This document shows positions 1-64,000 of a stretch of 64,000 bases of DNA, one piece after another. A model generated the notes under the pieces. That model did no database searches. It was not told the DNA's origin and saw only the letters and a list, made by a program, of their open reading frames with translations. The stretch spans positions 3,891,568 through 3,955,567 of the forward strand of contig NZ_LT907982.1 of NCBI RefSeq assembly GCF_900230215.1. Direction: 5' to 3'. Positions within the stretch are counted from its first letter, which is position 1; every line of letters starts with the position of its first letter. A program made the position numbers and the translations under genes. This stretch comes from Jatrophihabitans sp. GAS493 (lineage in GTDB: Bacteria; Actinomycetota; Actinomycetes; Mycobacteriales; Jatrophihabitantaceae).

Positions 1-3000
1 AGTTGCACTGAAGGAGGCGTCCGCGGTGCCACCGGCGAGGGTCACGCTCGGTGCCGCGGTCTTCGTCGAGACGAGGGATGCCGAAGTCGTAAGGGAGACG
101 GTCTGGATCGCGACCGACCCGGCGACACTGATCTTGCCGCCGCCACCGGCACCGGAGGTCGCTGTCGTTGTGTAGCTGTCGGAGGAGCTGGGGGCGCCAG
201 TTGCGTCAGTCGGGCCGACTGCGGCGATGAGGCTCAGGCCCCGGGCCGCGATCGTCGCACCGGCTGCCACGTCGGCATGGACGGAGGCGTTGGCGACGTT
301 GATGGCCACCGCCGCTGCGATGGTCCCGGCCCCGCTCGGGGGGCCGCGAGCCGCAACTGCGCCGGAGGCGTTGGAGAGGGCCGAGGTGTTGAGGGTGGCG
401 TGCAGGGTGAGCAGCCCGCCGGTCACGACGGAGACCCCACTGACCGAAGCATCCGCGCTGGAGTTGTGGATGTTCACCGTGACCGCGGCCGCCACCGTCA
501 CCACCCCATCAGGAGTCTGCGGGGCAGGCGGACTCGGCAACCCGCCGGTACCGCCGCCACCGCCAGCCAACGCGCCCCCGGTGGTCGGCGCCGCGGAGTC
601 GGCGAAGGTTCGAGCGCTGGCCACCTGGGCCGCCGGGGCCGGTTGGTTGCCGTCGTCACCGGGCCCACCGGTGGCGCTGGCCGTCGCCTGGCTCCGCGTG
701 GAGGTCGCGGCGGCGGCCAGGAAGGTCACCGCCGAGCCGGCAACCACGTTGCGCAGTGTGGTCGCCTGGACGAAATGGTTGGCGAAGGTGAGCGCGAGCA
801 CCGGTCCGACCGCCGCTCCACTGGCGTCGACCGCTCCGGTCGCGGTGGTCACGACCGGGACGGTCTGAGTCGCGGTCGCCGAAAGCGTGCCGCTGATCGT
901 CAGTGTCGATCCGGTACCGACATTGGCCGTCGTCGTCACGTTCGAGGTGGTGATCGCGACGACCGGGGCGATGGCGATGCGACCGGCGACGGCGCCCCCC
1001 TTGGCCGTCGTAGTGGTCGGATCGACCGTGGTCGCCTGCAGCGTCAGGTTGCGGGTACCGGTCATCACCGCACCGTTGGCGATACCCGAGTTGGTCTTGT
1101 CATTGACCAGGTTCAGTGCCACCGCGGCTCCGATGCCGACGACGGTCGCACCGGTCGTTCCGGGTAGCGCCTGCACGTCGTTGTCGTTCGCCGAACTGGC
1201 CGAGAGCTGCACGTCGCCGCCGGAGATCGTGACCGGGTTGGCCGCGGCGATCGAGGCGTCGGTGGTGAGGGTCGCGACGTTGACGGCGAGCGATCCGGCG
1301 ACCCCGACCCGAGTGGCCCCGCCCGCTCCCGACGTCGACATCGCGGCGAAAGCGTTGTGAGCGCCACCGGTCTTGGGCTGGGAGAGGGCCTCCACCTTCA
1401 GCGTCGTGGCCTTGACCGTGACGTTGCCGACGAAGGCACGGTCGATGACCGTGGCCAGGTTCACCGCCACCGCGTTTCCGACGCCGGCCGAACTGCCGCT
1501 CACTGCGGCGCCATCGGCGTCAGAGGTCGAGGTCCCCCCGGTGGCCGCATGCACGACGATCGGGGCGCTGCCGCCCGACCCAGTCGGGTTCGTCGCCGTG
1601 ACCGTGAGGCCGGCGACCTTAGGGGCGATGAAGGCGGTCGTCGTCGGCGTCAGGTTGGTGAAGGCAAGCGCGCCGGCGATCCCCACCGCGCCGGATGGCG
1701 TGTTGGCGTATCCACCGGGCTTGGTGGCGGTCGCGGTGTTGGCGTTCGGGCTCTGCCCGTTGGCCGTCGATCCACCCGGGCTGGCCTTCGCGGTTGTGAC
1801 GATCGCGTTGTTCGAGTCGGCCGCGACCAGGATGCTGCCGGCGCGAACGCCGGTCGCGCTCGTCGTGTCGATGAACGCGGCGGTGTTGGCGACGACGGTG
1901 GCCAGCGCGATGCCGGCACCGGCAGTCGCGGTCGAGGCGTCGGCGGTGGTGTTCACCGCCACGGTGTTTACCGCGAGAACCTGGAGGACCCCGGCCGCCT
2001 GGATCGAAGTTGTGCCCGATACGTGGGCGCTGGCCCGGCTGGTCACGTCGGCGCGGGCGAGGGCGGCGTCGACGGCGGTGCTGGCCCCAACGCCGTTGAT
2101 GCTCACCGTCGCCTTGACCGACGAGGCGGCCCGTACCGTGACGTCACCGCTGGAGATGATCGCCGACGCGCCGGTGAGCGCGACCGTCGCGGTCGAGGAG
2201 CCGGTGGTGGAGAGGACACCCGGCACGGCGGTGACCGAGGAGGGCACGTCCGACGCGTCGGCTTCCAGGTCGACGTTCCCGGCCCGAATCGTGGCACCCA
2301 GGATCGATACCGTGGCCGCCGCCGGGTCGCTGCCCGTCTGCGAGTCTGATGCCTTGAGGGTCACCGTGCCGTCGTGCCCCGGGTTGGTCGTGTCGATGGT
2401 GACGCCGGCGTTCACCGTGATCGTCGTCGCGTCGATCTCCAGATTGACGCCATGCAGGATCAGATTGCCGATGACGACGATCGTCACGCCGCCGGCCAGA
2501 TCCGAGATGGTCAGCGAGACGGTGGGAATCGCGAACGACACACTCTCCATCGAGCCGGTGGTACTGGACACTTTCAGATTTCCGGCCACGTTCGGATCGG
2601 GCCCGACCTGCAGCGTGTCACCGGCAGCGGTCCCGGTGACGACCAGGTTCGCCGTCCCGGTGATCGTGATCGGTTCGAGGCCGGCGTAGATGATCGGGCT
2701 GCCCTCGAAGACGACCGACCCCGACTGCGACCCCGAGGGGACAGAGGTGACGTCGCCGCCGACACCGTCGAGGACGAGCGTGTCGAAACCGCCGGCGCCG
2801 CCGTCGACCGAACCGCTGAGGCGGCCGCCGTGCGAGACGACGAATGTGTCCCGGTTCCCCGACGCGCCGATGAGGCTGCCGAACCCGTCGAAGCGCTGCC
2901 CGGCGACTGAGCCCGCGTTCGAGCCGTCGACGTTCCAAGTGGTGTCCGGGGCTGGTCCGCGCAGCGTGTTGTTGCCCCCGCCGGCCCGCACCGCGGATAC

Positions 3001-4299
3001 CCCGCTGTAGGTCAGCGAGCCGAGGCCGGCGCCGGCGACCGAACCGCCGTGGGACGCGTCAACGCTCCAGTCGAGCTGCCCGGCGCCGACGGAGAGCGCA
3101 TTGCTGCCGGCACCGCCGATGAAGGTGATGGGCACCGTGATCGCGCCGCCGGAGAGGTCGATGTTGAGATTCTTCGCGGTGGCCGAGGTGCCCGCGATGG
3201 AGAGCCCCGAGACACTGGCGAGCGGCCGGCTGCTCACGCTGCCGTTATCGATGACGATCAGATTCGCGCCGCTCACCCGTACCGAGATGTTGTGCACCCC
3301 GGAGCCAGTCGCCTGGTAGTTCCACGGGGTGGCCGGGGCGTCGCTGCCCGACGTCGGCGCCGGAGTTGGAGCGGGAGTCGGATCGGGGTTGGAACCCGGG
3401 GCCGGAGTAGCCGGCGCCGGAGTGGCCGGCGCGGGCGTCGGCGTTGATGTGGGGTCGCCCGGGGCCGGCGTCGGGTCCGGGCTCACGACCGGCGCCGGAG
3501 ACACAACCGGTGCGGGAGTGGCCGCCGGGGTGGGGTCGGGCGTCGGCTCTTCGGTCGGCGCCGGAGTGGCCGCGGGTGTGGGTTGCGGTGTGGGAGCGGG
3601 AGTCGGATCCGGCGTGGCCACCGGAGTCGGGTCCGGCGTCGCAACCGGCGTCGGGGTGGCCGACGGCGTGGCGGCAGGTGTCGCGGCCGGCGTCGGAGTC
3701 GGGCTGGCGTGCGATGTCGGCCCGCAGGTCAACGTGCTGCTGGAGCTGCTCGAGCTCGACGAACTGGTCGTTGTCGTGCCATCGGTGGTCGTCGTCGTAG
3801 TCTGCGGTTTCGCGTCGTTCGAGTGGCTGACGCAGGACGGATTCCCGCCGATCGAGGGCGTCGTCTTGGCCGGCTTCACGGGTCGCGAGACGACCCGCAG
3901 CGTCGGCCTTGTAGCTGGCTTGGATACGACCTTTAGCTTTGCTTTCTTGACGTTCTGTCCGGACGTCGACCGATAGACGACCTTCGCAGTCGCCCGCTTC
4001 GGACTGGCTTTGGGATGGCGGGCAACCGCCGCCGCGCGCTTCGCGACGAGCGGCAGCGGCTTCGAAGTCGGCTTCGGAGTCGCCGCCGGCAGGTGCAGGT
4101 TGACGGTGACGCTCACCCGGTTCACCGGCGCCGCTGGCCCGGGCGAGGTGGTAAAGGCCGAAGCCATCGGCGCGAGTGCGAAGGCGAGCGCGAGGGACAC
4201 GACGAGCGCGATGAACGACGTCACCGAACGGCGGCGATTGAGCGCACAAAGAGGACGCCGAAGGCGGCCCGCAGGCCCGCCAGCATCCCCAACCCTCAT
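1..4299 (-). CDS. Giant secreted repeat-rich surface protein (C-terminus outside window)
   Basis: The minus-strand frame is open for 1,433 codons from an ATG at 4299 to the window edge, with no stop, so this is the N-terminal part of a very large protein. Residues 1-48 look like an export signal: a basic stretch ([11 protein letters not shown]), a hydrophobic core and an ASA cleavage site. A Thr/Ser run at about 174-192 leads into a Pro/Thr/Ala stalk (repeated TPAPTPDP-type units) to about residue 320. From about 325 onward come Gly/Ala/Thr/Val-rich short beta-strand repeats (for example [27 protein letters not shown]), almost without Cys. This composition is typical of beta-helix or beta-solenoid adhesins and beta-strand-repeat surface proteins; no enzyme motif is visible. 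I infer an adhesin or cell-surface matrix protein. Long plus-strand open frames here are antisense shadows. The function is unproven. Confidence 0.8.
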
Positions 4300-4635
4300 T
4301 GCCTTCGTCCCCCAGACGATCCGACAGTTGTCTCACTGCAGGAGGCAGGCGCCGGAGGAAAAATACTCTCCGGCACTATTTCGTCACCGACAAGATTGGT
4401 CACTGGATGACCTACACGACCTAGCCGGTCCAACGCGTCACAGAGCGTAACAGTGAGTGAAACGCATCACAATGCCCTGATGTCAAATAATCGTGAAAAT
4501 CTTCGTTACCGGAGACGCCTCCCCCGCGCGCCCGCTACGAATGTCGCAGCCGACGTGGTAAAAGCCACACTCCGTATCAACTACCAATGGACCAACTCCT
4601 CTCCCAGGTCAACCACCAACGAGAGGAACAGAAAA
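4300..4635. other. 336-bp divergent intergenic region
   Basis: This stretch separates two divergently transcribed exported-protein genes and should hold both promoters. It is less GC-rich than its surroundings, especially at 4440-4530. Apart from a CRP-like palindrome at 4456-4471 I see no gene. An upstream extension of the plus-strand frame (from 4453) would put about 60 non-signal-like residues before the signal peptide, so I treat it as non-coding. Confidence 0.6.
4456..4471. promoter_or_regulatory. CRP/GlxR-like palindrome
   Basis: AGTGA-AACGCA-TCACA matches the actinobacterial CRP/GlxR consensus TGTGA-N6-TCACA at all but the first base. It lies 165 bp before the Fn3-protein start and 157 bp before the giant surface-protein start, so it could serve either. 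This is a sequence match only; no regulator gene of this family lies in the window. Confidence 0.4.
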
Positions 4636-5682
4636 GTGCGTCTCAACCGTGTCGGGGCAGCCTTCGTAGCAGTGACCGCCGCCTTCTTCGGCGCTGCACT
4701 CATCGCCGCTGCACCGGCTCAGGCCATGAACCCGTGTCTCGGCGACAACCCGCCCGAGACCTGCACCGTCCAGGACCCGGGGCCGGTGGCGATCCCACCG
4801 ACTGCACCGGCCGCCCTGGCCGCCACCTCCGTCCTCCAGTCGAACGTCTATCTGCAGTGGCAGGACAAGGCGACGACCGAGACGGCTTACTCAGTCCGCC
4901 GAGTTCTCAACGGGGCGAGCACGACCTCGTCGCTGCCGGCGAACTCGACCGCTTTCGCCGATGTGGTTCCTGCCGGATCGACGGTTGACTACTACGTCAG
5001 CGCCGTCGCCTGTATCGCCAACGGACGTTGTGCGAGCAGTGCCGCGGCCCACGTGAGCGTGACCACTCATCCGGCACCGGCTAGCCCGTCGGGTCATCTG
5101 ACCTCGATCGGCGTCTACAACGGGTACTTCTACCTGGCCGGTTGGGCCATCGACTGGGACACCACGGCACCCATCAATGTGGCCGTGATCCTGGACGGCG
5201 TGGTCCAGTCCTCGAATCCGGCCGCCGGTGTGGTGAGTGGGCTGAACCAGACGAATCCCGGTTACGGCGATTCCCACGGCTTCGGTTTCTACCTCAGCAA
5301 GAGCGCGGTGAAGGGCACCCACCAACTCTGCTTGCGCGCGATCAACGTCGGCGGCGGCTCGGACACCGACCTCTACTGCACGAGCTACGTGACTCCGGGC
5401 AAGCCTTCGGCAGCGAGCGACCTGACGGTGAAGAACACCGGAACGGCGATCATCGTCAGCTTTACCGACAACGCCAACGACGAGGCGGGCTACTACCTAC
5501 AGCGCAGCCTGGACGCCGGCACGACCTGGCTCGAGGTTGGCAGCGAGTACGCCCCGGTCCCGGGCGTCGGCGCCAAGGGCAGCGCCACCGACGTCTCGTC
5601 ACCACCGGTCGGTACCTGTTACCGCATCATGATGACGAACGCCTACGGAGACTCTCCGAGCCCCTCCACCTGCACCGCGTAA
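4636..5682 (+). CDS. Secreted protein with Fn3-like domains
   Basis: Start chosen at GTG 4636, which has GAGAGG about 9 bp upstream and places a clean signal peptide at residues 1-30 (basic VRLNR, hydrophobic core, cleavage after AQA). The mature 318-residue protein has two fibronectin type III-like segments (about residues 54-140 and 245-348, with YSVRR and YYLQRS strands). Between them is a module with GWAIDWD and an HGFGFYL strand, a beta-sandwich type often seen in actinobacterial exported proteins. Scattered Cys pairs suggest extracellular disulphides. There is no lipobox, sortase signal or catalytic motif. It probably acts outside the cell in adhesion or carbohydrate/protein binding. 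It stands alone, divergent from the giant surface protein. The exact function is unknown. Confidence 0.8.
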   Translation: MRLNRVGAAFVAVTAAFFGAALIAAAPAQAMNPCLGDNPPETCTVQDPGPVAIPPTAPAALAATSVLQSNVYLQWQDKATTETAYSVRRVLNGASTTSSLPANSTAFADVVPAGSTVDYYVSAVACIANGRCASSAAAHVSVTTHPAPASPSGHLTSIGVYNGYFYLAGWAIDWDTTAPINVAVILDGVVQSSNPAAGVVSGLNQTNPGYGDSHGFGFYLSKSAVKGTHQLCLRAINVGGGSDTDLYCTSYVTPGKPSAASDLTVKNTGTAIIVSFTDNANDEAGYYLQRSLDAGTTWLEVGSEYAPVPGVGAKGSATDVSSPPVGTCYRIMMTNAYGDSPSPSTCTA

Positions 5683-5725
5683 CGGCGGCAGCGGGCGGCA
5701 AGATCGTCCCCCGAAACACCCGAGG

Positions 5726-5777
5726 AACCCGGGTGAGGCGCCGGGAGCTACCAGCACTCCCAGACCTCACCCGGGTT
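5726..5777. terminator. Bidirectional hairpin terminator
   Basis: A perfect 13-bp inverted repeat (AACCCGGGTGAGG at 5726-5738, its complement at 5765-5777) encloses a second stem (GGGAG at 5743-5747 with CTCCC at 5757-5761). It sits between two convergent genes and overlaps the stop codon of the MarR gene. There is no U-tract, as is common in actinobacteria. It probably ends transcription from both sides. Confidence 0.65.
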
Positions 5778-6237
5778 CGTCGGCGTCGGTGAAGAGGTCG
5801 ATGCCGCGACGGGCCGCGTCGGCGACCAGCACCCGACTCACCAAATCGGCGAGGAGACCGCGGTCAGCCGACGGCAGGCGCGCCAGCATCGCGGTGACGT
5901 CCGCCTCGAACCGCGCCGACACCTCCGCCACCAGTGATCGCCCCTCGTCAGTGAGCTCGACCTGAACCGAGCGTCGATCGCGGCCCGAGGGCACCCGGAC
6001 GACCAGGCCGCGCCGCTCAGCCCGGGCCACCAGCCCGGTGATACTCGATTTGTCGAGCTCCAGCAGTCGCGCCAATTCGTTCATCGTTGGTCGGCGGTCC
6101 CGCAGGACGCCGAGGAGACGGGTCTGAATCATCGACAGCTCACGCTCGGCCGCGCGTCGCTCCAGCGTGCCGTAGACGGCGAAGGAGAGTTGCGCCAGCC
6201 CATCGACGCTGGATAGTGCCCGCTCGCTTCCTGCCAC
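5767..6237 (-). CDS. MarR family transcriptional regulator
   Basis: This 156-residue protein has the MarR winged-helix fold: an N-terminal dimer helix, a recognition region (TMNELARLLELDKSSITGLV, about residues 50-70) and a wing with the family signature DRRSVQVELTDEGR (about 105-118). MarR proteins bind palindromes as dimers and usually release DNA on binding small phenolic or oxidising ligands. It is divergent from an oxidoreductase gene, and the shared 100-bp gap holds two 17-bp repeats that are likely operators, so it probably represses both genes. The ligand cannot be told from sequence. Confidence 0.9.
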   Translation of the reverse strand: MAGSERALSSVDGLAQLSFAVYGTLERRAAERELSMIQTRLLGVLRDRRPTMNELARLLELDKSSITGLVARAERRGLVVRVPSGRDRRSVQVELTDEGRSLVAEVSARFEADVTAMLARLPSADRGLLADLVSRVLVADAARRGIDLFTDADEPG

Positions 6238-6259
6238 GCCGCCACCCTAGCTTGCCTTA

Positions 6260-6298
6260 GTACGTGGCACCAACTAGATTGGTACGTGACGCCAACTA
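6260..6298. promoter_or_regulatory. Tandem operator repeats for the MarR protein
   Basis: Two near-identical 17-bp direct repeats, GTACGTGGCACCAACTA (6260-6276) and GTACGTGACGCCAACTA (6282-6298), are spaced exactly 22 bp apart, about two helical turns, so they present on one face of the DNA. They fill the gap between the MarR start and the oxidoreductase ribosome site. The position and phasing suggest a shared operator and auto-regulation. Confidence 0.6.
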
Positions 6299-6337
6299 AA
6301 TCGGTTGGAGCAGAAATCGGTAGCGCAAGGAGGAACC

Positions 6338-7306
6338 ATGCCGAAGGTGAATGCCGCCGTCGTGACGTCGTTCAGCGAGCCGCCGCACTACCGGGAGTTC
6401 GACCTCCCGCAGCCGGCTGGCGATGAGGACATCCTGGTCGACGTGCTCGCCGTCGGGTTGCACCCGCGGACTCGAAGCGGTGCCGCGGGGACGCACTACA
6501 CGAGCACCCAGACGCTGCCTATGATCCCCGGGATCGACGGGGTTGGCCGGCGTGCGGACGGCCGATTGATCTACTTCGTGGCCGGCGACGACGTCATCGG
6601 AACGATGGCCGAGAAGGCCGTCGCGGATCGGCGCCGCAGCATTGAGCTCCCCGCCGACGTGGACGTCAGCAAGGTCGCCGCCGCCATGAATCCCGCGATG
6701 TCGGCCTGGGTCGCGCTGCGGCGCCGGGTCCCGATTCAGAGCGGGCAGAGTGTGCTGATCCTCGGCGCAACGGGGAACGCCGGCGCGATGGCCGTCCAGG
6801 TGGCCAAACGGCTCGGGGCCGGACGCGTCGTCGGAGCGGGTCGTGACCTCTCCCGGCTCCAGTCACTGGGGGCGCGCGGGGCGGATGCCGTCGTCCAGCT
6901 CACCGATGACGCGAAAGCCACGGCCCGAACCCTCGGCGAGTCGGCCGCCGAGGTCGACATCGTCCTCGACTACCTCTGGGGCGAGCCGGCCCAGAACGCG
7001 ATGATGGCGCTGCTCACCGCGCGCTCAGATCGCAGCCGGGCCCTGGATTGGGTTCAGATCGGCTCGGTCGCCGGTCCGACGATCGAGTTGCCGTCGGTCG
7101 CGTTGCGCTCAGCCAACTTCCGCCTGCTGGGCAATGGCCAGGGTGCGGTCTCGAGGAAGGTTTACCTCGCCGAACTTCCTTCGCTGGTCGAGGAGATCAG
7201 CTCCGGCGCATTGGCCGTCACGGCAGACCCCGTTCCGCTGGCCCGAGTCGAGGAGATCTGGAGGCAACCTGACGCCCCCGGCCAGCGAACGGTCCTGATC
7301 CCCTAG
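6338..7306 (+). CDS. Zinc-independent quinone-oxidoreductase-like MDR enzyme
   Basis: Start at ATG 6338, preceded by AAGGAGG. The 322-residue product belongs to the medium-chain dehydrogenase/reductase superfamily: an N-terminal GroES-like domain and a Rossmann domain with the nucleotide loop VLILGATGNAGA (about residues 139-150). The zinc-binding Cys/His set of alcohol dehydrogenases is absent, so an NADPH-dependent quinone or enone reductase is most likely. The PMIPGIDGVG segment is the family's substrate-lid signature. It is paired divergently with a MarR regulator, a usual arrangement for inducible detoxification of electrophiles or quinones. The substrate is unknown. Confidence 0.85.
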   Translation: MPKVNAAVVTSFSEPPHYREFDLPQPAGDEDILVDVLAVGLHPRTRSGAAGTHYTSTQTLPMIPGIDGVGRRADGRLIYFVAGDDVIGTMAEKAVADRRRSIELPADVDVSKVAAAMNPAMSAWVALRRRVPIQSGQSVLILGATGNAGAMAVQVAKRLGAGRVVGAGRDLSRLQSLGARGADAVVQLTDDAKATARTLGESAAEVDIVLDYLWGEPAQNAMMALLTARSDRSRALDWVQIGSVAGPTIELPSVALRSANFRLLGNGQGAVSRKVYLAELPSLVEEISSGALAVTADPVPLARVEEIWRQPDAPGQRTVLIP

Positions 7307-7358
7307 CCTTCTCACCGATGGGCTGTATTGCCGCGTTACCGACCGGTACGATCCGCCA

Positions 7359-8177
7359 GTGACGACGCTCAGGGGCCGACCGACGCGCGGTCGGAATTGG
7401 CTGCTGCGGATACTCGCGGCGGCTCTCTGCTTCGCGTTGCTCGGCGCTGAACCGGTCGCTCTGGCCGGGCCGGCGACGCCCTACTTCTCCGGTCAGGAGT
7501 CGTTCGAGAGCACCCCGGTCGGCTCCGTACCCGCGCCCTGGAAGTTCGTCGAATACACCCCGGGGGTGTCGACGGCGCAGGTGGTCAGCGGCGCGGACGG
7601 CACTCACTACCTCGAGATCACGAGCCCGAAGCCGAATCACGCACGCCTCGTCGCCACCGTCGCCGTGAAACCGAACTCGATCTACCTCTGGCACGCGATG
7701 ATCAGGGCCCGCGGCGTCGACGCCGGGCATGTCGGAGCGTTGCTCAACCTGGACAACGACACCGGCGGCACCGAGCCCGTGCGCGCCGATACCTGGTCCT
7801 CGGCCGACCTCTACATCCGCACCGGAAACCAGGCCGAGCTGGGCATCACCTTCGGCCTGGGAAATTTCTATGGCGTCACCAAGGGCGTGGCCGACTTCGA
7901 CTCGCTGCGATTCTCGGAGGTCTCGGCCATCCCAGCGGGCGCGTCGACGAAGAAACTCAGCACCGCGGCGGTCGCGCCAGGCGCAGCATCGCACGCCGCG
8001 CAGAACCTGGCCGCCGAACGCCTCCCGTCGAGTCCGCCCAAACCGATCTACCCGCTGCTGATCCTTCTTGTCCTGGCCATCGGCGGCGCTGTCGTGCTGC
8101 TGCGGCGAAGTGGGGCAACGGGTTCCGCGCCACCCGTGGAGTCGCCACCGGATACGGAGAAGCCAGATGTCGCGTAG
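7359..8177 (+). CDS. Exported membrane-anchored beta-sandwich protein
   Basis: A GTG start gives 272 residues. A signal peptide (residues 14-36, ending PVALA) is followed by one domain of about 155 residues with features of carbohydrate-binding beta-sandwiches (ESFESTPVGS, LEITSPKPNHARLVA, LYIRTGN, DSLRFSEV). A Pro/Ser linker leads to a transmembrane helix (about 230-249) with an RR stop-transfer and a short cytoplasmic tail. So the domain faces outward and is tethered to the membrane. The next gene starts inside its last codons, so the two are probably translationally coupled and may act together on an envelope glycan. No enzyme motif is seen; the role is inferred from context. Confidence 0.7.
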   Translation: MTTLRGRPTRGRNWLLRILAAALCFALLGAEPVALAGPATPYFSGQESFESTPVGSVPAPWKFVEYTPGVSTAQVVSGADGTHYLEITSPKPNHARLVATVAVKPNSIYLWHAMIRARGVDAGHVGALLNLDNDTGGTEPVRADTWSSADLYIRTGNQAELGITFGLGNFYGVTKGVADFDSLRFSEVSAIPAGASTKKLSTAAVAPGAASHAAQNLAAERLPSSPPKPIYPLLILLVLAIGGAVVLLRRSGATGSAPPVESPPDTEKPDVA

Positions 8178-9414
8178 GAAAGCGGCCGCCCACGTGGAGG
8201 TGGTCGACGGTCTGCGGGGCATCGCTGTGCTGCTGGTCGTTCTCTTCCACCTCTACCTGCTGTCGTTCTGGGTCATCCCCATTCCCGGAACCGGCGGCTC
8301 GCACACCTTCGAGTTCATCCAGAGCTGCGGCAACCTCGGGGTCGAACTTTTCTTCTTTCTCAGCGCGTTCTGTCTCTTCTATCCGCACGCCAAGGTGATG
8401 GTGAACGGCGCGCCGGTACCCACCATGCGGCACTACACCTATCGGCGCGCCATCAAAATCCTGCCGTCCTACTGGTTGTGCATCATCCTGATCCTGCTCT
8501 TCCTGCCGGACCTCTACCCGATCAGCTCGCGGATCGGCACGCCTAAGGACCTGCTGCTGCACTTCTTCTTCCTGCACAACCTCTTCCCGGATACCCGGTC
8601 GAGCATCAACCTCGTGCTGTGGTCACTCGGCGTCGAGGTGCAGTTCTACGTCGTCTTCCCGCTGCTGGCTCGCGCCTTCCGGTGGAAGCCGTGGCTCACC
8701 TTCGCCGGCATGCTCGCGGTGGCGATCGGGTACCGCACCTGGGTTCGTCAGCACAGCCTCACCGGTTTCGACGTGGACCACTGGAACAACCAACTCCCCG
8801 CATTCTTCGACCTCTTCGCATTCGGAATGCTCACCGCCTATCTGCTGGTCTGGGTGCGCAACCGAGGGGCGGCGACCGTCGCGCTGCGGACGCTGTTCAC
8901 CGTCATCGGTGTGGCCAGCTTCGCCCTCATGCTCTACGGATTCGACTGGCTCTACGACAACCGGTTCGCCGAGAACGCCGGAACGCTCTGGCGCTCTGAG
9001 AATCGGCAGTGGCTCGCGGCGACTTTCGCCGGCATCACCCTGGGCTTCACCTTCGCGGCCACCCCGATTCGGCGACTGATCGCGAACCCGGTGCTGACGT
9101 TTCTCTCCGTCATCTCCTACAACCTGTACCTCTGGCATCAGATCGTGGGACTGGTCGTGCGCGACCACATCTACCGCGCCTCGACGCCGACTCCGACCGA
9201 CGACGCGCACTGGCGGATGCCCTACTTCTGCATCTCGTTCGGGCTGTCGATCCTCACCGCGACCGTCATCACATACGGGTTCGAACGTCCGTTGCTCAAC
9301 CGCGGCGTGCGCGGGGTCTACCGGCAGGTGCGGGAATTCTTCACATCGTCGCGGGGCGCAGCCGCCGGCCCGATCGAGGAACTGCAACCCGCCGCCGCCA
9401 GCGACTTTCCCTGA
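8167..9414 (+). CDS. Acyltransferase 3 family membrane protein (OafA/YrhL-like)
   Basis: Start at ATG 8167, overlapping the end of the upstream gene by 11 bp; the frame could extend upstream but the family begins at VDGLRGIAVLLVV. The 415-residue protein has about ten membrane helices and the family landmarks: LRGIAVLLVVLFH with the essential His, FFFLSAFCLFYPH, a Tyr/Arg motif (YTYRRAIKILPSY) and WSLGVEVQFYVVFP. These enzymes move acyl groups, often acetyl or succinyl, onto cell-surface sugars or lipids. There is no C-terminal SGNH domain. Coupling to the tethered sugar-binding-like protein suggests envelope polysaccharide modification. Confidence 0.88.
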   Translation: MSRRKAAAHVEVVDGLRGIAVLLVVLFHLYLLSFWVIPIPGTGGSHTFEFIQSCGNLGVELFFFLSAFCLFYPHAKVMVNGAPVPTMRHYTYRRAIKILPSYWLCIILILLFLPDLYPISSRIGTPKDLLLHFFFLHNLFPDTRSSINLVLWSLGVEVQFYVVFPLLARAFRWKPWLTFAGMLAVAIGYRTWVRQHSLTGFDVDHWNNQLPAFFDLFAFGMLTAYLLVWVRNRGAATVALRTLFTVIGVASFALMLYGFDWLYDNRFAENAGTLWRSENRQWLAATFAGITLGFTFAATPIRRLIANPVLTFLSVISYNLYLWHQIVGLVVRDHIYRASTPTPTDDAHWRMPYFCISFGLSILTATVITYGFERPLLNRGVRGVYRQVREFFTSSRGAAAGPIEELQPAAASDFP

Positions 9415-9422
9415 GCCGGGGA

Positions 9423-9440
9423 CGGTGGCCCCAACCACCG
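9423..9440. terminator. Short hairpin after acyltransferase gene
   Basis: CGGTGG-CCCCAA-CCACCG forms a 6-bp stem with a 6-nt loop, 9 bp after the acyltransferase stop and between convergent genes. It is weak, and without a T-tract its role as terminator is a guess. The rest of the gap to 9605 shows nothing recognisable. Confidence 0.35.
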
Positions 9441-9605
9441 GCCTACTGAGTTACCAACCCGAGGTGAGGGTCTGCTTTCCCCGAGGTGACACTTCAATCT
9501 CCAAGCCGCCGGCACGCCGCCGTATCGGCGGCGCCGTGGGACGCTGCCGCCGGGTCGCGGCGACAGCTGAAGTCGAATGGTAGACGCGGCGACCCCGCAC
9601 GCCGG

Positions 9606-11216
9606 TCAGCCGAAGCCAGCGTAGGTACCCAGGCTCAGAACGAGCCCGGCCAGGGTGAACACGATGAAGGTTCGCGTAAAAGGACGCCAAGCGGCAATGA
9701 TGGCTACCGCCGCCACGCACCACGGGACCAAACTCAGCCCGTAGCGGGCGAGAACTACTGGGAAGTACAGCCGGGAATCCAGGAAGACCTGGATCTGCAC
9801 GATTATCGGGAAAGCCAGCAGCCCACCGATTAGGGTGGCGCCGAGCTGCCAACGATAATCGCCGCGACGGAAGATGAAAACCAGACCCAGCGTGGCCGCG
9901 CCAGTTACGAGGATGAAAGCCCTCATCCACAGGACCATCAGCTTGCCGTTCAGCACCACGGGCAGGAAATACTCGTTGGTGGGTGGGAAGCCGCTGAAGA
10001 GTGTGCTGCCCCATTCGTCGAAGGGAAGGCCGCTGATCGGGCGACCGCTTACCCCCTTGATCGGGTTGATCCAATCCGCCTGGCCGCGACCGGACTGGAA
10101 GATCGCCCAGCCCTTGTAGACGACCAGCACACCAAGTCCGATGGCAATGACGCCCATGAGGTAAGTCCTGGCCTGGGCGCCCCGGCTCTCCGCCTCGAGA
10201 TTCGGCTTCCGCTCCGCCTCGACGTTCGGCTTGTCTCGGTGCTCATTCCGCCAAGCGACCACAGCCATTACCGCAAACATTGCACCCATCGCCAAGAACG
10301 GCAGCGCGTTTATGACTTTGGTAGCGGTCACCAGGGCCGCTGCCACGAACAGCGGAATGGGTCGCACCTTGCGATCAACCAGAGCTTGCGCCATGAAGTA
10401 GAGCGCGACCGCACCGCACAATGGCGCCGCGGCGTCGTTAGTGACGGTGCTGGAGGCATAGATCACTGACGGAGAGGTCGCCAGCAGAAGGCCACCGGCG
10501 ATCGCGACCAACAGAGGCACCCGGAATCGGCGCAATGCGAGGTAGAGAACGAACATCGCGCCGCCCAGCCAACCGACGCCGACGAGCCGGGCCATCGTGA
10601 TGAAGTGTCCCGAACCGCCATAGATCGCTGCGCCGAGTCGAGCCAAGTAGCCCGTAATCAGGTAGTACAGCGGCGGATGGCCGAAGTTGTAGTCCTGCCC
10701 GCCGGCTGGGAAGGCGCTAGCTGGTGGCACGACCCGCAGATTGCAGGGAGGCCAGGTGACAATTTTGATCGCCATGCCATGGCAGGCGGCCTCGCCACGT
10801 AGCGCGGGGGCGAGGACGCCACCTTTCGCCGGAATCTCGCCGTGGGAGATTCGCCAGACGTAGTCAATGTGGGTGGTCTCGTCGAAGGGCGAGAGCCCCG
10901 GAGAGCGATGCACACTCGTGACGACAAGTGCCGCGGCGACGCCCATGAATACCAGCAAAACGAGAAAGTGAATGAGGAGAGCTTTCCAGCTCGTACTCCG
11001 GAAACGGGCGGTTAGCCCAGTCGTTCCGGCACTCGACTCGGGCGCTTTCTCGGTCTCGCTCAAACCTTCGCTGTCGGCCGAACGGCTCGATTCGGACGAA
11101 GCGACGGGCACGGTTGAGGTTGTCGCTGGCATTCTCGCCGTGTCCTCTCGCGACGCGCTAACTTGCTGATACTGCGTCCCATCGGGATCCGGCGTGTTCG
11201 CGGGCGGACTCGTCAA
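9606..11216 (-). CDS. Multi-pass membrane glycosyltransferase-like protein (GT-C fold)
   Basis: This 536-residue protein has a disordered Ser/Thr/Glu-rich N-terminus (about 70 residues) and then about eleven membrane helices. The first outside loop contains PGLSPFDETTHIDYVWRI, an acidic DE motif placed just after helix 1 as in polyprenyl-phosphate-sugar-dependent GT-C enzymes, and FGHPPLYYLITGYLARL resembles the motif that follows it in PMT-like families. It probably transfers a sugar from a lipid carrier to a cell-wall glycan or protein. The start is TTG 11216, with GGGGGAAGAGAG upstream; an ATG at 11132 with GAGAGGA upstream is a good alternative that removes 28 residues of the disordered tail. 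Confidence 0.7.
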   Translation of the reverse strand: MTSPPANTPDPDGTQYQQVSASREDTARMPATTSTVPVASSESSRSADSEGLSETEKAPESSAGTTGLTARFRSTSWKALLIHFLVLLVFMGVAAALVVTSVHRSPGLSPFDETTHIDYVWRISHGEIPAKGGVLAPALRGEAACHGMAIKIVTWPPCNLRVVPPASAFPAGGQDYNFGHPPLYYLITGYLARLGAAIYGGSGHFITMARLVGVGWLGGAMFVLYLALRRFRVPLLVAIAGGLLLATSPSVIYASSTVTNDAAAPLCGAVALYFMAQALVDRKVRPIPLFVAAALVTATKVINALPFLAMGAMFAVMAVVAWRNEHRDKPNVEAERKPNLEAESRGAQARTYLMGVIAIGLGVLVVYKGWAIFQSGRGQADWINPIKGVSGRPISGLPFDEWGSTLFSGFPPTNEYFLPVVLNGKLMVLWMRAFILVTGAATLGLVFIFRRGDYRWQLGATLIGGLLAFPIIVQIQVFLDSRLYFPVVLARYGLSLVPWCVAAVAIIAAWRPFTRTFIVFTLAGLVLSLGTYAGFG

Positions 11217-11395
11217 AACTCTCTTCCCCCGCCTCTCGGCGTTGCACTGTTCGTTATCGACGAAGGAGAGGCTATCAGCATTGGGTGAGGCGTCGGCCCT
11301 TGCCGCACAGTCGCCTTTTACGCCGTCTCTGTGGCCTCGCCCGAAGATTCAAAGCGGCCAGATGGGTGGCGAAACATGGATATTGCGAACTGGGG

Positions 11396-11467
11396 TGGGC
11401 GCTGACGGGTTCGAACCGCCGACCGCTCGGGTGTAAACCGAGAGCTCTTCCGCTGAGCTAAGCGCCC
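11396..11467 (-). tRNA. tRNA-Val (anticodon TAC)
   Basis: The minus strand folds as a 72-nt tRNA. The acceptor stem is GGGCGCT/AGCGCCC, the D arm GCTC-AGCGGAA-GAGC, the anticodon arm CTCGG-TTTACAC-CCGAG with anticodon TAC, and the T arm GGCGG-TTCGAAC-CCGTC with one G-U pair; the discriminator base is A. The 3' CCA is not encoded (CCC follows). It is a single tRNA gene with no neighbouring tRNA or integrase. Confidence 0.95.
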
Positions 11468-11639
11468 CATCCAACCCGCGCCACCTCACCAGCGGCGGGG
11501 CCGTTGGCAAGGGTACCTGGCGAGTCGCCGTCGCCCACAATCGACGACGGCGGCCGACCAGCCGTCGCGGACGTGACGATCGCCGCGTCCGGGTGGTGGG
11601 TGTGCCGGCTCCACAGTCGCATTGCGTACCGTAATTGCC

Positions 11640-12524
11640 GTGCTCAGGACCCTGCGACAGCCTCGCTACGCCGCGCTATCGGCGTTGATGCTGCTCGTCG
11701 CCGGACTCTGCGTCTTCCTCGGCACCTGGCAGATCGCCCGGCTGGCGACCAAGCGGGATGAGAACGCCGCCCTGCGCCACAACGACCACGCCGCCACCGC
11801 TCCGATCTCCGACGTCCTGCCCCTCGCCGGCAGCGGCCCCGCACCGAGCACCGACGAGGTCGAATACCGGCGGGTCAGTGCCACCGGAACCTACGACGCC
11901 ACCCAGCAGCAGCTCGTGCGGCAACGGATCGTCGGCGGCGACACCGGCTACTACGTGCTCACGCCACTGCGCACCGACGGCGGGACGGCGCTGGTGGTAC
12001 GCGGGTTCATCTCGGCCACCGGAGTCGGCGCCAATGAGAAGGTCACCGCGCCCGCACCCCCCACCGGGCCGGTGAGCATCGTCGGACGCGTCCGGATGGC
12101 CGAGACCCGCGAGGACAAGGCCGACCAGCTACCGAAGGGGCAGGTCGAGTCGATCAACCCGGGTGAGCAGGCGCCGCGCCTGGGAGTGGGCGTCTACCAG
12201 GGGTGGCTCCAGCTCCCCGCCGGTCAGCCCGGCACCGAGAACCTGACTCCACTCGCCGAGCCGGATCTCTCCAACCCGGCCGGTGGGGCGATCGAGCCGC
12301 AGCATCTGGCTTACATCATCCAGTGGTATCTCTTCGCTGCCCTCGCGCTGGCCGCCCCGATCGCCATGGCGCGGGCCGATATCAAGCGCGCTGACCAGGA
12401 CTTCGATGCCCGGGAGTTCGACCACCAGGATGGCGCCCTGGATTCCGAGGTTGCGGCCGTCCCGGCCGCGATGACCGAGGAGGAGCTGCGGGCGAAGAAG
12501 CTGGCCGACCGCTACGGGCGGTAG
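11640..12524 (+). CDS. SURF1 family cytochrome oxidase assembly protein
   Basis: The product is about 294 residues with a membrane helix at each end, the SURF1 topology: helix 1 followed by the family signature LGTWQIARL, an extracytoplasmic domain containing YRRVSATGTYD, VRGFIS and VYQGWLQL, and a second helix after the conserved EPQHLAYIIQWYLFAALAL. SURF1 proteins help insert haem a into cytochrome c oxidase. A charged C-terminal tail (EEELRAKKLADRYGR) is cytoplasmic. I prefer GTG 11640; a TTG at 11622 would add six residues. No ribosome site is obvious, so the transcript may be leaderless. Confidence 0.88.
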   Translation: MLRTLRQPRYAALSALMLLVAGLCVFLGTWQIARLATKRDENAALRHNDHAATAPISDVLPLAGSGPAPSTDEVEYRRVSATGTYDATQQQLVRQRIVGGDTGYYVLTPLRTDGGTALVVRGFISATGVGANEKVTAPAPPTGPVSIVGRVRMAETREDKADQLPKGQVESINPGEQAPRLGVGVYQGWLQLPAGQPGTENLTPLAEPDLSNPAGGAIEPQHLAYIIQWYLFAALALAAPIAMARADIKRADQDFDAREFDHQDGALDSEVAAVPAAMTEEELRAKKLADRYGR

Positions 12525-12525
12525 C

Positions 12526-12993
12526 TCAGGCGGCGGTGAGCTGCTGAATAGCCTCCCGCCAGGCGTTGGCGTCGCGTCCCTGACCCGGCGAGTTCATCTC
12601 GGCGAACCGGATGATGCCCTCCTTGTCGATCAGGAAAGTGCCACGGTTAGCCATCCCGGCCTCGGTGTTGAATACGTCGAAGGCCTGCGCGACCGCGCCG
12701 TGCGGCCAGAAATCGGCCAGCAACTGAAATTCGAAGCCCTCACGCTCGGCGAAGATCTTGTGCGAGTACGACGAGTCGACGCTGAGCGTCAGCACCTCGA
12801 CGTCATCGTTCTGGAAGGAGGCCATGTCATCGCGCACGACGCCCAGCTCATTGGTGCAGATGCCGGTAAAGGCGAACGGGTAGAAGATCATCAGGACGGC
12901 CTTCTCGCCACGGAACTGCGAGAGGGTGACCTCTTCGTTGTTCTGGTCGCGGAGGGTGAAGTCCGGGGCTAGATCGCCCACGGCTAGCGGCAT
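12526..12993 (-). CDS. ahpE: Peroxiredoxin AhpE (1-Cys type)
   Basis: This 155-residue thioredoxin-fold protein matches the mycobacterial AhpE pattern closely: PDFTLRDQN near the N-terminus, peroxidatic Cys46 in PFAFTGICTNEL, LADFWPHGAVAQAF and NRGTFLIDKEGIIRFAEM. There is no second Cys, so it is a 1-Cys enzyme that reduces peroxides and peroxynitrite and is probably recycled by mycothiol/mycoredoxin. It lies 2 bp after the DUF3052 gene on the same strand, forming an operon divergent from aceE, the same order as in mycobacteria. Confidence 0.93.
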   Translation of the reverse strand: MPLAVGDLAPDFTLRDQNNEEVTLSQFRGEKAVLMIFYPFAFTGICTNELGVVRDDMASFQNDDVEVLTLSVDSSYSHKIFAEREGFEFQLLADFWPHGAVAQAFDVFNTEAGMANRGTFLIDKEGIIRFAEMNSPGQGRDANAWREAIQQLTAA

Positions 12994-12995
12994 AC

Positions 12996-13481
12996 TCAGC
13001 GCCTTTCGGCTGGACGGGATCGGCGGGTGGCCAGCCGGGCACCGGCCCAGTCCGGGCCGATCGAGGCCAACGACGTCTGGGAGAGCCCAGCCGTGGGGGC
13101 AGCCTCGGCGATTTCGGAGGGCTCCACATAGCCATCGCGGCCACGCTTGGGCGTCAGGAGCCAGATGAAGCCGTTGTCGGCCAGTGGGGCTATCGCGTCT
13201 ACGAGCGCGTCGACCAGATCACCGTCGTCGTAGCGGTACCAGAGAACGACGACATCGACGACCTCGTCGGAGTCCTCGTCCACCATCTCTTCGCCGGTGC
13301 GCGCTTCGATCGCATCGCGTAGTTCGGGGTCAACATCGTCGTCCCAGCCAAGTTCCTGCACGATCATCCCGGGCGAGATACCTAGCCGCTCAGCTACATC
13401 TGGCGTGGACCGCGGATTCGCGCTCGTGGCCAGAGCATCGTCCCCAGAGGCGGGGGGCGTAGTCACGAAGGATTCCTCCAA
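12996..13481 (-). CDS. DUF3052 family protein
   Basis: This 161-residue acidic protein contains [41 protein letters not shown] and [18 protein letters not shown], the hallmarks of DUF3052, a small actinobacterial family of unknown function that lies next to ahpE and aceE in mycobacteria as well. There is no signal peptide or membrane helix. ATG 13481 may be preceded by better internal starts, because the first 25 residues are variable. The neighbours hint at a link to redox or central metabolism, but no activity is known to me. Confidence 0.88.
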
Positions 13482-13593
13482 GTGCTCAGTGGCGGGCGGG
13501 CGACCGCCTGTGTGTCTTAGAACCTATCCCGTGACACGCCGCTTGCTAACACCTGCCTGGGCAGCTCACCGTGTGAGGGAGGACACTTATGGG

Positions 13594-16338
13594 GTGACTC
13601 GTGACAGATTCAGCATCATCACAGACGGCCTACCCAGCCAATTGCCCGATATTGACGCCGATGAGACCCGGGAATGGGTCGAATCCCTAGACGCGGCGAT
13701 CGACGCCGACGGGCGCCAGCGTGCACGCTTCCTCATGTTGAAGCTGCTCGAACGCGCCCGTGAACGACAGGTCGGTGTCCCCGCCCTGCGCAGCACCGAC
13801 TACATCAACACAATCCCCCCCGAGCGCGAGCCCTGGTTCCCCGGCGACGAGGACATCGAGCGCCGGATCCGCGCCTACATTCGCTGGAACGCGGCCATCA
13901 TGGTGAGCCGCGCGAACAAGACCGTCGGGGTCGGCGGGCACATCGCCACCTACGCCTCGGCCGCCTCGCTCTACGAGGTCGGTTTCAATCACTTCTTCCG
14001 CGGTAAGGACCTCGCCTCTGGGACGGGCGACCAGATCTACTTCCAGGGCCACGCCGCCCCTGGCATCTACGCGCGCGCCTTCCTCGAAGGGCGCCTCACC
14101 GAACAGCATCTCGACGGCTTCCGGCAGGAGAAGTCACGGGCCCCGTACGGCCTCTCCTCCTACCCGCACCCCCGTCTCATGCCCGAGTTCTGGGAGTTCC
14201 CGACCGTCTCGATGGGCCTCGGCCCGATCGGGGCCATCTACCAGGCCCGGTTCAACCGTTACCTCACCGCCCGCGGTATCGCGGACACCAGCAACTCCCA
14301 CGTATGGGCCTTCCTGGGTGACGGCGAGATGGATGAGGTGGAGTCCCTCGGCGCGATTGGCGTGGCCGCTCGGGAGGAGCTGGACAACCTCACCTTCGTC
14401 ATCAACTGCAACCTGCAGCGCCTGGACGGGCCGGTACGCGGCAACGGCAAGATCATCCAGGAGTTGGAGACCTACTTCCGCGGCGCCGGGTGGAACGTCA
14501 TCAAGGTGATCTGGGGCCGGGACTGGGATCCACTGCTGGCCAAGGACGGCGACGGGGCGCTGGTGAACCAGATGAACACCACGCCGGACGGGCAGTTCCA
14601 GACGTACACCACCGAGAGCGGCGCGCACATCCGCGAGCACTTCTTCGGCGGCGACCCGCGGCTGCGCAAGATCGTCGAGGACATGAGCGACGACGCGCTG
14701 CGCAAGCTCTCCCGAGGCGGACACGACTACCGCAAGGTGTACGCGGCGTTCCAGGCGGCGCGGGCCCACGTCGGGCAGCCGACGGTGATCCTGGCCCACA
14801 CCATCAAGGGCTGGACGCTGGAGAGCTTCGAAGGGCGCAACGCCACGCACCAGATGAAGAAGCTCAACGCGGCCGACCTCAAGGCCTTCCGCGACCGGCT
14901 CTACCTGCCGATCTCCGACGAGGCGCTCTCGGCCGACCTCCCGCCCTACTACCACCCGGGCGAGAAGAGCGACGAGATCCAGTACATGAAGGAGCGGCGA
15001 GCCGCGCTCGGCGGTGCGCTACCCAAGCGCGTGGTCCGGGCCAAGCCGCTGACCCTGCCGGGCGAGGCCGCCTACAAGGAGCTGCGGGCGGGTTCGGGCA
15101 AGCAGCAGGTGGCCACCACAATGGCGCTGGTTCGGCTGCTCAAGGACCTCATGAAGGACAAGGAGATCGGCAAGCGCTTCGTGCCGATCATCCCGGATGA
15201 GGCCCGCACCTTCGGTCTGGACGCCATCTTCCCGACGGCGAAGATCTACTCGCCGCACGGGCAGGAGTACGAGGCGGTCGACCGGGACATGCTGCTCTCC
15301 TACAAGGAGTCGAAGACCGGCCAGATCCTGCACGAGGGGATCAGCGAGGCCGGTTCGGCCGCGTCGCTCATCGCCGCCGGCAGCGCCTACGCAACCCACG
15401 GCGAGGCGATGATCCCGTTCTACATCTTCTACTCGATGTTCGGGTTCCAGCGCACCGGCGACCAGTTCTGGCAGATGGCCGATCAGCTCGGCCGGGGGTT
15501 CGTCCTCGGTGCCACCGCCGGGCGCACCACCCTCACCGGCGAGGGCCTGCAGCACGCGGATGGGCATTCGCTGCTGCTGGCCTCCTCCAACCCGGCAGTG
15601 GTGGCCTACGACCCGGCCTTCTCCTTCGAGATCGCCCACATCTTCCGCGAAGGCATGCGACGGATGTTCGGCGAAGGGGGTCCGAACGGGGTCGGCGAGG
15701 ACATCTTCTACTACCTCACCATCTACAACGAGCCGATCTCCCAACCGGCGGAGCCCGAGAACGTCGACGTCGAGGGCATTCTGCGGGGTATTCACCGCTA
15801 CTCCCCCGCGCTGGCGATCGACGGGCGCCCGCGAGCCCAGGTGCTGGCATCGGGAGTCTCGCTCCCCTGGGCGCTGAAGGCGCAGCAGATACTCGGCGAC
15901 GAGTGGGGCGTCGATGTCGACGTCTGGTCGGTGACCTCGTGGAACGAGCTGCGGCGCGACGCCGTCGAGTGCGAGCAGGCCAACCTCCTCGAGCCGTCGG
16001 ATTCGCCGCGGGTCCCGTACGTGACCACCGCCCTGCAGGGCGCGCCGGGACCGTTCGTTGCGGTCTCGGACTGGATGCGGGCGGTGCCGGATCAGATCTC
16101 ACGCTGGGTTCCCGGCGAGTACACCTCGTTGGGCACTGACGGGTTCGGTTTCGCCGACACCCGCGGCGCGGCACGGCGGTTCTTCCACATCGACGCGGAG
16201 TCGATCGTGGTCTCCGTGCTCGGCGAGCTGGCCCGTCGCGGCGAGGTGAAGCGGGAGGCGCCCCGTGACGCGATCGACCGGTACAACCTGCGTGACGTCA
16301 CCGCGGCCGAGGTCGGCACCGTGGGCGGCGACGCCTAA
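13594..16338 (+). CDS. aceE: Pyruvate dehydrogenase E1 component, homodimeric type
   Basis: The start is GTG 13594, with GGGAGGA 10 bp upstream, giving 914 residues, the usual length; the longer frame from 13297 runs antisense through DUF3052 and is not used. Landmarks are [31 protein letters not shown], the thiamine-diphosphate motif GDGEMDE...[25 protein letters not shown], the pyrimidine-domain GQEYEAVD and GLQHADGHS. It decarboxylates pyruvate and passes the acetyl group to the E2 lipoyl protein, supplying acetyl-CoA, the raw material for the fatty-acid genes 8 kb downstream. It is followed by a hairpin repeat. Confidence 0.97.
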
Positions 16339-16354
16339 GAACCGCTGTTGCACC

Positions 16355-16407
16355 GCGAAGGTCCTGCGGATCGTGCGTCATAGCGCGCGATCCGCAGGAC
16401 CTTTCGC
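16355..16407. repeat. Hairpin repeat, copy 1 (likely terminator)
   Basis: A long hairpin: GCGAAGGTCCTGCGGATCG (16355-16373) pairs with 16388-16407 with one bulged T, and the loop TGCGTCATAGCG can pair further. It lies between convergent aceE and the kinase gene and overlaps the kinase stop, so the last residues of the kinase are encoded by the repeat. A second copy with the same arms and the same GCGTCAT loop core occurs at 19588-19633. It probably terminates both transcripts. Confidence 0.75.
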
Positions 16408-17493
16408 ATGAGCGTGAGGTAAACGCTGCCGGGGCAGCCGCACCTCGATCGTGAGCCCTCCGGTCGGGTTGGCCCGAGCCTGCGAGCTTCCCCCGTGGGC
16501 CTGAGCGACCGAACGGACGATGGTCAACCCCAGCCCAGCGCCGGTGCGGTGGTTCAGCCGATCACCGCGGGCCCGGCGGAACGGTTCGAAGAGCCCGTCC
16601 ACTGACTCCTCCGCCAGGATGCCGCCGGTGTTCGAGACCCGGATAGCGGGGTCGGCCGCGACCTCAACCAGGACCGACCCGCCCCGCACGTTGTATTTGA
16701 TCGCGTTCTGCACGAGATTCTCGATGAGCCGCTCCAGCAGCACGGCCTCCCCCATCACGATCCTCGGCACCGTCCTCAACTCCAGCCGGACGCCGGCCCG
16801 CTGAGCCGACGCGAGATGACGATCAACGACGTGCCTGGCTAGCTCGTCCAGGCGCTGCGGCCCCGTCTCGACCAATCCACGATCGGTCTCCGCGAGCACC
16901 AGCAGCCCCTCCATGAGCTGCTCGCTGCGTTCGTTCGTATCTAGCAATTGCCGCCGGAGCAGCTCCAACTGCTCCGTCGTGGGTTCGTTGCTCATACCGA
17001 CTTCGATGAGCGCCCGCTGCACGGCCAACGGTGTCCGCAGCTCGTGTGAGGCGTTGGCCGCGAACCGCCGCTGCCCCTCGTACCCGTCCGACACCCGGTC
17101 CATCAACCCGTCGATAGCGGTGGCCAGCCGCACTACCTCGTCGCGGCGGGGCAGCATCCGATTCCGCTCGCTGAGGTTCTGTATACCCATTCGCGACACC
17201 GACTCGGTCAGCAGACGAATCGGCCGAAGCACCCAGGTGATGAGACCGACCACGGCGGCCGTGGCGATGAGCAGACCGGCGATCAGCAACTGCCAATAGC
17301 GACCCGGGTGCTGGACGTAGCAGTCGGGGTACCCGAAATCACGCCACATCCCGCTGCAGTGCACCACCGTCGATCCGCCGGCCGCGCCGGAGATATTACG
17401 CAGCAGTTGGGCCAGCCAGCTGAAGTAGAAGCATCCGAAGATACCGAACGCGAGGAGCGCGATCAGCAGGCGCCGAGTGGGGGTGAACCGCAC
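16378..17493 (-). CDS. Two-component sensor histidine kinase
   Basis: The 371-residue protein (GTG start) has two membrane helices (about 8-30 and 67-90) around a 36-residue outer loop containing Cys46 and Cys58, a HAMP segment (PIRLLTESVSRMG), a HisKA helix with His150 in ANASHELRTPLA, an N-box with Asn263 (ENLVQNAIKYN), VSNTGG in place of the usual DxGxG, and GAGLGLTIV. The missing Asp in the G1 box is seen in some active kinases but is worth noting. Its start lies 31 bp inside the response regulator, so the two are co-translated. The small loop with two Cys suggests a redox or small-molecule signal. Confidence 0.92.
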   Translation of the reverse strand: MRFTPTRRLLIALLAFGIFGCFYFSWLAQLLRNISGAAGGSTVVHCSGMWRDFGYPDCYVQHPGRYWQLLIAGLLIATAAVVGLITWVLRPIRLLTESVSRMGIQNLSERNRMLPRRDEVVRLATAIDGLMDRVSDGYEGQRRFAANASHELRTPLAVQRALIEVGMSNEPTTEQLELLRRQLLDTNERSEQLMEGLLVLAETDRGLVETGPQRLDELARHVVDRHLASAQRAGVRLELRTVPRIVMGEAVLLERLIENLVQNAIKYNVRGGSVLVEVAADPAIRVSNTGGILAEESVDGLFEPFRRARGDRLNHRTGAGLGLTIVRSVAQAHGGSSQARANPTGGLTIEVRLPRQRLPHAHAKGPADRAL

Positions 17494-18158
17494 GAGGTCG
17501 TCACCCCCAACCGGTAGCCGACGCGGGGAATGGTCTGCACGATCGCCGGATCCCCCAGCTTTCGACGCAGGGTCATCACCGCGACCCGCACCGCGTTGGT
17601 GAACGGGTCGGCATTCTCGTCCCAGGCCTGCTCCAAGAGCTCCTCGGCGGTCACGACACGTCCCTCAGCCCGGAGCAGCACTTCGAGCACGGCGAACTCC
17701 TTCGGGGTGAGGTCCAGCACCCGACCGTCGCGCAGCGCGCTGTGCCGTGGGATGTCGAGGACGAGCCCGTCCTGCTCCAGAACCGGTTGGGTCGCCGCCC
17801 GGGAGCGCCGTCCCAGCGCCTGTACCCGGGCTGCGAGCTCGGCGAATGCGAACGGCTTGGTCAGGTAGTCGTCGGCTCCGAGGCCGAGACCGTCGACCCG
17901 ATCGCGGATGCCGGCGGCGGCGGTGAGTAGCAGTACTCGAGCGTCGTTGCGGGTGTCACTGAGCCAGCGGCAGAGTTCGTCGCCGCTGCGCCCGGGCATG
18001 TCTCGATCGAGGACGACGACGTCGTACCGGTGCACGCTGATCCGCTCGAATCCGGCGTCCCCGTCGTAGCAGACGTCGACGGCCATCGAGAGTCGCCGCA
18101 GACCCTCGGCCACGGTGTCGGCCAGTAGTCGTTCGTCGTCAGCCACCAGTACCCGCAT
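17463..18158 (-). CDS. OmpR/PhoB family response regulator
   Basis: This 231-residue protein has a receiver domain (acidic pair Asp7-Asp8, phospho-acceptor Asp51 in VVVLDRDMPG, Thr79, Lys101 in LTKPF) and a C-terminal winged helix (LDLTPKEFAVLEVLL, NAVRVAVMTLRRKLG, IPRVGYRLG). It precedes and overlaps its kinase gene. Two 11-bp-phased direct repeats 60-80 bp before its start (18218-18238) fit the tandem binding pattern of this family and suggest autoregulation and control of the divergent GT87 gene. Confidence 0.94.
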   Translation of the reverse strand: MRVLVADDERLLADTVAEGLRRLSMAVDVCYDGDAGFERISVHRYDVVVLDRDMPGRSGDELCRWLSDTRNDARVLLLTAAAGIRDRVDGLGLGADDYLTKPFAFAELAARVQALGRRSRAATQPVLEQDGLVLDIPRHSALRDGRVLDLTPKEFAVLEVLLRAEGRVVTAEELLEQAWDENADPFTNAVRVAVMTLRRKLGDPAIVQTIPRVGYRLGVTTSCGSPPLGAC

Positions 18159-18217
18159 CGCTCTTCCCCGCTCCCAGTCATGACTCCGCGCTGACGGCTC
18201 AGTCTCGCCGAACTTTC

Positions 18218-18238
18218 ATAAGGCGGCGATAAGCACAC
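18218..18238. promoter_or_regulatory. Candidate OmpR-type direct repeat
   Basis: ATAAGGCGGCG followed by ATAAGCACACG places two ATAAG half-sites exactly 11 bp apart in the gap between the divergent response-regulator and GT87 genes. OmpR/PhoB regulators bind as tandem dimers to repeats of this period. No other regulator is nearer. This is inference from spacing alone. Confidence 0.4.
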
Positions 18239-18320
18239 GCCGAACGGCCCCGATAGCCCGCCCTGGCCAGAGTCCTTTACAGCACCGGCAGCCCGAGCCC
18301 GGTGAACGGATTGGAACGGC

Positions 18321-19685
18321 ATGCTCGACCAGCACCCACACTCTCCAGCCCGGCGCCCGGCAGCCTCCAGGCATTGGGCTTACCGCCTGATTGCGCTGAA
18401 CATGATCGTCGCTGCGCTCTTCTTTGTCCGCCTCGGCTCGCATCGCCTCGGCTTCGGCGGGTATCGCGGCGATCTGGACGTCTACCGGCTCGGCGTCGAC
18501 TCCTGGCTGCACAACCGCGGGCTCTACAGCGAACTACCTCGCACCCAGCATGGCGGCCTGCTCCTCTTTACCTATCCACCCTTCGCCGCGGTGCTCATGC
18601 TTCCGCTGGCGATCGCGCCACTCACCACGGCGAATCTCGCGATCACGGCGGCTAGCATGGCCGCTCTGTGGTGGACGATCCGACGTGTGTTCAACCTCCT
18701 CGACGGCGGGCAGAACGGGACGCGTGGCGCCGTTTCCGTCGGGCGTCTGCGCATCTCATTCGGGGAGTTGGTCGCGCTCCCGTTGGCGCTGCTTCTCGAG
18801 CCCACCCGCAGCGACCTCTGCTTCGGCCAGATCAACCTGCTGCTCATGTTTCTCGTCGCGTTCGACTGCCTCGGCCCGTTGACCGTACACCGCGCCGATC
18901 GTCACCGAGGTTGGTTCGTCGGTATGGCCGCGGCCGTCAAGCTGACACCAGCGATATTCCTCTTGTTTTTCCTGGCCATCGGCGACCGTCGCGCAGCCCG
19001 CAATATGGTCGCTTCCTTCGCCACGATGAACCTGATCGCATACCTGTTGGCTCCGAGCCAGACGGAGCTCTACTGGCGCCACATCGTTTTTCAGACCGGA
19101 CGTATCGGCGAGCCGATCTTCGCCGGCAACCAGTCCCTGCTCGGCCTACTGGCCCGCGCCGGACTAACCGGACCGAGCCTTTCACTGGGCTGGCTAATGC
19201 TGAGTGCGCTCGCTGCGCTTCTGGCCTGGCGAGGCATGCGCCGGATACTTCGGTCGCTCCCGCCCGATCGTGCCCGGGTCTTCGCCCTGCTGGTGAACGC
19301 GCTGGCCGGGCTGCTCATCTCGCCGATCTCCTGGACGCACCACTGGGTCTGGGGCGTGGTCGGCCTGCTGGCCCTCACGTTTGATGCTGCCAATCACGGG
19401 CGTCCTCGACACCTCGTGGTCGCGGTTTCTGGTTTGCTGCTGCTGGCTGTCGCGCCACCGTGGTGGTTGCCCAACCATGAGGGGCGCGAACTGACCTGGA
19501 ACCTCAGTCAGCAGGTCCTCGGCTCGTCCTATGTGCTCGGGGCGTTTGCTGCGCTGCTCACGCTCGTCCTGCCGCGCTCGAAGCGCGAAGGTCCTGCGTA
19601 TTGCGCGTCATGGCGCACAAGACGCAGGACCTTTGCGACGGTGCGGGTTAGTCGGCCGACTTCCGGCGACCCTCCCGCGTCGTGA
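18321..19685 (+). CDS. GT87-type polyprenyl-phosphomannose-dependent mannosyltransferase
   Basis: The 454-residue protein has about ten membrane helices. After helix 1 comes GGYRGDLDVYRLG, with the catalytic Asp-pair region of GT87, then LLLFTYPPFAAVLMLPLA, LCFGQINLLLM, AAAVKLTPAIFLLFF and ISWTHHWVWG, all family landmarks. Mycobacterial relatives (PimE-type) add alpha-1,2-mannose from polyprenyl-phosphomannose to phosphatidylinositol mannosides or lipoarabinomannan on the outer face of the membrane. The last 35 or so residues (from KREGPAYCAS) are encoded by the second copy of the hairpin repeat and run 38 bp into the convergent DoxX gene, so the natural end may once have been earlier. Confidence 0.85.
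   Translation: MLDQHPHSPARRPAASRHWAYRLIALNMIVAALFFVRLGSHRLGFGGYRGDLDVYRLGVDSWLHNRGLYSELPRTQHGGLLLFTYPPFAAVLMLPLAIAPLTTANLAITAASMAALWWTIRRVFNLLDGGQNGTRGAVSVGRLRISFGELVALPLALLLEPTRSDLCFGQINLLLMFLVAFDCLGPLTVHRADRHRGWFVGMAAAVKLTPAIFLLFFLAIGDRRAARNMVASFATMNLIAYLLAPSQTELYWRHIVFQTGRIGEPIFAGNQSLLGLLARAGLTGPSLSLGWLMLSALAALLAWRGMRRILRSLPPDRARVFALLVNALAGLLISPISWTHHWVWGVVGLLALTFDAANHGRPRHLVVAVSGLLLLAVAPPWWLPNHEGRELTWNLSQQVLGSSYVLGAFAALLTLVLPRSKREGPAYCASWRTRRRTFATVRVSRPTSGDPPAS
19588..19633. repeat. Hairpin repeat, copy 2
   Basis: AAGGTCCTGCGT (19588-19599) pairs with ACGCAGGACCTT (19622-19633); the inner part TTGCGCGTCATGGCGC matches the loop of the copy at 16355-16407. The shared core runs from GCGAAGGTCCTGCG through GCGTCAT to GCAGGACCTTT. 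Here it lies inside the 3' end of the GT87 gene and just downstream of the DoxX stop. It is a likely terminator that has spread as a dispersed element. Confidence 0.7.
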
Positions 19686-20091
19686 TCGCGTCGAGCATCA
19701 GCCCGACGCCGATCGCGAACATCCAGATGTCCTTGGCGACGGGAGTGCCCTGCTGGGTCGGGAGCGGACGGCCTGGCGCATGCATCCCCGGCGTGCGCCA
19801 CCACATACCGAGCAGTGATCCGGAGAATCCAGCCAGACCGGCCCCGGCCAACCCGGCCGGGACGATCGGGGTGAGCAGCGCCGTACCGAGCGCGACCTCG
19901 CTCGCCGCGACCAGCTTCAGAAACTTCTTCGACTCGATGCCCGACAACGCCGGGTAGGCGCCGGCGGCCATGCCGTGGATCGCGGCCGCCGTCTGTTCAT
20001 CTCCTTTGAGCTTGCCCAGGCCCGCGTTGAGAATGAACGCACCGGTGGCCAGCCGACCTGGTGCCCGCCGCAATTTCGCCGAGAGACTCAT
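19648..20091 (-). CDS. DoxX family membrane protein
   Basis: This 147-residue protein has four predicted membrane helices and the DoxX pattern: GAFILNAGLGKLK in helix 1, then KLVAASEVALGTALLTP and KDIWMFAIGVGLMLDA. DoxX-like proteins are small integral membrane proteins; some mycobacterial members form a redox complex with superoxide dismutase and a sulfurtransferase, which are not seen here. Its 3' end overlaps the convergent GT87 gene by 38 bp. It lies 24 bp after the aldo/keto reductase gene and is probably co-transcribed with it. Confidence 0.8.
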   Translation of the reverse strand: MSLSAKLRRAPGRLATGAFILNAGLGKLKGDEQTAAAIHGMAAGAYPALSGIESKKFLKLVAASEVALGTALLTPIVPAGLAGAGLAGFSGSLLGMWWRTPGMHAPGRPLPTQQGTPVAKDIWMFAIGVGLMLDAITTREGRRKSAD

Positions 20092-20115
20092 CCGATTCCT
20101 CCGTACCGCAGTGGA

Positions 20116-21069
20116 TTAATAGCGCGCGCCGACCACCACCGACGCGAGGGCGTCCAACTCGTCGAGTTCCGATGCACTGAGCTGGACGTCCATGGCGGCG
20201 ATGTTCTGCTCGAGCCACTTCACTCGCTTCGTTCCCGGGATGGCGACGATCGAAACACCGAGGCGCTCCGGCTGCGCGTAGACCCAGGCGAGGGCGACCT
20301 GCGCCGGCGCGACACCCTTGCTCGCCGCGACCCCGGCGACGGCATCGGCGATGGCCTGGTTGGCCACCCCGGCCTCGCCGGCGAAGCGCGGGTTGACGCC
20401 GCGGAAATCCTTCGAGCCGAGCGAGGCGATGTCGATGGTCGCGGTCAGGAAGCCGCGTCCCAGCGGCGAGTAAGCCACCAGCGCGACGCCGAGCTCACGC
20501 ATGACGTCCACCGCCTGGGTCTCCACCTCCCGCGTCCAGAGGGAGAACTCGCTCTGCACTGCGGTGATCGGATGCACCGCGTAGGCCCGGCGCAGCAGGT
20601 CACCGTCAACCTCGGAGAGGCCCAGATGACGTACCTTTCCCGCCTGCACGAGCTCTGCCATCGCGCCGACCGTCTCTTCGATCTCGACGTCCTGCGGCGG
20701 CCGGTGGGAGTAGTAGAGGTCGATGTGGTCTACGCCTAGACGCAGCAACGACGCGTCACAAGCCCGCTTCACGTAGGCCGCCGAGCCACGAATGCGCCGA
20801 TCGGCGTCGCCGCCCGAGCGGTCGATCCCGAACTTGGTGGCCAGCTGCACCTCGTCGCGTCGCCCCACGATGCCGCGACCGACCAGCACCTCGTTGTGCC
20901 CGGTTCCGTAGATGTCGGCCGTGTCGAGGAAGGTCACCCCGGCGTCCAACGCGGCGTGGATGGTGGCGATGCTGCTCTCCCAGTCGGTGTCGCCGTAGTA
21001 CTCGCTCATGCCCATGCAGCCAAGGCCCTGAGCCGAAACGTTGAGTCCGGCCAGATCAATGCGGTCCAA
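20116..21069 (-). CDS. Aldo/keto reductase
   Basis: The 317-residue (beta/alpha)8 protein has the complete catalytic tetrad: Asp49 and Tyr54 in FLDTADIYG, Lys79 in LATKFG and His122 in YYSHRPP. GLSEV and the NADPH-binding [17 protein letters not shown] near the C-terminus place it with AKRs of the YajO/AKR13 type. It reduces aldehydes or ketones with NADPH; the substrate is unknown. It is on the same strand as the following DoxX gene (24-bp gap). Confidence 0.92.
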
Positions 21070-21143
21070 GTTGATGCTCCCTCAATGGTGGTTTCGCGGT
21101 TCCTCCTCGAGGCTAGCCCTCTAGGAGGAACCGCCCCGCGCGA

Positions 21144-21797
21144 TCAGAACTCGATGAGCAGGGCCTGGGCCGGGCCGATCGCCCGCATGCTCCGGCACAC
21201 CGCCGCACCGCTCGAGCCACGAATCTCGGCACTGTCGCCGGCGGCCAGCGGCAGTTCGCCGAGTTCGACCGCCCCGACGGTGACATGCAGGTGCAGTCGC
21301 GACGTCACATTGATCACAGACTCGCCACCGTCCTCCAGCTCCAGCACCCGAAGCGTGGCGCCGGCCGTCAGCGCAGAGCCGTCAGCGACCACCGAGTCGA
21401 AGAGCCTGTAGCTGGGTGGACCGGGTGGCGTGCCCGGCCGCAGCAGCATCTGGATGAAGCGCAGCGGCTGTCGATCCGACGCATTCCGTTCGCTGTGCGT
21501 GATCCCGACTCCGGCCCGCTGGTACTGCAGCTGGCCGGGATGAACATCGTGCCGCCGGCCCGTGTCGTCGGCGTGCGTGAGCACGCCCTCGAGGACCCAG
21601 CTGAGGATCTCCACATCACGATGCCGATGGGCGTCGAACCCGGCACCCGGTGCGAGGTGGTGCTCGTCGTGGCCGATCAGCGCGCCGAATCCCATCCGCT
21701 GCGGATCGAAGTAGGCACCGGCCGAGAAGGCGTGCCGCGAAGTGATCCCGCTGCCGGAGCTGACGAACCGCTCCTCGCCCCGCAGGATCCGAATCAT
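21144..21797 (-). CDS. Pirin family protein
   Basis: Start at ATG 21797, which overlaps the TGA of the upstream PHP gene as ATGA; the frame upstream of it is a shadow. The 217-residue bicupin has the pirin metal-site signature FDAHRHRDVEILSWVLEG and the HSERN motif. Pirins are iron-binding cupins, some with quercetin dioxygenase activity. The second cupin half lacks obvious ligands, as usual. Overlap with the PHP gene implies co-translation, though no functional link between the two is known to me. Confidence 0.88.
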   Translation of the reverse strand: MIRILRGEERFVSSGSGITSRHAFSAGAYFDPQRMGFGALIGHDEHHLAPGAGFDAHRHRDVEILSWVLEGVLTHADDTGRRHDVHPGQLQYQRAGVGITHSERNASDRQPLRFIQMLLRPGTPPGPPSYRLFDSVVADGSALTAGATLRVLELEDGGESVINVTSRLHLHVTVGAVELGELPLAAGDSAEIRGSSGAAVCRSMRAIGPAQALLIEF

Positions 21798-22888
21798 CGC
21801 GCCGAGTCGGGTGTCGGGGCGGGCTGGATGGTGGGCTGGATTGCGGGCTGGATGGTGGGGCGGTGGCTGTGGTCGGCGGCCCAGGCCAGCAGATCCTCCA
21901 TGCCCCAGGCATTGACGACGCTCTCCACCGGCACCGCACAGCGGGCGGCCCGGTCGCACCCATAGGGCTGCCAATCCAGTTGCCCGGGCGCGTGGGCGTC
22001 GGTGTCGATCGAGGTCAGGCAGCCGGCCTCGACCGCCAGGCGCAGCAGCCGCTTGGGCGGGTCCTGCCGTTCGGGACGCGAGTTCACCTCGACCGCGACG
22101 CCGAACTGCCGGCAGGCGGCGAAGACTATCTCCGCCTCGAACTCCGACGGGGGCCGCAACCGCTTGCCGGTGACCATCCGGCCGGTGCAGTGACCGAGGA
22201 TGTCCAGGTGTGGGTTGGAGATCGCGGCAACCATCCGCGGCGTCATCTCCGCCGAGGGCATCCGTAGCTCGCTGTGCACACTGCCGACGACAACGTCCAG
22301 CCGCCCGAGCAGCTCCGGCGTCTGGTCCAGCGTCCCGTCAACCAGGATGTCCACCTCGATGCCGGTGAGAATCCGGAATGGCGCCAATTCGCGGTTCAGC
22401 TCGGCCACCACGTCGAGTTGGCTCTCCAGACGCTCGGCGGTGAGCCCGTTGGCGACCTTCAGGCGCGGCGAATGATCGGTCAGCACCATGTATTCATGGC
22501 CGATCAGCAGCGCCGCCTCGGCCATCTCGCGAATCGGGGAGCCACCGTCGGACCAGTCCGAGTGGGTGTGGCAGTCGCCGCGCAGGGCGCCCCGCAACTC
22601 CGCACCGGCCTCGGCCAGCGGCTTCTCCCCGGTCGCCTCGACCCGGCGCAGGTACACCGGCTCCTCTCCGGCGAAGGACTCGACGATGCAGCGGGCCGTC
22701 ACCTCGCCGACGCCGGCCAGCTCGCGCAGGGTTCCCGCCTCGGCCCGATCGCGCAGGTCGTCGGTGGAGAGTTCGGCGCAGACGTTGGCTGCGGTGCGGA
22801 ACGCCTTGACCCGGTAACTCGGTTCGTGCGCACGCTCCAGCAGGAAGGCGATACGACGTAGATCGGCCACCGGGTCGCGTTCGGTCAT
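21794..22888 (-). CDS. PHP domain hydrolase with helix-hairpin-helix N-terminus
   Basis: Start chosen at ATG 22888; the frame extends upstream but across the FasR promoter. The 364-residue protein has an HhH-like N-terminus (AHEPSYRVKAFRTAANV, LRELAGVGEVTARCIVE) and a PHP domain with metal ligands in GDCHTHSDWSDGG, VLTDHSPR, GIEVDIL, GSVHSE, LGHCTGR and DTDAHAP. This resembles the C-terminal half of PolX DNA polymerases without the polymerase. PHP domains are trinuclear-metal phosphoesterases, in this group perhaps an exonuclease or a histidinol-phosphatase-like enzyme. The C-terminus ends in a short IQPAIQPTIQPAP repeat. Confidence 0.82.
   Translation of the reverse strand: MTERDPVADLRRIAFLLERAHEPSYRVKAFRTAANVCAELSTDDLRDRAEAGTLRELAGVGEVTARCIVESFAGEEPVYLRRVEATGEKPLAEAGAELRGALRGDCHTHSDWSDGGSPIREMAEAALLIGHEYMVLTDHSPRLKVANGLTAERLESQLDVVAELNRELAPFRILTGIEVDILVDGTLDQTPELLGRLDVVVGSVHSELRMPSAEMTPRMVAAISNPHLDILGHCTGRMVTGKRLRPPSEFEAEIVFAACRQFGVAVEVNSRPERQDPPKRLLRLAVEAGCLTSIDTDAHAPGQLDWQPYGCDRAARCAVPVESVVNAWGMEDLLAWAADHSHRPTIQPAIQPTIQPAPTPDSAR
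21822..21857. repeat. 12-bp tandem repeat in PHP gene 3' end
   Basis: Three copies of GGCTGGATGGTG (the middle one GGCTGGATTGCG). Being a multiple of three it keeps the frame and gives the protein's IQPAIQPTIQP tail. It is one of several short tandem duplications at gene ends in this window. Confidence 0.8.
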
Positions 22889-22973
22889 ATCAGTTATTCT
22901 CGCCCCAGCGGTATCCGGCGTGGGACGCTGGGCACATGGTTGCGGGAGAGTCGGTTTCTGGAAGGCTAGAGCC

Positions 22974-24146
22974 GTGAGACTCACCAGCGACGACGCGAGT
23001 TCGGCGGAGACGATCCGGCTCATCGAGCAGTCGGCCGGACGCATCGCCACCGTCAGCGTGGCTCGGATGGATGAGCAGCTCAGCTGGTTTCGTGCGCTGC
23101 CGGCCGATCAGCGCTCCTGGGTGGCCCTGGTGGCGCAGGCCGGCGTCGCGTCCTTCGTCGAGTGGCTGCGCTCCCCCGACGAGGTGCTGCGACTCACCGG
23201 CGAGGTCTTCGCCGCCGCCCCCCGGGCGATGGCCCGCATGGTCACGCTGCAGCAGACCGTCGAGCTGGTACGGGTCACCATCGCGGTGGCCGAGGAGCAG
23301 ATTCCGCAGCTGCTCGGTGCCAGCGAGGACGCCGCCCGGTTGGAGCTACTGCGCTTCAGCCGGGAGATCGCCTTCGCAGCGGCCCGCGTCTACGCCCGGG
23401 CCGCCGAGTCGCGCGGTGCCTGGGACACCCGGCTGGAGGCGCTGCTCATCGACGGGTTGGTCCGCGACTCGGCCAGCGAGCTCTCGCCGGCCAGCCAGAT
23501 CGCCGCCCTGGGGTGGCGGTCGACCGGCCCGGTGACGGCAGTTGTCGGTCCAGCACCCGATCGTCCGGTGGACGAGGTGCTGGCCGACGCGCGGAAGATA
23601 GCTAATCAGCTTAGCCTTGACGTTCTGGCCGGAGTTCTGGGCGGACGCCTCGTCATGGTGCTCGGAAGTGTGACCGATCCGCTCCTCGTCGCCACCGACA
23701 TGCTCGAGGCCTTCGGCGACGGACCGGTGGTGGTCGGGCCACTGGTCGCCGACGTCAATGACGCCAGCGCCGTCACGCGCAGCGCTCTGAGCGGCCTCGC
23801 CGCCGCGCCCGCCTGGCCGGGAGCTCCGCGCCCGGTGGCCGCTGATTCGCTACTTCCGGAGCGGGCCCTCAACGGCGACGTCGATGCCCGAATCGCGCTG
23901 ATCGACAGTATTTATAAGCCATTGGTGGAGGGCGGCGACGTACTGGTCGAGACGGTCGCGACGTTCCTGGCCAACGGCGCCGCCCTGGAGAGCACCGCCC
24001 GCGCCCTCTTCGTGCACACCAACACGGTGCGCTACCGGCTGCGGCGAGCGAGCGAGGTCTGCGGTGAATCTCCCACCGATCCGCGAGGCGCCTTCATCAT
24101 CGCGCTCGCCCTCGCGCTCGGTCGCCTGGGCGCTCCCGTCGTATGA
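22974..24146 (+). CDS. fasR: FasR-like PucR-type activator of fatty-acid synthesis genes
   Basis: Start GTG 22974, with GAAGG 8 bp upstream, gives 390 residues. The C-terminus carries the PucR-type helix-turn-helix (VETVATFLANGAALESTARA, FVHTNTVRYRLRRASEV), and the N-terminal two thirds is a GGDEF-like/sensor region typical of the family. In Streptomyces the gene directly before fabD-fabH-acpP-fabF is fasR, an activator of that operon, and mycobacteria have a homologue between aceE and fabD; the same position here supports this identity. It is followed by a 167-bp gap likely to contain the fab promoter. Confidence 0.85.
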   Translation: MRLTSDDASSAETIRLIEQSAGRIATVSVARMDEQLSWFRALPADQRSWVALVAQAGVASFVEWLRSPDEVLRLTGEVFAAAPRAMARMVTLQQTVELVRVTIAVAEEQIPQLLGASEDAARLELLRFSREIAFAAARVYARAAESRGAWDTRLEALLIDGLVRDSASELSPASQIAALGWRSTGPVTAVVGPAPDRPVDEVLADARKIANQLSLDVLAGVLGGRLVMVLGSVTDPLLVATDMLEAFGDGPVVVGPLVADVNDASAVTRSALSGLAAAPAWPGAPRPVAADSLLPERALNGDVDARIALIDSIYKPLVEGGDVLVETVATFLANGAALESTARALFVHTNTVRYRLRRASEVCGESPTDPRGAFIIALALALGRLGAPVV

Positions 24147-24313
24147 GACGGTGAGGTAACCGTGGGTAACGATTGGATGAATCCTCTTAGCACGGGCCGT
24201 GGATTGCCTCACTGAGAGGGTAGTCACTTAGAGGTTAGCTACAAGCACTCGCCCGATATTGCTGTGCGCGTCGCCCTGGCTCATTACCCGGCCGGGACGG
24301 CACAGTTGAGGGC
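24147..24313. promoter_or_regulatory. Probable fab operon promoter/FasR target region
   Basis: This is the only sizeable gap before the fatty-acid genes. It contains repeated elements, GTGAGGTAAC (24151) followed by CGTGGGTAAC (24161), and an imperfect palindrome CCTCACTGAGAGG (24208-24220). By analogy with Streptomyces, FasR should bind here. Which repeat is the site cannot be decided by eye. fabD has only a weak ribosome site (GAGGG right before the ATG). Confidence 0.35.
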
Positions 24314-25483
24314 ATGATCGCGATTCTTGCTCCGGGACAGGGCGCGCAGACGCCCGGCATGCTTTCGCCGTGGCTCGAACTGCCCGGCGTCGCCGAGCAG
24401 GTGGAGCTCTTCAGCGACACGGCCAAGCTTGATCTGCGCCGTCTCGGCACAACGGCCGATGCCGACGAGATCAAGGACACCACCGTCACCCAGCCGCTCA
24501 TCGTGGCACTGAGTCTCATCGCCGCCGGTCAGCTCGGCCTGGAGACCACGCACAGCACTTTCCTGGCCGCCGGACACTCGGTCGGCGAGGTGGCGGCCGC
24601 CGCCATCGCCGGCGTACTCAGCACCGCGGATGCCGTCGCCCTCGCCGCCCATCGGGGCGCCGCCATGGCCGCGGCCTGCGCACTCGCCCCGAGCGGGATG
24701 ACCGCGCTGCTGGGTGGTGACCCGGACGAGGTGGTAGCCGCCATCGAGGCGGTCGGTCTCACGGCGGCCAACCGCAACGGAGCCGGACAGATCGTCGCCG
24801 CCGGCGCCCAGGACGGGCTAACTAAATTAGCCGCGAATCCGCCGGCCGGGGTCCGAGTCCGCCCGCTGCCGGTGGCCGGAGCGTTCCACACCGATTTCAT
24901 GACCAGCGCGCAGCGCCCGCTGGCCGAGTTCACCCATGACCTGACGCTGAACGACCCGACCCATCTGCTGCTGAGCAACTATGACGGCACGGCGCTGGCC
25001 ACCGCATCCCTGGTCATCTCCAACCTGATCGGGCAGCTCACCCGTTCCGTGCGCTGGGACCTGTGCCAGGCGACGATCGCCCACCTGGGGGTCAACGCCG
25101 CGATTGAGTTGGCCCCGGCCGGTGCGCTGGCCGGCCTCGCCAAACGCGAACTGCCGGAGGTCAAGGTGGTGGCCCTGAAGACGCCGAGCGACCTTCCGGC
25201 CGCCCTCGCGCTGCTGGATAACTACGGTGCGGTCAGCCAGGGTGAGCACACCCCTGACTTCCAGGTTGTCGTAACACCGGCCAAGGGCGTCTTCACCCGT
25301 CACGACGATCTGCACGAGGGGCAGCAGGTCGCCCGCGGCGCCCGAATCGGCACCATCACCACCAACCGGGACGCCCACCCGGTGATCGCACCCAGCGCCG
25401 GCGAGCTCGCCGAATGGCTCAAGCACGATGGCGACATCGTGGCCGCCGGACTCCCCGTTGCCCGTCTCCAGAGCGAAGCGTAG
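24314..25483 (+). CDS. fabD: Malonyl-CoA:ACP transacylase with extra C-terminal lipoyl-like domain
   Basis: Residues 1-300 form a normal FabD: APGQGAQ (6-12), active-site Ser89 in AGHSVGE, Arg114, His192 in AGAFHTD, and APAGALAGLAKRE. It loads malonyl groups onto AcpP. Unusually, the protein is 389 residues, about 75-85 longer than typical FabD. Residues 314-389 (DFQVVVTPAKGVFTRHDD, EGQQVARGARIGTI, HPVIAPSAGELAEWL, HDGDIVAAGLPVARL) follow the hammerhead pattern of biotinyl/lipoyl domains but lack the modifiable Lys (TTNRDAHP at the usual turn). It is the first gene of fabD-fabH-acpP-fabF-accD6, with fabH 6 bp downstream. Confidence 0.93.
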   Translation: MIAILAPGQGAQTPGMLSPWLELPGVAEQVELFSDTAKLDLRRLGTTADADEIKDTTVTQPLIVALSLIAAGQLGLETTHSTFLAAGHSVGEVAAAAIAGVLSTADAVALAAHRGAAMAAACALAPSGMTALLGGDPDEVVAAIEAVGLTAANRNGAGQIVAAGAQDGLTKLAANPPAGVRVRPLPVAGAFHTDFMTSAQRPLAEFTHDLTLNDPTHLLLSNYDGTALATASLVISNLIGQLTRSVRWDLCQATIAHLGVNAAIELAPAGALAGLAKRELPEVKVVALKTPSDLPAALALLDNYGAVSQGEHTPDFQVVVTPAKGVFTRHDDLHEGQQVARGARIGTITTNRDAHPVIAPSAGELAEWLKHDGDIVAAGLPVARLQSEA

Positions 25484-25489
25484 GTAGCA

Positions 25490-26458
25490 ATGACCCGTCT
25501 CCTCTCCGCACCAGTCGCGCCGGCCACCCGAATCCTCGGCCTCGGGCACTACCGGCCGAGCAACGTCATCACCAACCACGATCTGGTCGCGCGCGGTGTC
25601 GACACCAACGACGAATGGATCCGCACCCGCGTCGGCGTGGTCGAGCGACGCTATGCCAATCCGGATGAGACAGTCGTCGACATGGCCGAGTCGGCCGGCA
25701 GCAAGGCGATGGCCGCCGCCGGGCTCAGCGCCGCTGACATCGACATGGTCATCGTCGCCACCTGCACGATGACCACGCCCATTCCGGCGGCGGCGCCCCA
25801 TGTCGCCTCCCGCCTCGGCATCGAGGCTCCCGGCGCCTACGACATCAGCTCCGGCTGCTCCGGGTTCGTCTACTCACTCAATGCCGCCTCCAGCGCCGTC
25901 CTCACCGGACAGGCCCGCAACGTGTTGGTGATCGCCTCGGAGCGCTTCTCCGGCTGGCTCGATTTCAGTGACCGCAGCACCTGCATCATCCTCGGCGACG
26001 GAGCCGGCGCCGCCGTCGTCGGAGCGGCCCCGGAGACCGGCATCGGGCCTATCGTCTGGGGCAGCGACGGCGCCCAATTCGACGCGGTGGCCATCGACGA
26101 AGAGTCCCGCTTCTTCCGCCAGGAGGGGCAGGCGGTCTACCGCTGGGCGACCAGCGAGATCGCGCCGGTCGGAATCGAGGCCTGCCACCGGGCCGGTATC
26201 GAGCCGAAAGACCTGGCCGCCTTCATCCCGCATCAGGCCAATCTGCGGATCATCGACCAGATCGCCAAGAAGATCGGCGCCGACAACGCCGTGGTGGCCC
26301 GCGACATCGTCACCTCGGGGAACACCTCCGCCGCCACGATCCCGCTGGCCTTCTCGCGAATGGTCGAGGCCGGCGACATCTCCTCCGGCGACCCGGTCCT
26401 GCTGCTCGGCTTCGGCTCCGGCCTGAGCTACGCCGGCCAGGTCGTGCTCTGCCCGTAG
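25490..26458 (+). CDS. fabH: Beta-ketoacyl-ACP synthase III
   Basis: The 322-residue thiolase-fold enzyme has the full FabH triad: Cys123 in DISSGCSGF, His248 in FIPHQANLR and Asn278 in SGNTSAAT. It starts fatty-acid synthesis by condensing an acyl-CoA with malonyl-AcpP; in actinomycetes it often accepts branched primers. It sits 6 bp after fabD and 75 bp before acpP, the Streptomyces order. Unlike mycobacterial FabH it is inside the operon, so it probably initiates the bulk de novo pathway. Confidence 0.96.
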   Translation: MTRLLSAPVAPATRILGLGHYRPSNVITNHDLVARGVDTNDEWIRTRVGVVERRYANPDETVVDMAESAGSKAMAAAGLSAADIDMVIVATCTMTTPIPAAAPHVASRLGIEAPGAYDISSGCSGFVYSLNAASSAVLTGQARNVLVIASERFSGWLDFSDRSTCIILGDGAGAAVVGAAPETGIGPIVWGSDGAQFDAVAIDEESRFFRQEGQAVYRWATSEIAPVGIEACHRAGIEPKDLAAFIPHQANLRIIDQIAKKIGADNAVVARDIVTSGNTSAATIPLAFSRMVEAGDISSGDPVLLLGFGSGLSYAGQVVLCP

Positions 26459-26533
26459 CAACCCAGCCGCCGCCCGCGCGGCGCCCGCCTTTACCCGCAT
26501 CAACCTGAGCAACACCAACCGAAAGGAAATGCA

Positions 26534-26776
26534 GTGGCATCCACCGACGAAATCCGGGCCGGCCTCGCCGAGATCCTCAACGAGGTAGCCGACGTGTCCC
26601 CCGAGGACGTGACCGACGAGAAGACCTTCTCCGACGATCTGGATGTCGACTCGCTGTCGATGGTCGAGGTCGCCATGGCGGCTGAGGAGAAGTTCGGCGC
26701 GTCGATCCCCGACGACGAACTGGCGAATCTGAAGACCGTCGGCGACGCTGTGAACTTCATCGCCAGCCACTCCTGA
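26534..26776 (+). CDS. acpP: Acyl carrier protein
   Basis: The 80-residue acidic four-helix protein has the phosphopantetheine site Ser40 in LDVDSLSMVEV. The GTG start is preceded by AAAGGA. It carries the growing acyl chain for FabD, FabH and FabF. It is short, lacking the C-terminal extension of mycobacterial AcpM, which suggests ordinary-length fatty acids rather than mycolic-acid precursors. Confidence 0.97.
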   Translation: MASTDEIRAGLAEILNEVADVSPEDVTDEKTFSDDLDVDSLSMVEVAMAAEEKFGASIPDDELANLKTVGDAVNFIASHS

Positions 26777-26862
26777 TCACTTCGGTGATCCCCCTGTTTC
26801 ACAGCGGAACCCGTTCCAGGGTCCGCTGAAGCGGTACTGAATCGAAGACGGCGAGGAACCCA

Positions 26863-28095
26863 ATGACAATCGACGTTGTAGTCACCGGACTCGGAGCAAC
26901 GACGCCACTCGGCGGGGACGTGGCGACGTACTGGGACGGTCTGATCTCAGGCCGTTCCGGCGTCGCCACGATCGAAGCCGACTGGGCCCAGTCGATCGCG
27001 GTGCAGTTCGCCGCGCAGATGACGGTGGACCCCGCTGACGTACTGCCCCGGGTTCTGTCCCGTCGACTGGACCGCAGTGAGCAGGCGGCCCTGGTCGCGG
27101 CCCGACAGGCCTGGGCGGATGCCGGATTCACCGGAAACTCCGAGGAGAACGGCCTCGACCCGACGCGGGTCGCAGTCGTCATCGGCACCGGCATCGGCGG
27201 CGTCACCAGCCTGCTCACCCAGTACGACATCATCAAGGAGAAGGGCCCGAGCCGGGTCTCTCCGCTGCTGATCCCGATGAACATGCCCAACGGTCCGGCG
27301 GCCTACGTCGGACTCGAGGTCGGGGCCCGGGCCGGTGTCCACACACCGGTGAGCGCCTGCGCCTCCGGTGCCGAGGCGATCGCCTACGGCCTCGATCTGA
27401 TCCAGCTCGGACGGGCCGACATCGTCGTCGTCGGTGGCACTGAGGCCTGCGTCCACCCGCTGACCATGACCGGCTTCGCCCAGATGCGAGCGATGAGCAC
27501 CCGCAACGACGAGCCCACCGCGGCCTCGCGCCCCTTCGACAAGGGACGCGACGGGTTCGTGCTCGGCGAAGGCGCCGGTGTCTTGGTGTTGGAGACCCGC
27601 GCCAGCGCCAACGCGCGCAATGCCCGCATCTACGCCTCCTTCTCCGGAGCCGGAATCACCGCAGATTCCCACGACATCGTGCAGCCCGACCCGGCCGGCA
27701 ACGGTCAGCGCCGGGCCGCCCAGACCGCGCTGGACCGCTCCGGCCTGGACATCGCCGACGTCGTCCACGTGAATGCGCACGCCACCTCGACACCGGCCGG
27801 CGATGGAGCCGAAGCCGGCTGGATCGCCGACATGCTCGGCGAGCAGACGGTGGTCACCGCCACCAAGTCGATGACCGGGCACCTGCTCGGGGCAGCCGGC
27901 GCCATCGAGTCGATCGCCACCGTGCTCACCGTCTACAACGACCTCGTGCCACCGACGATCAACCTCGACGATCCGGACGACGCGGTGCGCGTGGACATCC
28001 CCCGCGAGGCCCGCAAGATGGCCGTTCCGGCCGCGATGAGCGACTCCTTCGGATTCGGCGGCCACAATGTCGCCCTCCTCTTCAGCAAAGCCTGA
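26863..28095 (+). CDS. fabF: Beta-ketoacyl-ACP synthase II
   Basis: The 410-residue condensing enzyme has Cys166 in VSACASGAEA, His306 in VNAHATSTPAGD, Lys335 and His340 in KSMTGHLLGAAG and the C-terminal FGFGGHN loop. It elongates acyl-AcpP with malonyl-AcpP. There is a single KS here, unlike the kasA/kasB pair of mycobacteria. It lies 86 bp after acpP and 37 bp before accD6. Confidence 0.96.
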   Translation: MTIDVVVTGLGATTPLGGDVATYWDGLISGRSGVATIEADWAQSIAVQFAAQMTVDPADVLPRVLSRRLDRSEQAALVAARQAWADAGFTGNSEENGLDPTRVAVVIGTGIGGVTSLLTQYDIIKEKGPSRVSPLLIPMNMPNGPAAYVGLEVGARAGVHTPVSACASGAEAIAYGLDLIQLGRADIVVVGGTEACVHPLTMTGFAQMRAMSTRNDEPTAASRPFDKGRDGFVLGEGAGVLVLETRASANARNARIYASFSGAGITADSHDIVQPDPAGNGQRRAAQTALDRSGLDIADVVHVNAHATSTPAGDGAEAGWIADMLGEQTVVTATKSMTGHLLGAAGAIESIATVLTVYNDLVPPTINLDDPDDAVRVDIPREARKMAVPAAMSDSFGFGGHNVALLFSKA

Positions 28096-28132
28096 TCCAG
28101 CTGTCTGGGTCCTCAAGAAAGGCGAGTGAGCT

Positions 28133-29551
28133 ATGACAGCACTTGCACAGCCCGACGTGGCCGAAACGACCCTCGACCCGCGCGATCCGCTGGTCCGTCT
28201 GGGCCTGCTCCTGGATGCCGGCAGCGTCAAGATGATGCACGCCCGCGACGACAGCGGGGTGCAGTCGGTCACCGGAACCATCAGCGGTGCGCCGGTCGTG
28301 GCCTACGCCTGTGACCCCTTGAAGATGGGTGGGGCGATGGGCGAGGAAGGCTGCGTGCACATCGTCGATGCCATCGACGAGGCGCTGCGCACTCGCGTGC
28401 CGGTCATCGGACTCTGGCACAGCGGCGGCGCCCGGCTGGCCGAGGGAGTCACCGCGCTGCACGCGGTCGGCCTGGTCTTCGCCGCGATGATCCGCGCCTC
28501 CGGCCGGGTCCCGCAGATCTCCGTCGTCCTCGGCCCGGCGGCCGGTGGCGCCGCCTACGGGCCGGCGCTGACCGACCTGGTGATCATGTCCGAGGCGGGC
28601 CGGGTCTTCGTGACCGGACCCGAGGTCGTGCGCAGCGTCACCGGTGAGAGCGTCGACATGGAGTCACTCGGCGGGCGGGACACCCACGGACGGCGCAGCG
28701 GCGTCGTCCACATCACCACCGACAGCGACGCCGACGCGATCGAGGCGGCCCGCGACGTCACCGAGCTGCTTGCCCTACAAGGCAACTTCGACCTCGACCT
28801 GGTCGGCCCTGACCGTGACCTCGCCGGCCTGCTGCCGGAGAACCGCAAACGCGCCTATGACGTGCACCCGCTGATCACCGGGGTGCTCGACACCGACAGT
28901 TTCGTCGAGACCCACACCATGTGGGCGCCGAACATCGTCACCGGGCTGGGTCGGCTGGCCGGACGCACGGTCGGCGTGATCGCCAACAACCCGCTGCGTC
29001 TGGGCGGCTGCCTCGACTCGGCCAGTGCCGAGAAGGCCGCCCGCTTCGTGCGCATGGCTGACGCCTTCGGGGTGCCGCTGGTCGTGCTGGTCGATGTGCC
29101 CGGCTACCTGCCGGGAGTCGGACAGGAGTGGGACGGCGTGGTCCGCCGCGGAGCGAAGCTGCTGCATGCCTTCGGCGAGGCGGTGGTGGCCAGCGTGACG
29201 CTGGTGACCCGCAAGTCCTATGGCGGGGCCTACATCGCCATGAACGGCCGATCGCTCGGAGCGAGCGCCGTCTACGCCTGGCCCGGCGCCGAGGTGGCGG
29301 TCATGGGCTCGTCGGCCGCGGTCGGCATCCTGCACCGCAAGAAGCTGGCCGCCGCGCCGGCCGAGGAGCGGGAGGCACTGCACGCCAAGCTGGCCGCCGA
29401 GCATGAGCTCATCGCCGGCGGCGTGGCCCGAGCCATCGAGATCGGCGTCGTCGACCGGGTCATCGAACCGAACCACACCCGGGCAATTCTCGCCGAGACG
29501 CTGGCCGCGCAGCCGGCCAGTCGAGGCGCGCACGGCAATATTCCGCTCTAA
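28133..29551 (+). CDS. accD6: Acyl-CoA carboxylase beta (carboxyltransferase) subunit
   Basis: The 472-residue crotonase-fold protein has the two carboxyltransferase halves: GLWHSGGARLAEGV, LGPAAGGAAYGPALTDL, TGPEVVRSVTGE in the first, and LRLGGCLDSASAEKAARFV, DVPGYLPGVGQEW, RKSYGGAYIAMN in the second. It transfers CO2 from biotin-carrier AccA to acetyl- or propionyl-CoA, making malonyl-CoA for FabD. Its place right after the KS gene is that of mycobacterial accD6. No alpha subunit or epsilon peptide is in the window, so it must pair with proteins encoded elsewhere. Confidence 0.93.
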   Translation: MTALAQPDVAETTLDPRDPLVRLGLLLDAGSVKMMHARDDSGVQSVTGTISGAPVVAYACDPLKMGGAMGEEGCVHIVDAIDEALRTRVPVIGLWHSGGARLAEGVTALHAVGLVFAAMIRASGRVPQISVVLGPAAGGAAYGPALTDLVIMSEAGRVFVTGPEVVRSVTGESVDMESLGGRDTHGRRSGVVHITTDSDADAIEAARDVTELLALQGNFDLDLVGPDRDLAGLLPENRKRAYDVHPLITGVLDTDSFVETHTMWAPNIVTGLGRLAGRTVGVIANNPLRLGGCLDSASAEKAARFVRMADAFGVPLVVLVDVPGYLPGVGQEWDGVVRRGAKLLHAFGEAVVASVTLVTRKSYGGAYIAMNGRSLGASAVYAWPGAEVAVMGSSAAVGILHRKKLAAAPAEEREALHAKLAAEHELIAGGVARAIEIGVVDRVIEPNHTRAILAETLAAQPASRGAHGNIPL

Positions 29552-29656
29552 CCGCTCCTAGTCGGCAAATTCAAGGTAGAAAGATTCGTAGGTTTCTCAC
29601 GTTCGTGCCGATTGGTGCTATCCGAGGTCAGATTCTGCCGAGGAGGAGCGACACAG

Positions 29657-30238
29657 ATGGCTGCACCCGATGCAGGGAGCGCACGCCGTTCGGGACGTCT
29701 GATACGTGTCGTTCTTGTGGCCGTCCTGCTGGTGGTCTGCCTGCAGATCGTGCACGCGGTCGCGTTCCGGGTCTACTTCGTCCCCTCAGCGTCGATGGAG
29801 CCGACCCTCTGCGGCGGCGCGGACTGCCGACATGGCAACGACCACATCCTGGTGAACCGGATCTCGTTCCGACTGCACCCGGTGCACCGCGGAGACATCG
29901 TCGTCTTCAGTCGCCCGCCGGCCCTGGACAAGACGATCACTGAGAAGAGCGTCGTCAAGCGGGTGGTCGCGGTCGCCGGTGACAAGGTCCGCTGGGCCGG
30001 TCCGGTGCTGTGGATCAATGACAAGGTGCAGCACGAGACTTATGTGAACCCGGCCTGCGCGGCGCTCGCCCCGGATTGGAGTGGGGCGACCGTGCTCGGG
30101 GCGAATCAGGTTTTCGTGATGGGTGACAACCGCTGCAACTCCGATGACAGTCGCATCTTCGGCCCCATTTCGACCGGCACGATCATCGGCCGCGTGACCG
30201 CGATCGTCTGGCCGATCAGCCGGGCAACGTCGTTCTGA
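29657..30238 (+). CDS. lepB: Signal peptidase I
   Basis: Start at ATG 29657, preceded by AGGAGGAG. The 193-residue protein has one N-terminal membrane helix (about 16-37), the nucleophile Ser46 in VPSASMEPTL, the general-base Lys101 in VVKRVVAVAGD and the substrate-pocket box VFVMGDNRCNSDDSR. It removes signal peptides on the outer side of the membrane. It follows the fab-acc genes by 105 bp and could be transcribed from its own promoter. Confidence 0.94.
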   Translation: MAAPDAGSARRSGRLIRVVLVAVLLVVCLQIVHAVAFRVYFVPSASMEPTLCGGADCRHGNDHILVNRISFRLHPVHRGDIVVFSRPPALDKTITEKSVVKRVVAVAGDKVRWAGPVLWINDKVQHETYVNPACAALAPDWSGATVLGANQVFVMGDNRCNSDDSRIFGPISTGTIIGRVTAIVWPISRATSF

Positions 30239-30274
30239 GTCAGCGCGTGCGCGCCGACGGGGCAGACTGGAGTA

Positions 30275-31555
30275 ATGGTGCCCCCCGCGAACTCGGCTGA
30301 GCACCGCCGAATTCCACTGCGCCAGGTCATCAAGCCGGCCCTGGGCATTCTGGCCATCCTGCTGGTCTTCAACTATGTGCTGCTGCCGCAGATCGCCGGC
30401 GCCCGCAAGACCATCCATCTCCTCTCCGACGTCAACATCGCCTGGCTGACGCTGGGGATCGTGGCCGAGATCGCCTCACTGCTCGCCTACGTCCGGCTGA
30501 CCCAGCGCACGCTGCGGGTGAGGTCACCCGGCTACTGGCGACTGGCCCAGATCGACCTCAGCACGATGGCGGTGAGTCATGTCGTTCCGGCCGGCGCAGT
30601 GGTCGGGGTCGGCCTGGGGTACCGGCTGCTGCTGCGGGCTGGGGTCCCGGCCCAGAAAGCCGCCACCGGCAAGACGCTGCAGACGGTCGGTTCGGCCGTC
30701 GTTCTGAACGTGATCCTCTTCGTCGGGCTCATCTTCGCCCTCACCCTGCACGGGGGAGATTCGCTCTACGGGCCGATCGCCACCCTCGGAATGCTGATGA
30801 TCCTCGTCGTCGCCGTGGCCGGTGCCCTGATCGTCCGCCGCCAGGCCACGATCATCTCACTGGTCAGTGCGCTTCTGGCCCGCCTCCCGCACGTCGACCC
30901 GGAGTCCGGCGCTCGATTGATCACCGCCCTGGCTGCGACCCTGCGCGAACTCGGCTCGGACCGTCGCTTTCTGCGCCAGACCCTGATCTGGGCGACCGTG
31001 AACTGGCTTCTGGACGCCTTCTCGCTCTGGTGCAGCGTGCGGGCCTTCGGCCATTCATTGGGGCCGGTCGGGTTGATCGTGGCCTACGGCCTGGCCAACG
31101 TGGCGGCGGCACTGCCGATCACGCCGGGCGGGCTCGGCGTGGTGGAGGGGATCCTGGTGCCGACCCTGGTCGCCTTCAACGCGACGCGCGGCATCGCGAT
31201 TCTCGGGGTACTGGCCTGGCGGTTGATCAGCTTCTGGATTCCGATCCCGATCGGGCTGGCCTGTTACGCACCGCTGGTGACCCACCACGACCGGCATCAA
31301 CCAACCGATGAGCCCTCGACGGAACCGGCCAGCAACGACCAGTCGGACTACCCGACCAGTCGGACTACCCGACTCAGACGACTCAGCCTGCTCAGACGAC
31401 CTGATGGAGCAGGGTCACCGGAGAACCGTCGCCGGCGTAGCGGTAGGGCTCCAGTTCGGCGTCCCAGGCGGTGCCCAGCAACTCCTGCAGTCCATGGGTG
31501 TAGTCATCGGCGGTACGGGCGCGAGCCAGCAGCCCACGCAGACGCTCCTCGGTGA
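30275..31555 (+). CDS. Flippase-like (LPG synthase TM domain) membrane protein with frame-shifted tail
   Basis: About eight membrane helices, VVPAGAVVGVGLGYRLL and YGLANVAAALPITPGGLGVVEG identify the lysylphosphatidylglycerol-synthase/flippase-like (YbhN/UPF0104) membrane family; there is no aminoacyl-transfer domain. The core ends near residue 345. The tail beyond residue 355 passes through a perfect 17-bp duplication (31340-31373) and continues 164 bp antisense into DUF3145 as an Arg-rich, unnatural sequence. Removing one 17-bp copy would give a stop at 31402-31404, close to the end of the convergent gene, so the present tail is probably a recent frameshift product. A role in moving a lipid or lipid-linked intermediate is inferred from the family. 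Confidence 0.82.
   Translation: MVPPANSAEHRRIPLRQVIKPALGILAILLVFNYVLLPQIAGARKTIHLLSDVNIAWLTLGIVAEIASLLAYVRLTQRTLRVRSPGYWRLAQIDLSTMAVSHVVPAGAVVGVGLGYRLLLRAGVPAQKAATGKTLQTVGSAVVLNVILFVGLIFALTLHGGDSLYGPIATLGMLMILVVAVAGALIVRRQATIISLVSALLARLPHVDPESGARLITALAATLRELGSDRRFLRQTLIWATVNWLLDAFSLWCSVRAFGHSLGPVGLIVAYGLANVAAALPITPGGLGVVEGILVPTLVAFNATRGIAILGVLAWRLISFWIPIPIGLACYAPLVTHHDRHQPTDEPSTEPASNDQSDYPTSRTTRLRRLSLLRRPDGAGSPENRRRRSGRAPVRRPRRCPATPAVHGCSHRRYGREPAAHADAPR
31340..31373. repeat. 17-bp perfect tandem duplication
   Basis: CAGTCGGACTACCCGAC occurs twice, back to back (31340-31356 and 31357-31373), inside the 3' end of the flippase-like gene. Seventeen is not a multiple of three, so the duplication changes the frame. 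Imperfect CTCAGACGA/CTCAGCCTG repeats follow immediately. Confidence 0.95.
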
Positions 31556-31910
31556 CCATCACATCCCCGTTGGCCGAGACCAGACTGCGGTGGAAGCCGC
31601 GTCCGGGAACGTAGGCCAGACGCTCGGCATCAGAGTCAGCAGTGCCCTGCTCGGTCACCTCGAAGACCAGCATCGGCCAGGCCCGCAGCGAAGCGGCGAG
31701 CCGGGTGCCCGTGCCCAGCGGCGCCATCCAGTTGGCCTCGGCCCGCAGATGTCCGGGGGCAGCGGGCTGTTCGGTCCAGCTCAGCTTGTCCGGTCGTCCC
31801 AATACACCCGCGAGCGCCCACTCGACGTGAGGAGCAATCGCGGCAGGGCAGCAGTGAATAAACACCACGCCTCGGCTTGCCGTCGCACCATGCGCACGGG
31901 AAGTCGTCAT
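31392..31910 (-). CDS. DUF3145 family protein
   Basis: Start at ATG 31910, with GGAGGTG 6-12 bp upstream, giving 172 residues; the extra upstream frame is not needed. GVVFIHCCPAAIAPHVEWAL, LRAEANWMAPLGTGTRL, LVFEVTEQGT and LRYVPG-like segments are typical of DUF3145, a conserved actinobacterial protein of unknown function often found near the fatty-acid genes. It is cytoplasmic by sequence. Its 3' 164 bp are overlapped by the shifted tail of the convergent flippase gene. Confidence 0.88.
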   Translation of the reverse strand: MTTSRAHGATASRGVVFIHCCPAAIAPHVEWALAGVLGRPDKLSWTEQPAAPGHLRAEANWMAPLGTGTRLAASLRAWPMLVFEVTEQGTADSDAERLAYVPGRGFHRSLVSANGDVMVTEERLRGLLARARTADDYTHGLQELLGTAWDAELEPYRYAGDGSPVTLLHQVV

Positions 31911-32056
31911 CGCACACCTCCGCTTCGTCGACGAAATCGTCTTCCCCAACGTCTCGTCTGAAAGCTAGTGGTACGCGTGCCTACCATTGTGGCGCATGTT
32001 CATGGTGTTACGCCACCCCAAACTCTGAGAAATGCCTCAGGATTGCGTCGCATCAA

Positions 32057-32701
32057 TCAATGGCCCCGGGCGATCCACTCCGCCAGCGCCGGCGCCTCGG
32101 CCCCGATTGCGGTGTCCTCGCCGTGCCCGGTATGCACCACCGTCTCCGCCGGTAGGACCAGCAGTTTCGTGCTGATCGACTCGATGATCGTGTCGAAGCT
32201 GGAGAACGAACGTCCAGTTGCCCCGGGGCCGCCGTTGAAGAGGGTGTCTCCACTGAAGAGACAGTGCAGCGCCGGCACGTAGAAACAGACCGCGCCCGGC
32301 GAATGCCCCGGCGTATGCAGTACCTCGAGTTCGATCGAGCCGACCTGAATCCGCTGGCCGTCGGCCAACTCAGCATCCGGGGCCCGGCCCGGGTGGGTCA
32401 GTTGCCACAGCGGCGCCTCGGCCGGGTGCAGCCAGACCGGGGCGTCCTTGGCCGCGGCGACGGCGAGCGCCGCATCCACGTGGTCGTCGTGCGCGTGCGT
32501 GCAGGCCACCGCGATGAGGCGCCGGTCGCCGATGGCCGCGAGGATCTCCACCGAATCGTGGGGCGCATCGATGAGCAGGCACTCCTCGTCGTCGCCGACG
32601 ATCCAGACGTTGTTGTCGACGTCCCAGGTACCGCCGTCGAGTGAGAACGTCCCCGAGGTCACCAGATGGTCGATGCGCATGCCGGGCGGCTCGCTGACCA
32701 C
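32057..32701 (-). CDS. Metallo-beta-lactamase fold hydrolase paired with MscR
   Basis: The 214-residue MBL protein has the metal motif THAHDDH (residues 68-74), HTPGHSPGA, FSGDTLF and a final VHTGHG. The GTG start lies 2 bp after the mscR stop, so the genes are co-translated. In mycobacteria the same pair occurs; the MBL protein is thought to hydrolyse the mycothiol adduct left by MscR, as glyoxalase II-type enzymes do for glutathione, though I know of no direct proof. Confidence 0.88.
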   Translation of the reverse strand: MVSEPPGMRIDHLVTSGTFSLDGGTWDVDNNVWIVGDDEECLLIDAPHDSVEILAAIGDRRLIAVACTHAHDDHVDAALAVAAAKDAPVWLHPAEAPLWQLTHPGRAPDAELADGQRIQVGSIELEVLHTPGHSPGAVCFYVPALHCLFSGDTLFNGGPGATGRSFSSFDTIIESISTKLLVLPAETVVHTGHGEDTAIGAEAPALAEWIARGH

Positions 32702-32703
32702 GA

Positions 32704-33801
32704 TCAGGCCCCGAAGACGACGACGGAGCGCAGCACGTCGCCGCGACCCATCGCCGCGAACGCCGCCTCGACGTCACCCAGGCCGATCGTCTCGGTGACG
32801 AACTTCTCCAGCGGCAGCCGGCCCTGCAGGTGCAGGTCGATGAGCATCGGGAAATCGCGGGAGGGGAGGCAGTCGCCGTACCAGGAGGACTTCAGCGCCC
32901 CGCCCCGGCTGAAGAAGTCGAGCAGCGGAAGCTCCAGCTTCATCTCGGGCGTCGGCACGCCGACCAGCACCACCGTCCCCGCCAGGTCGCGGGCGTAGAA
33001 GGCCTGCTTGTAGGTCTCCGGACGCCCGACGGCGTCGATGACGACGTCAGCGCCGTTGCCGTCGGTGAGGGCCTGGATGCCCTCGACGGGATCGCTGCCG
33101 CGCGAGTTGATGGTGTGCGTCGCGCCGAGTTCCACGGCTCCGGCGAGCTTGCGGTCATCGACGTCGACCGCGATGATCTTCGCCGCGCCGGCCAACCGTG
33201 CTCCGGCCACCGCGGCCGCCCCGACCCCGCCGCAGCCGATGACGGCGACGCTCTGCCCGCGCTTGACCGCGCCAGTGTTCATCGCCGCGCCTATTCCGGC
33301 CATCACCCCGCAGCCGAGCAGGCCGGCCACCGCCGGTGAGACGGCCGGATCCACCTTGGTGCACTGCCCCTGATGCACGAGCGTCTTCTCGGCGAAGGCT
33401 CCGATACCGAGAGCGGGGCTCAGCGGCGTGCCGTCGGCCAGCGTCATCTTCTGTTCGGCGTTGTGGGTGTTGAAGCAGTACTGCGCCTCGCCGCGTCGAC
33501 AGGCCCGGCACTGGCCGCAGACCGCACGCCAATTCAGCACGACGAAGTCACCGACCTGCACATCGGTGACGCCCGACCCGATCGCCTCGACGATGCCCGA
33601 GGCCTCATGCCCGAGCAGGAAGGGGAACTCGTCGTTGATGCCCCCCTCGCGATAGTGCAGGTCAGTGTGGCAGACCCCGCAGGCCAGCACCTTGACCAGA
33701 ACTTCGGCCGGTCCTGGATCGGGCACCAGAATGGTCACCAGCGACACCGGTTCGCCCTGCTTCAAGCTGACAACGCCCTGAACTTCGTGGCTCATCGACA
33801 T
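32704..33801 (-). CDS. mscR: Mycothiol-dependent formaldehyde dehydrogenase / nitrosomycothiol reductase
   Basis: The 365-residue class III-like zinc alcohol dehydrogenase has catalytic zinc ligands Cys41 and His65-Glu66 (GHEASG), structural zinc Cys95, Cys98, Cys101 and Cys109, and a NAD site [14 protein letters not shown]. Long stretches ([59 protein letters not shown]) match mycobacterial MscR. It oxidises the mycothiol-formaldehyde adduct and reduces S-nitrosomycothiol, giving protection against formaldehyde and NO. Its presence implies the organism makes mycothiol. ATG 33795 is a possible alternative start. Confidence 0.93.
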
Positions 33802-33861
33802 CCGTCCTCACGGTTCGTCTTCGGTTAATTCGAAGAATCTCAGCTGGCAGAGGTGAGATGA

Positions 33862-34767
33862 CTAGACCGTACTCATCGCCCGCAGTCCCTCCACCGAGGG
33901 CACAACGTAGTAAGCGCCGCTGAGCGCGCTCGTGTAAAGGGTGAGTGCGTCGCGGATCCCATCCTCCGCTCCGGCCATCCGACGTAGCATCCGATCCAGG
34001 CGATGCTGGTCGACGCTGAACCCGATGAACATCGTGCCGTGCTCGGAGACGGTGCCGTACGGGGAATTGCGGCGGAAGATGTCCAGCTCCTCGCCGCCCT
34101 CCTCAACCACGGTGCGGGAGACATGTGAGGTCGCCGGCTTCACGTCATCTTCGAGTTCGATGCTGGCCAGTTTCGTCCGCCCTATCACCAGCTCCTGTTC
34201 GTGCTCGTCGAGTTTCAGCCAGCTCGCCGTGTCATGCGCCCATTTCTGGACCAGCAGCACGGATCCGCCCGCGCCGGGGGCATCGTCGGGGAGGACGACC
34301 AGTTCGACCGCCTCGGTGAGCGTCGGGTTCTCGGTTCCGTCCTGGAAACCGGTGAGATCACGATTGTGCTGATAGGCCCACCCGGTCACCTCACTGCCCA
34401 GCGCGGCGACCGGGGCCAGCCCGCTGATCAGCTCGGCCGCAATGTCGAAGACGAGATCCTGCGCGGCTCCGGCGACCCAGACGAAGGCATCGTGCTGGGT
34501 GGCGGGCATGGTGAACCCGTCGACGCCGGTGATCGGCTCGGTGAATGCCCGGACGCCGGGTATCGCGTACTCATTCGCGACGGCGGCCAGTAGCTCCGGC
34601 CGCAGGCCGAGCACGATGTTGACGCCGCCGACGGTGGTTGCCGGCTCATCGAGGGCACAGACGGCCCGGACGAAGTCAGCCTCGGCCACTCCGTCGATCC
34701 GGTCGAACTCCAGATAACAGTGCGCGGAGGTTCCAATTGCGAAGATTCCTGACTGCGCAGTCGCCAT
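33862..34767 (-). CDS. DyP-type haem peroxidase
   Basis: Start at ATG 34767, with GGGGAGT upstream; the extra N-terminal frame is not conserved. The 301-residue protein shows the DyP signature GFQDGTENP with catalytic Asp143, proximal haem ligand His215 in TSHVSR and distal Arg232 in FRRNSPYG, and GTMFIGFS near the C-terminus. There is no Tat signal, so it is a cytoplasmic or encapsulin-loaded class B-like enzyme; no encapsulin gene is adjacent. It oxidises aromatic substrates with H2O2. It is divergent from the large LuxR regulator, which may control it. Confidence 0.92.
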   Translation of the reverse strand: MATAQSGIFAIGTSAHCYLEFDRIDGVAEADFVRAVCALDEPATTVGGVNIVLGLRPELLAAVANEYAIPGVRAFTEPITGVDGFTMPATQHDAFVWVAGAAQDLVFDIAAELISGLAPVAALGSEVTGWAYQHNRDLTGFQDGTENPTLTEAVELVVLPDDAPGAGGSVLLVQKWAHDTASWLKLDEHEQELVIGRTKLASIELEDDVKPATSHVSRTVVEEGGEELDIFRRNSPYGTVSEHGTMFIGFSVDQHRLDRMLRRMAGAEDGIRDALTLYTSALSGAYYVVPSVEGLRAMSTV

Positions 34768-34949
34768 TCGACCGACTCCCCCAACCGACCAACCCGTCAA
34801 CTCGTCAGTACCAAGTCTGGCGAACGCCGCCATCGCGCCCGCAGGCGGGTCCGGAGAATCTGCCAATCGCTTTTAAGTAGACATATTGGCCGGGGCGGAG
34901 CAAGTTGTATATGACCGCCATTAACCCCCCGTCCACGAGGTAGCCCAAA

Positions 34950-37769
34950 TTGTTGGTCCCACGGAGTGCCGAATGGGGGCTGCTGCAGCGCCAACTCGGT
35001 ACCACCGCCGAAGGCCGGGATGTCCAGACCGCGCTACTTGTGGGCGAGGGTGGCGTCGGCAAATCGCATCTGACTTTCCAACTCACCCAGCGCGCCCGCC
35101 AGGAGGGGCACTACGCCATCGTCGGTCGCGCCGACGAGTTCGACAGCGGCGCGCCCTATGCCGTCTTCCGCGATGCCCTCTCCCAAGTAACCGGCCCTCC
35201 TCTGTCGCCGCAGGCTGCGCACGCCCTGAAGCGGGCCCGAGCGGCGATCGATGTTCCGGTGTCCGCTGTCGACGCGAAGGGCCCCACGGCTCGCCTGGAG
35301 GAGGTGATGCTCGCCTTCGCCGAATTGCTCAAGCTGCTGAGTGCCGAAGGCTCAGTGCTGCTCGCGCTGGAGGACATGCACTGCGCCGATCCGGCCTCGG
35401 TGACGTTATACGGGCTGCTGTCTCGGCAGCTGCGCGGCGTACCGATGCTGATCGTGCTCACGTTACGGCCGGGACATCCCGAACGCACTGGGGACCTGCT
35501 GCCCTTCGTGCAGCGCCTGGAGGCCGAGAACCGGGCGTCAGTGATCGAGCTGGGCGCGCTGCACAGTCGCCAGATCGCCCACCTGATCGCCAGTGAACTG
35601 AAGGCGGTCCCGTCGCAGCACCTCACGACATTCGTCACCGAGCGAAGCGGCGGCAACCCACTCTTCGCGAAGGAACTGATAGCCCAGCTGATCAATGACG
35701 AGGCGCTCGACCTCGGCACGGATCCGGTCACGCTCAAGGTGACCGAGCCCGACCAGTCCCAGCACGCCGCACAACTGCTCGGCCGTTTCTTCTCGGCCGG
35801 AGGTACCGAGGTCCAGGTCGGCAAGGCCCTGTCGATCTTCGCCCGATTCCCACTCACCCAGCTCGACATTCTGCAGCGACTGACTGGCCTCGATTCCGAC
35901 CAGGTCACCTCCACCTTCGATTCCCTCGTCGCCAAGAAGCTACTCATGAAGTCGTCTGACGGCGGCTATCGCTTCGTCCACCCGATCATGAAGCAGACGC
36001 TGTACAACGCGATCGGCGACGCGGAGCGGCGGGGCATGCATGCGGCCGCGGCCGAAATGCTGGTACAGCGCAGGCACACCGGGGTCGACGTCGACATCTT
36101 CGACCTCGCCACCCACATCTGCAGCTCGATCTCAGAGCGGGATCCGGACGCGGCCGCGGTGGCGCTCGAGGCCGCCGACGCCGCCTGGTCCCGCTCGCCG
36201 CTGGTCGCGGCCGGCTGGTTACACCGAGCGGCCGGCCTCCTCCCGGAGGATTCGGACGAGCGAATCGCCATTCTGATTCGGGAGGCGGAGGGGCTGATCC
36301 TGAGCGGCCGCTCGGCCGCGGCCGCCGACCTGATGGAGGAGCTGGTCCACACCCTGCCGCCCGAGCGGCGTACCACCGAATTCGTCCGGCTCGCCTCGAG
36401 GGCCCTCTTCGACACGATGCGCCTCACCGAGGCGATCGAGGTGCTGGAGTCGGCGCACCCGGAGCCGGATGAGACCTTCGGCATCCACGCACGGCTGGCC
36501 AACATGCTCAGTCACGCCGGTCGCAGCGGCGACGCCGAGAAGCACTACGTCGCCGCGATGAACTCCTCCGACGTCCCGGTCGACATCTCCCGCACCGTCG
36601 CTGTCATTCACCTCCTTTCGTTTGCCTCGGCCACCGGACGCAGCGACGACGTCTCCGCCCTTCGCGCCACCCTGCAGACGCACTTCCAGGCCTATCCGCC
36701 GACCATTCGGGCCGAACTCAAACCGACGATCACCCAGTACGCGGCGTCCGGGCCGGCTGGGCTGGCCGCCGCCGAGGACGACTTCGCCGAGGTGCGGCGG
36801 CTGCGCGAGGGCATCGTCGGGGTCAGCTCCGGCGGTTTCGCCGAGGTGAGCGAGGTGATGATCGCCTGGTTGCGCGGCCGCTGGAGCGAGGCGCTGGCGG
36901 CGGCCCAGACGACGACCGGGATGCTGGAGACCTTCGGCACCCAGCGCCCGCTGCGGGTGATTCGCGCGATCACCACCCTGATCCTCACCGATCGCGGCGA
37001 ACTCGACGAGGCCGTCGCGGTCTGCGAGAAGCTACGCGGCTCCAGCACCTTCCTGGATCCGTTGGAGGTGGTCGCCCGGGCCCGGATCGCGCGCCTGCGG
37101 GGCGACCTGGAGACAGCACAGGAGATGCTCCGCTCCTACTGCGAATTCGGGGCCCGCGCGCGGCGCTACACCTTCCTCAGCTTCGTCGCCCACGAACTCG
37201 TCGACATCCTGCTGGAGACGAACCCGACCCAGGCCGCCGTGGTCGCCAAACAGAACTTCGAACTGCTGCGTCCAGTGAGTTGGTCGCTGCTGGACGTCTA
37301 CTCGCTGCGCGCGCTCGGCGCGGCGGCCGGCGACGTGCAGGCCGCACACTCGGCTGCCCTGATCGCCCAGCGCGAGGGACTGCTCTTCGAACACGCGAAG
37401 TGCTTGCTGGTGCTGGCCGAACTGGGCGCCGACGCGCAGACGAATCTGGCCGGTGCCTTCGAAGGTTTTGACGCGGTCGGTGCTACTCCCTGGCGGCAGC
37501 GCGCCGCCTCGGCCAAGAACACCAGCGACGCGGCCCGGCACATCGGCAGCCAGCCCACCGTGAATCTCACTCCGTCGGAGCGAAACATCGCCCGCTTGGT
37601 GAGTGAGGGGATGTCGAACAAGCAGGTGGCGGCCGCCCTGCACTACAGCGCCAAGACCGTCGAGGTGTACCTCTCCAGGATATATACCAAGACCGGGCAC
37701 GCGGGGCGCTACGAACTGATCCGCGCTGTGTATCAGGGATCGCTGGTCCTGGAGGAGAGTCAGAACTAG
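34950..37769 (+). CDS. Large ATP-binding LuxR family (LAL) regulator
   Basis: The 939-residue protein starts at TTG 34950, with CGAGG upstream. An AAA/STAND ATPase domain (Walker A GEGGVGKS at residues 32-39; LLALEDMHCAD as Walker B) is followed by TPR-like helical repeats (about 380-860) and a C-terminal LuxR helix-turn-helix (LTPSERNIARLVSEG, SNKQVAAALHYSAKTVEVYL). LAL regulators act as signal-dependent activators, often of carbon catabolism or secondary metabolism. The only divergent partner is the DyP peroxidase, 182 bp away. The effector is unknown. Confidence 0.9.
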   Translation: MLVPRSAEWGLLQRQLGTTAEGRDVQTALLVGEGGVGKSHLTFQLTQRARQEGHYAIVGRADEFDSGAPYAVFRDALSQVTGPPLSPQAAHALKRARAAIDVPVSAVDAKGPTARLEEVMLAFAELLKLLSAEGSVLLALEDMHCADPASVTLYGLLSRQLRGVPMLIVLTLRPGHPERTGDLLPFVQRLEAENRASVIELGALHSRQIAHLIASELKAVPSQHLTTFVTERSGGNPLFAKELIAQLINDEALDLGTDPVTLKVTEPDQSQHAAQLLGRFFSAGGTEVQVGKALSIFARFPLTQLDILQRLTGLDSDQVTSTFDSLVAKKLLMKSSDGGYRFVHPIMKQTLYNAIGDAERRGMHAAAAEMLVQRRHTGVDVDIFDLATHICSSISERDPDAAAVALEAADAAWSRSPLVAAGWLHRAAGLLPEDSDERIAILIREAEGLILSGRSAAAADLMEELVHTLPPERRTTEFVRLASRALFDTMRLTEAIEVLESAHPEPDETFGIHARLANMLSHAGRSGDAEKHYVAAMNSSDVPVDISRTVAVIHLLSFASATGRSDDVSALRATLQTHFQAYPPTIRAELKPTITQYAASGPAGLAAAEDDFAEVRRLREGIVGVSSGGFAEVSEVMIAWLRGRWSEALAAAQTTTGMLETFGTQRPLRVIRAITTLILTDRGELDEAVAVCEKLRGSSTFLDPLEVVARARIARLRGDLETAQEMLRSYCEFGARARRYTFLSFVAHELVDILLETNPTQAAVVAKQNFELLRPVSWSLLDVYSLRALGAAAGDVQAAHSAALIAQREGLLFEHAKCLLVLAELGADAQTNLAGAFEGFDAVGATPWRQRAASAKNTSDAARHIGSQPTVNLTPSERNIARLVSEGMSNKQVAAALHYSAKTVEVYLSRIYTKTGHAGRYELIRAVYQGSLVLEESQN

Positions 37770-37838
37770 CGCGGGTGGGGCAGTTCGGCGGGTCGGGCCG
37801 GTCGTTCGGAGCGCCTACGTCACCTAAGCTGGGGTGCG

Positions 37839-39707
37839 ATGACTAACTCCGACGACGACGAGCAGATTTCCTTCGCTGAACTGGGCATCGACGAACGCGT
37901 GCTGCGCGCGCTGGTCGACGTGGGCTACGAGAGCGCCTCTCCCATTCAGGCGGCAACGATCCCCGCACTCCTCTCCGGGCGCCACGTCGTCGGCCTGGCC
38001 CAGACGGGCACCGGCAAGACCGCCGCCTTCGCCATCCCGATCCTCTCCCAGATCGACCTGACTCAGCACGAGCCGCAGGCCCTGATCCTGGCCCCGACCC
38101 GGGAGCTGGCCCTGCAGGTGTCGGAGGCGATCAGCAAGTACGCCCACCACATGCCGGGACTGAATGTGCTGGCAATCTACGGTGGTCAGAGCTATGGAAT
38201 CCAGCTCGCCGGGCTGCGCCGCGGCGCGCACATCGTCGTCGGGACGCCCGGGCGGGTCATCGATCACCTGAACAAGAAGACGCTGGATCTCACCAAACTT
38301 CGCTTCCTCGTGCTCGACGAAGCCGACGAGATGCTGCAGATGGGCTTCCAGGAGGACGTCGAGACGATCCTGGCCGACACTCCCGAAGACAAGCAGGTGG
38401 CCCTCTTCTCGGCCACCATGCCGTCGCAGATCCGGCGAATCTCGAAGCGGTACCTCACCGACGCCGCCGAGATCACGGTCAAGTCCAAGACGATGACGGC
38501 GGCCAACACCCGGCAGCGCTACATCCAGGTCGCGAACCCGCAGAAACTCGACGCGCTCACCCGGGTCCTGGAGGTTGAGCCATTCGAGGCGATGATCATC
38601 TTCGTCCGCACCAAGAGCGCCACCGAGGACCTGGCCGAGCGGCTACGGGCCCGGGGCTTCGCCGCCGCCGCCATCAACGGAGACCTCGTTCAGGCCCAGA
38701 GGGAACGCACCATCGGCCAGTTGAAGACCGGTGATCTGGACATCCTGGTCGCCACCGACGTCGCCGCCCGCGGCCTCGACGTCGAGCGCATCAGTCACGT
38801 CCTCAACTACGACATCCCGCACGACAGCGAGTCCTACGTGCATCGCATCGGACGCACCGGCCGGGCCGGGCGGTCGGGCGAAGCGCTCATGTTCGTGACG
38901 CCGCGGGAGAAGCACCTGCTCGCCTCGATCGAGCGGGCCACGCGCCAGCCGGTCACCGAGATGCCGCTGCCCACCGTCGACGATGTGAACACCTCGCGCG
39001 TAGCAAAGTTCACCGATGCCATCACAGCGAGCCTCCTCTCCCCGGAAATCTCTTTGTTTCGTGGGTTGATCGAGGATTATCAGCGCGAGCACAACGTTCC
39101 GGTGGTGGACGTCGCAGCGGCCCTGGCCGTCCTCTCCCAGGAGGACTCCTTCCTCCTCAAGCCCGAGCCGCCGGCGCCGCGCCGCGCCGCGCGCGAGGGC
39201 AGCGGCGAACGAAACTTCGATCGCCCCGACCGCGGTCCGCGCTCCGACCGTCCGGATCGCCCGCGCCGTGGCGACGGCGACGATCGCGGACGCCCGCGCC
39301 GCTCCGACGTGGAGATGGCGACGTACCGCATCCGGGTCGGGCGCCGGCAGAAGGTCATGCCGGGCTCGATCGTCGGGGCCATCGCCAACGAAGGTGGGCT
39401 CGGACGGGCCGACTTCGGCGCCATCGACATCCGGGTCGACCACACGCTGGTCGAGTTGCCGAAGGATCTCTCAGCGAGCACCCTGGCCGCGCTGAAGTCG
39501 ACGCGCATCTCCGGCCAACTGATCGAGCTCGCCCTCGCGAGCCCGGCCGATATGGCACCGTCGGAGGGCGGCAATCAGGGCGGCTATCAGGGCAAGCGCC
39601 CCAGCCGCCCGGGCTCGGTCGGCTCGGCCGGCGGCAAGAAGTTCGCCGACAAGCGCCCGTCCAAGGACGGGAAGGCGAAGGAGAAGAAGCCCCGCCACCC
39701 GCGGTAA
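37839..39707 (+). CDS. deaD: DEAD-box ATP-dependent RNA helicase
   Basis: The 622-residue protein has the Q motif (SPIQAATIP), Walker A QTGTGKT (55-61), PTREL, TPGRV, the DEAD box (160-163), SAT (191-193) and the C-lobe motifs IFVRTK and HRIGRTGRAGRSG. A charged RGG-like linker (GERNFDRPDRGPRSDRPDR) leads to a DbpA-type RNA-binding domain (RIRVGRRQKVMPGSIVGAIA) and a Lys-rich tail, the CsdA/DeaD architecture. It unwinds RNA in ribosome assembly and mRNA decay, especially in the cold. It is monocistronic by spacing. Confidence 0.95.
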   Translation: MTNSDDDEQISFAELGIDERVLRALVDVGYESASPIQAATIPALLSGRHVVGLAQTGTGKTAAFAIPILSQIDLTQHEPQALILAPTRELALQVSEAISKYAHHMPGLNVLAIYGGQSYGIQLAGLRRGAHIVVGTPGRVIDHLNKKTLDLTKLRFLVLDEADEMLQMGFQEDVETILADTPEDKQVALFSATMPSQIRRISKRYLTDAAEITVKSKTMTAANTRQRYIQVANPQKLDALTRVLEVEPFEAMIIFVRTKSATEDLAERLRARGFAAAAINGDLVQAQRERTIGQLKTGDLDILVATDVAARGLDVERISHVLNYDIPHDSESYVHRIGRTGRAGRSGEALMFVTPREKHLLASIERATRQPVTEMPLPTVDDVNTSRVAKFTDAITASLLSPEISLFRGLIEDYQREHNVPVVDVAAALAVLSQEDSFLLKPEPPAPRRAAREGSGERNFDRPDRGPRSDRPDRPRRGDGDDRGRPRRSDVEMATYRIRVGRRQKVMPGSIVGAIANEGGLGRADFGAIDIRVDHTLVELPKDLSASTLAALKSTRISGQLIELALASPADMAPSEGGNQGGYQGKRPSRPGSVGSAGGKKFADKRPSKDGKAKEKKPRHPR

Positions 39708-39752
39708 ACCTGGTCGAGTTTCAGTGAGCGCCGCGGCGATGGGGGTGGCAGC

Positions 39753-40220
39753 ATGTCGGCTATGGCAGCGGGGTGGGGAGGCGCGCTGGTGGTCTGCGCC
39801 CTGACGCTTTTCATCAGCATTTCCATAAGCAAACGACGGTGGTCACGAATCCCGACGTTCGTACCAGCGGGTGGATGGGGTGCGGTCTGTGTCGATGCGC
39901 GGAGCAGATACGCGTGGCGGGGCATGCTTCTGGAGTCGTCCGGCCTGCGCCTCGTCACGGCCAAGGGAATGACCGTAGGAACGCTGAGTTGGCGCGACAT
40001 CGCAGAGACTGATGTCGGCGCTGTCACGGTTGCCAATACGGTTGTTAGTCATGTCGGGCTGATCCTCACCCTGAAGACCGGCCGAACCTTGCAATTTCTC
40101 TTTCCTTCGCCGACGACGATGATGACGTACCCGAGCGGACTCGCGCTGCGCGCCGCTTCCGAGATCGACAGGCGCCGAGGCGCAGCGATCCCGTCCGACT
40201 TCGTGTGGCCGCAGGAGTAG
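39753..40220 (+). CDS. Small membrane protein with PH-like domain
   Basis: The 155-residue protein starts at ATG 39753. One N-terminal membrane helix (about 8-25, ending SISKRRW) is followed by a soluble domain with alternating strands (GMLLESSGLRLVTAKGMTVGTLSWRDI, VGLILTLKTGRTLQFLF), the pattern of bacterial PH-like domains that face the cytoplasm. I do not recognise the family for certain. Its stop codon lies inside a 12-bp tandem repeat. Confidence 0.6.
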   Translation: MSAMAAGWGGALVVCALTLFISISISKRRWSRIPTFVPAGGWGAVCVDARSRYAWRGMLLESSGLRLVTAKGMTVGTLSWRDIAETDVGAVTVANTVVSHVGLILTLKTGRTLQFLFPSPTTMMTYPSGLALRAASEIDRRRGAAIPSDFVWPQE

Positions 40221-40262
40221 TTGCCTGAGTAGTTGGCTGAGTAGTTGGCTGAGTAGTTGGCT
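40215..40262. repeat. 12-bp tandem repeat at convergent gene ends
   Basis: Four copies of GAGTAGTTGGCT (the first with one change, GAGTAGTTGCCT) start at the last codons of the PH-like gene and fill the gap to the convergent lipoprotein gene. Each copy carries TAG in the reading frame of the upstream gene, so the stop is repeated four times. Confidence 0.95.
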
Positions 40263-40280
40263 GGCGGCAACCGCGGCTCG

Positions 40281-41096
40281 CTAGGCCGTGCCGACGAAGT
40301 AGGCCGTGCGCACAGCGACGCTGCGCAATTTGCCGGCCTCGCCGCCAACCTCGACCCGCCAGAGCGCGGCCGAGCGATTCACTCCGTCCTGATACCCCGG
40401 CCCGATCGGGCCCCAGACGTCTCCATCGTGGATGCAGGCGAAGTAGCCGACCCAGGAGGGCTGCGTGCTGCTCTGGCCCCAGGCACCTCCGTCGCGGACG
40501 GTGCATCGGTCCCCGTCGGCCAGCACTAGGCCAAGCGGCTGCGGGACTTTCGGCGGTGACGTCTTCGCGGAATTCGAGTCGGCCGTCATGCGGACCACGC
40601 CGCGCACCCAGGGGTTACGCAGGCAGAGCACCTGGGTCGTCTGCGGCGTCGGCCAGCAGGCGACGGCGTACGCGGCGGACGGCGAGCAGCCGAGGATGTT
40701 CGGGTCAACCGCGGCCACCGACGATTGAGTGCCACCCGGCGTGCAGGCCAGCGGCACGCTGGTGTCGGTGGTGACGCTGTAGCCCGCCGCCGCGCGCCCC
40801 GTTGAAGTGACCGGACGGACGACGACCCGGACCGTGGCCGGGGTGCTGCGCGGACGGGGCGTTGAACTGGGCCGTGGAGGGGGCAGCACAGTTGGTGCCA
40901 CAGTTGGTGCCACAGTTGGTGCCGGAGTGGGTGCCGGAGTGGGTGCCGGGGTCGGCACCACTGTCGGTGTCGCGAGCTGGGACGTCGGAGTGACCGACGG
41001 GCCCGCCTGCACCTTCGAGGCGGTACAGGCGGTGACACTGCCTGCCGCAACGATCAACAGAACAACGATCATCCGTTCAGAAACCGTCTTCAACAC
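40281..41096 (-). CDS. Lipoprotein with Pro/Thr stalk and Cys-containing outer domain
   Basis: A GTG start with GGAGGG upstream gives 271 residues. The signal peptide ends in a lipobox (SVTAC, Cys24), so it is lipid-anchored outside. A 60-residue Pro/Thr/Ala stalk with [13 protein letters not shown] and APTVAPTVAPTV repeats lifts a globular domain of about 170 residues containing six Cys (for example PLACTPGG, ILGCSPS, VACWPT, VLCLRNP), some probably disulphide-bonded. No catalytic motif is seen. The stalk resembles that of the giant surface protein at the left edge, suggesting a common cell-wall-spanning design. Confidence 0.72.
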   Translation of the reverse strand: MLKTVSERMIVVLLIVAAGSVTACTASKVQAGPSVTPTSQLATPTVVPTPAPTPAPTPAPTVAPTVAPTVLPPPRPSSTPRPRSTPATVRVVVRPVTSTGRAAAGYSVTTDTSVPLACTPGGTQSSVAAVDPNILGCSPSAAYAVACWPTPQTTQVLCLRNPWVRGVVRMTADSNSAKTSPPKVPQPLGLVLADGDRCTVRDGGAWGQSSTQPSWVGYFACIHDGDVWGPIGPGYQDGVNRSAALWRVEVGGEAGKLRSVAVRTAYFVGTA

Positions 41097-41242
41097 CGTG
41101 GCCCTCCGCCAACATCCGACGCGTCGACTTCGGACCGAGTTGGTCCGCTCGTCTACTAGATGCCAGCGCGCCCCGATTTGATGCAGAAGACCGGTAACGA
41201 ATCAATTCCAGTTGCGCCACCCCACGATCAACGCCGTCGATC

Positions 41243-46302
<5,060 letters not shown>

Positions 46303-46303
<1 letters not shown>

Positions 46304-47238
46304 CAGCGCTCCTCCTTTCGGAACGTGCGGGACAAGTAGGTGACGATGGGGATGAGCGCGACGACCAGCAGGATCACGGCCAGGGCCGAGCCGACGCCGA
46401 TCACCTGTCCCTCACCGACGAGGTTCTGGATGACCAGGGCGCTGATCAGCTCCAGGCCGTTGGTGCCTCCGTTGAAGACGTAGACGATGTCGAAGGCACG
46501 CAGTGACTCGATGATGGTGATGACCACGACGACGATGTTGATCGGGCGCATAGCCGGGAAGACGACCTGGAAGAACGTCTGGGTGGCACTCGCGCCGTCG
46601 ATGGCCGCCGCCTCCTTGATGGAGGGATCAATCCCCTTCAGGCCGGCCAAGTACAGGATCATGATGTAGCCGACGTGCTTCCAGGTGGCAGCGATGAGGG
46701 CGGCCCAGATATTGATGCTGGAGTCGCCGAGCCAGTCGATCGCGTTCTTGTGCCCAGCCGTGCCCAGCACGCTGTTGATCAGCCCCAGATCGCGGGAGTA
46801 CATCAACTGCCAGATGATGCCGACCAGCGCCAGCGACATCATGACCGGAATGAAGAAGACGGTCTGATAGATGCGGCTGCCCCGTAGCTGCTGGTCGAGC
46901 AGCACGGCCAGCAGCAGCCCGATCGGTGTCGCCACGAAGGAGAGGAACAGCAACCAGAGCAGGTTGTGCTCGATGGCCGGCCAGAACGGTGGATAGGTGC
47001 GGAAGACGAAAGTGTAGTTGCTGAAACCGGCCGATCTGATGTTGCTGAGACTCAGGCCGTTCCAGGTCGTGAAGGAGAGAAGTATCGACAGGACGGTCGG
47101 GATCCAGATCAGGACCGCTTCGATCAACACCGGGATCGACACCATGACCGCGAGCGTGATCTTGTCGCGCTTGGTCAATCGCTGGACGTGGCGGTTCTTG
47201 CGTTTGGGCGCGTCGACAGGTCGAGTATCGCTGGTCAC
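46303..47238 (-). CDS. Carbohydrate ABC transporter permease (MalF type)
   Basis: The 311-residue protein has six helices, LIWIPTVLSILLSF in helix 1, FIPVMMSLALVGIIWQLMY and the EAA loop KEAAAIDGASATQTFFQVV. It forms the channel with the MalG-type partner encoded directly downstream. It sits 78 bp after the binding-protein gene in the same operon. Confidence 0.94.
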
Positions 47239-47316
47239 GTGCTACTCCAAAATGGCCCGGTCGGCCGATGCCGTTCTCTCGGCGCGGCCGACCGGGACCA
47301 GGGTTGTACCGATCGA

Positions 47317-48633
47317 CTACTGCTGGGCGTACAACGTCTTGGCCTGGGCTTCCACGTTCTTGGTGTCGAAGTTGCCGTCCTTCAGGAAGGTCTGCAGCGC
47401 CGGGATCATGGTGTTGTTGGCGAAGGCGGGGAGCGCGTCGCGGTCCAGGAACTGCGAGATGTTCTTCGCCTCGGCGATGACCTTCTGCGCCTTGGCCTGG
47501 ATCGGGGTGAAGGTCGAGGTGTCGGCCTTCTTGTTGGTGGCGACATTGCTCGGGTCGAGTTTGGCGTAGGCGTTCTGCCCGTCCGCGCTGCCGAAGTATT
47601 CGAGCATTGCCTTGGCCGCGCCGTTGTCGCCGCCCTTCTTCGAGAGCATGAACCCGTCGATCGGAGCCTCGATGGCGTCCTGACCATTGGCCTCGGCCAG
47701 TGCTGGGAAGGGGAAGAAGTCGACATCGGCCAGCACCGCCGGGTCGGTGAACTGCTGGGTGACGAACGATCCGAGCAGGTACATGCCGGCCTTGCCGTTG
47801 GCGATGGAACCGGCGGCCTCCTCCCAGGTGAGCCCGAGCGCACCCGGCGACGTGTAGGGCAGGATCGCCTTCCACTCGTCGAAGACGTCTTTGACCTTCT
47901 GCTGGTCCCACGACTCCTTGTGGGCCATCAGGTCGACATGGAACTGGTAGCCGTTCAGGCGCATGTTCAGGTAGTCGAACGTACCCATCGCCGGCCAGCC
48001 GTCCTTGTCGGCGAAGGCGATCGGAATCAGCCCGTCCTTCTGCATCTTGACCGCGAGCGCCTTGTAGGCGTCCCAGGTGGTCGGCACCTCGTAGCCCTTC
48101 GCTGCGAAGACGCTCTTGCGGTAGAAGACCGCCCACGGATAGTTGTAGTTCGGCACGAAGTACTTCTTGCCGTCGTCGCCGGTAGAGGCGGCGAGGATGC
48201 CGTCGCTGAAGTTCTCGGTGCCGATCTTCTCCCAGACGTCGTCGAGCGGAGCGACCAGACCCTTGCTTGCGTAGTACTTCATCCGGTAGCCCGCGAACCA
48301 GGTGAAGCCGTCGTCCGGGCTGCCCTGCAGATAGCTGTTGATCTGGTTCTGGAAGTCGTTGTGCGCCTTGGTGTTGATGGTGACCTTGTCGCCCGAGGAT
48401 GCCTCGAAGGCGCTCACCATTCCGGCGATCGCTTTCTTCGGTACGTCGTCGGAGGCACTCGATCCCAGCGTGGTCGTCTTGGAGGTCGACGAACCGGACC
48501 CGCCCGAACTGCCACCGGTGCAGGCGTCCAGCAGCGGGATGGCTCCGATGCCGGCGATGCCGGCGGCCATGCCTTTCAAGAACGTGCGGCGGCCTGGGTT
48601 GAACCCGGCCAAGTTGGGTAGTTCTCCGGACAT
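47317..48633 (-). CDS. Sugar ABC transporter substrate-binding lipoprotein
   Basis: Start at ATG 48633, with GGAGG 8 bp upstream, giving 438 residues. The N-terminus has a Tat-type motif (RRTFLKG) and a lipobox ending LDAC, so it is exported folded and lipid-anchored. The mature part is a cluster-B solute-binding fold (ASSGDKVTINTKAHNDF, FVPNYNYPWAVFYRKSVFAAKG, GKAGMYLLGSFV). It captures sugar for the two permeases; galactosides are likely given lacZ, galT, aga and galK around it. It is the promoter-proximal gene, typical for the most abundant component. Confidence 0.93.
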   Translation of the reverse strand: MSGELPNLAGFNPGRRTFLKGMAAGIAGIGAIPLLDACTGGSSGGSGSSTSKTTTLGSSASDDVPKKAIAGMVSAFEASSGDKVTINTKAHNDFQNQINSYLQGSPDDGFTWFAGYRMKYYASKGLVAPLDDVWEKIGTENFSDGILAASTGDDGKKYFVPNYNYPWAVFYRKSVFAAKGYEVPTTWDAYKALAVKMQKDGLIPIAFADKDGWPAMGTFDYLNMRLNGYQFHVDLMAHKESWDQQKVKDVFDEWKAILPYTSPGALGLTWEEAAGSIANGKAGMYLLGSFVTQQFTDPAVLADVDFFPFPALAEANGQDAIEAPIDGFMLSKKGGDNGAAKAMLEYFGSADGQNAYAKLDPSNVATNKKADTSTFTPIQAKAQKVIAEAKNISQFLDRDALPAFANNTMIPALQTFLKDGNFDTKNVEAQAKTLYAQQ

Positions 48634-48663
48634 TTGGCGCCTCCAAGGCGAACGAGCGGGCAA

Positions 48664-48679
48664 TGTGATCTGGATCGCA
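48664..48679. promoter_or_regulatory. CRP-like site upstream of sugar-binding-protein gene
   Basis: TGTGA-TCTGGA-TCGCA matches TGTGA-N6-TCACA with one mismatch. It lies 31 bp before the start of the binding-protein gene. Carbon-status control of a sugar importer would be sensible, but the position this close to the start would fit repression better than activation. Confidence 0.4.
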
Positions 48680-48890
48680 ACACTTCAGAACCACCCATAA
48701 TTCAGCAGAAACGATCGGCAATGTCAAGCATCTGGGCCAACTTGCAACGTAGCCGCGATCAGCGCCCTGAACGCGCTACATGGCAAGTATTACTTTGCCC
48801 ACGACGCATTCACGCCAGCAGCCACCGGGTCGCAGCTCATCCCTACAGCTAAACAAAACACAAACTTTATGACGGGCCTACGGTGAATAT

Positions 48891-48904
48891 TGTTGAAATC
48901 AACA
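48891..48904. promoter_or_regulatory. Inverted repeat, candidate DeoR operator
   Basis: TGTTGA-AA-TCAACA is a perfect 6-bp inverted repeat with a 2-bp centre, 45 bp before the aga start and in an AT-rich setting. The DeoR-family gene two genes downstream is the obvious candidate to bind it. No second exact copy is seen elsewhere in the window. Confidence 0.5.
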
Positions 48905-48948
48905 TTCGCCGCTAACGTCTACCCCGATACCCCCCAAGGAGGCAGCAG

Positions 48949-51114
48949 TTGAGCGCGGAACTCTCGTCCCCGTCGGCGATCAGCGTGGGCAGTGACCGAG
49001 GAACCGAACTCATCCTGACCTCGGTCCCCGGTGCGCTGCCGCGAGCGGTGCGCCTCGGACCGGTCACCGCCGGGCTCACCGCGGCGGACAGCGTTCGGGC
49101 GGTCGGCCTGGCCGGCCCCTCCCCCTCGGTCCACCACGCCGCCGGCCGGGCGCTGCCGATCCTGCCGGAGGTCTCCCAGGGCTGGCTCGGCCAACCCGGG
49201 TTACGCGGGCACCGCATGACCGGTGCCGACTGGTCCAGCGCCTTCGCCGTTCGCCGGATAACCCCCGAACCGAGTCCCGAATCCGCCGCCACCCGCGGTC
49301 TGCGGGTTGAGGCTGAGGACCCGTTGCGCGGACTACGCCTGACCACCGAGGTCGAGAGCGTCGCCGGTGGCGCGATCCGTATCCGACATCGCCTGGAGAA
49401 CCTTCAGGAAACCGCTTACTTTCTCGATACCCTCGACGTCTGTGTGCCGCTGCCCGACCGCACCGGCGAGATCCTCGACCTGACCGGACGCTGGGGGCGG
49501 GAGCGCTCCCCGCAGCGGCGGCCGATCGCCGACGGCGTCTGGCTGCGCGAGGGCCGCAGTGGAAAGACCGGCCCGGAGTCGGCGACGCTGCTCACCGTCG
49601 GCACCGACGGCTTCGGTTTTGGTCACGGCGAGGTCTGGGGCGTGCACCTGGCCTGGAGCGGTAATTCCCGGCATTTCGTTGAGCGTTCCTCCTCCGGCCT
49701 GACCGTTCTCGGTGCGGGTGAGCTACTGCTGCCGGGCGAGGTGATACTCGCCCAAGGCGACTCGTACAGCACTCCGTGGGTCTACTTCACCGCGTCCGGC
49801 GCGGGCCTTGACGGGCTCGCCGCCCAACTGCACGACCACCTGCGCGCGGCCAACCCGCCCTCGCCGGCCCCACGTCCGGTGACGTGCAATGTGTGGGAGG
49901 CGGTCTACTTCGACCACGACCTGACCCGGCTGACCGAGCTCGCCGATCGCGCCGCCGAGATCGGCATCGAACGCTTCGTACTCGACGACGGGTGGTTCGG
50001 CGGGCGGCGCCACGATCGGGCCGGGCTCGGCGACTGGCGCGTGTCGGAGGAGGTATGGCCGAACGGCCTCGGGCCGATCGTCGATCACGTGCGGGGCCTG
50101 GGCCTGCAGTTCGGTCTCTGGTTCGAACCCGAGATGGTGAACGCCGACTCCGATCTCTATCGGGCGCACCCCAAGTGGGTCCTCGGCGTGCCGGACCGGC
50201 CGCTGCCTGAGTTTCGCCACCAGCTGGTGCTCGATCTCGGTCGGCCAGAGGTGCAGGATCACCTCTTCGACCAGATGCACGCCGTCTTGGCCGGCTACGG
50301 CATCGGTTACGTGAAGTGGGACCACAACCGCGCGCTCGGCGACGGGGCGTCGGCCTTCCGCGGTGGTGCGGCGGGGGTCCGCCAGCAGACCCTCGGTTTC
50401 TATCGGCTCCTGGATCGGCTTCGCGACGCGCACCCCGACGTGCAGTGGGAGTCGTGCGGCTCGGGCGGTGGCCGGATAGACCTCGGCGTGCTGGAGCGCA
50501 CCGACCGGGTCTGGACCTCGGACATGACCGACGCCCTCTCCCGGCAACTGATCCAGCGCTGGACCGCCCAGCTGGTCGCCCCGGAGTACCTCGGCGCGCA
50601 CGTGAGCGCCTCACCCAACCATCAGACCGGTCGCGAACTGTCGCTGGACTTCCGCGCATCCACCGCATTCTTCGGCGACTTCGGCGTCGAGTGGGACATC
50701 ACCACCGCGACCGAGGACGAACGCTCCCGCCTGGCCGAGTGGATCACGCTCTACAAACGGCACCGCGGCGTACTGCACGGCGGCCGGATGGTCCGCGTCG
50801 ACACCGTCGACGACGCCCGCTGGATCTATGGCGTACACACCCACGACCAGACTGAGGCCGTCTTCGCATACGCGCAGTTGGACGAGTCGACGCACGACCC
50901 GGAGCCGTTTCGAGTCACCGGCCTGGATCCCACGCGCTCCTATCGGGCCAGCCAGATCGCGCCGATCCAGCGCTCCGGGCCACCCGAACGGGGCGACTAT
51001 CGATGGCCGGGTGAAGGGATGGTCCTCTCCGGCGCCGCCCTTGCCGTCGTCGGCCTGCCGGCCCCGGCGCGGTGGCCGCTGAGCTCGCTGCTGATCCACC
51101 TGACCCAGGCATAA
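48949..51114 (+). CDS. GH36 alpha-galactosidase
   Basis: The TTG start has AAGGAGG 6 bp upstream; 721 residues, the family's usual length. Landmarks are the N-terminal beta-sandwich (HRLENLQETAYFLDTLDV), NVWEAVYFDHD, the nucleophile Asp458 in GYVKWDHNRALG, WESCGSGGGRIDLGVLERT and acid/base Asp525 in WTSDMTDALSR. It has no signal peptide, so it cleaves melibiose- or raffinose-type sugars in the cytoplasm. It leads the aga-deoR-galK operon, diverging from the importer. Confidence 0.94.
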   Translation: MSAELSSPSAISVGSDRGTELILTSVPGALPRAVRLGPVTAGLTAADSVRAVGLAGPSPSVHHAAGRALPILPEVSQGWLGQPGLRGHRMTGADWSSAFAVRRITPEPSPESAATRGLRVEAEDPLRGLRLTTEVESVAGGAIRIRHRLENLQETAYFLDTLDVCVPLPDRTGEILDLTGRWGRERSPQRRPIADGVWLREGRSGKTGPESATLLTVGTDGFGFGHGEVWGVHLAWSGNSRHFVERSSSGLTVLGAGELLLPGEVILAQGDSYSTPWVYFTASGAGLDGLAAQLHDHLRAANPPSPAPRPVTCNVWEAVYFDHDLTRLTELADRAAEIGIERFVLDDGWFGGRRHDRAGLGDWRVSEEVWPNGLGPIVDHVRGLGLQFGLWFEPEMVNADSDLYRAHPKWVLGVPDRPLPEFRHQLVLDLGRPEVQDHLFDQMHAVLAGYGIGYVKWDHNRALGDGASAFRGGAAGVRQQTLGFYRLLDRLRDAHPDVQWESCGSGGGRIDLGVLERTDRVWTSDMTDALSRQLIQRWTAQLVAPEYLGAHVSASPNHQTGRELSLDFRASTAFFGDFGVEWDITTATEDERSRLAEWITLYKRHRGVLHGGRMVRVDTVDDARWIYGVHTHDQTEAVFAYAQLDESTHDPEPFRVTGLDPTRSYRASQIAPIQRSGPPERGDYRWPGEGMVLSGAALAVVGLPAPARWPLSSLLIHLTQA

Positions 51115-51148
51115 TCACACCAATAGAGATTCAGAGAGGGACGACTCC

Positions 51149-51952
51149 ATGTTGGCCAGCCAGCGCCACACAACGATCATGGATGAGATCCGCCGAACCG
51201 GTGCGGTTCGGGTGCAGGACCTGACCGCACAGCTCGGCGTCTCGGATATGACAATCCGGCGCGATCTCGAACAACTCGCCGAGCGGGGTCTGGTCCACAA
51301 GGTGCACGGCGGGGCGGTGCTGACGCTGAACTCCTCGGTGGAGCTCGGCTTCGAGACCAAGGCAAAGCTGCAACTGCCATCCAAGTCGGCCATCGCCCAG
51401 ATGGCCGCGACGCTGATCCGCCCCGGCTCGGCGATTGCCCTCTCGGCCGGAACGACCACCTGGAACCTCGCCTCCCTGGTCGCGAAGATCCCCGGGCTGA
51501 CGATCGTCACCAACTCGACGACCGTGGCCGACCTGATCGCCAACACTCCCGGCGCCGGCGACCAGACGCTCATTCTCACCGGTGGAGTCCGTACCCCGAG
51601 CGCCGCACTGGTCGGCCCGGTGGCTGACCTCAGCCTGCGCAGCCTGCACGTCGACCAGCTCTTCCTCGGCGCCCACGGTATGCACCCGACGGCCGGCTTC
51701 ACCACCCCGAACCTGGCCGAGGCCGAGACCAACCGGGCCCTGATCGAGTGCGCCAGCCAGGTCGTTGTCTGTGCCGACTCAACCAAGTGGGGATCGGTCG
51801 GCCTCGCCTCCTTCGGCGCCCTCTCGACGGCTCACGTGCTGATCACCGACGACGGACTCAGCGACGACGCCGCGTCGCTACTTCGGGAGAAGGTCGGGAA
51901 GCTGCGGATGGCGAAGCTCTCGCACGAAGACAGCCCGACGATCGTCGGCTGA
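51149..51952 (+). CDS. DeoR family sugar-operon repressor
   Basis: The 267-residue protein has the DeoR helix-turn-helix (DLTAQLGVSDMTIRRDLEQL, about 23-42) and the family's GLVHKVHGGAV wing, then an isomerase-like effector domain (LSAGTTTWNLASLV, LTGGVRTPSAALVGP, FLGAHGMHPTAGFTTPN). These repressors respond to phosphorylated sugars, here perhaps a galactose or tagatose phosphate. Located 34 bp after aga and 4 bp before galK, it likely controls both arms of the regulon. Confidence 0.92.
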   Translation: MLASQRHTTIMDEIRRTGAVRVQDLTAQLGVSDMTIRRDLEQLAERGLVHKVHGGAVLTLNSSVELGFETKAKLQLPSKSAIAQMAATLIRPGSAIALSAGTTTWNLASLVAKIPGLTIVTNSTTVADLIANTPGAGDQTLILTGGVRTPSAALVGPVADLSLRSLHVDQLFLGAHGMHPTAGFTTPNLAEAETNRALIECASQVVVCADSTKWGSVGLASFGALSTAHVLITDDGLSDDAASLLREKVGKLRMAKLSHEDSPTIVG

Positions 51953-51956
51953 TTCG

Positions 51957-53132
51957 TTGACGCACAGCCACGAAGAGCAGCCGGTGGTCGGGGTTGAGAC
52001 GGGTGTCGGGATGGCGCCGGGGCGTATCAACCTCATCGGCGAACACACCGACTACAACGCGGGATTCGTCCTGCCCTTCGCGATCGAACAGCACTGTCTG
52101 GCCCGGATCCGGCCGACGGTTGACGCCGCCTCCGACGCGCCGCTGATCGTCCACTCCCGGCAATCCGACAGCCGCGTCGAGATTGCGCGAGGCGACGTCG
52201 TGCCGGGCGCGGCTTGGATCGACGGGCCGTCCGGCTGGGCGGCCTACGCCGCCGGGGCGCTCTGGGCCCTGGTCGACGCCGGCATCCTGCCACGCGGCGC
52301 GCTGGCCGCAGAGGTCGAGCTGGACAGCACAGTTCCGATCGGAGCCGGCCTCTCCTCCTCGGCCGCCATCGACTGTTCGGTGGTCGTCGCCGCCGACCGT
52401 CTCTTCGGGCTAGGGCTCCCGCCGGCCCAGATCGCCCAGCTGGCAACCGTCGCCGAGACCCGGTTCGTCCGTGCGCCGACCGGCGGGATGGACCAGCTCG
52501 TCTCCGTCCTCGCCGAACGTGACCACGCGCTCTTCTGCGACATGCGCAGCCTGCAGACCGAGCTGATCCACTTCGACCCATCGGCGAACGGGCTGGAGGT
52601 GCTGGTGGTTGACTCCCGGGCGCCCCATCAACTGGTGGCCGGCGAGTACCGCAACCGCCGGCTGGCCTGCGAAGCCGCGGCTCGTCAGTTCGGTGTGCCC
52701 GCGCTACGGGACATCGACGAGGAGGAGCTCCCCCGGCGGCTGGCCGGTCTCGACGACGATGTGCTGCGGCGCCGGGCTCGGCACGTTGTCACCGAGAACG
52801 CCCGGGTTCTGCAGACGGTCGAGTTGCTGCGCGGCGGGCGCATCCGAGAGATCGGCCCGCTGCTCGTCGCCTCACACGCCTCCATGCGCGACGACTTCGA
52901 GATCACCGTGGCCGAGGTCGACCTCGCCGTCGAGGTGCTCCTCGCCGGCGGGGTGCTCGGAGCCCGCATGACCGGTGGCGGCTTCGGCGGTTGCGTCATC
53001 GCGCTCGCCGAGGCCGGCACGTCGGCGGCGCTGGCCACAGCCGTCGACGAGGCCTACGCCGCGCGGGGCTTCAGCCCGCCGGCCCACTTCGTGGCCCACC
53101 CCGGTGACGGCGCCGTGGCGCTGGCTCGGTAG
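51957..53132 (+). CDS. galK: Galactokinase
   Basis: The 391-residue GHMP kinase has the galactokinase signature GRINLIGEHTDYNAGFVLP, the phosphate loop PIGAGLSSSAAI and the third motif GARMTGGGFGGCVIAL. It phosphorylates galactose at C1 for GalT. The start is TTG 51957, 4 bp after the deoR stop; coupling is likely. No galE is in the window. Confidence 0.95.
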   Translation: MTHSHEEQPVVGVETGVGMAPGRINLIGEHTDYNAGFVLPFAIEQHCLARIRPTVDAASDAPLIVHSRQSDSRVEIARGDVVPGAAWIDGPSGWAAYAAGALWALVDAGILPRGALAAEVELDSTVPIGAGLSSSAAIDCSVVVAADRLFGLGLPPAQIAQLATVAETRFVRAPTGGMDQLVSVLAERDHALFCDMRSLQTELIHFDPSANGLEVLVVDSRAPHQLVAGEYRNRRLACEAAARQFGVPALRDIDEEELPRRLAGLDDDVLRRRARHVVTENARVLQTVELLRGGRIREIGPLLVASHASMRDDFEITVAEVDLAVEVLLAGGVLGARMTGGGFGGCVIALAEAGTSAALATAVDEAYAARGFSPPAHFVAHPGDGAVALAR

Positions 53133-53133
53133 A

Positions 53134-53193
53134 GCATCGGGGTGAAGGTCATTAGAGCCTCGGGGTGAAGCTCAGTAGTGCCTCGGGGTGAAG
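53134..53193. repeat. 23-bp tandem repeat between galK and cobIJ
   Basis: The core GCCTCGGGGTGAAG (first copy GCATCGGGGTGAAG) appears at 53134, 53157 and 53180, spaced 23 bp. The third copy encodes the final FTPRH of the convergent CobIJ protein, so the gene end appears to have been copied outward twice into the gap. Confidence 0.9.
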
Positions 53194-54722
53194 ACCGTCG
53201 TCATCTCCGGTCCCGGGAAGGCCTTGGTCCGACTGGAGCCGATGATCAGCAGGGTCCGCATGTCGACGTGCTCGGCGGTGAGTTCGCCGAGGGTGATGAC
53301 GTCGATCGTCTCGACCTCGCTGCCGACCGCCCGGCCGACGACCACCGGTGTGGCCGGGTCGCGATGCTGGAGAAGCACCTCGGTCACCTCGGCGATGTGC
53401 CCGCGCCGGGTCTTCGACGCCGGGTTGTAGAGCGCCAGCACCAGATCCGCCTCGGCCGCCTTCTGCAGTCGCTGCAGGATCACCGGCCACGGCTTGAGCT
53501 GATCGGAGAGCGACAGCACGCAGTAGTCATGCCCCAGCGGTGCCCCGACCCGGCTGGCCACCGCGTTGGCCGCGGTGACGCCGGGGAGCACTCGCACCGA
53601 GACGTCGGCGTAACCCTCCTCGGCGCGCACTTCGAGCACGGCGGCGGCCATCGCGAAGACGCCCGGATCACCGGAGGAGACGACCGCGACCCGATGGCCG
53701 CGCCGCGCCAGGTCGAGGGCGAACTCGGCGCGCTGGGCCTCGACCCGGTTGTCGCTGGCGTGGCGCCGCTGGCCGGGCCGGACCGGCACCCGGTTCACGT
53801 AGGTCGAGTAGCCGATGATGTCGGTTGCCGCGGCGAGTTCGTCGCGGGCCTGCGGGGTGAGCCACTCAGCTCCGGCCGGGCCGAGTCCGACGACGACGAC
53901 CTCACCGGGCGGCTGAAGCTCGACCTGAGGTTCGGACGTCTGGGCGGTGCTTGACTCAGAGATGGTCGCGCCGACTGCATCACCGGCGGCGATCGCTCCC
54001 GGCAGCACGACCGTGGCCATGTACGGGATCTCGTCCGGGTCGACGCCGGCGAAGGGCTCCACCCGCTGATCGGGATGAGAGGCCCGGCGCACGTAGAGCG
54101 CCTCATCCAGCCGCCCGCTGGACTCCAGCGCGGCCCGGATCCCGGCGGCGTTGCGGCTGACCTTCATGAAGACGGCGGCGTCGGTGCGGGCGAGCCAGCT
54201 CTTCAGGTCGTCCTCGGCCAGGGTCCCGGGCAGGATGGTGAGCACTTCGTCAGCCTCGACCAGCGGTGCCCCGGCCGCGGCGGCTGAGGCCGAGACCGAG
54301 GTGATGCCCGGCACGATGACGCACTCGAAGCGGTCCCGCAGTCGCTTGTGCATGTGCATATACGAGCTGTAGAGCGTGGGGTCGCCCTCGGCCAGCAGCA
54401 CCACATTCCGACCGGCGGCCAGGTGGATGGCCAGCCGCTCGGCGCTCTCGGTGTAGAAGTCGGCGATCGCTCCGGCATACCCACCGGGGTGCTCCGTGCT
54501 CCCCCGGGTCACCGGATAGATGAGCGCCTCCTCGATCTGCCCGGCCCGCAGGTAGGGAGCGGCACAGCCCCGGGCCAGCGAGCGGCCCGGCGCGCCGCCG
54601 TGGTAGGCGACGACGTCGGCGGCAGTGATCAGCCGCGCCGCCTTCACCGTGACCAGCTCCGGATCCCCCGGGCCGACGCCGATGCCATAGAGCGTGCCGG
54701 CCGGCACTTCGGACGTGGGCAT
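53172..54722 (-). CDS. cobIJ: Bifunctional precorrin-2 C20 / precorrin-3B C17 methyltransferase
   Basis: The 516-residue protein is a CobI-CobJ fusion. CobI half (about 1-245): YGIGVGPGDPELVTVKA, LLAEGDPTLYSSYMHMH, VPGITSVSASAAAAG. A variable linker follows to about 270. CobJ half: VVVVGLGPAGAEWLTP, GYSTYVNRVPVRPGQ, VVSSGDPGVFAMAAAVLE, GVTAANAVASRVGAPLGHDYC, ALYNPASKTRRGH. Both halves use S-adenosylmethionine to methylate the corrin ring, in the aerobic route. The same fusion is known in mycobacteria. It starts immediately after the cobH stop (operon cobG-cobH-cobIJ). Confidence 0.95.
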   Translation of the reverse strand: MPTSEVPAGTLYGIGVGPGDPELVTVKAARLITAADVVAYHGGAPGRSLARGCAAPYLRAGQIEEALIYPVTRGSTEHPGGYAGAIADFYTESAERLAIHLAAGRNVVLLAEGDPTLYSSYMHMHKRLRDRFECVIVPGITSVSASAAAAGAPLVEADEVLTILPGTLAEDDLKSWLARTDAAVFMKVSRNAAGIRAALESSGRLDEALYVRRASHPDQRVEPFAGVDPDEIPYMATVVLPGAIAAGDAVGATISESSTAQTSEPQVELQPPGEVVVVGLGPAGAEWLTPQARDELAAATDIIGYSTYVNRVPVRPGQRRHASDNRVEAQRAEFALDLARRGHRVAVVSSGDPGVFAMAAAVLEVRAEEGYADVSVRVLPGVTAANAVASRVGAPLGHDYCVLSLSDQLKPWPVILQRLQKAAEADLVLALYNPASKTRRGHIAEVTEVLLQHRDPATPVVVGRAVGSEVETIDVITLGELTAEHVDMRTLLIIGSSRTKAFPGPEMTTVFTPRHY

Positions 54723-55454
54723 CTACTCGACCTCCGACGCGATCGCGTTCACCGCGGCGACGGCCATGGCGCTTCCGCCGCGACGCCCGTTGACCACCAG
54801 GAACGGCAGGCCGAAGGGGTTTTCGGCCAGCGCCGTCTTGGACTCGGCCGAGCCGATGAAGCCGACCGGAAGGCCGAGCACCGCCGCCGGGCGTGGCCCA
54901 CCGGCGGCGATCATCTCCAGCATGTGAAAAAGGGCGGTGGGGGCGTTCCCGATCGCCACCACCGCACCGTCGATGGCCTCACCCCAGAGCTGCAGCGCGG
55001 CGGCCGAGCGGGTCGTACCGAGATCGGCCGCGAGCTCAGCGACTCCGGGTTCAGCCAGCGAGCAGCGGATCTCGTTGGCGGCCGGCAGGCGGCGGCGGGT
55101 GATGCCGCTGGCGACCATCTGCGCGTCGCAGAGGATCGGCGCGCCACTACGCAGGGCCTGCCGGGCCGCACTCACCACGTCCGGGCTGAAGGCGACATCG
55201 GCCGCCAGGTCGACCATGCCGCAGGCGTGGATCATCCGCACCACGACCTTCTCGACGTCGGCCGGGAAGCGAGCCAGATCGGACTCGGCACGAATCGTCG
55301 CGAAGGAGCGCCGGTAGATCTCGGCACCATCGCGTTCATAGCGGTAACCGACGGGCGCAGCAAGGTGCTGTGCCGGCTGCTGGGCCGACTGCTGGGCCGG
55401 CGGCTCGGCCGACTGCTGGGCTGGCTGTTGGGTGGTCGTCTCCGACACGTTCAT
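54723..55454 (-). CDS. cobH: Precorrin-8X methylmutase
   Basis: The 243-residue protein has the CobH core: [16 protein letters not shown], the catalytic His in [24 protein letters not shown] and [13 protein letters not shown]. It moves a methyl group from C11 to C12, giving hydrogenobyrinic acid. The first 33 residues are an added low-complexity [16 protein letters not shown] repeat not found in ordinary CobH. ATG overlaps the cobG stop by 4 bp. Confidence 0.94.
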
Positions 55455-56785
55455 CCGGTCTGTGCTCTCTGATCTGGCTGGTGGAGTGGCTCACTGGTGG
55501 TCAGGGCCGACGGTCCCGATTCGGAAACGGTGTAGCCGCCCGGTCCTGCAAGTACGTCGACAAAAGGTGTGTTCGGGTGACCGCAGCGGCGGCTGCAGCC
55601 ACTCCAATGCACCGGAAGTCCCGGCAGCCCCACAATGTCTGCCACGTCGGGCACGCGCCGCCGGACAGCCACTGCGCGTGCGGCGTCAGCCTGGACGTCC
55701 GCATGCGATTTCGCGCAGCCTGGACGCCCTGCACAGGCGGTGAGATTGTTCCAGATCGACTCGTCACCGCAGTCCAGGCCGCCGCCGCGGATGAGTTGCA
55801 CCACCCGCCCCGGCTCAGTGACGTCGGGGAGCACGATGCTGCGCCATGGGGTGATCCGAGCCGGCCGGTCACCGGTCAGCTCAACCAGCAGATCAGCCAG
55901 CAGATCAGCCTGGGACGCGCTCAGCCGCCCCAGTGGTGCCACCACGACCACCGCCGACAAGCCTGCGGGCTGAGCGATGATGCCAGCCGGCGGAAGTGCC
56001 TCGCCGCCGAATCGGACCGGGGCGGCGCCCGTCAGATCGCGGCCGACCCCGGCGCCCGATGCTTCCGCTTCCAATGCTTCCAATGCTTCCGATGCTTCCG
56101 ATGCTTCCGGGTGGGCGGTGGCGAACTGTTCGGCCACCAACTCAGCGCCGTTGGCGAGGTCGCTGATGCGCCAGGCGGTCGAATCCAGCCTGTGCCGCAC
56201 GTTCAGAAAGGCACCGGCCACCCCGACCATCACTCCGGCCAGCCACGCTGGATCACCGCCCGGAACCCGGAAGCCACCCGGATAGACGCTCCATCCGGTG
56301 GCGCTCTGCCGGGCCGTCACGTCGGCCCTCAGCGGCTCGACGTCCCCGCTGCCGTCGTCGAAGGCGAAGAGAAAGCGTCCGGAGAGCTCCTGCAGTTCAG
56401 TGGTGGCGCAGAGTGCCCGGTCGAGCGCGGCGACGTAGGACGCCAGCCCGGCTCCCCCGTCCCGCAGCCCAGCCAGCGGGGAGGCCACGATGTTGCGGAC
56501 CCGTTCGTGGGTGGGCGACGGCAGCAGGCCCAGCTCGGCCAGGTCGTGGCCCAGGAGTTCGGAATCAGTCGCGCCGATCGAGCGGATCTGCACGTTCCCC
56601 CGCGACGTCAGCTCGAGTCGCCCGTCACCGAATCGCGAAGCCAGGGCGCTGAGGCCGCGCAGGACCCGGGGGTCGACGAACCCGCCAGGCAACCGCACGC
56701 GGGCCAGTAGCCCATCAGCCGCCTCGTGCAGGGTGAGCGCCCCGGGGCAGCGGTCAGCCTCGGCGTGCGCAGGAAGCAGGGTCAC
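55451..56785 (-). CDS. cobG: Precorrin-3B synthase
   Basis: The 444-residue protein has two nitrite/sulfite-reductase ferredoxin-like halves ([16 protein letters not shown]-like N-half with [12 protein letters not shown]; second half after residue 250) and a [4Fe-4S] cluster site, [13 protein letters not shown] (Cys-x5-Cys) and [11 protein letters not shown] (Cys-x3-Cys). It is the O2-dependent ring-contraction preparation step, so the cobalamin route here is the aerobic one. It is first in the cobG-cobH-cobIJ operon. A 9-bp DNA repeat expands a Glu/Ala/Ser linker between the halves. Confidence 0.92.
56058..56108. repeat. 9-bp repeat in cobG linker
   Basis: Five or six copies of RATGCTTCC (one shortened to GCTTCC) lie inside cobG and keep the frame. 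They encode the [17 protein letters not shown] linker between the two ferredoxin-like halves. Length changes here would be tolerated. Confidence 0.85.
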
Positions 56786-56899
56786 CCCGCCACCCTAACC
56801 GGGCAACACACTCGTCCAGCCACGCCAATAGGTCACCCTAAGATCGGGGCTACACGATCAGACGAATGTGACTGACGAATTCGATTTGGGGCCCGCCGC

Positions 56900-59800
56900 G
56901 TGATCCTGCTTCTCTCCACCTCCGACACCGACCTGCTCTGCGCCCGCACGAGCGGCCAGGCCTACCGGCTGGCGAACCCGGCCCGGGTCGCGGTCGATGA
57001 GCTGGCGCCCCTGCTCGACGGCGTCGACGCGGTGGTGCTACGACTGCTTGGGGGGCGCCGGGCCTGGGAGGAGGGCACCGACGCGCTGCTGGCCAGTGGA
57101 CTACCGGTGGTCGTACTCGGCGGCGAGCAGGCGCCCGACGCCGAGCTGATGGAGCTCTCAACCGTCCCGGCCGGCATCGCCGCGCAGGCCCACGAGTACC
57201 TCTCCTACGGCGGCACGGAGAACGTCGGGCAGCTGTACCGGTTTCTCTCCGACGCGCTGCTGCTCACGGGCCTCGGCTTCGAACCACCGCTGATCACCCC
57301 GAACTGGGGCATCCTCCCCCGCCCGGAGCCGCTCCCGCTTCCCGGCGGCGCAACCCGCCCGACCGTCGCCGTGCTCTTCTACCGCGCCCAGCAACTGGCC
57401 GGCAACACCGCCTACATCGACGCCCTCGCGACGGCCATCGAGACCGCCGGTGGACGGGCCCTGCCGATCTTCTGCGCCTCACTGCGCACCGCCGAAGCGC
57501 AGTTGCTGGCGGCGCTCGCCGAGGCCGATGCCCTCATCACCACCGTGCTCGCCGCCGGTGGCAGCACGCCGGCAGCGGTTGGCGCCGGCGGCAATGATGA
57601 GGACTGGGACGTCGGTGCGCTGGCCGCGCTGGACATCCCGATCCTGCAGGCGCTGGCCCTGACCAGCTCGCGATCACAGTGGGAATCCAGCGACGACGGT
57701 CTCACCCCCCTGGACACGGCGACCCAGGTCGCGATCCCCGAGTTCGACGGACGGATCATCACGGTTCCCTTCTCCTTCAAGGAGATCGACGCGGACGGGC
57801 TGTCGGTCTACGTCCCTGACCCGGAGCGCTGTGCGCGCGTGGCCGGCATCAGCGTTGGGCACGCCCGGCTGCGGCATGTGCCCAACTCGCAGAAGCGGGT
57901 CGCGCTGATGCTGTCGGCGTACCCGACGAAGCATGCCCGTATCGGCAACGCGGTCGGCCTCGATACCCCGGCCAGCCTGGTTGCGCTACTGCGGCTAATG
58001 CGCGAAGCGGGGTATGACATCGGGCCGCTCGACGGTCCGGACGCTCTGCCGGGGGTCGAGGCGCAGGATGGTGACGCGCTGATCCACGCACTGATCGCTG
58101 CCGGCGGTCAGGACGAGGGGTGGCTCACCGCCGAGCAGTTCGAGGGGAACCCGGTGCGCATCAGCGCCGCGGACTACCGACGCTGGTACGACACGCTTCC
58201 GGCTGACCTGCGGGCGTCGATGGAACAGCACTGGGGCCCGGCCCCCGGGGAACTCTTCGTGGACCGTTCGGCCGACCCGGACGGCGAAATCGTGCTGGCC
58301 GCGCTCACCGCCGGGAACGTCGTGGTGATGGTGCAGCCGCCACGCGGATTCGGACAGAACCCCGTCGCGATCTACCACGACCCGGACCTGCCGCCGAGTC
58401 ACCACTACCTGGCCGCGTACCAGTGGCTGCGCAACAGTTTCGGCGCCGACGCGATGGTTCACGTCGGAAAACACGGCAACCTGGAGTGGCTGCCCGGGAA
58501 GAACGCGGGAATGTCGGCCGCCTGCGGCCCGGACGCGGCGCTCGGTGACCTTCCACTCATCTACCCGTTCCTGGTCAACGACCCGGGTGAGGGCACGCAG
58601 GCCAAACGGCGGGTGCACGCCACCATCATCGATCACCTGGTACCGCCGATGGCCCGGGCCGAGAGTTACGGCGACATCGCCCGCCTTGAGCAGTTGCTGG
58701 ATGAGTACCAGCAGATCGCGGCGATGGATCCGGGCAAGCTGCCGGCGATCCGCGCGCAGATCTGGACGCTGATGGAGGCCGCCAAACTCGACCACGACCT
58801 CGGCTTGGAGAACCGGCCGCACGACGCGGAGTTCGACGAGTTCCTGCTGCACGTCGACGGGTGGCTTTGCGAGATCAAGGACGCGCAGATCCGGGATGGA
58901 CTGCACATTCTCGGGGCGGCACCGACGGGGACGGCCCGCGTCAACCTGGTGCTCGCGATGCTGCGGGCACGACAGGTCTGGGGTGGGTCGGCATCGCTTC
59001 CGGGCCTGCGTGAGGCGCTCGGTCTCGATGAGGAGGCCGGTGAGCTGGGTGCGACGGACGCCGTCGAGGCGGTGGCGCACGAACTCGTTCAGCGGATGGA
59101 GAACAGCGCCTGGGATGCCTCGGGGGTGGCGGGAATCGTCGCCGACGTGCTGGCCGATGCCCCGTTGCCGGCGCCACCGGACCGGCAGGCCGTCACCAAC
59201 GTCCTTACTTTTGCAGCAAATGAGGTGATTCCGCGACTGGCCGGGACGGCCGACGAGCTGACCCGGACGCTGCACGCGCTCAATGGCGGCTATATCCCGG
59301 CTGGGCCGAGCGGCTCGCCGCTGCGGGGTCTGATCAACGTGCTGCCGACCGGACGGAACTTCTATGCGGTTGATCCGCGGGCGGTGCCGAGCCGGCTGGC
59401 CTGGGAGACCGGACAGGCGATGGCCGACTCGCTGCTGCAGCGCTACCTGGCTGACACCGGCGAGTACCCACGTTCGGTGGGGATCTCGGCCTGGGGTACG
59501 TCGGCGATGCGCACCTCGGGTGACGACATCGCCGAGGTGCTGGCGCTGATGGGCGTGCAGCCGGTGTGGGACGAGGCCTCGCGTCGGGTGAGCCGCTGTG
59601 AGCCGATTCCGCTGAGCGAGCTGGGGCGTCCGCGGATCGATGTCACCGTGCGGATCAGCGGATTCTTCCGAGACGCCTTCCCGCACGTGGTGACGATGCT
59701 CGACGATGCCGTCCGCATGGTGGCCGAACTGGAGGAGGACCCGTCGCAGAACTACGTGCGTGCGCATGCCGACGCCGATACCGCCGAGCACGGGGACCGC

Positions 59801-60532
59801 CGCCGGGCCACCACCCGGATCTTCGGCTCGAAGCCGGGCGCGTACGGGGCCGGCCTGCTGCCGCTCATGGACAGTGGGAACTGGCGGGATGACAAGGACC
59901 TGGCCGAGGTCTACGCGGCGTGGGGTGGCTTCGCCTATGGTCGTGACCTCAACGGCCGCGAGGCGCGGACGGAGATGGAGTCGACCTACCGGCGCATCAA
60001 TGTCGCGGCGAAGAACACCGACACGCTCGAGCACGACATCGCCGACTCCGATGACTATTTCCAGTATCACGGCGGCATGATCGCCACGGTGCGCGCGCTC
60101 ACCGGAAGGGCGCCGAAGGCTTACATCGGTGACTCGACCCGGCCGGAGTCGGTGAAGACACGATCGCTGAATGAGGAGATGGCCCGGGTCTTCCGGGCCC
60201 GCGTGGTGAACCCGCGGTGGATCGAGGCGATGCGGCGGCACGGGTACAAGGGGGCCTTCGAGCTCGCGGCGACGGTTGACTACCTGTTCGGATATGACGC
60301 CACCGCGGGGGTCGTCGCCGACTGGATGTACGAGTCGATCACGAAGAGCTATGTGCTCGATCCGGAGAACCGCAAGTTCTTGGCCGAGTCGAATCCGTGG
60401 GCGCTGCACGGCATCGCCGAGCGGTTGCTGGAGGCGGTGGATCGGAAGATGTGGGCTGAACCCGACGCTGAGCTGCTGGCCGAGCTGCGCGAGGTTTACC
60501 TGGAGACCGAAGGCGACATCGAGGGCCGATGA
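56900..60532 (+). CDS. cobN: Cobaltochelatase subunit CobN
   Basis: The 1,210-residue protein matches the CobN/magnesium-chelatase-H family: APTG-like NWGILPRPEPLPLP region, PTVAVLFYRAQQLAGNT, the chelatase core MVHVGKHGNLEWLPGKNAGMS, DPGEGTQAKRR, YIPAGPSGSPLRG, GISAWGTSAMRTSGDDIAE and FGSKPGAYGAGLLPLMD. It inserts Co2+ into hydrogenobyrinic acid a,c-diamide with ATP, together with ChlI/ChlD-type partners encoded elsewhere. It is divergent from cobG across a 114-bp gap without a recognisable cobalamin riboswitch. Its TGA overlaps an ATG (ATGA), starting a chain of coupled small frames. Confidence 0.96.
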   Translation: MILLLSTSDTDLLCARTSGQAYRLANPARVAVDELAPLLDGVDAVVLRLLGGRRAWEEGTDALLASGLPVVVLGGEQAPDAELMELSTVPAGIAAQAHEYLSYGGTENVGQLYRFLSDALLLTGLGFEPPLITPNWGILPRPEPLPLPGGATRPTVAVLFYRAQQLAGNTAYIDALATAIETAGGRALPIFCASLRTAEAQLLAALAEADALITTVLAAGGSTPAAVGAGGNDEDWDVGALAALDIPILQALALTSSRSQWESSDDGLTPLDTATQVAIPEFDGRIITVPFSFKEIDADGLSVYVPDPERCARVAGISVGHARLRHVPNSQKRVALMLSAYPTKHARIGNAVGLDTPASLVALLRLMREAGYDIGPLDGPDALPGVEAQDGDALIHALIAAGGQDEGWLTAEQFEGNPVRISAADYRRWYDTLPADLRASMEQHWGPAPGELFVDRSADPDGEIVLAALTAGNVVVMVQPPRGFGQNPVAIYHDPDLPPSHHYLAAYQWLRNSFGADAMVHVGKHGNLEWLPGKNAGMSAACGPDAALGDLPLIYPFLVNDPGEGTQAKRRVHATIIDHLVPPMARAESYGDIARLEQLLDEYQQIAAMDPGKLPAIRAQIWTLMEAAKLDHDLGLENRPHDAEFDEFLLHVDGWLCEIKDAQIRDGLHILGAAPTGTARVNLVLAMLRARQVWGGSASLPGLREALGLDEEAGELGATDAVEAVAHELVQRMENSAWDASGVAGIVADVLADAPLPAPPDRQAVTNVLTFAANEVIPRLAGTADELTRTLHALNGGYIPAGPSGSPLRGLINVLPTGRNFYAVDPRAVPSRLAWETGQAMADSLLQRYLADTGEYPRSVGISAWGTSAMRTSGDDIAEVLALMGVQPVWDEASRRVSRCEPIPLSELGRPRIDVTVRISGFFRDAFPHVVTMLDDAVRMVAELEEDPSQNYVRAHADADTAEHGDRRRATTRIFGSKPGAYGAGLLPLMDSGNWRDDKDLAEVYAAWGGFAYGRDLNGREARTEMESTYRRINVAAKNTDTLEHDIADSDDYFQYHGGMIATVRALTGRAPKAYIGDSTRPESVKTRSLNEEMARVFRARVVNPRWIEAMRRHGYKGAFELAATVDYLFGYDATAGVVADWMYESITKSYVLDPENRKFLAESNPWALHGIAERLLEAVDRKMWAEPDAELLAELREVYLETEGDIEGR

Positions 60533-60603
60533 GCGATGCTCTCTTGGTCGGACGGCGAGCACGGGTGACGGCGGTGCACTTGGAGCGGGCGGTGCACGGG
60601 TGA
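60529..60603 (+). CDS. Coupled minicistron 1 (24 codons), remnant of original CobC-like start
   Basis: ATG 60529 overlaps the cobN stop (ATGA) and has GAGGG about 5 bp upstream, a much better start than that of the annotated phosphatase. It encodes 24 residues (MSDALLVGRRARVTAVHLER then AVHG) and stops at 60601-60603. Its MTAVHL-like part equals the present phosphatase N-terminus, so it looks like the original beginning of that gene, cut off by the 35-bp duplications. Whether a peptide is made is unknown. Confidence 0.45.
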   Translation: MSDALLVGRRARVTAVHLERAVHG

Positions 60604-60653
60604 CGGCGGTGCACTTGGAGCGGGCGGTGCACGGGTGACGGCGGTGCACTTGG
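60559..60653. repeat. 35-bp tandem triplication at CobC-like gene start
   Basis: Copies at 60559-60593 and 60594-60628 are identical; the third begins at 60629 and matches for 25 bp before running into the phosphatase gene. Each copy contains GTGACGGCGGTGCACTTG, the first six codons of that gene. Two added 35-bp units insert 70 bp, which shifts the frame by one. Confidence 0.97.
60600..60638 (+). CDS. Coupled minicistron 2 (12 codons)
   Basis: GTG 60600 overlaps the stop of minicistron 1 (GTGA), encodes 12 residues (MTAVHLERAVHG) and stops at 60636-60638, overlapping the phosphatase GTG at 60635 (again GTGA). It exists only because of the 35-bp duplication and probably serves as a relay for translational reinitiation rather than as a functional peptide. 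Confidence 0.4.
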   Translation: MTAVHLERAVHG

Positions 60654-61195
60654 TGCGGCACGGTCAGTCCGATTGGAACGCGGCTCGGCGCCTCCAGGGC
60701 CAGAGTGACGAGCCGGTACTGACCGAGCTTGGGCAGATCCAGGCTGGGGAGGCGGCCGAGCGGATGCGGTCGGTCGGTGTGTCGTCCATTCTCAGCAGCG
60801 ATCTGCGTCGCACTCGCCAGACCGCCGAGATCATCGGAACCCGGTTGGAGGTTCCGGTGCGCCTGGATCCGCGGCTGCGCGAGCAGTCCCTCGGAAAATT
60901 CGAGGGATTCGCGCTGCAGGCAGCCCTCGATGCCACCGAGGGGCACGACTGGACTGACGCCGATGCGGCGCTGGAGGCCGGCGAGAGCCTGCGCGATGTC
61001 GCTGTCCGGATCACCCCGCTGGTCGAGGAGATCCGCTCGGGGCTCTACGGAGACCAAGTTGTACTCGTCAGTCATGGCGACACCATCCGGGTGGCCCTGA
61101 CGGTGATCGCCGCACAGGATGGCGCGCCTGATCTCGGCGGCATCCAGTACGCGAGTCCAGCCAACGGGTCAGTGACGACGGTCAACTTCACCTAG
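60635..61195 (+). CDS. Histidine phosphatase, probable CobC (alpha-ribazole phosphatase)
   Basis: The 186-residue phosphoglycerate-mutase-fold protein has the phospho-His motif LVRHGQSDWN at its N-terminus, SSDLRRTRQTAEII, REQSLGKFEG and the second His in LVSHGDTIRV. Such enzymes in cobalamin clusters remove the phosphate from alpha-ribazole phosphate or adenosylcobalamin phosphate. Being coupled to cobN supports that, but the superfamily is broad. GTG 60635 lacks its own ribosome site; translation probably depends on coupling through the short upstream frames. Confidence 0.8.
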   Translation: MTAVHLVRHGQSDWNAARRLQGQSDEPVLTELGQIQAGEAAERMRSVGVSSILSSDLRRTRQTAEIIGTRLEVPVRLDPRLREQSLGKFEGFALQAALDATEGHDWTDADAALEAGESLRDVAVRITPLVEEIRSGLYGDQVVLVSHGDTIRVALTVIAAQDGAPDLGGIQYASPANGSVTTVNFT

Positions 61196-61222
61196 GCGAC
61201 CTTCCCTCGCCCTTGATCGAAT

Positions 61223-61294
61223 CTGCTCGCGCGTGGTCGGACTGCTCGCGCGTGGTCGGACTGCTCGCGCGTGGTCGGACTGCTCGCGCGTGGT
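61223..61294. repeat. 19-bp tandem repeat in convergent gap
   Basis: CTGCTCGCGCGTGGTCGGA occurs three times in full (61223, 61242, 61261) and once in part (61280-61294), filling most of the gap between the CobC-like gene and the convergent HNH gene. No hairpin or gene explains it. Confidence 0.95.
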
Positions 61295-61321
61295 GGCTCA
61301 GCTTGTATCCGTCGATCCGCG

Positions 61322-63046
61322 TCAGAACGGCGGTGGATCGTCGTCGATTGTTGGGCCATCAGCCGTTGGTCCGTCGAGAGGGGGCCCAGCATCGCGCTGG
61401 CTGCCGAGTTCGGGGTGCTGAGCGCGGGCAGGCAAGTCACCATTTGCCGGGTCACCGTTGGCCGGGTCACAGTGGGCCGACCCGCCGATCTGGACCTCAC
61501 CGTTGGGGTTGTGCACCTCGCCGTCGGCCGATTCGCCTTTTACGAGTTGGTTGTTTTCGGCGTCGGCGAGCGGCGGGGTGTGGTTGCGGTAGGTGTGGCC
61601 GGTGGGTGAGGTCCACTCGTAGTAGGTGGTGCCGGTGGCGTCACGGACGGCGGTCGTGGTCCAGCCGGTCTCGTGTTTCAGGCGGTGGTGACATCGGCAT
61701 TTCGGGTCGAGGTTCACCTTGTCGGTCGCCCCTTCGGGGAACGGCACTCGGTGATCGAGGTCGGCGAGTTTGGCCGAGACCGCACAGGTCGGGAACGAGC
61801 AGACCTGGTCCCGGGCTATGACGTAATCGGCGAGGTCCTGAGGTGGGGTGTACTTCGTTCGTCCATAGTCGAGAAGCTCCCCAGTGACGGAATCGGTGAC
61901 CAGCCGTCGCCAGGTTCCGGTGGGGTCGGCGGCGATCCGTCGAGCGACGGCGGCCGGAACCGGTCCGTGCCCCTCCAACTCACCGGGCAGGTCATCCGCT
62001 CCCGCCAGGGTCGTCAGTGCGACAGTTACCTGCACGGTGGGTCGGGTGCCATGCTGGGTCGGGACCCGGCCCGAAGTGAGGGTGTCCGCGAAGACGGCAG
62101 TAAACGCGTCCGCGCGACGCTGATCGGCGCTGCGCGTGTCCTCCCGGCAAGTGCGAGCGGCGAGAGCGCGAACGGTGGTCATCACCGCAGCGGCATCCTC
62201 GGCCGGCAGCAGCGCCCAGATCTCGGCCATCCCATCCGGACGGGAAGTGTGCTCCACGGTCCGCTTAGCGAGCGCCTCCCGGTGCTGCCGTTCAGCACTG
62301 ACCTGATCATGTCGCAGGACAGCTCGCTTCACCGACCGGGCAAAGAGCTGCGGGGTCTGATCCACCGCCCGGGTCAGCACGCTGGCCTCGATCGCGGCCA
62401 GGACAGCCGGGTCACTGACGCCGACGGTTTCGCGGGCCAGGACGCTGGTGTGTCCGTCGGTGATGACGCCCCGTTTCAACAGGTCCATCGCAGCCGGGAG
62501 CTTCGACACCAACTGCGTTGCATGGGACAGTTCGAACGCCGCGACCCGCGGCGAGATCATCAATGCGGTCGAGATCTCAGCGTTGGCGCATTCGTGACCC
62601 AACTCCAGGCTCAGTCCGCCATCGGTGACCCGCTGCGACACCACCGCGACTCCCTCCGTGCTCGCTGCGTTCAGCGCCGCGGTGTGCCGACGCAGCGCGA
62701 TCAGCAGGTCGATGCGACCGGCCGGCGACAGCCCCCACGGATCCAGCGCGCTCAGCAACGAAAGATCAGCCGGATCGGGGTCGATCGTGGCGAAATGCTT
62801 CGCGAAATCATCCGGAGAAGTCAGGACATCCAAGATTGTTGTCGGTGGACCGTGCAACACTTCAGCAGACATCGAGGCGTCGTCGAGCAGGTCGGCGACG
62901 CTCTCCGCGCAGAACGGCTCACCCAGCTGGACGGCGTCTGACCCAGCGTTCTGGACGAAGTGCAAGCCATCGTCCGACGCACACGCAGCATCGGACGCAC
63001 AGTCCGGCCCACCGCCGTCGTCCGGGTCGAATGATTCGCCATCCAT
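61322..63046 (-). CDS. DUF222/13E12-type HNH endonuclease-like protein
   Basis: The 574-residue protein has a long helical DUF222 region (about 80-400; LLIALRRHTAALNAAST, VLARETVGVSDP, AVMTTVRALAARTC) and an HNH domain (CSFPTC, DLDHRVPFPEGATDKVNLD, CRCHHRLKHETGW) with metal Cys and His. A Pro/Asp/Gly-rich tail follows. The family is highly multiplied in actinobacterial genomes (REP13E12 in mycobacteria) and may be mobile, but no transposase or inverted ends are seen here. It splits the cobalamin genes: cobA and cobT lie on one side, cobN and cobC on the other. The role is unknown. Confidence 0.88.
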   Translation of the reverse strand: MDGESFDPDDGGGPDCASDAACASDDGLHFVQNAGSDAVQLGEPFCAESVADLLDDASMSAEVLHGPPTTILDVLTSPDDFAKHFATIDPDPADLSLLSALDPWGLSPAGRIDLLIALRRHTAALNAASTEGVAVVSQRVTDGGLSLELGHECANAEISTALMISPRVAAFELSHATQLVSKLPAAMDLLKRGVITDGHTSVLARETVGVSDPAVLAAIEASVLTRAVDQTPQLFARSVKRAVLRHDQVSAERQHREALAKRTVEHTSRPDGMAEIWALLPAEDAAAVMTTVRALAARTCREDTRSADQRRADAFTAVFADTLTSGRVPTQHGTRPTVQVTVALTTLAGADDLPGELEGHGPVPAAVARRIAADPTGTWRRLVTDSVTGELLDYGRTKYTPPQDLADYVIARDQVCSFPTCAVSAKLADLDHRVPFPEGATDKVNLDPKCRCHHRLKHETGWTTTAVRDATGTTYYEWTSPTGHTYRNHTPPLADAENNQLVKGESADGEVHNPNGEVQIGGSAHCDPANGDPANGDLPARAQHPELGSQRDAGPPLDGPTADGPTIDDDPPPF

Positions 63047-63054
63047 CAGATACT

Positions 63055-63075
63055 CGTATATACGTTCGATACGAA
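63055..63075. promoter_or_regulatory. AT-rich palindromes before HNH gene
   Basis: CGTATATACG (63055-63064) is a perfect 10-bp palindrome, immediately followed by TTCGATACGAA (63065-63075), an inverted repeat. They lie 8-29 bp upstream of the HNH gene start in an otherwise GC-rich region and probably include its promoter and an operator. Confidence 0.4.
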
Positions 63076-63149
63076 GTGGAATGGATGATCCGTCTAAAAA
63101 TACGGACTAAACCTCCACAAGGCCTACCTGGCGGATTGATTCGGGCGCT

Positions 63150-63899
63150 CTAAAGCCCCGCGACGGCGCCGATCACCGTTACCGCGGGGGGTCGGAAGCG
63201 CGACGCCTCAGCTGCGAGTTCGTCCAGACGGCAGCGGATGACCTCGACCGCGTCGCTGGCGCCATCGATGACCGTGACTGTCGGCGTCTCGGCCGGCAAC
63301 TGCGCGGCGAGCAGCGCGGCCGCGATGGCCGGCATGCTCCGAACACCCATAAGAACAACCAAGGTCGCCCCGGACCGGGCCAGCGCGCCCCAGTCGACCC
63401 GCGACTCCGGATGCCCCGGCGGGACGTGACCGGAGACCACGGTGAAGGCCTGGGCCACATCCTTGTGCGTCACCGAGACGCCAGCCAGGGCCGGCAGCGA
63501 GATCGCGCTCGTCACCCCGGGCACGACCTCAACACGGATGCCGGCCGCAGCGCAGGCCCAGACCTCTTCCAGGCCGCGTCCGAAGACGAACGGGTCACCA
63601 CCTTTCAAACGCACCACATTCGATCCGGCGCGGGCCTCGTCCACGAGGTGCGAGTTGATCACCTCCTGGGGCATCGAACGGCCTCCGGGAAACTTCGCGG
63701 CGTCGACGACCTTCGGGGTACGTCCAAAGGAGAGTTCCAGCTCGTCCAAAAGCTCCAGCGGCGCCAGGTGATCGGTGACCACCACATCCGCCTCGCCGAG
63801 CAACTGCCAGCCGCGGCGGGTGATCAGCCCCGGATCGCCCGGCCCTCCCCCGACGATCGCCACCCAACCCGGCGCGACCTGTTCGCCGCTACTCGTCAT
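63150..63899 (-). CDS. cobA: Uroporphyrinogen-III C-methyltransferase (SUMT)
   Basis: The 249-residue protein has VAIVGGGPGDPGLITRRGW, VVTDHLAP, VRLKGGDPFVFGRGLEE, VVPGVTSAISLPALAGVSVTH and VVLMGVRSMPAI, the SUMT pattern. It methylates uroporphyrinogen III at C2 and C7 to precorrin-2, the branch into cobalamin and sirohaem. It lacks the CysG dehydrogenase half. Its ATG overlaps the end of cobT by 11 bp. Confidence 0.93.
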   Translation of the reverse strand: MTSSGEQVAPGWVAIVGGGPGDPGLITRRGWQLLGEADVVVTDHLAPLELLDELELSFGRTPKVVDAAKFPGGRSMPQEVINSHLVDEARAGSNVVRLKGGDPFVFGRGLEEVWACAAAGIRVEVVPGVTSAISLPALAGVSVTHKDVAQAFTVVSGHVPPGHPESRVDWGALARSGATLVVLMGVRSMPAIAAALLAAQLPAETPTVTVIDGASDAVEVIRCRLDELAAEASRFRPPAVTVIGAVAGL

Positions 63900-64000
63900 G
63901 CTTGTCGGTCACACCGGCGCTGTCGAAGGTGGCGACCTCGGCCAGAATCGCTGCCGCCGACTGAACAATCGGCAGTGCAAGAGCCGCCCCCGATCCCTCA
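63889..64000 (-). CDS. cobT: CobT C-terminal end (partial; start outside window)
   Basis: The minus-strand frame entering from the right edge reads EGSGAALALPIVQSAAAIL, then AEVATFDSAGVTDKHDE and stops at 63889-63891. This is the conserved C-terminus of nicotinate-nucleotide:dimethylbenzimidazole phosphoribosyltransferase, which activates the lower ligand of cobalamin. It is upstream of and overlaps cobA, so cobT-cobA form one transcript. Only 36 residues are visible. Confidence 0.85.
   Translation of the reverse strand, partial: EGSGAALALPIVQSAAAILAEVATFDSAGVTDKHDE

Follow-up and report, generated by a model that had tools for sequence, protein, structure and literature searches.

Mycobacterial interspersed repetitive units (MIRUs) were reportedly described by Supply et al. 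in 1997. In a 2025 review (PMC12548453), MIRUs appear as units at start codons, in which a small frame is coupled to the next gene at -4, i.e. stop and start codon overlap by 4 nt. The distance over which a post-termination ribosome can be handed on is disputed: for three native E. coli gene pairs, excerpts of PMC10666635 report that a gap of 38 nt cut reinitiation by 80-90% or abolished it, while other studies, as quoted in parts of PMC12548453, allowed coupling over longer gaps. A third precedent is the rnc-fpg1 junction of the M. tuberculosis complex, where, in the sections of PMC2734929 consulted, repeat length correlated with mRNA level and most of the other mycobacteria tabulated have 20 bases or fewer.

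Here, a junction that combines several of these features is described at the end of a 64,000-nt stretch of DNA (the window) from a genome assembled as a 4.88-Mb single contig (G000). That end of the window is a cobalamin-synthesis region containing cobIJ, a precorrin-8X methylmutase gene, a CobG-like gene, cobN and cobA. The reading favoured here, which we hold to be reasonably probable, is that a translational relay leads from cobN to a downstream phosphatase gene and was recently lengthened when the start region of the phosphatase itself was duplicated in tandem; the verdict reached on the sequence is of a real and recent duplication that would preserve coupling.

The cobaltochelatase subunit gene cobN (56900..60532, + strand; 1210 aa from a GTG; TIGR02257 at 1143 bits, cut-off 822; PF02514) ends in TGA 60530-60532, which overlaps the ATG of a first minicistron as ATGA (60529..60532, +). 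Minicistron 1 (60529..60603, +; 24 codons, MSDALLVGRRARVTAVHLERAVHG) ends in TGA 60601-60603 inside a GTGA at 60600-60603, and the GTG of that GTGA opens minicistron 2 (60600..60638, +; 12 codons, VTAVHLERAVHG), which in turn ends in TGA 60636-60638 inside GTGA 60635-60638. At this last GTG begins an intact histidine phosphatase gene (60635..61195, +; 186 aa; PF00300, 1e-44) whose product starts VTAVHLVRHGQ. The gap of 102 nt from cobN to the phosphatase is bridged by the two minicistrons in series, and all three stop/start overlaps (60529, 60600 and 60635) are of 4 nt, with the overlapping codons typical of a termination-reinitiation coupled pair. Direct reading, TRF, a repeat search and the list of starts agree on this chain, as the original prediction had laid it out.

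The minicistrons derive from a tandem array of a 35-bp unit (60559..60658, +), which carries one GTGA per unit and repeats the first codons of the phosphatase; TRF reports 2.9 copies with 98% matches and a score of 193. In a repeat search, the copy at 60594 is 100% and that at 60629 86% identical to the one at 60559; the array thus comprises two exact units of 35 bp and an incomplete third, which extends into the codons of the phosphatase itself. Read in the register of TTGG on the + strand, a diverged 36-nt copy A (60544..60579) is followed by the mutually identical copies B (60580-60614) and C (60615-60649) and by a partial copy D from 60650; copy A would be older than B and C. The peptide of minicistron 2 repeats the phosphatase's first residues, VTAVHLVRHG, and the array is thus a copy of the gene's own start. 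A duplication at the gene start had been proposed from the outset and is borne out, since the phosphatase start region is what has been copied and the array is absent from the related genome discussed below. Three copies sharing six start codons had also been proposed; the array stands, but each copy holds four starts (GTG, GTG, TTG and GTG), the last of which is located elsewhere in copy 3.

The 35-bp unit is local to this junction. A 19-base core has three exact hits in the 4.88-Mb genome, all inside the array, and no hits with one mismatch; with two to three mismatches there are 12 further hits elsewhere, against three in all for a reversed-pattern control, and weak distant relatives of the unit are possible. 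Of the two hits with 2 mismatches, the one inspected falls within long open frames. The 401-base junction matches the genome once, at itself, and with both it and the exact core at a single locus, a dispersed element is unsupported.

The phosphatase scores 152.9 bits against PF00300 (histidine phosphatase superfamily, branch 1; gathering cut-off 21.7), and both RHG and SHGD, which are presumably functional, can be read in its sequence. Against TIGR03162 (alpha-ribazole phosphatase CobC) it reaches 101.7 bits, below the curated cut-off of 162.9, and is at most a putative CobC. Shortly after its stop comes another exact tandem array, with 3.8 copies of a 19-bp unit (61223-61294), and a gene for a 574-aa DUF222 protein (PF02720; 61322-63046, - strand) stands between the phosphatase and cobA. 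In the single other genome of the genus that was compared (G001), the phosphatase and a convergent cobA-like gene are separated by a few bases only; the DUF222 gene is missing there, implying an insertion here or a loss in G001.

At the cobN junction itself, G001 is repeat-free: cobN ends in ATGA, which opens a 9-codon frame (MSALLALTP) that closes in GTGA at a phosphatase beginning VTSIHLVRHGQ. As G001 has a minicistron relay and no array, the relay is probably older than the repeats, which would have lengthened it. The two phosphatases are 85% identical as proteins with a dN/dS of 0.10, at a dS of 1.12 that is near saturation; judged by this comparison, the gene is under purifying selection and its GTG start is conserved between the two genomes.

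The same comparison bears on another history, in which the gene once began in frame at ATG 60529, was disrupted when the array expanded by 70 bp and regained expression through reinitiation. Removal of two copies (70 bp) does bring ATG 60529 into frame, 36 nt before the GTG, just as the original prediction had calculated. The unduplicated ATGA start that it expected in a relative was found in part: G001 has the ATGA and no duplication, but the ATG opens the 9-codon minicistron ending at the phosphatase start, and no such in-frame ATG is present. Former in-frame initiation at 60529 followed by disruption is accordingly disfavoured and regarded as improbable, although with two genomes compared an in-frame intermediate in the G000 lineage is possible.

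Further afield, cobN was matched in 13 of 24 genomes of the family, and among these 13 an RHG-type phosphatase motif is seen in G000 and G001 only, within the 904-1500 bases of sequence compared after cobN. A scan of contigs from named relatives returned 37 loci, the best of them 55% identical across a segment of 64 residues; the junctions compared here come from the G-coded genomes and from none of these 37 loci. In G015, from another genus of the family (L080), a 27-bp tandem repeat was seen by eye to carry the cobN stop codon.

According to the favoured reading of a lengthened relay, ribosomes ending cobN would reinitiate at ATG 60529 and end at 60603, restart at GTG 60600 and end at 60638, and restart once more at GTG 60635 on the phosphatase frame, which has no well-spaced ribosome site of its own and would be reached by serial reinitiation. 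ATG 60529 is preceded at 4 nt by GAGG, judged here a modest ribosome site where the original prediction had called it good. The only candidate before GTG 60635 is a GGAG 14 nt upstream, which is poor spacing for a ribosome site, and the phosphatase GTG of G001 has at best TGA. Judged by the effect of a 38-nt gap in the E. coli pairs, a bare gap of 102 nt should uncouple the two genes. Serial reinitiation, as first proposed, still seems the best reading of the chain; each relay step may slightly lower phosphatase yield, and the minicistron peptides are probably by-products.

Could the peptides instead be functional leaders, acting through ligand sensing or ribosome stalling? The first residues of minicistron 1 are MSALL in G001 and MSDALL in G000, but the peptides are otherwise unlike, at 9 versus 24 codons. 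Furthermore, minicistron 1 matches nothing in Pfam or NCBIfam at E 0.001, minicistron 2 mostly repeats the gene's own first codons, and a search of the whole window at Rfam gathering scores found a tRNA alone and nothing near cobN. Regulatory leader peptides are thus considered very improbable. The Rfam result also led to rejection of a riboswitch at the junction, and the folding of the RNA of 60515-60690 is not unusual (z -0.40).

A simpler possibility is that slippage duplicated the start region by accident, that the chain is arithmetic without effect and that the phosphatase is initiated alone, at GTG 60635 or at 60644/60653. GTG 60644 has GGTGA 5 nt upstream, as such an account would have it; against it, no well-spaced Shine-Dalgarno sequence precedes 60635, G001 has the same relay layout, and the starts downstream of 60635 are without a G001 counterpart, no ATG, GTG or TTG following the GTG of the G001 phosphatase within the listed range. 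How far the chain could arise without selection was assessed from random sequence. The 35-bp tandem repeat goes far beyond what chance would produce; the -4 chain as such does not. In random gaps of about this length and base composition, the probability of a complete -4 relay is 0.197 at the same length and 0.232 with the length free by 1 nt, while dinucleotide shuffles of the gap itself give 0.216. A chance of about 0.2 for a full relay is in keeping with a neutral origin, as is the abundance of tandem arrays in the genome (1.264 Mb contains 86 with a period of at least 15).

The arithmetic of duplication is stricter. When the G001 junction was duplicated in silico with GTGA-carrying units, a strict -4 relay was kept in 313 of 313 cases for periods of 3n+2 (one or two extra copies), in 0 of 315 for periods of 3n, and for periods of 3n+1 in 7 of 294 when a single copy was added and 95 of 294 when two were; the strict test replaced a loose one (-8 to +6) that 81-100% of duplications passed. 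Since 3n+2 duplications always keep the relay, the chain follows automatically when an NTGA start is copied at that period. Because 35 is itself of the form 3n+2 and the unit carries GTGA, each added copy means one minicistron more and an unchanged protein, and the expansion was probably tolerated through keeping the coupling. A general bias of array periods towards 3n+2 is not claimed: remainders of 0, 1 and 2 number 17, 2 and 11 in the strict set (30 arrays of period 20 or more, 1.264 Mb), but the looser set differs at 77, 16 and 19 (112 arrays, 2.064 Mb).

Full -4 relays were also counted in a survey that used rough gene calls and gene-like neighbours and that misses known relays such as the nuoJ-nuoK junctions of G017, G018 and G020. 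Within 2.064 Mb of G000, relays fill 13 of 346 gaps of 30-400 nt against 7.0 expected, a modest, twofold excess; within 0.4 Mb of G001, they fill 3 of 76 against 2.2 expected, and this lack of excess again suits an effectless chain. Weighed together, an accidental duplication with independent initiation of the phosphatase is rated rather unlikely, and the lengthened relay remains the preferred explanation of the cobN junction.

The nuoJ-nuoK junction offers a wider view of how such gaps are filled. Among 57 loci examined in related genomes, 52 junctions were located, G000 making 53, and the five not located by pattern (L247, L249, L258, L260 and L277) were dropped before counting; nuoJ was assigned without its motif in 5 of the 52 rows, and two rows (L188 and L189) represent an additional nuo copy in G010 and in G018. 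Direct -4 overlaps account for 36 of the 52, six others range from -8 to +6, one is at -11 and nine exceed 6 nt. With G000 included, the gaps above 6 nt measure 7, 23, 37, 37, 58, 72, 72, 88, 119 and 331 nt, and minicistrons coupled at -4 fill nine of the ten completely, leaving out only the one of 23 nt in L250. Every one of the eight gaps that reach 37 nt, a threshold chosen after the data were seen, is tiled end to end, which speaks against effectless arithmetic. The G001 junction has a 5-nt gap and no relay. By eye, the 41-nt minicistrons in genus g11 appear to be homologues, so the cases are not all independent, and a six-lineage chance product of 1.4e-4, in which the g11 genomes were counted separately, was discarded for that reason. 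Counted conservatively as G000, one ancestral g11 insertion, G155 and G090, the lineages give a chance product of about 0.0025 (multiplied by hand), or about 0.02 without G000, where the junction was first noticed. As evidence beyond chance, the tiling of nuoJ-nuoK gaps seems suggestive, not decisive.

Repeat-built relays are found elsewhere in the genome. In a sample of G000 comprising 100 stretches of 20 kb and the window (2.064 Mb), two arrays besides the one at cobN clearly feed a real gene via -4 minicistrons (period 20 or more, not divisible by 3). The first (L093) is a 95-bp unit forming three 32-codon frames, coupled at -4, before a phosphoribosyltransferase-like gene whose family scores are below cut-off; the counterpart junction in G001 has one 12-codon frame. 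The 95-bp unit matches G000 alone among the 10 genomes searched, and its core pattern has three hits in G000, all in its own array, so that it too was rejected as a dispersed element. The second (L129, 357-695) is an 83-bp unit between nuoJ and nuoK, with four frames of 28-29 codons at -4 and NuoK confirmed. There, four repeat-borne starts, that of nuoK included, each have their own GGAGG at 7 nt, so direct initiation is possible and competes with a relay. A search with the 83-bp unit also found the nuoF-nuoG junction (L230, 10949-11118; two 28-codon frames at -4, units 87% identical), and purN-purH (L231, 4239-4417) has two -4 frames of 29 and 30 codons at an 86-nt period, in which 42 bases match the 83-bp nuo unit at 88% on the opposite strand. 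The recurrence of this unit at nuoJ-nuoK, nuoF-nuoG and, in part, purN-purH indicates that the genome also holds a dispersed, MIRU-like unit. In a 400-kb sample of G001, no array was found feeding a gene of 80 codons or more.

Chains at L083, L086, L091, L099, L144 and window position 53142 were set aside for want of a real in-frame downstream gene, or for an antisense position, a spacing of -8 or an earlier in-frame start; of these, L091, where a 20-bp unit in 2.3 copies precedes a frame of 404 codons, is a possible relay. At L083 (15885-16332), 6.3 copies of a 71-bp unit, at 99%, stand between genes for an MFS and a GGDEF protein that are both encoded on the opposite strand; on the + strand each copy reads GAAGGAG, 8 nt and an ATG that opens the frame MTVVNWS, seven codons closed by TAG (frame by eye). 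One-minicistron relays precede a 441-codon gene at L233 3226 (G017, gap 61 nt) and L234 2466 (G015, gap 58 nt); in G017 this gene encodes NuoD.

Tentatively, start-anchored tandem duplication may be a recurrent way of lengthening operon junctions in these high-GC bacteria, in which NTGA-carrying units of period 3n+2 would survive through minicistron hand-on, copy number would act as a slow rheostat on the downstream gene and MIRUs would be the mobile special case; so broad a generalisation is a possibility that we would not yet call likely. A literature search, judged by titles and abstract openings, returned nothing about repeat-built relays at nuoJ-nuoK. Natural junctions with one, two, three and four minicistrons in series offer a direct test of how far post-termination ribosomes are handed on. 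The arithmetic suggests why repeats of period 3n+2 can survive at operon junctions, and the cobN junction suggests that local duplication, with no mobile element involved, can produce an architecture like that of MIRUs.

Set beside the described systems, the locus resembles ATGA/GTGA termination-reinitiation pairs, as presented in portions of PMC10666635 and PMC6728339, in its 4-nt overlaps and presumed mechanism, but here tiny frames in series bridge a gap of 102 nt. It resembles rnc-fpg1 in that lineage-specific tandem repeats fill the junction of adjacent genes up to the start codon; the differences there were measured as mRNA, and the available passages of PMC2734929 do not describe coupled minicistrons. 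With MIRUs it shares short repeated units at a gene start and a small frame coupled at -4 to the downstream gene, and MIRU copy number varies at some loci. Unlike MIRUs, which are dispersed at many loci and measure 40-100 bp according to PMC2734929, the unit here is of 35 bp, has its exact 19-base core at one locus only and was copied from the start of the gene itself rather than inserted. Differing in dispersal and size, the 35-bp unit, which to judge from its layout works like a MIRU, is not filed as one; closer to a MIRU is the 83-86-bp unit of the same genome, present at nuoJ-nuoK and nuoF-nuoG and, as a 42-base part, at purN-purH.
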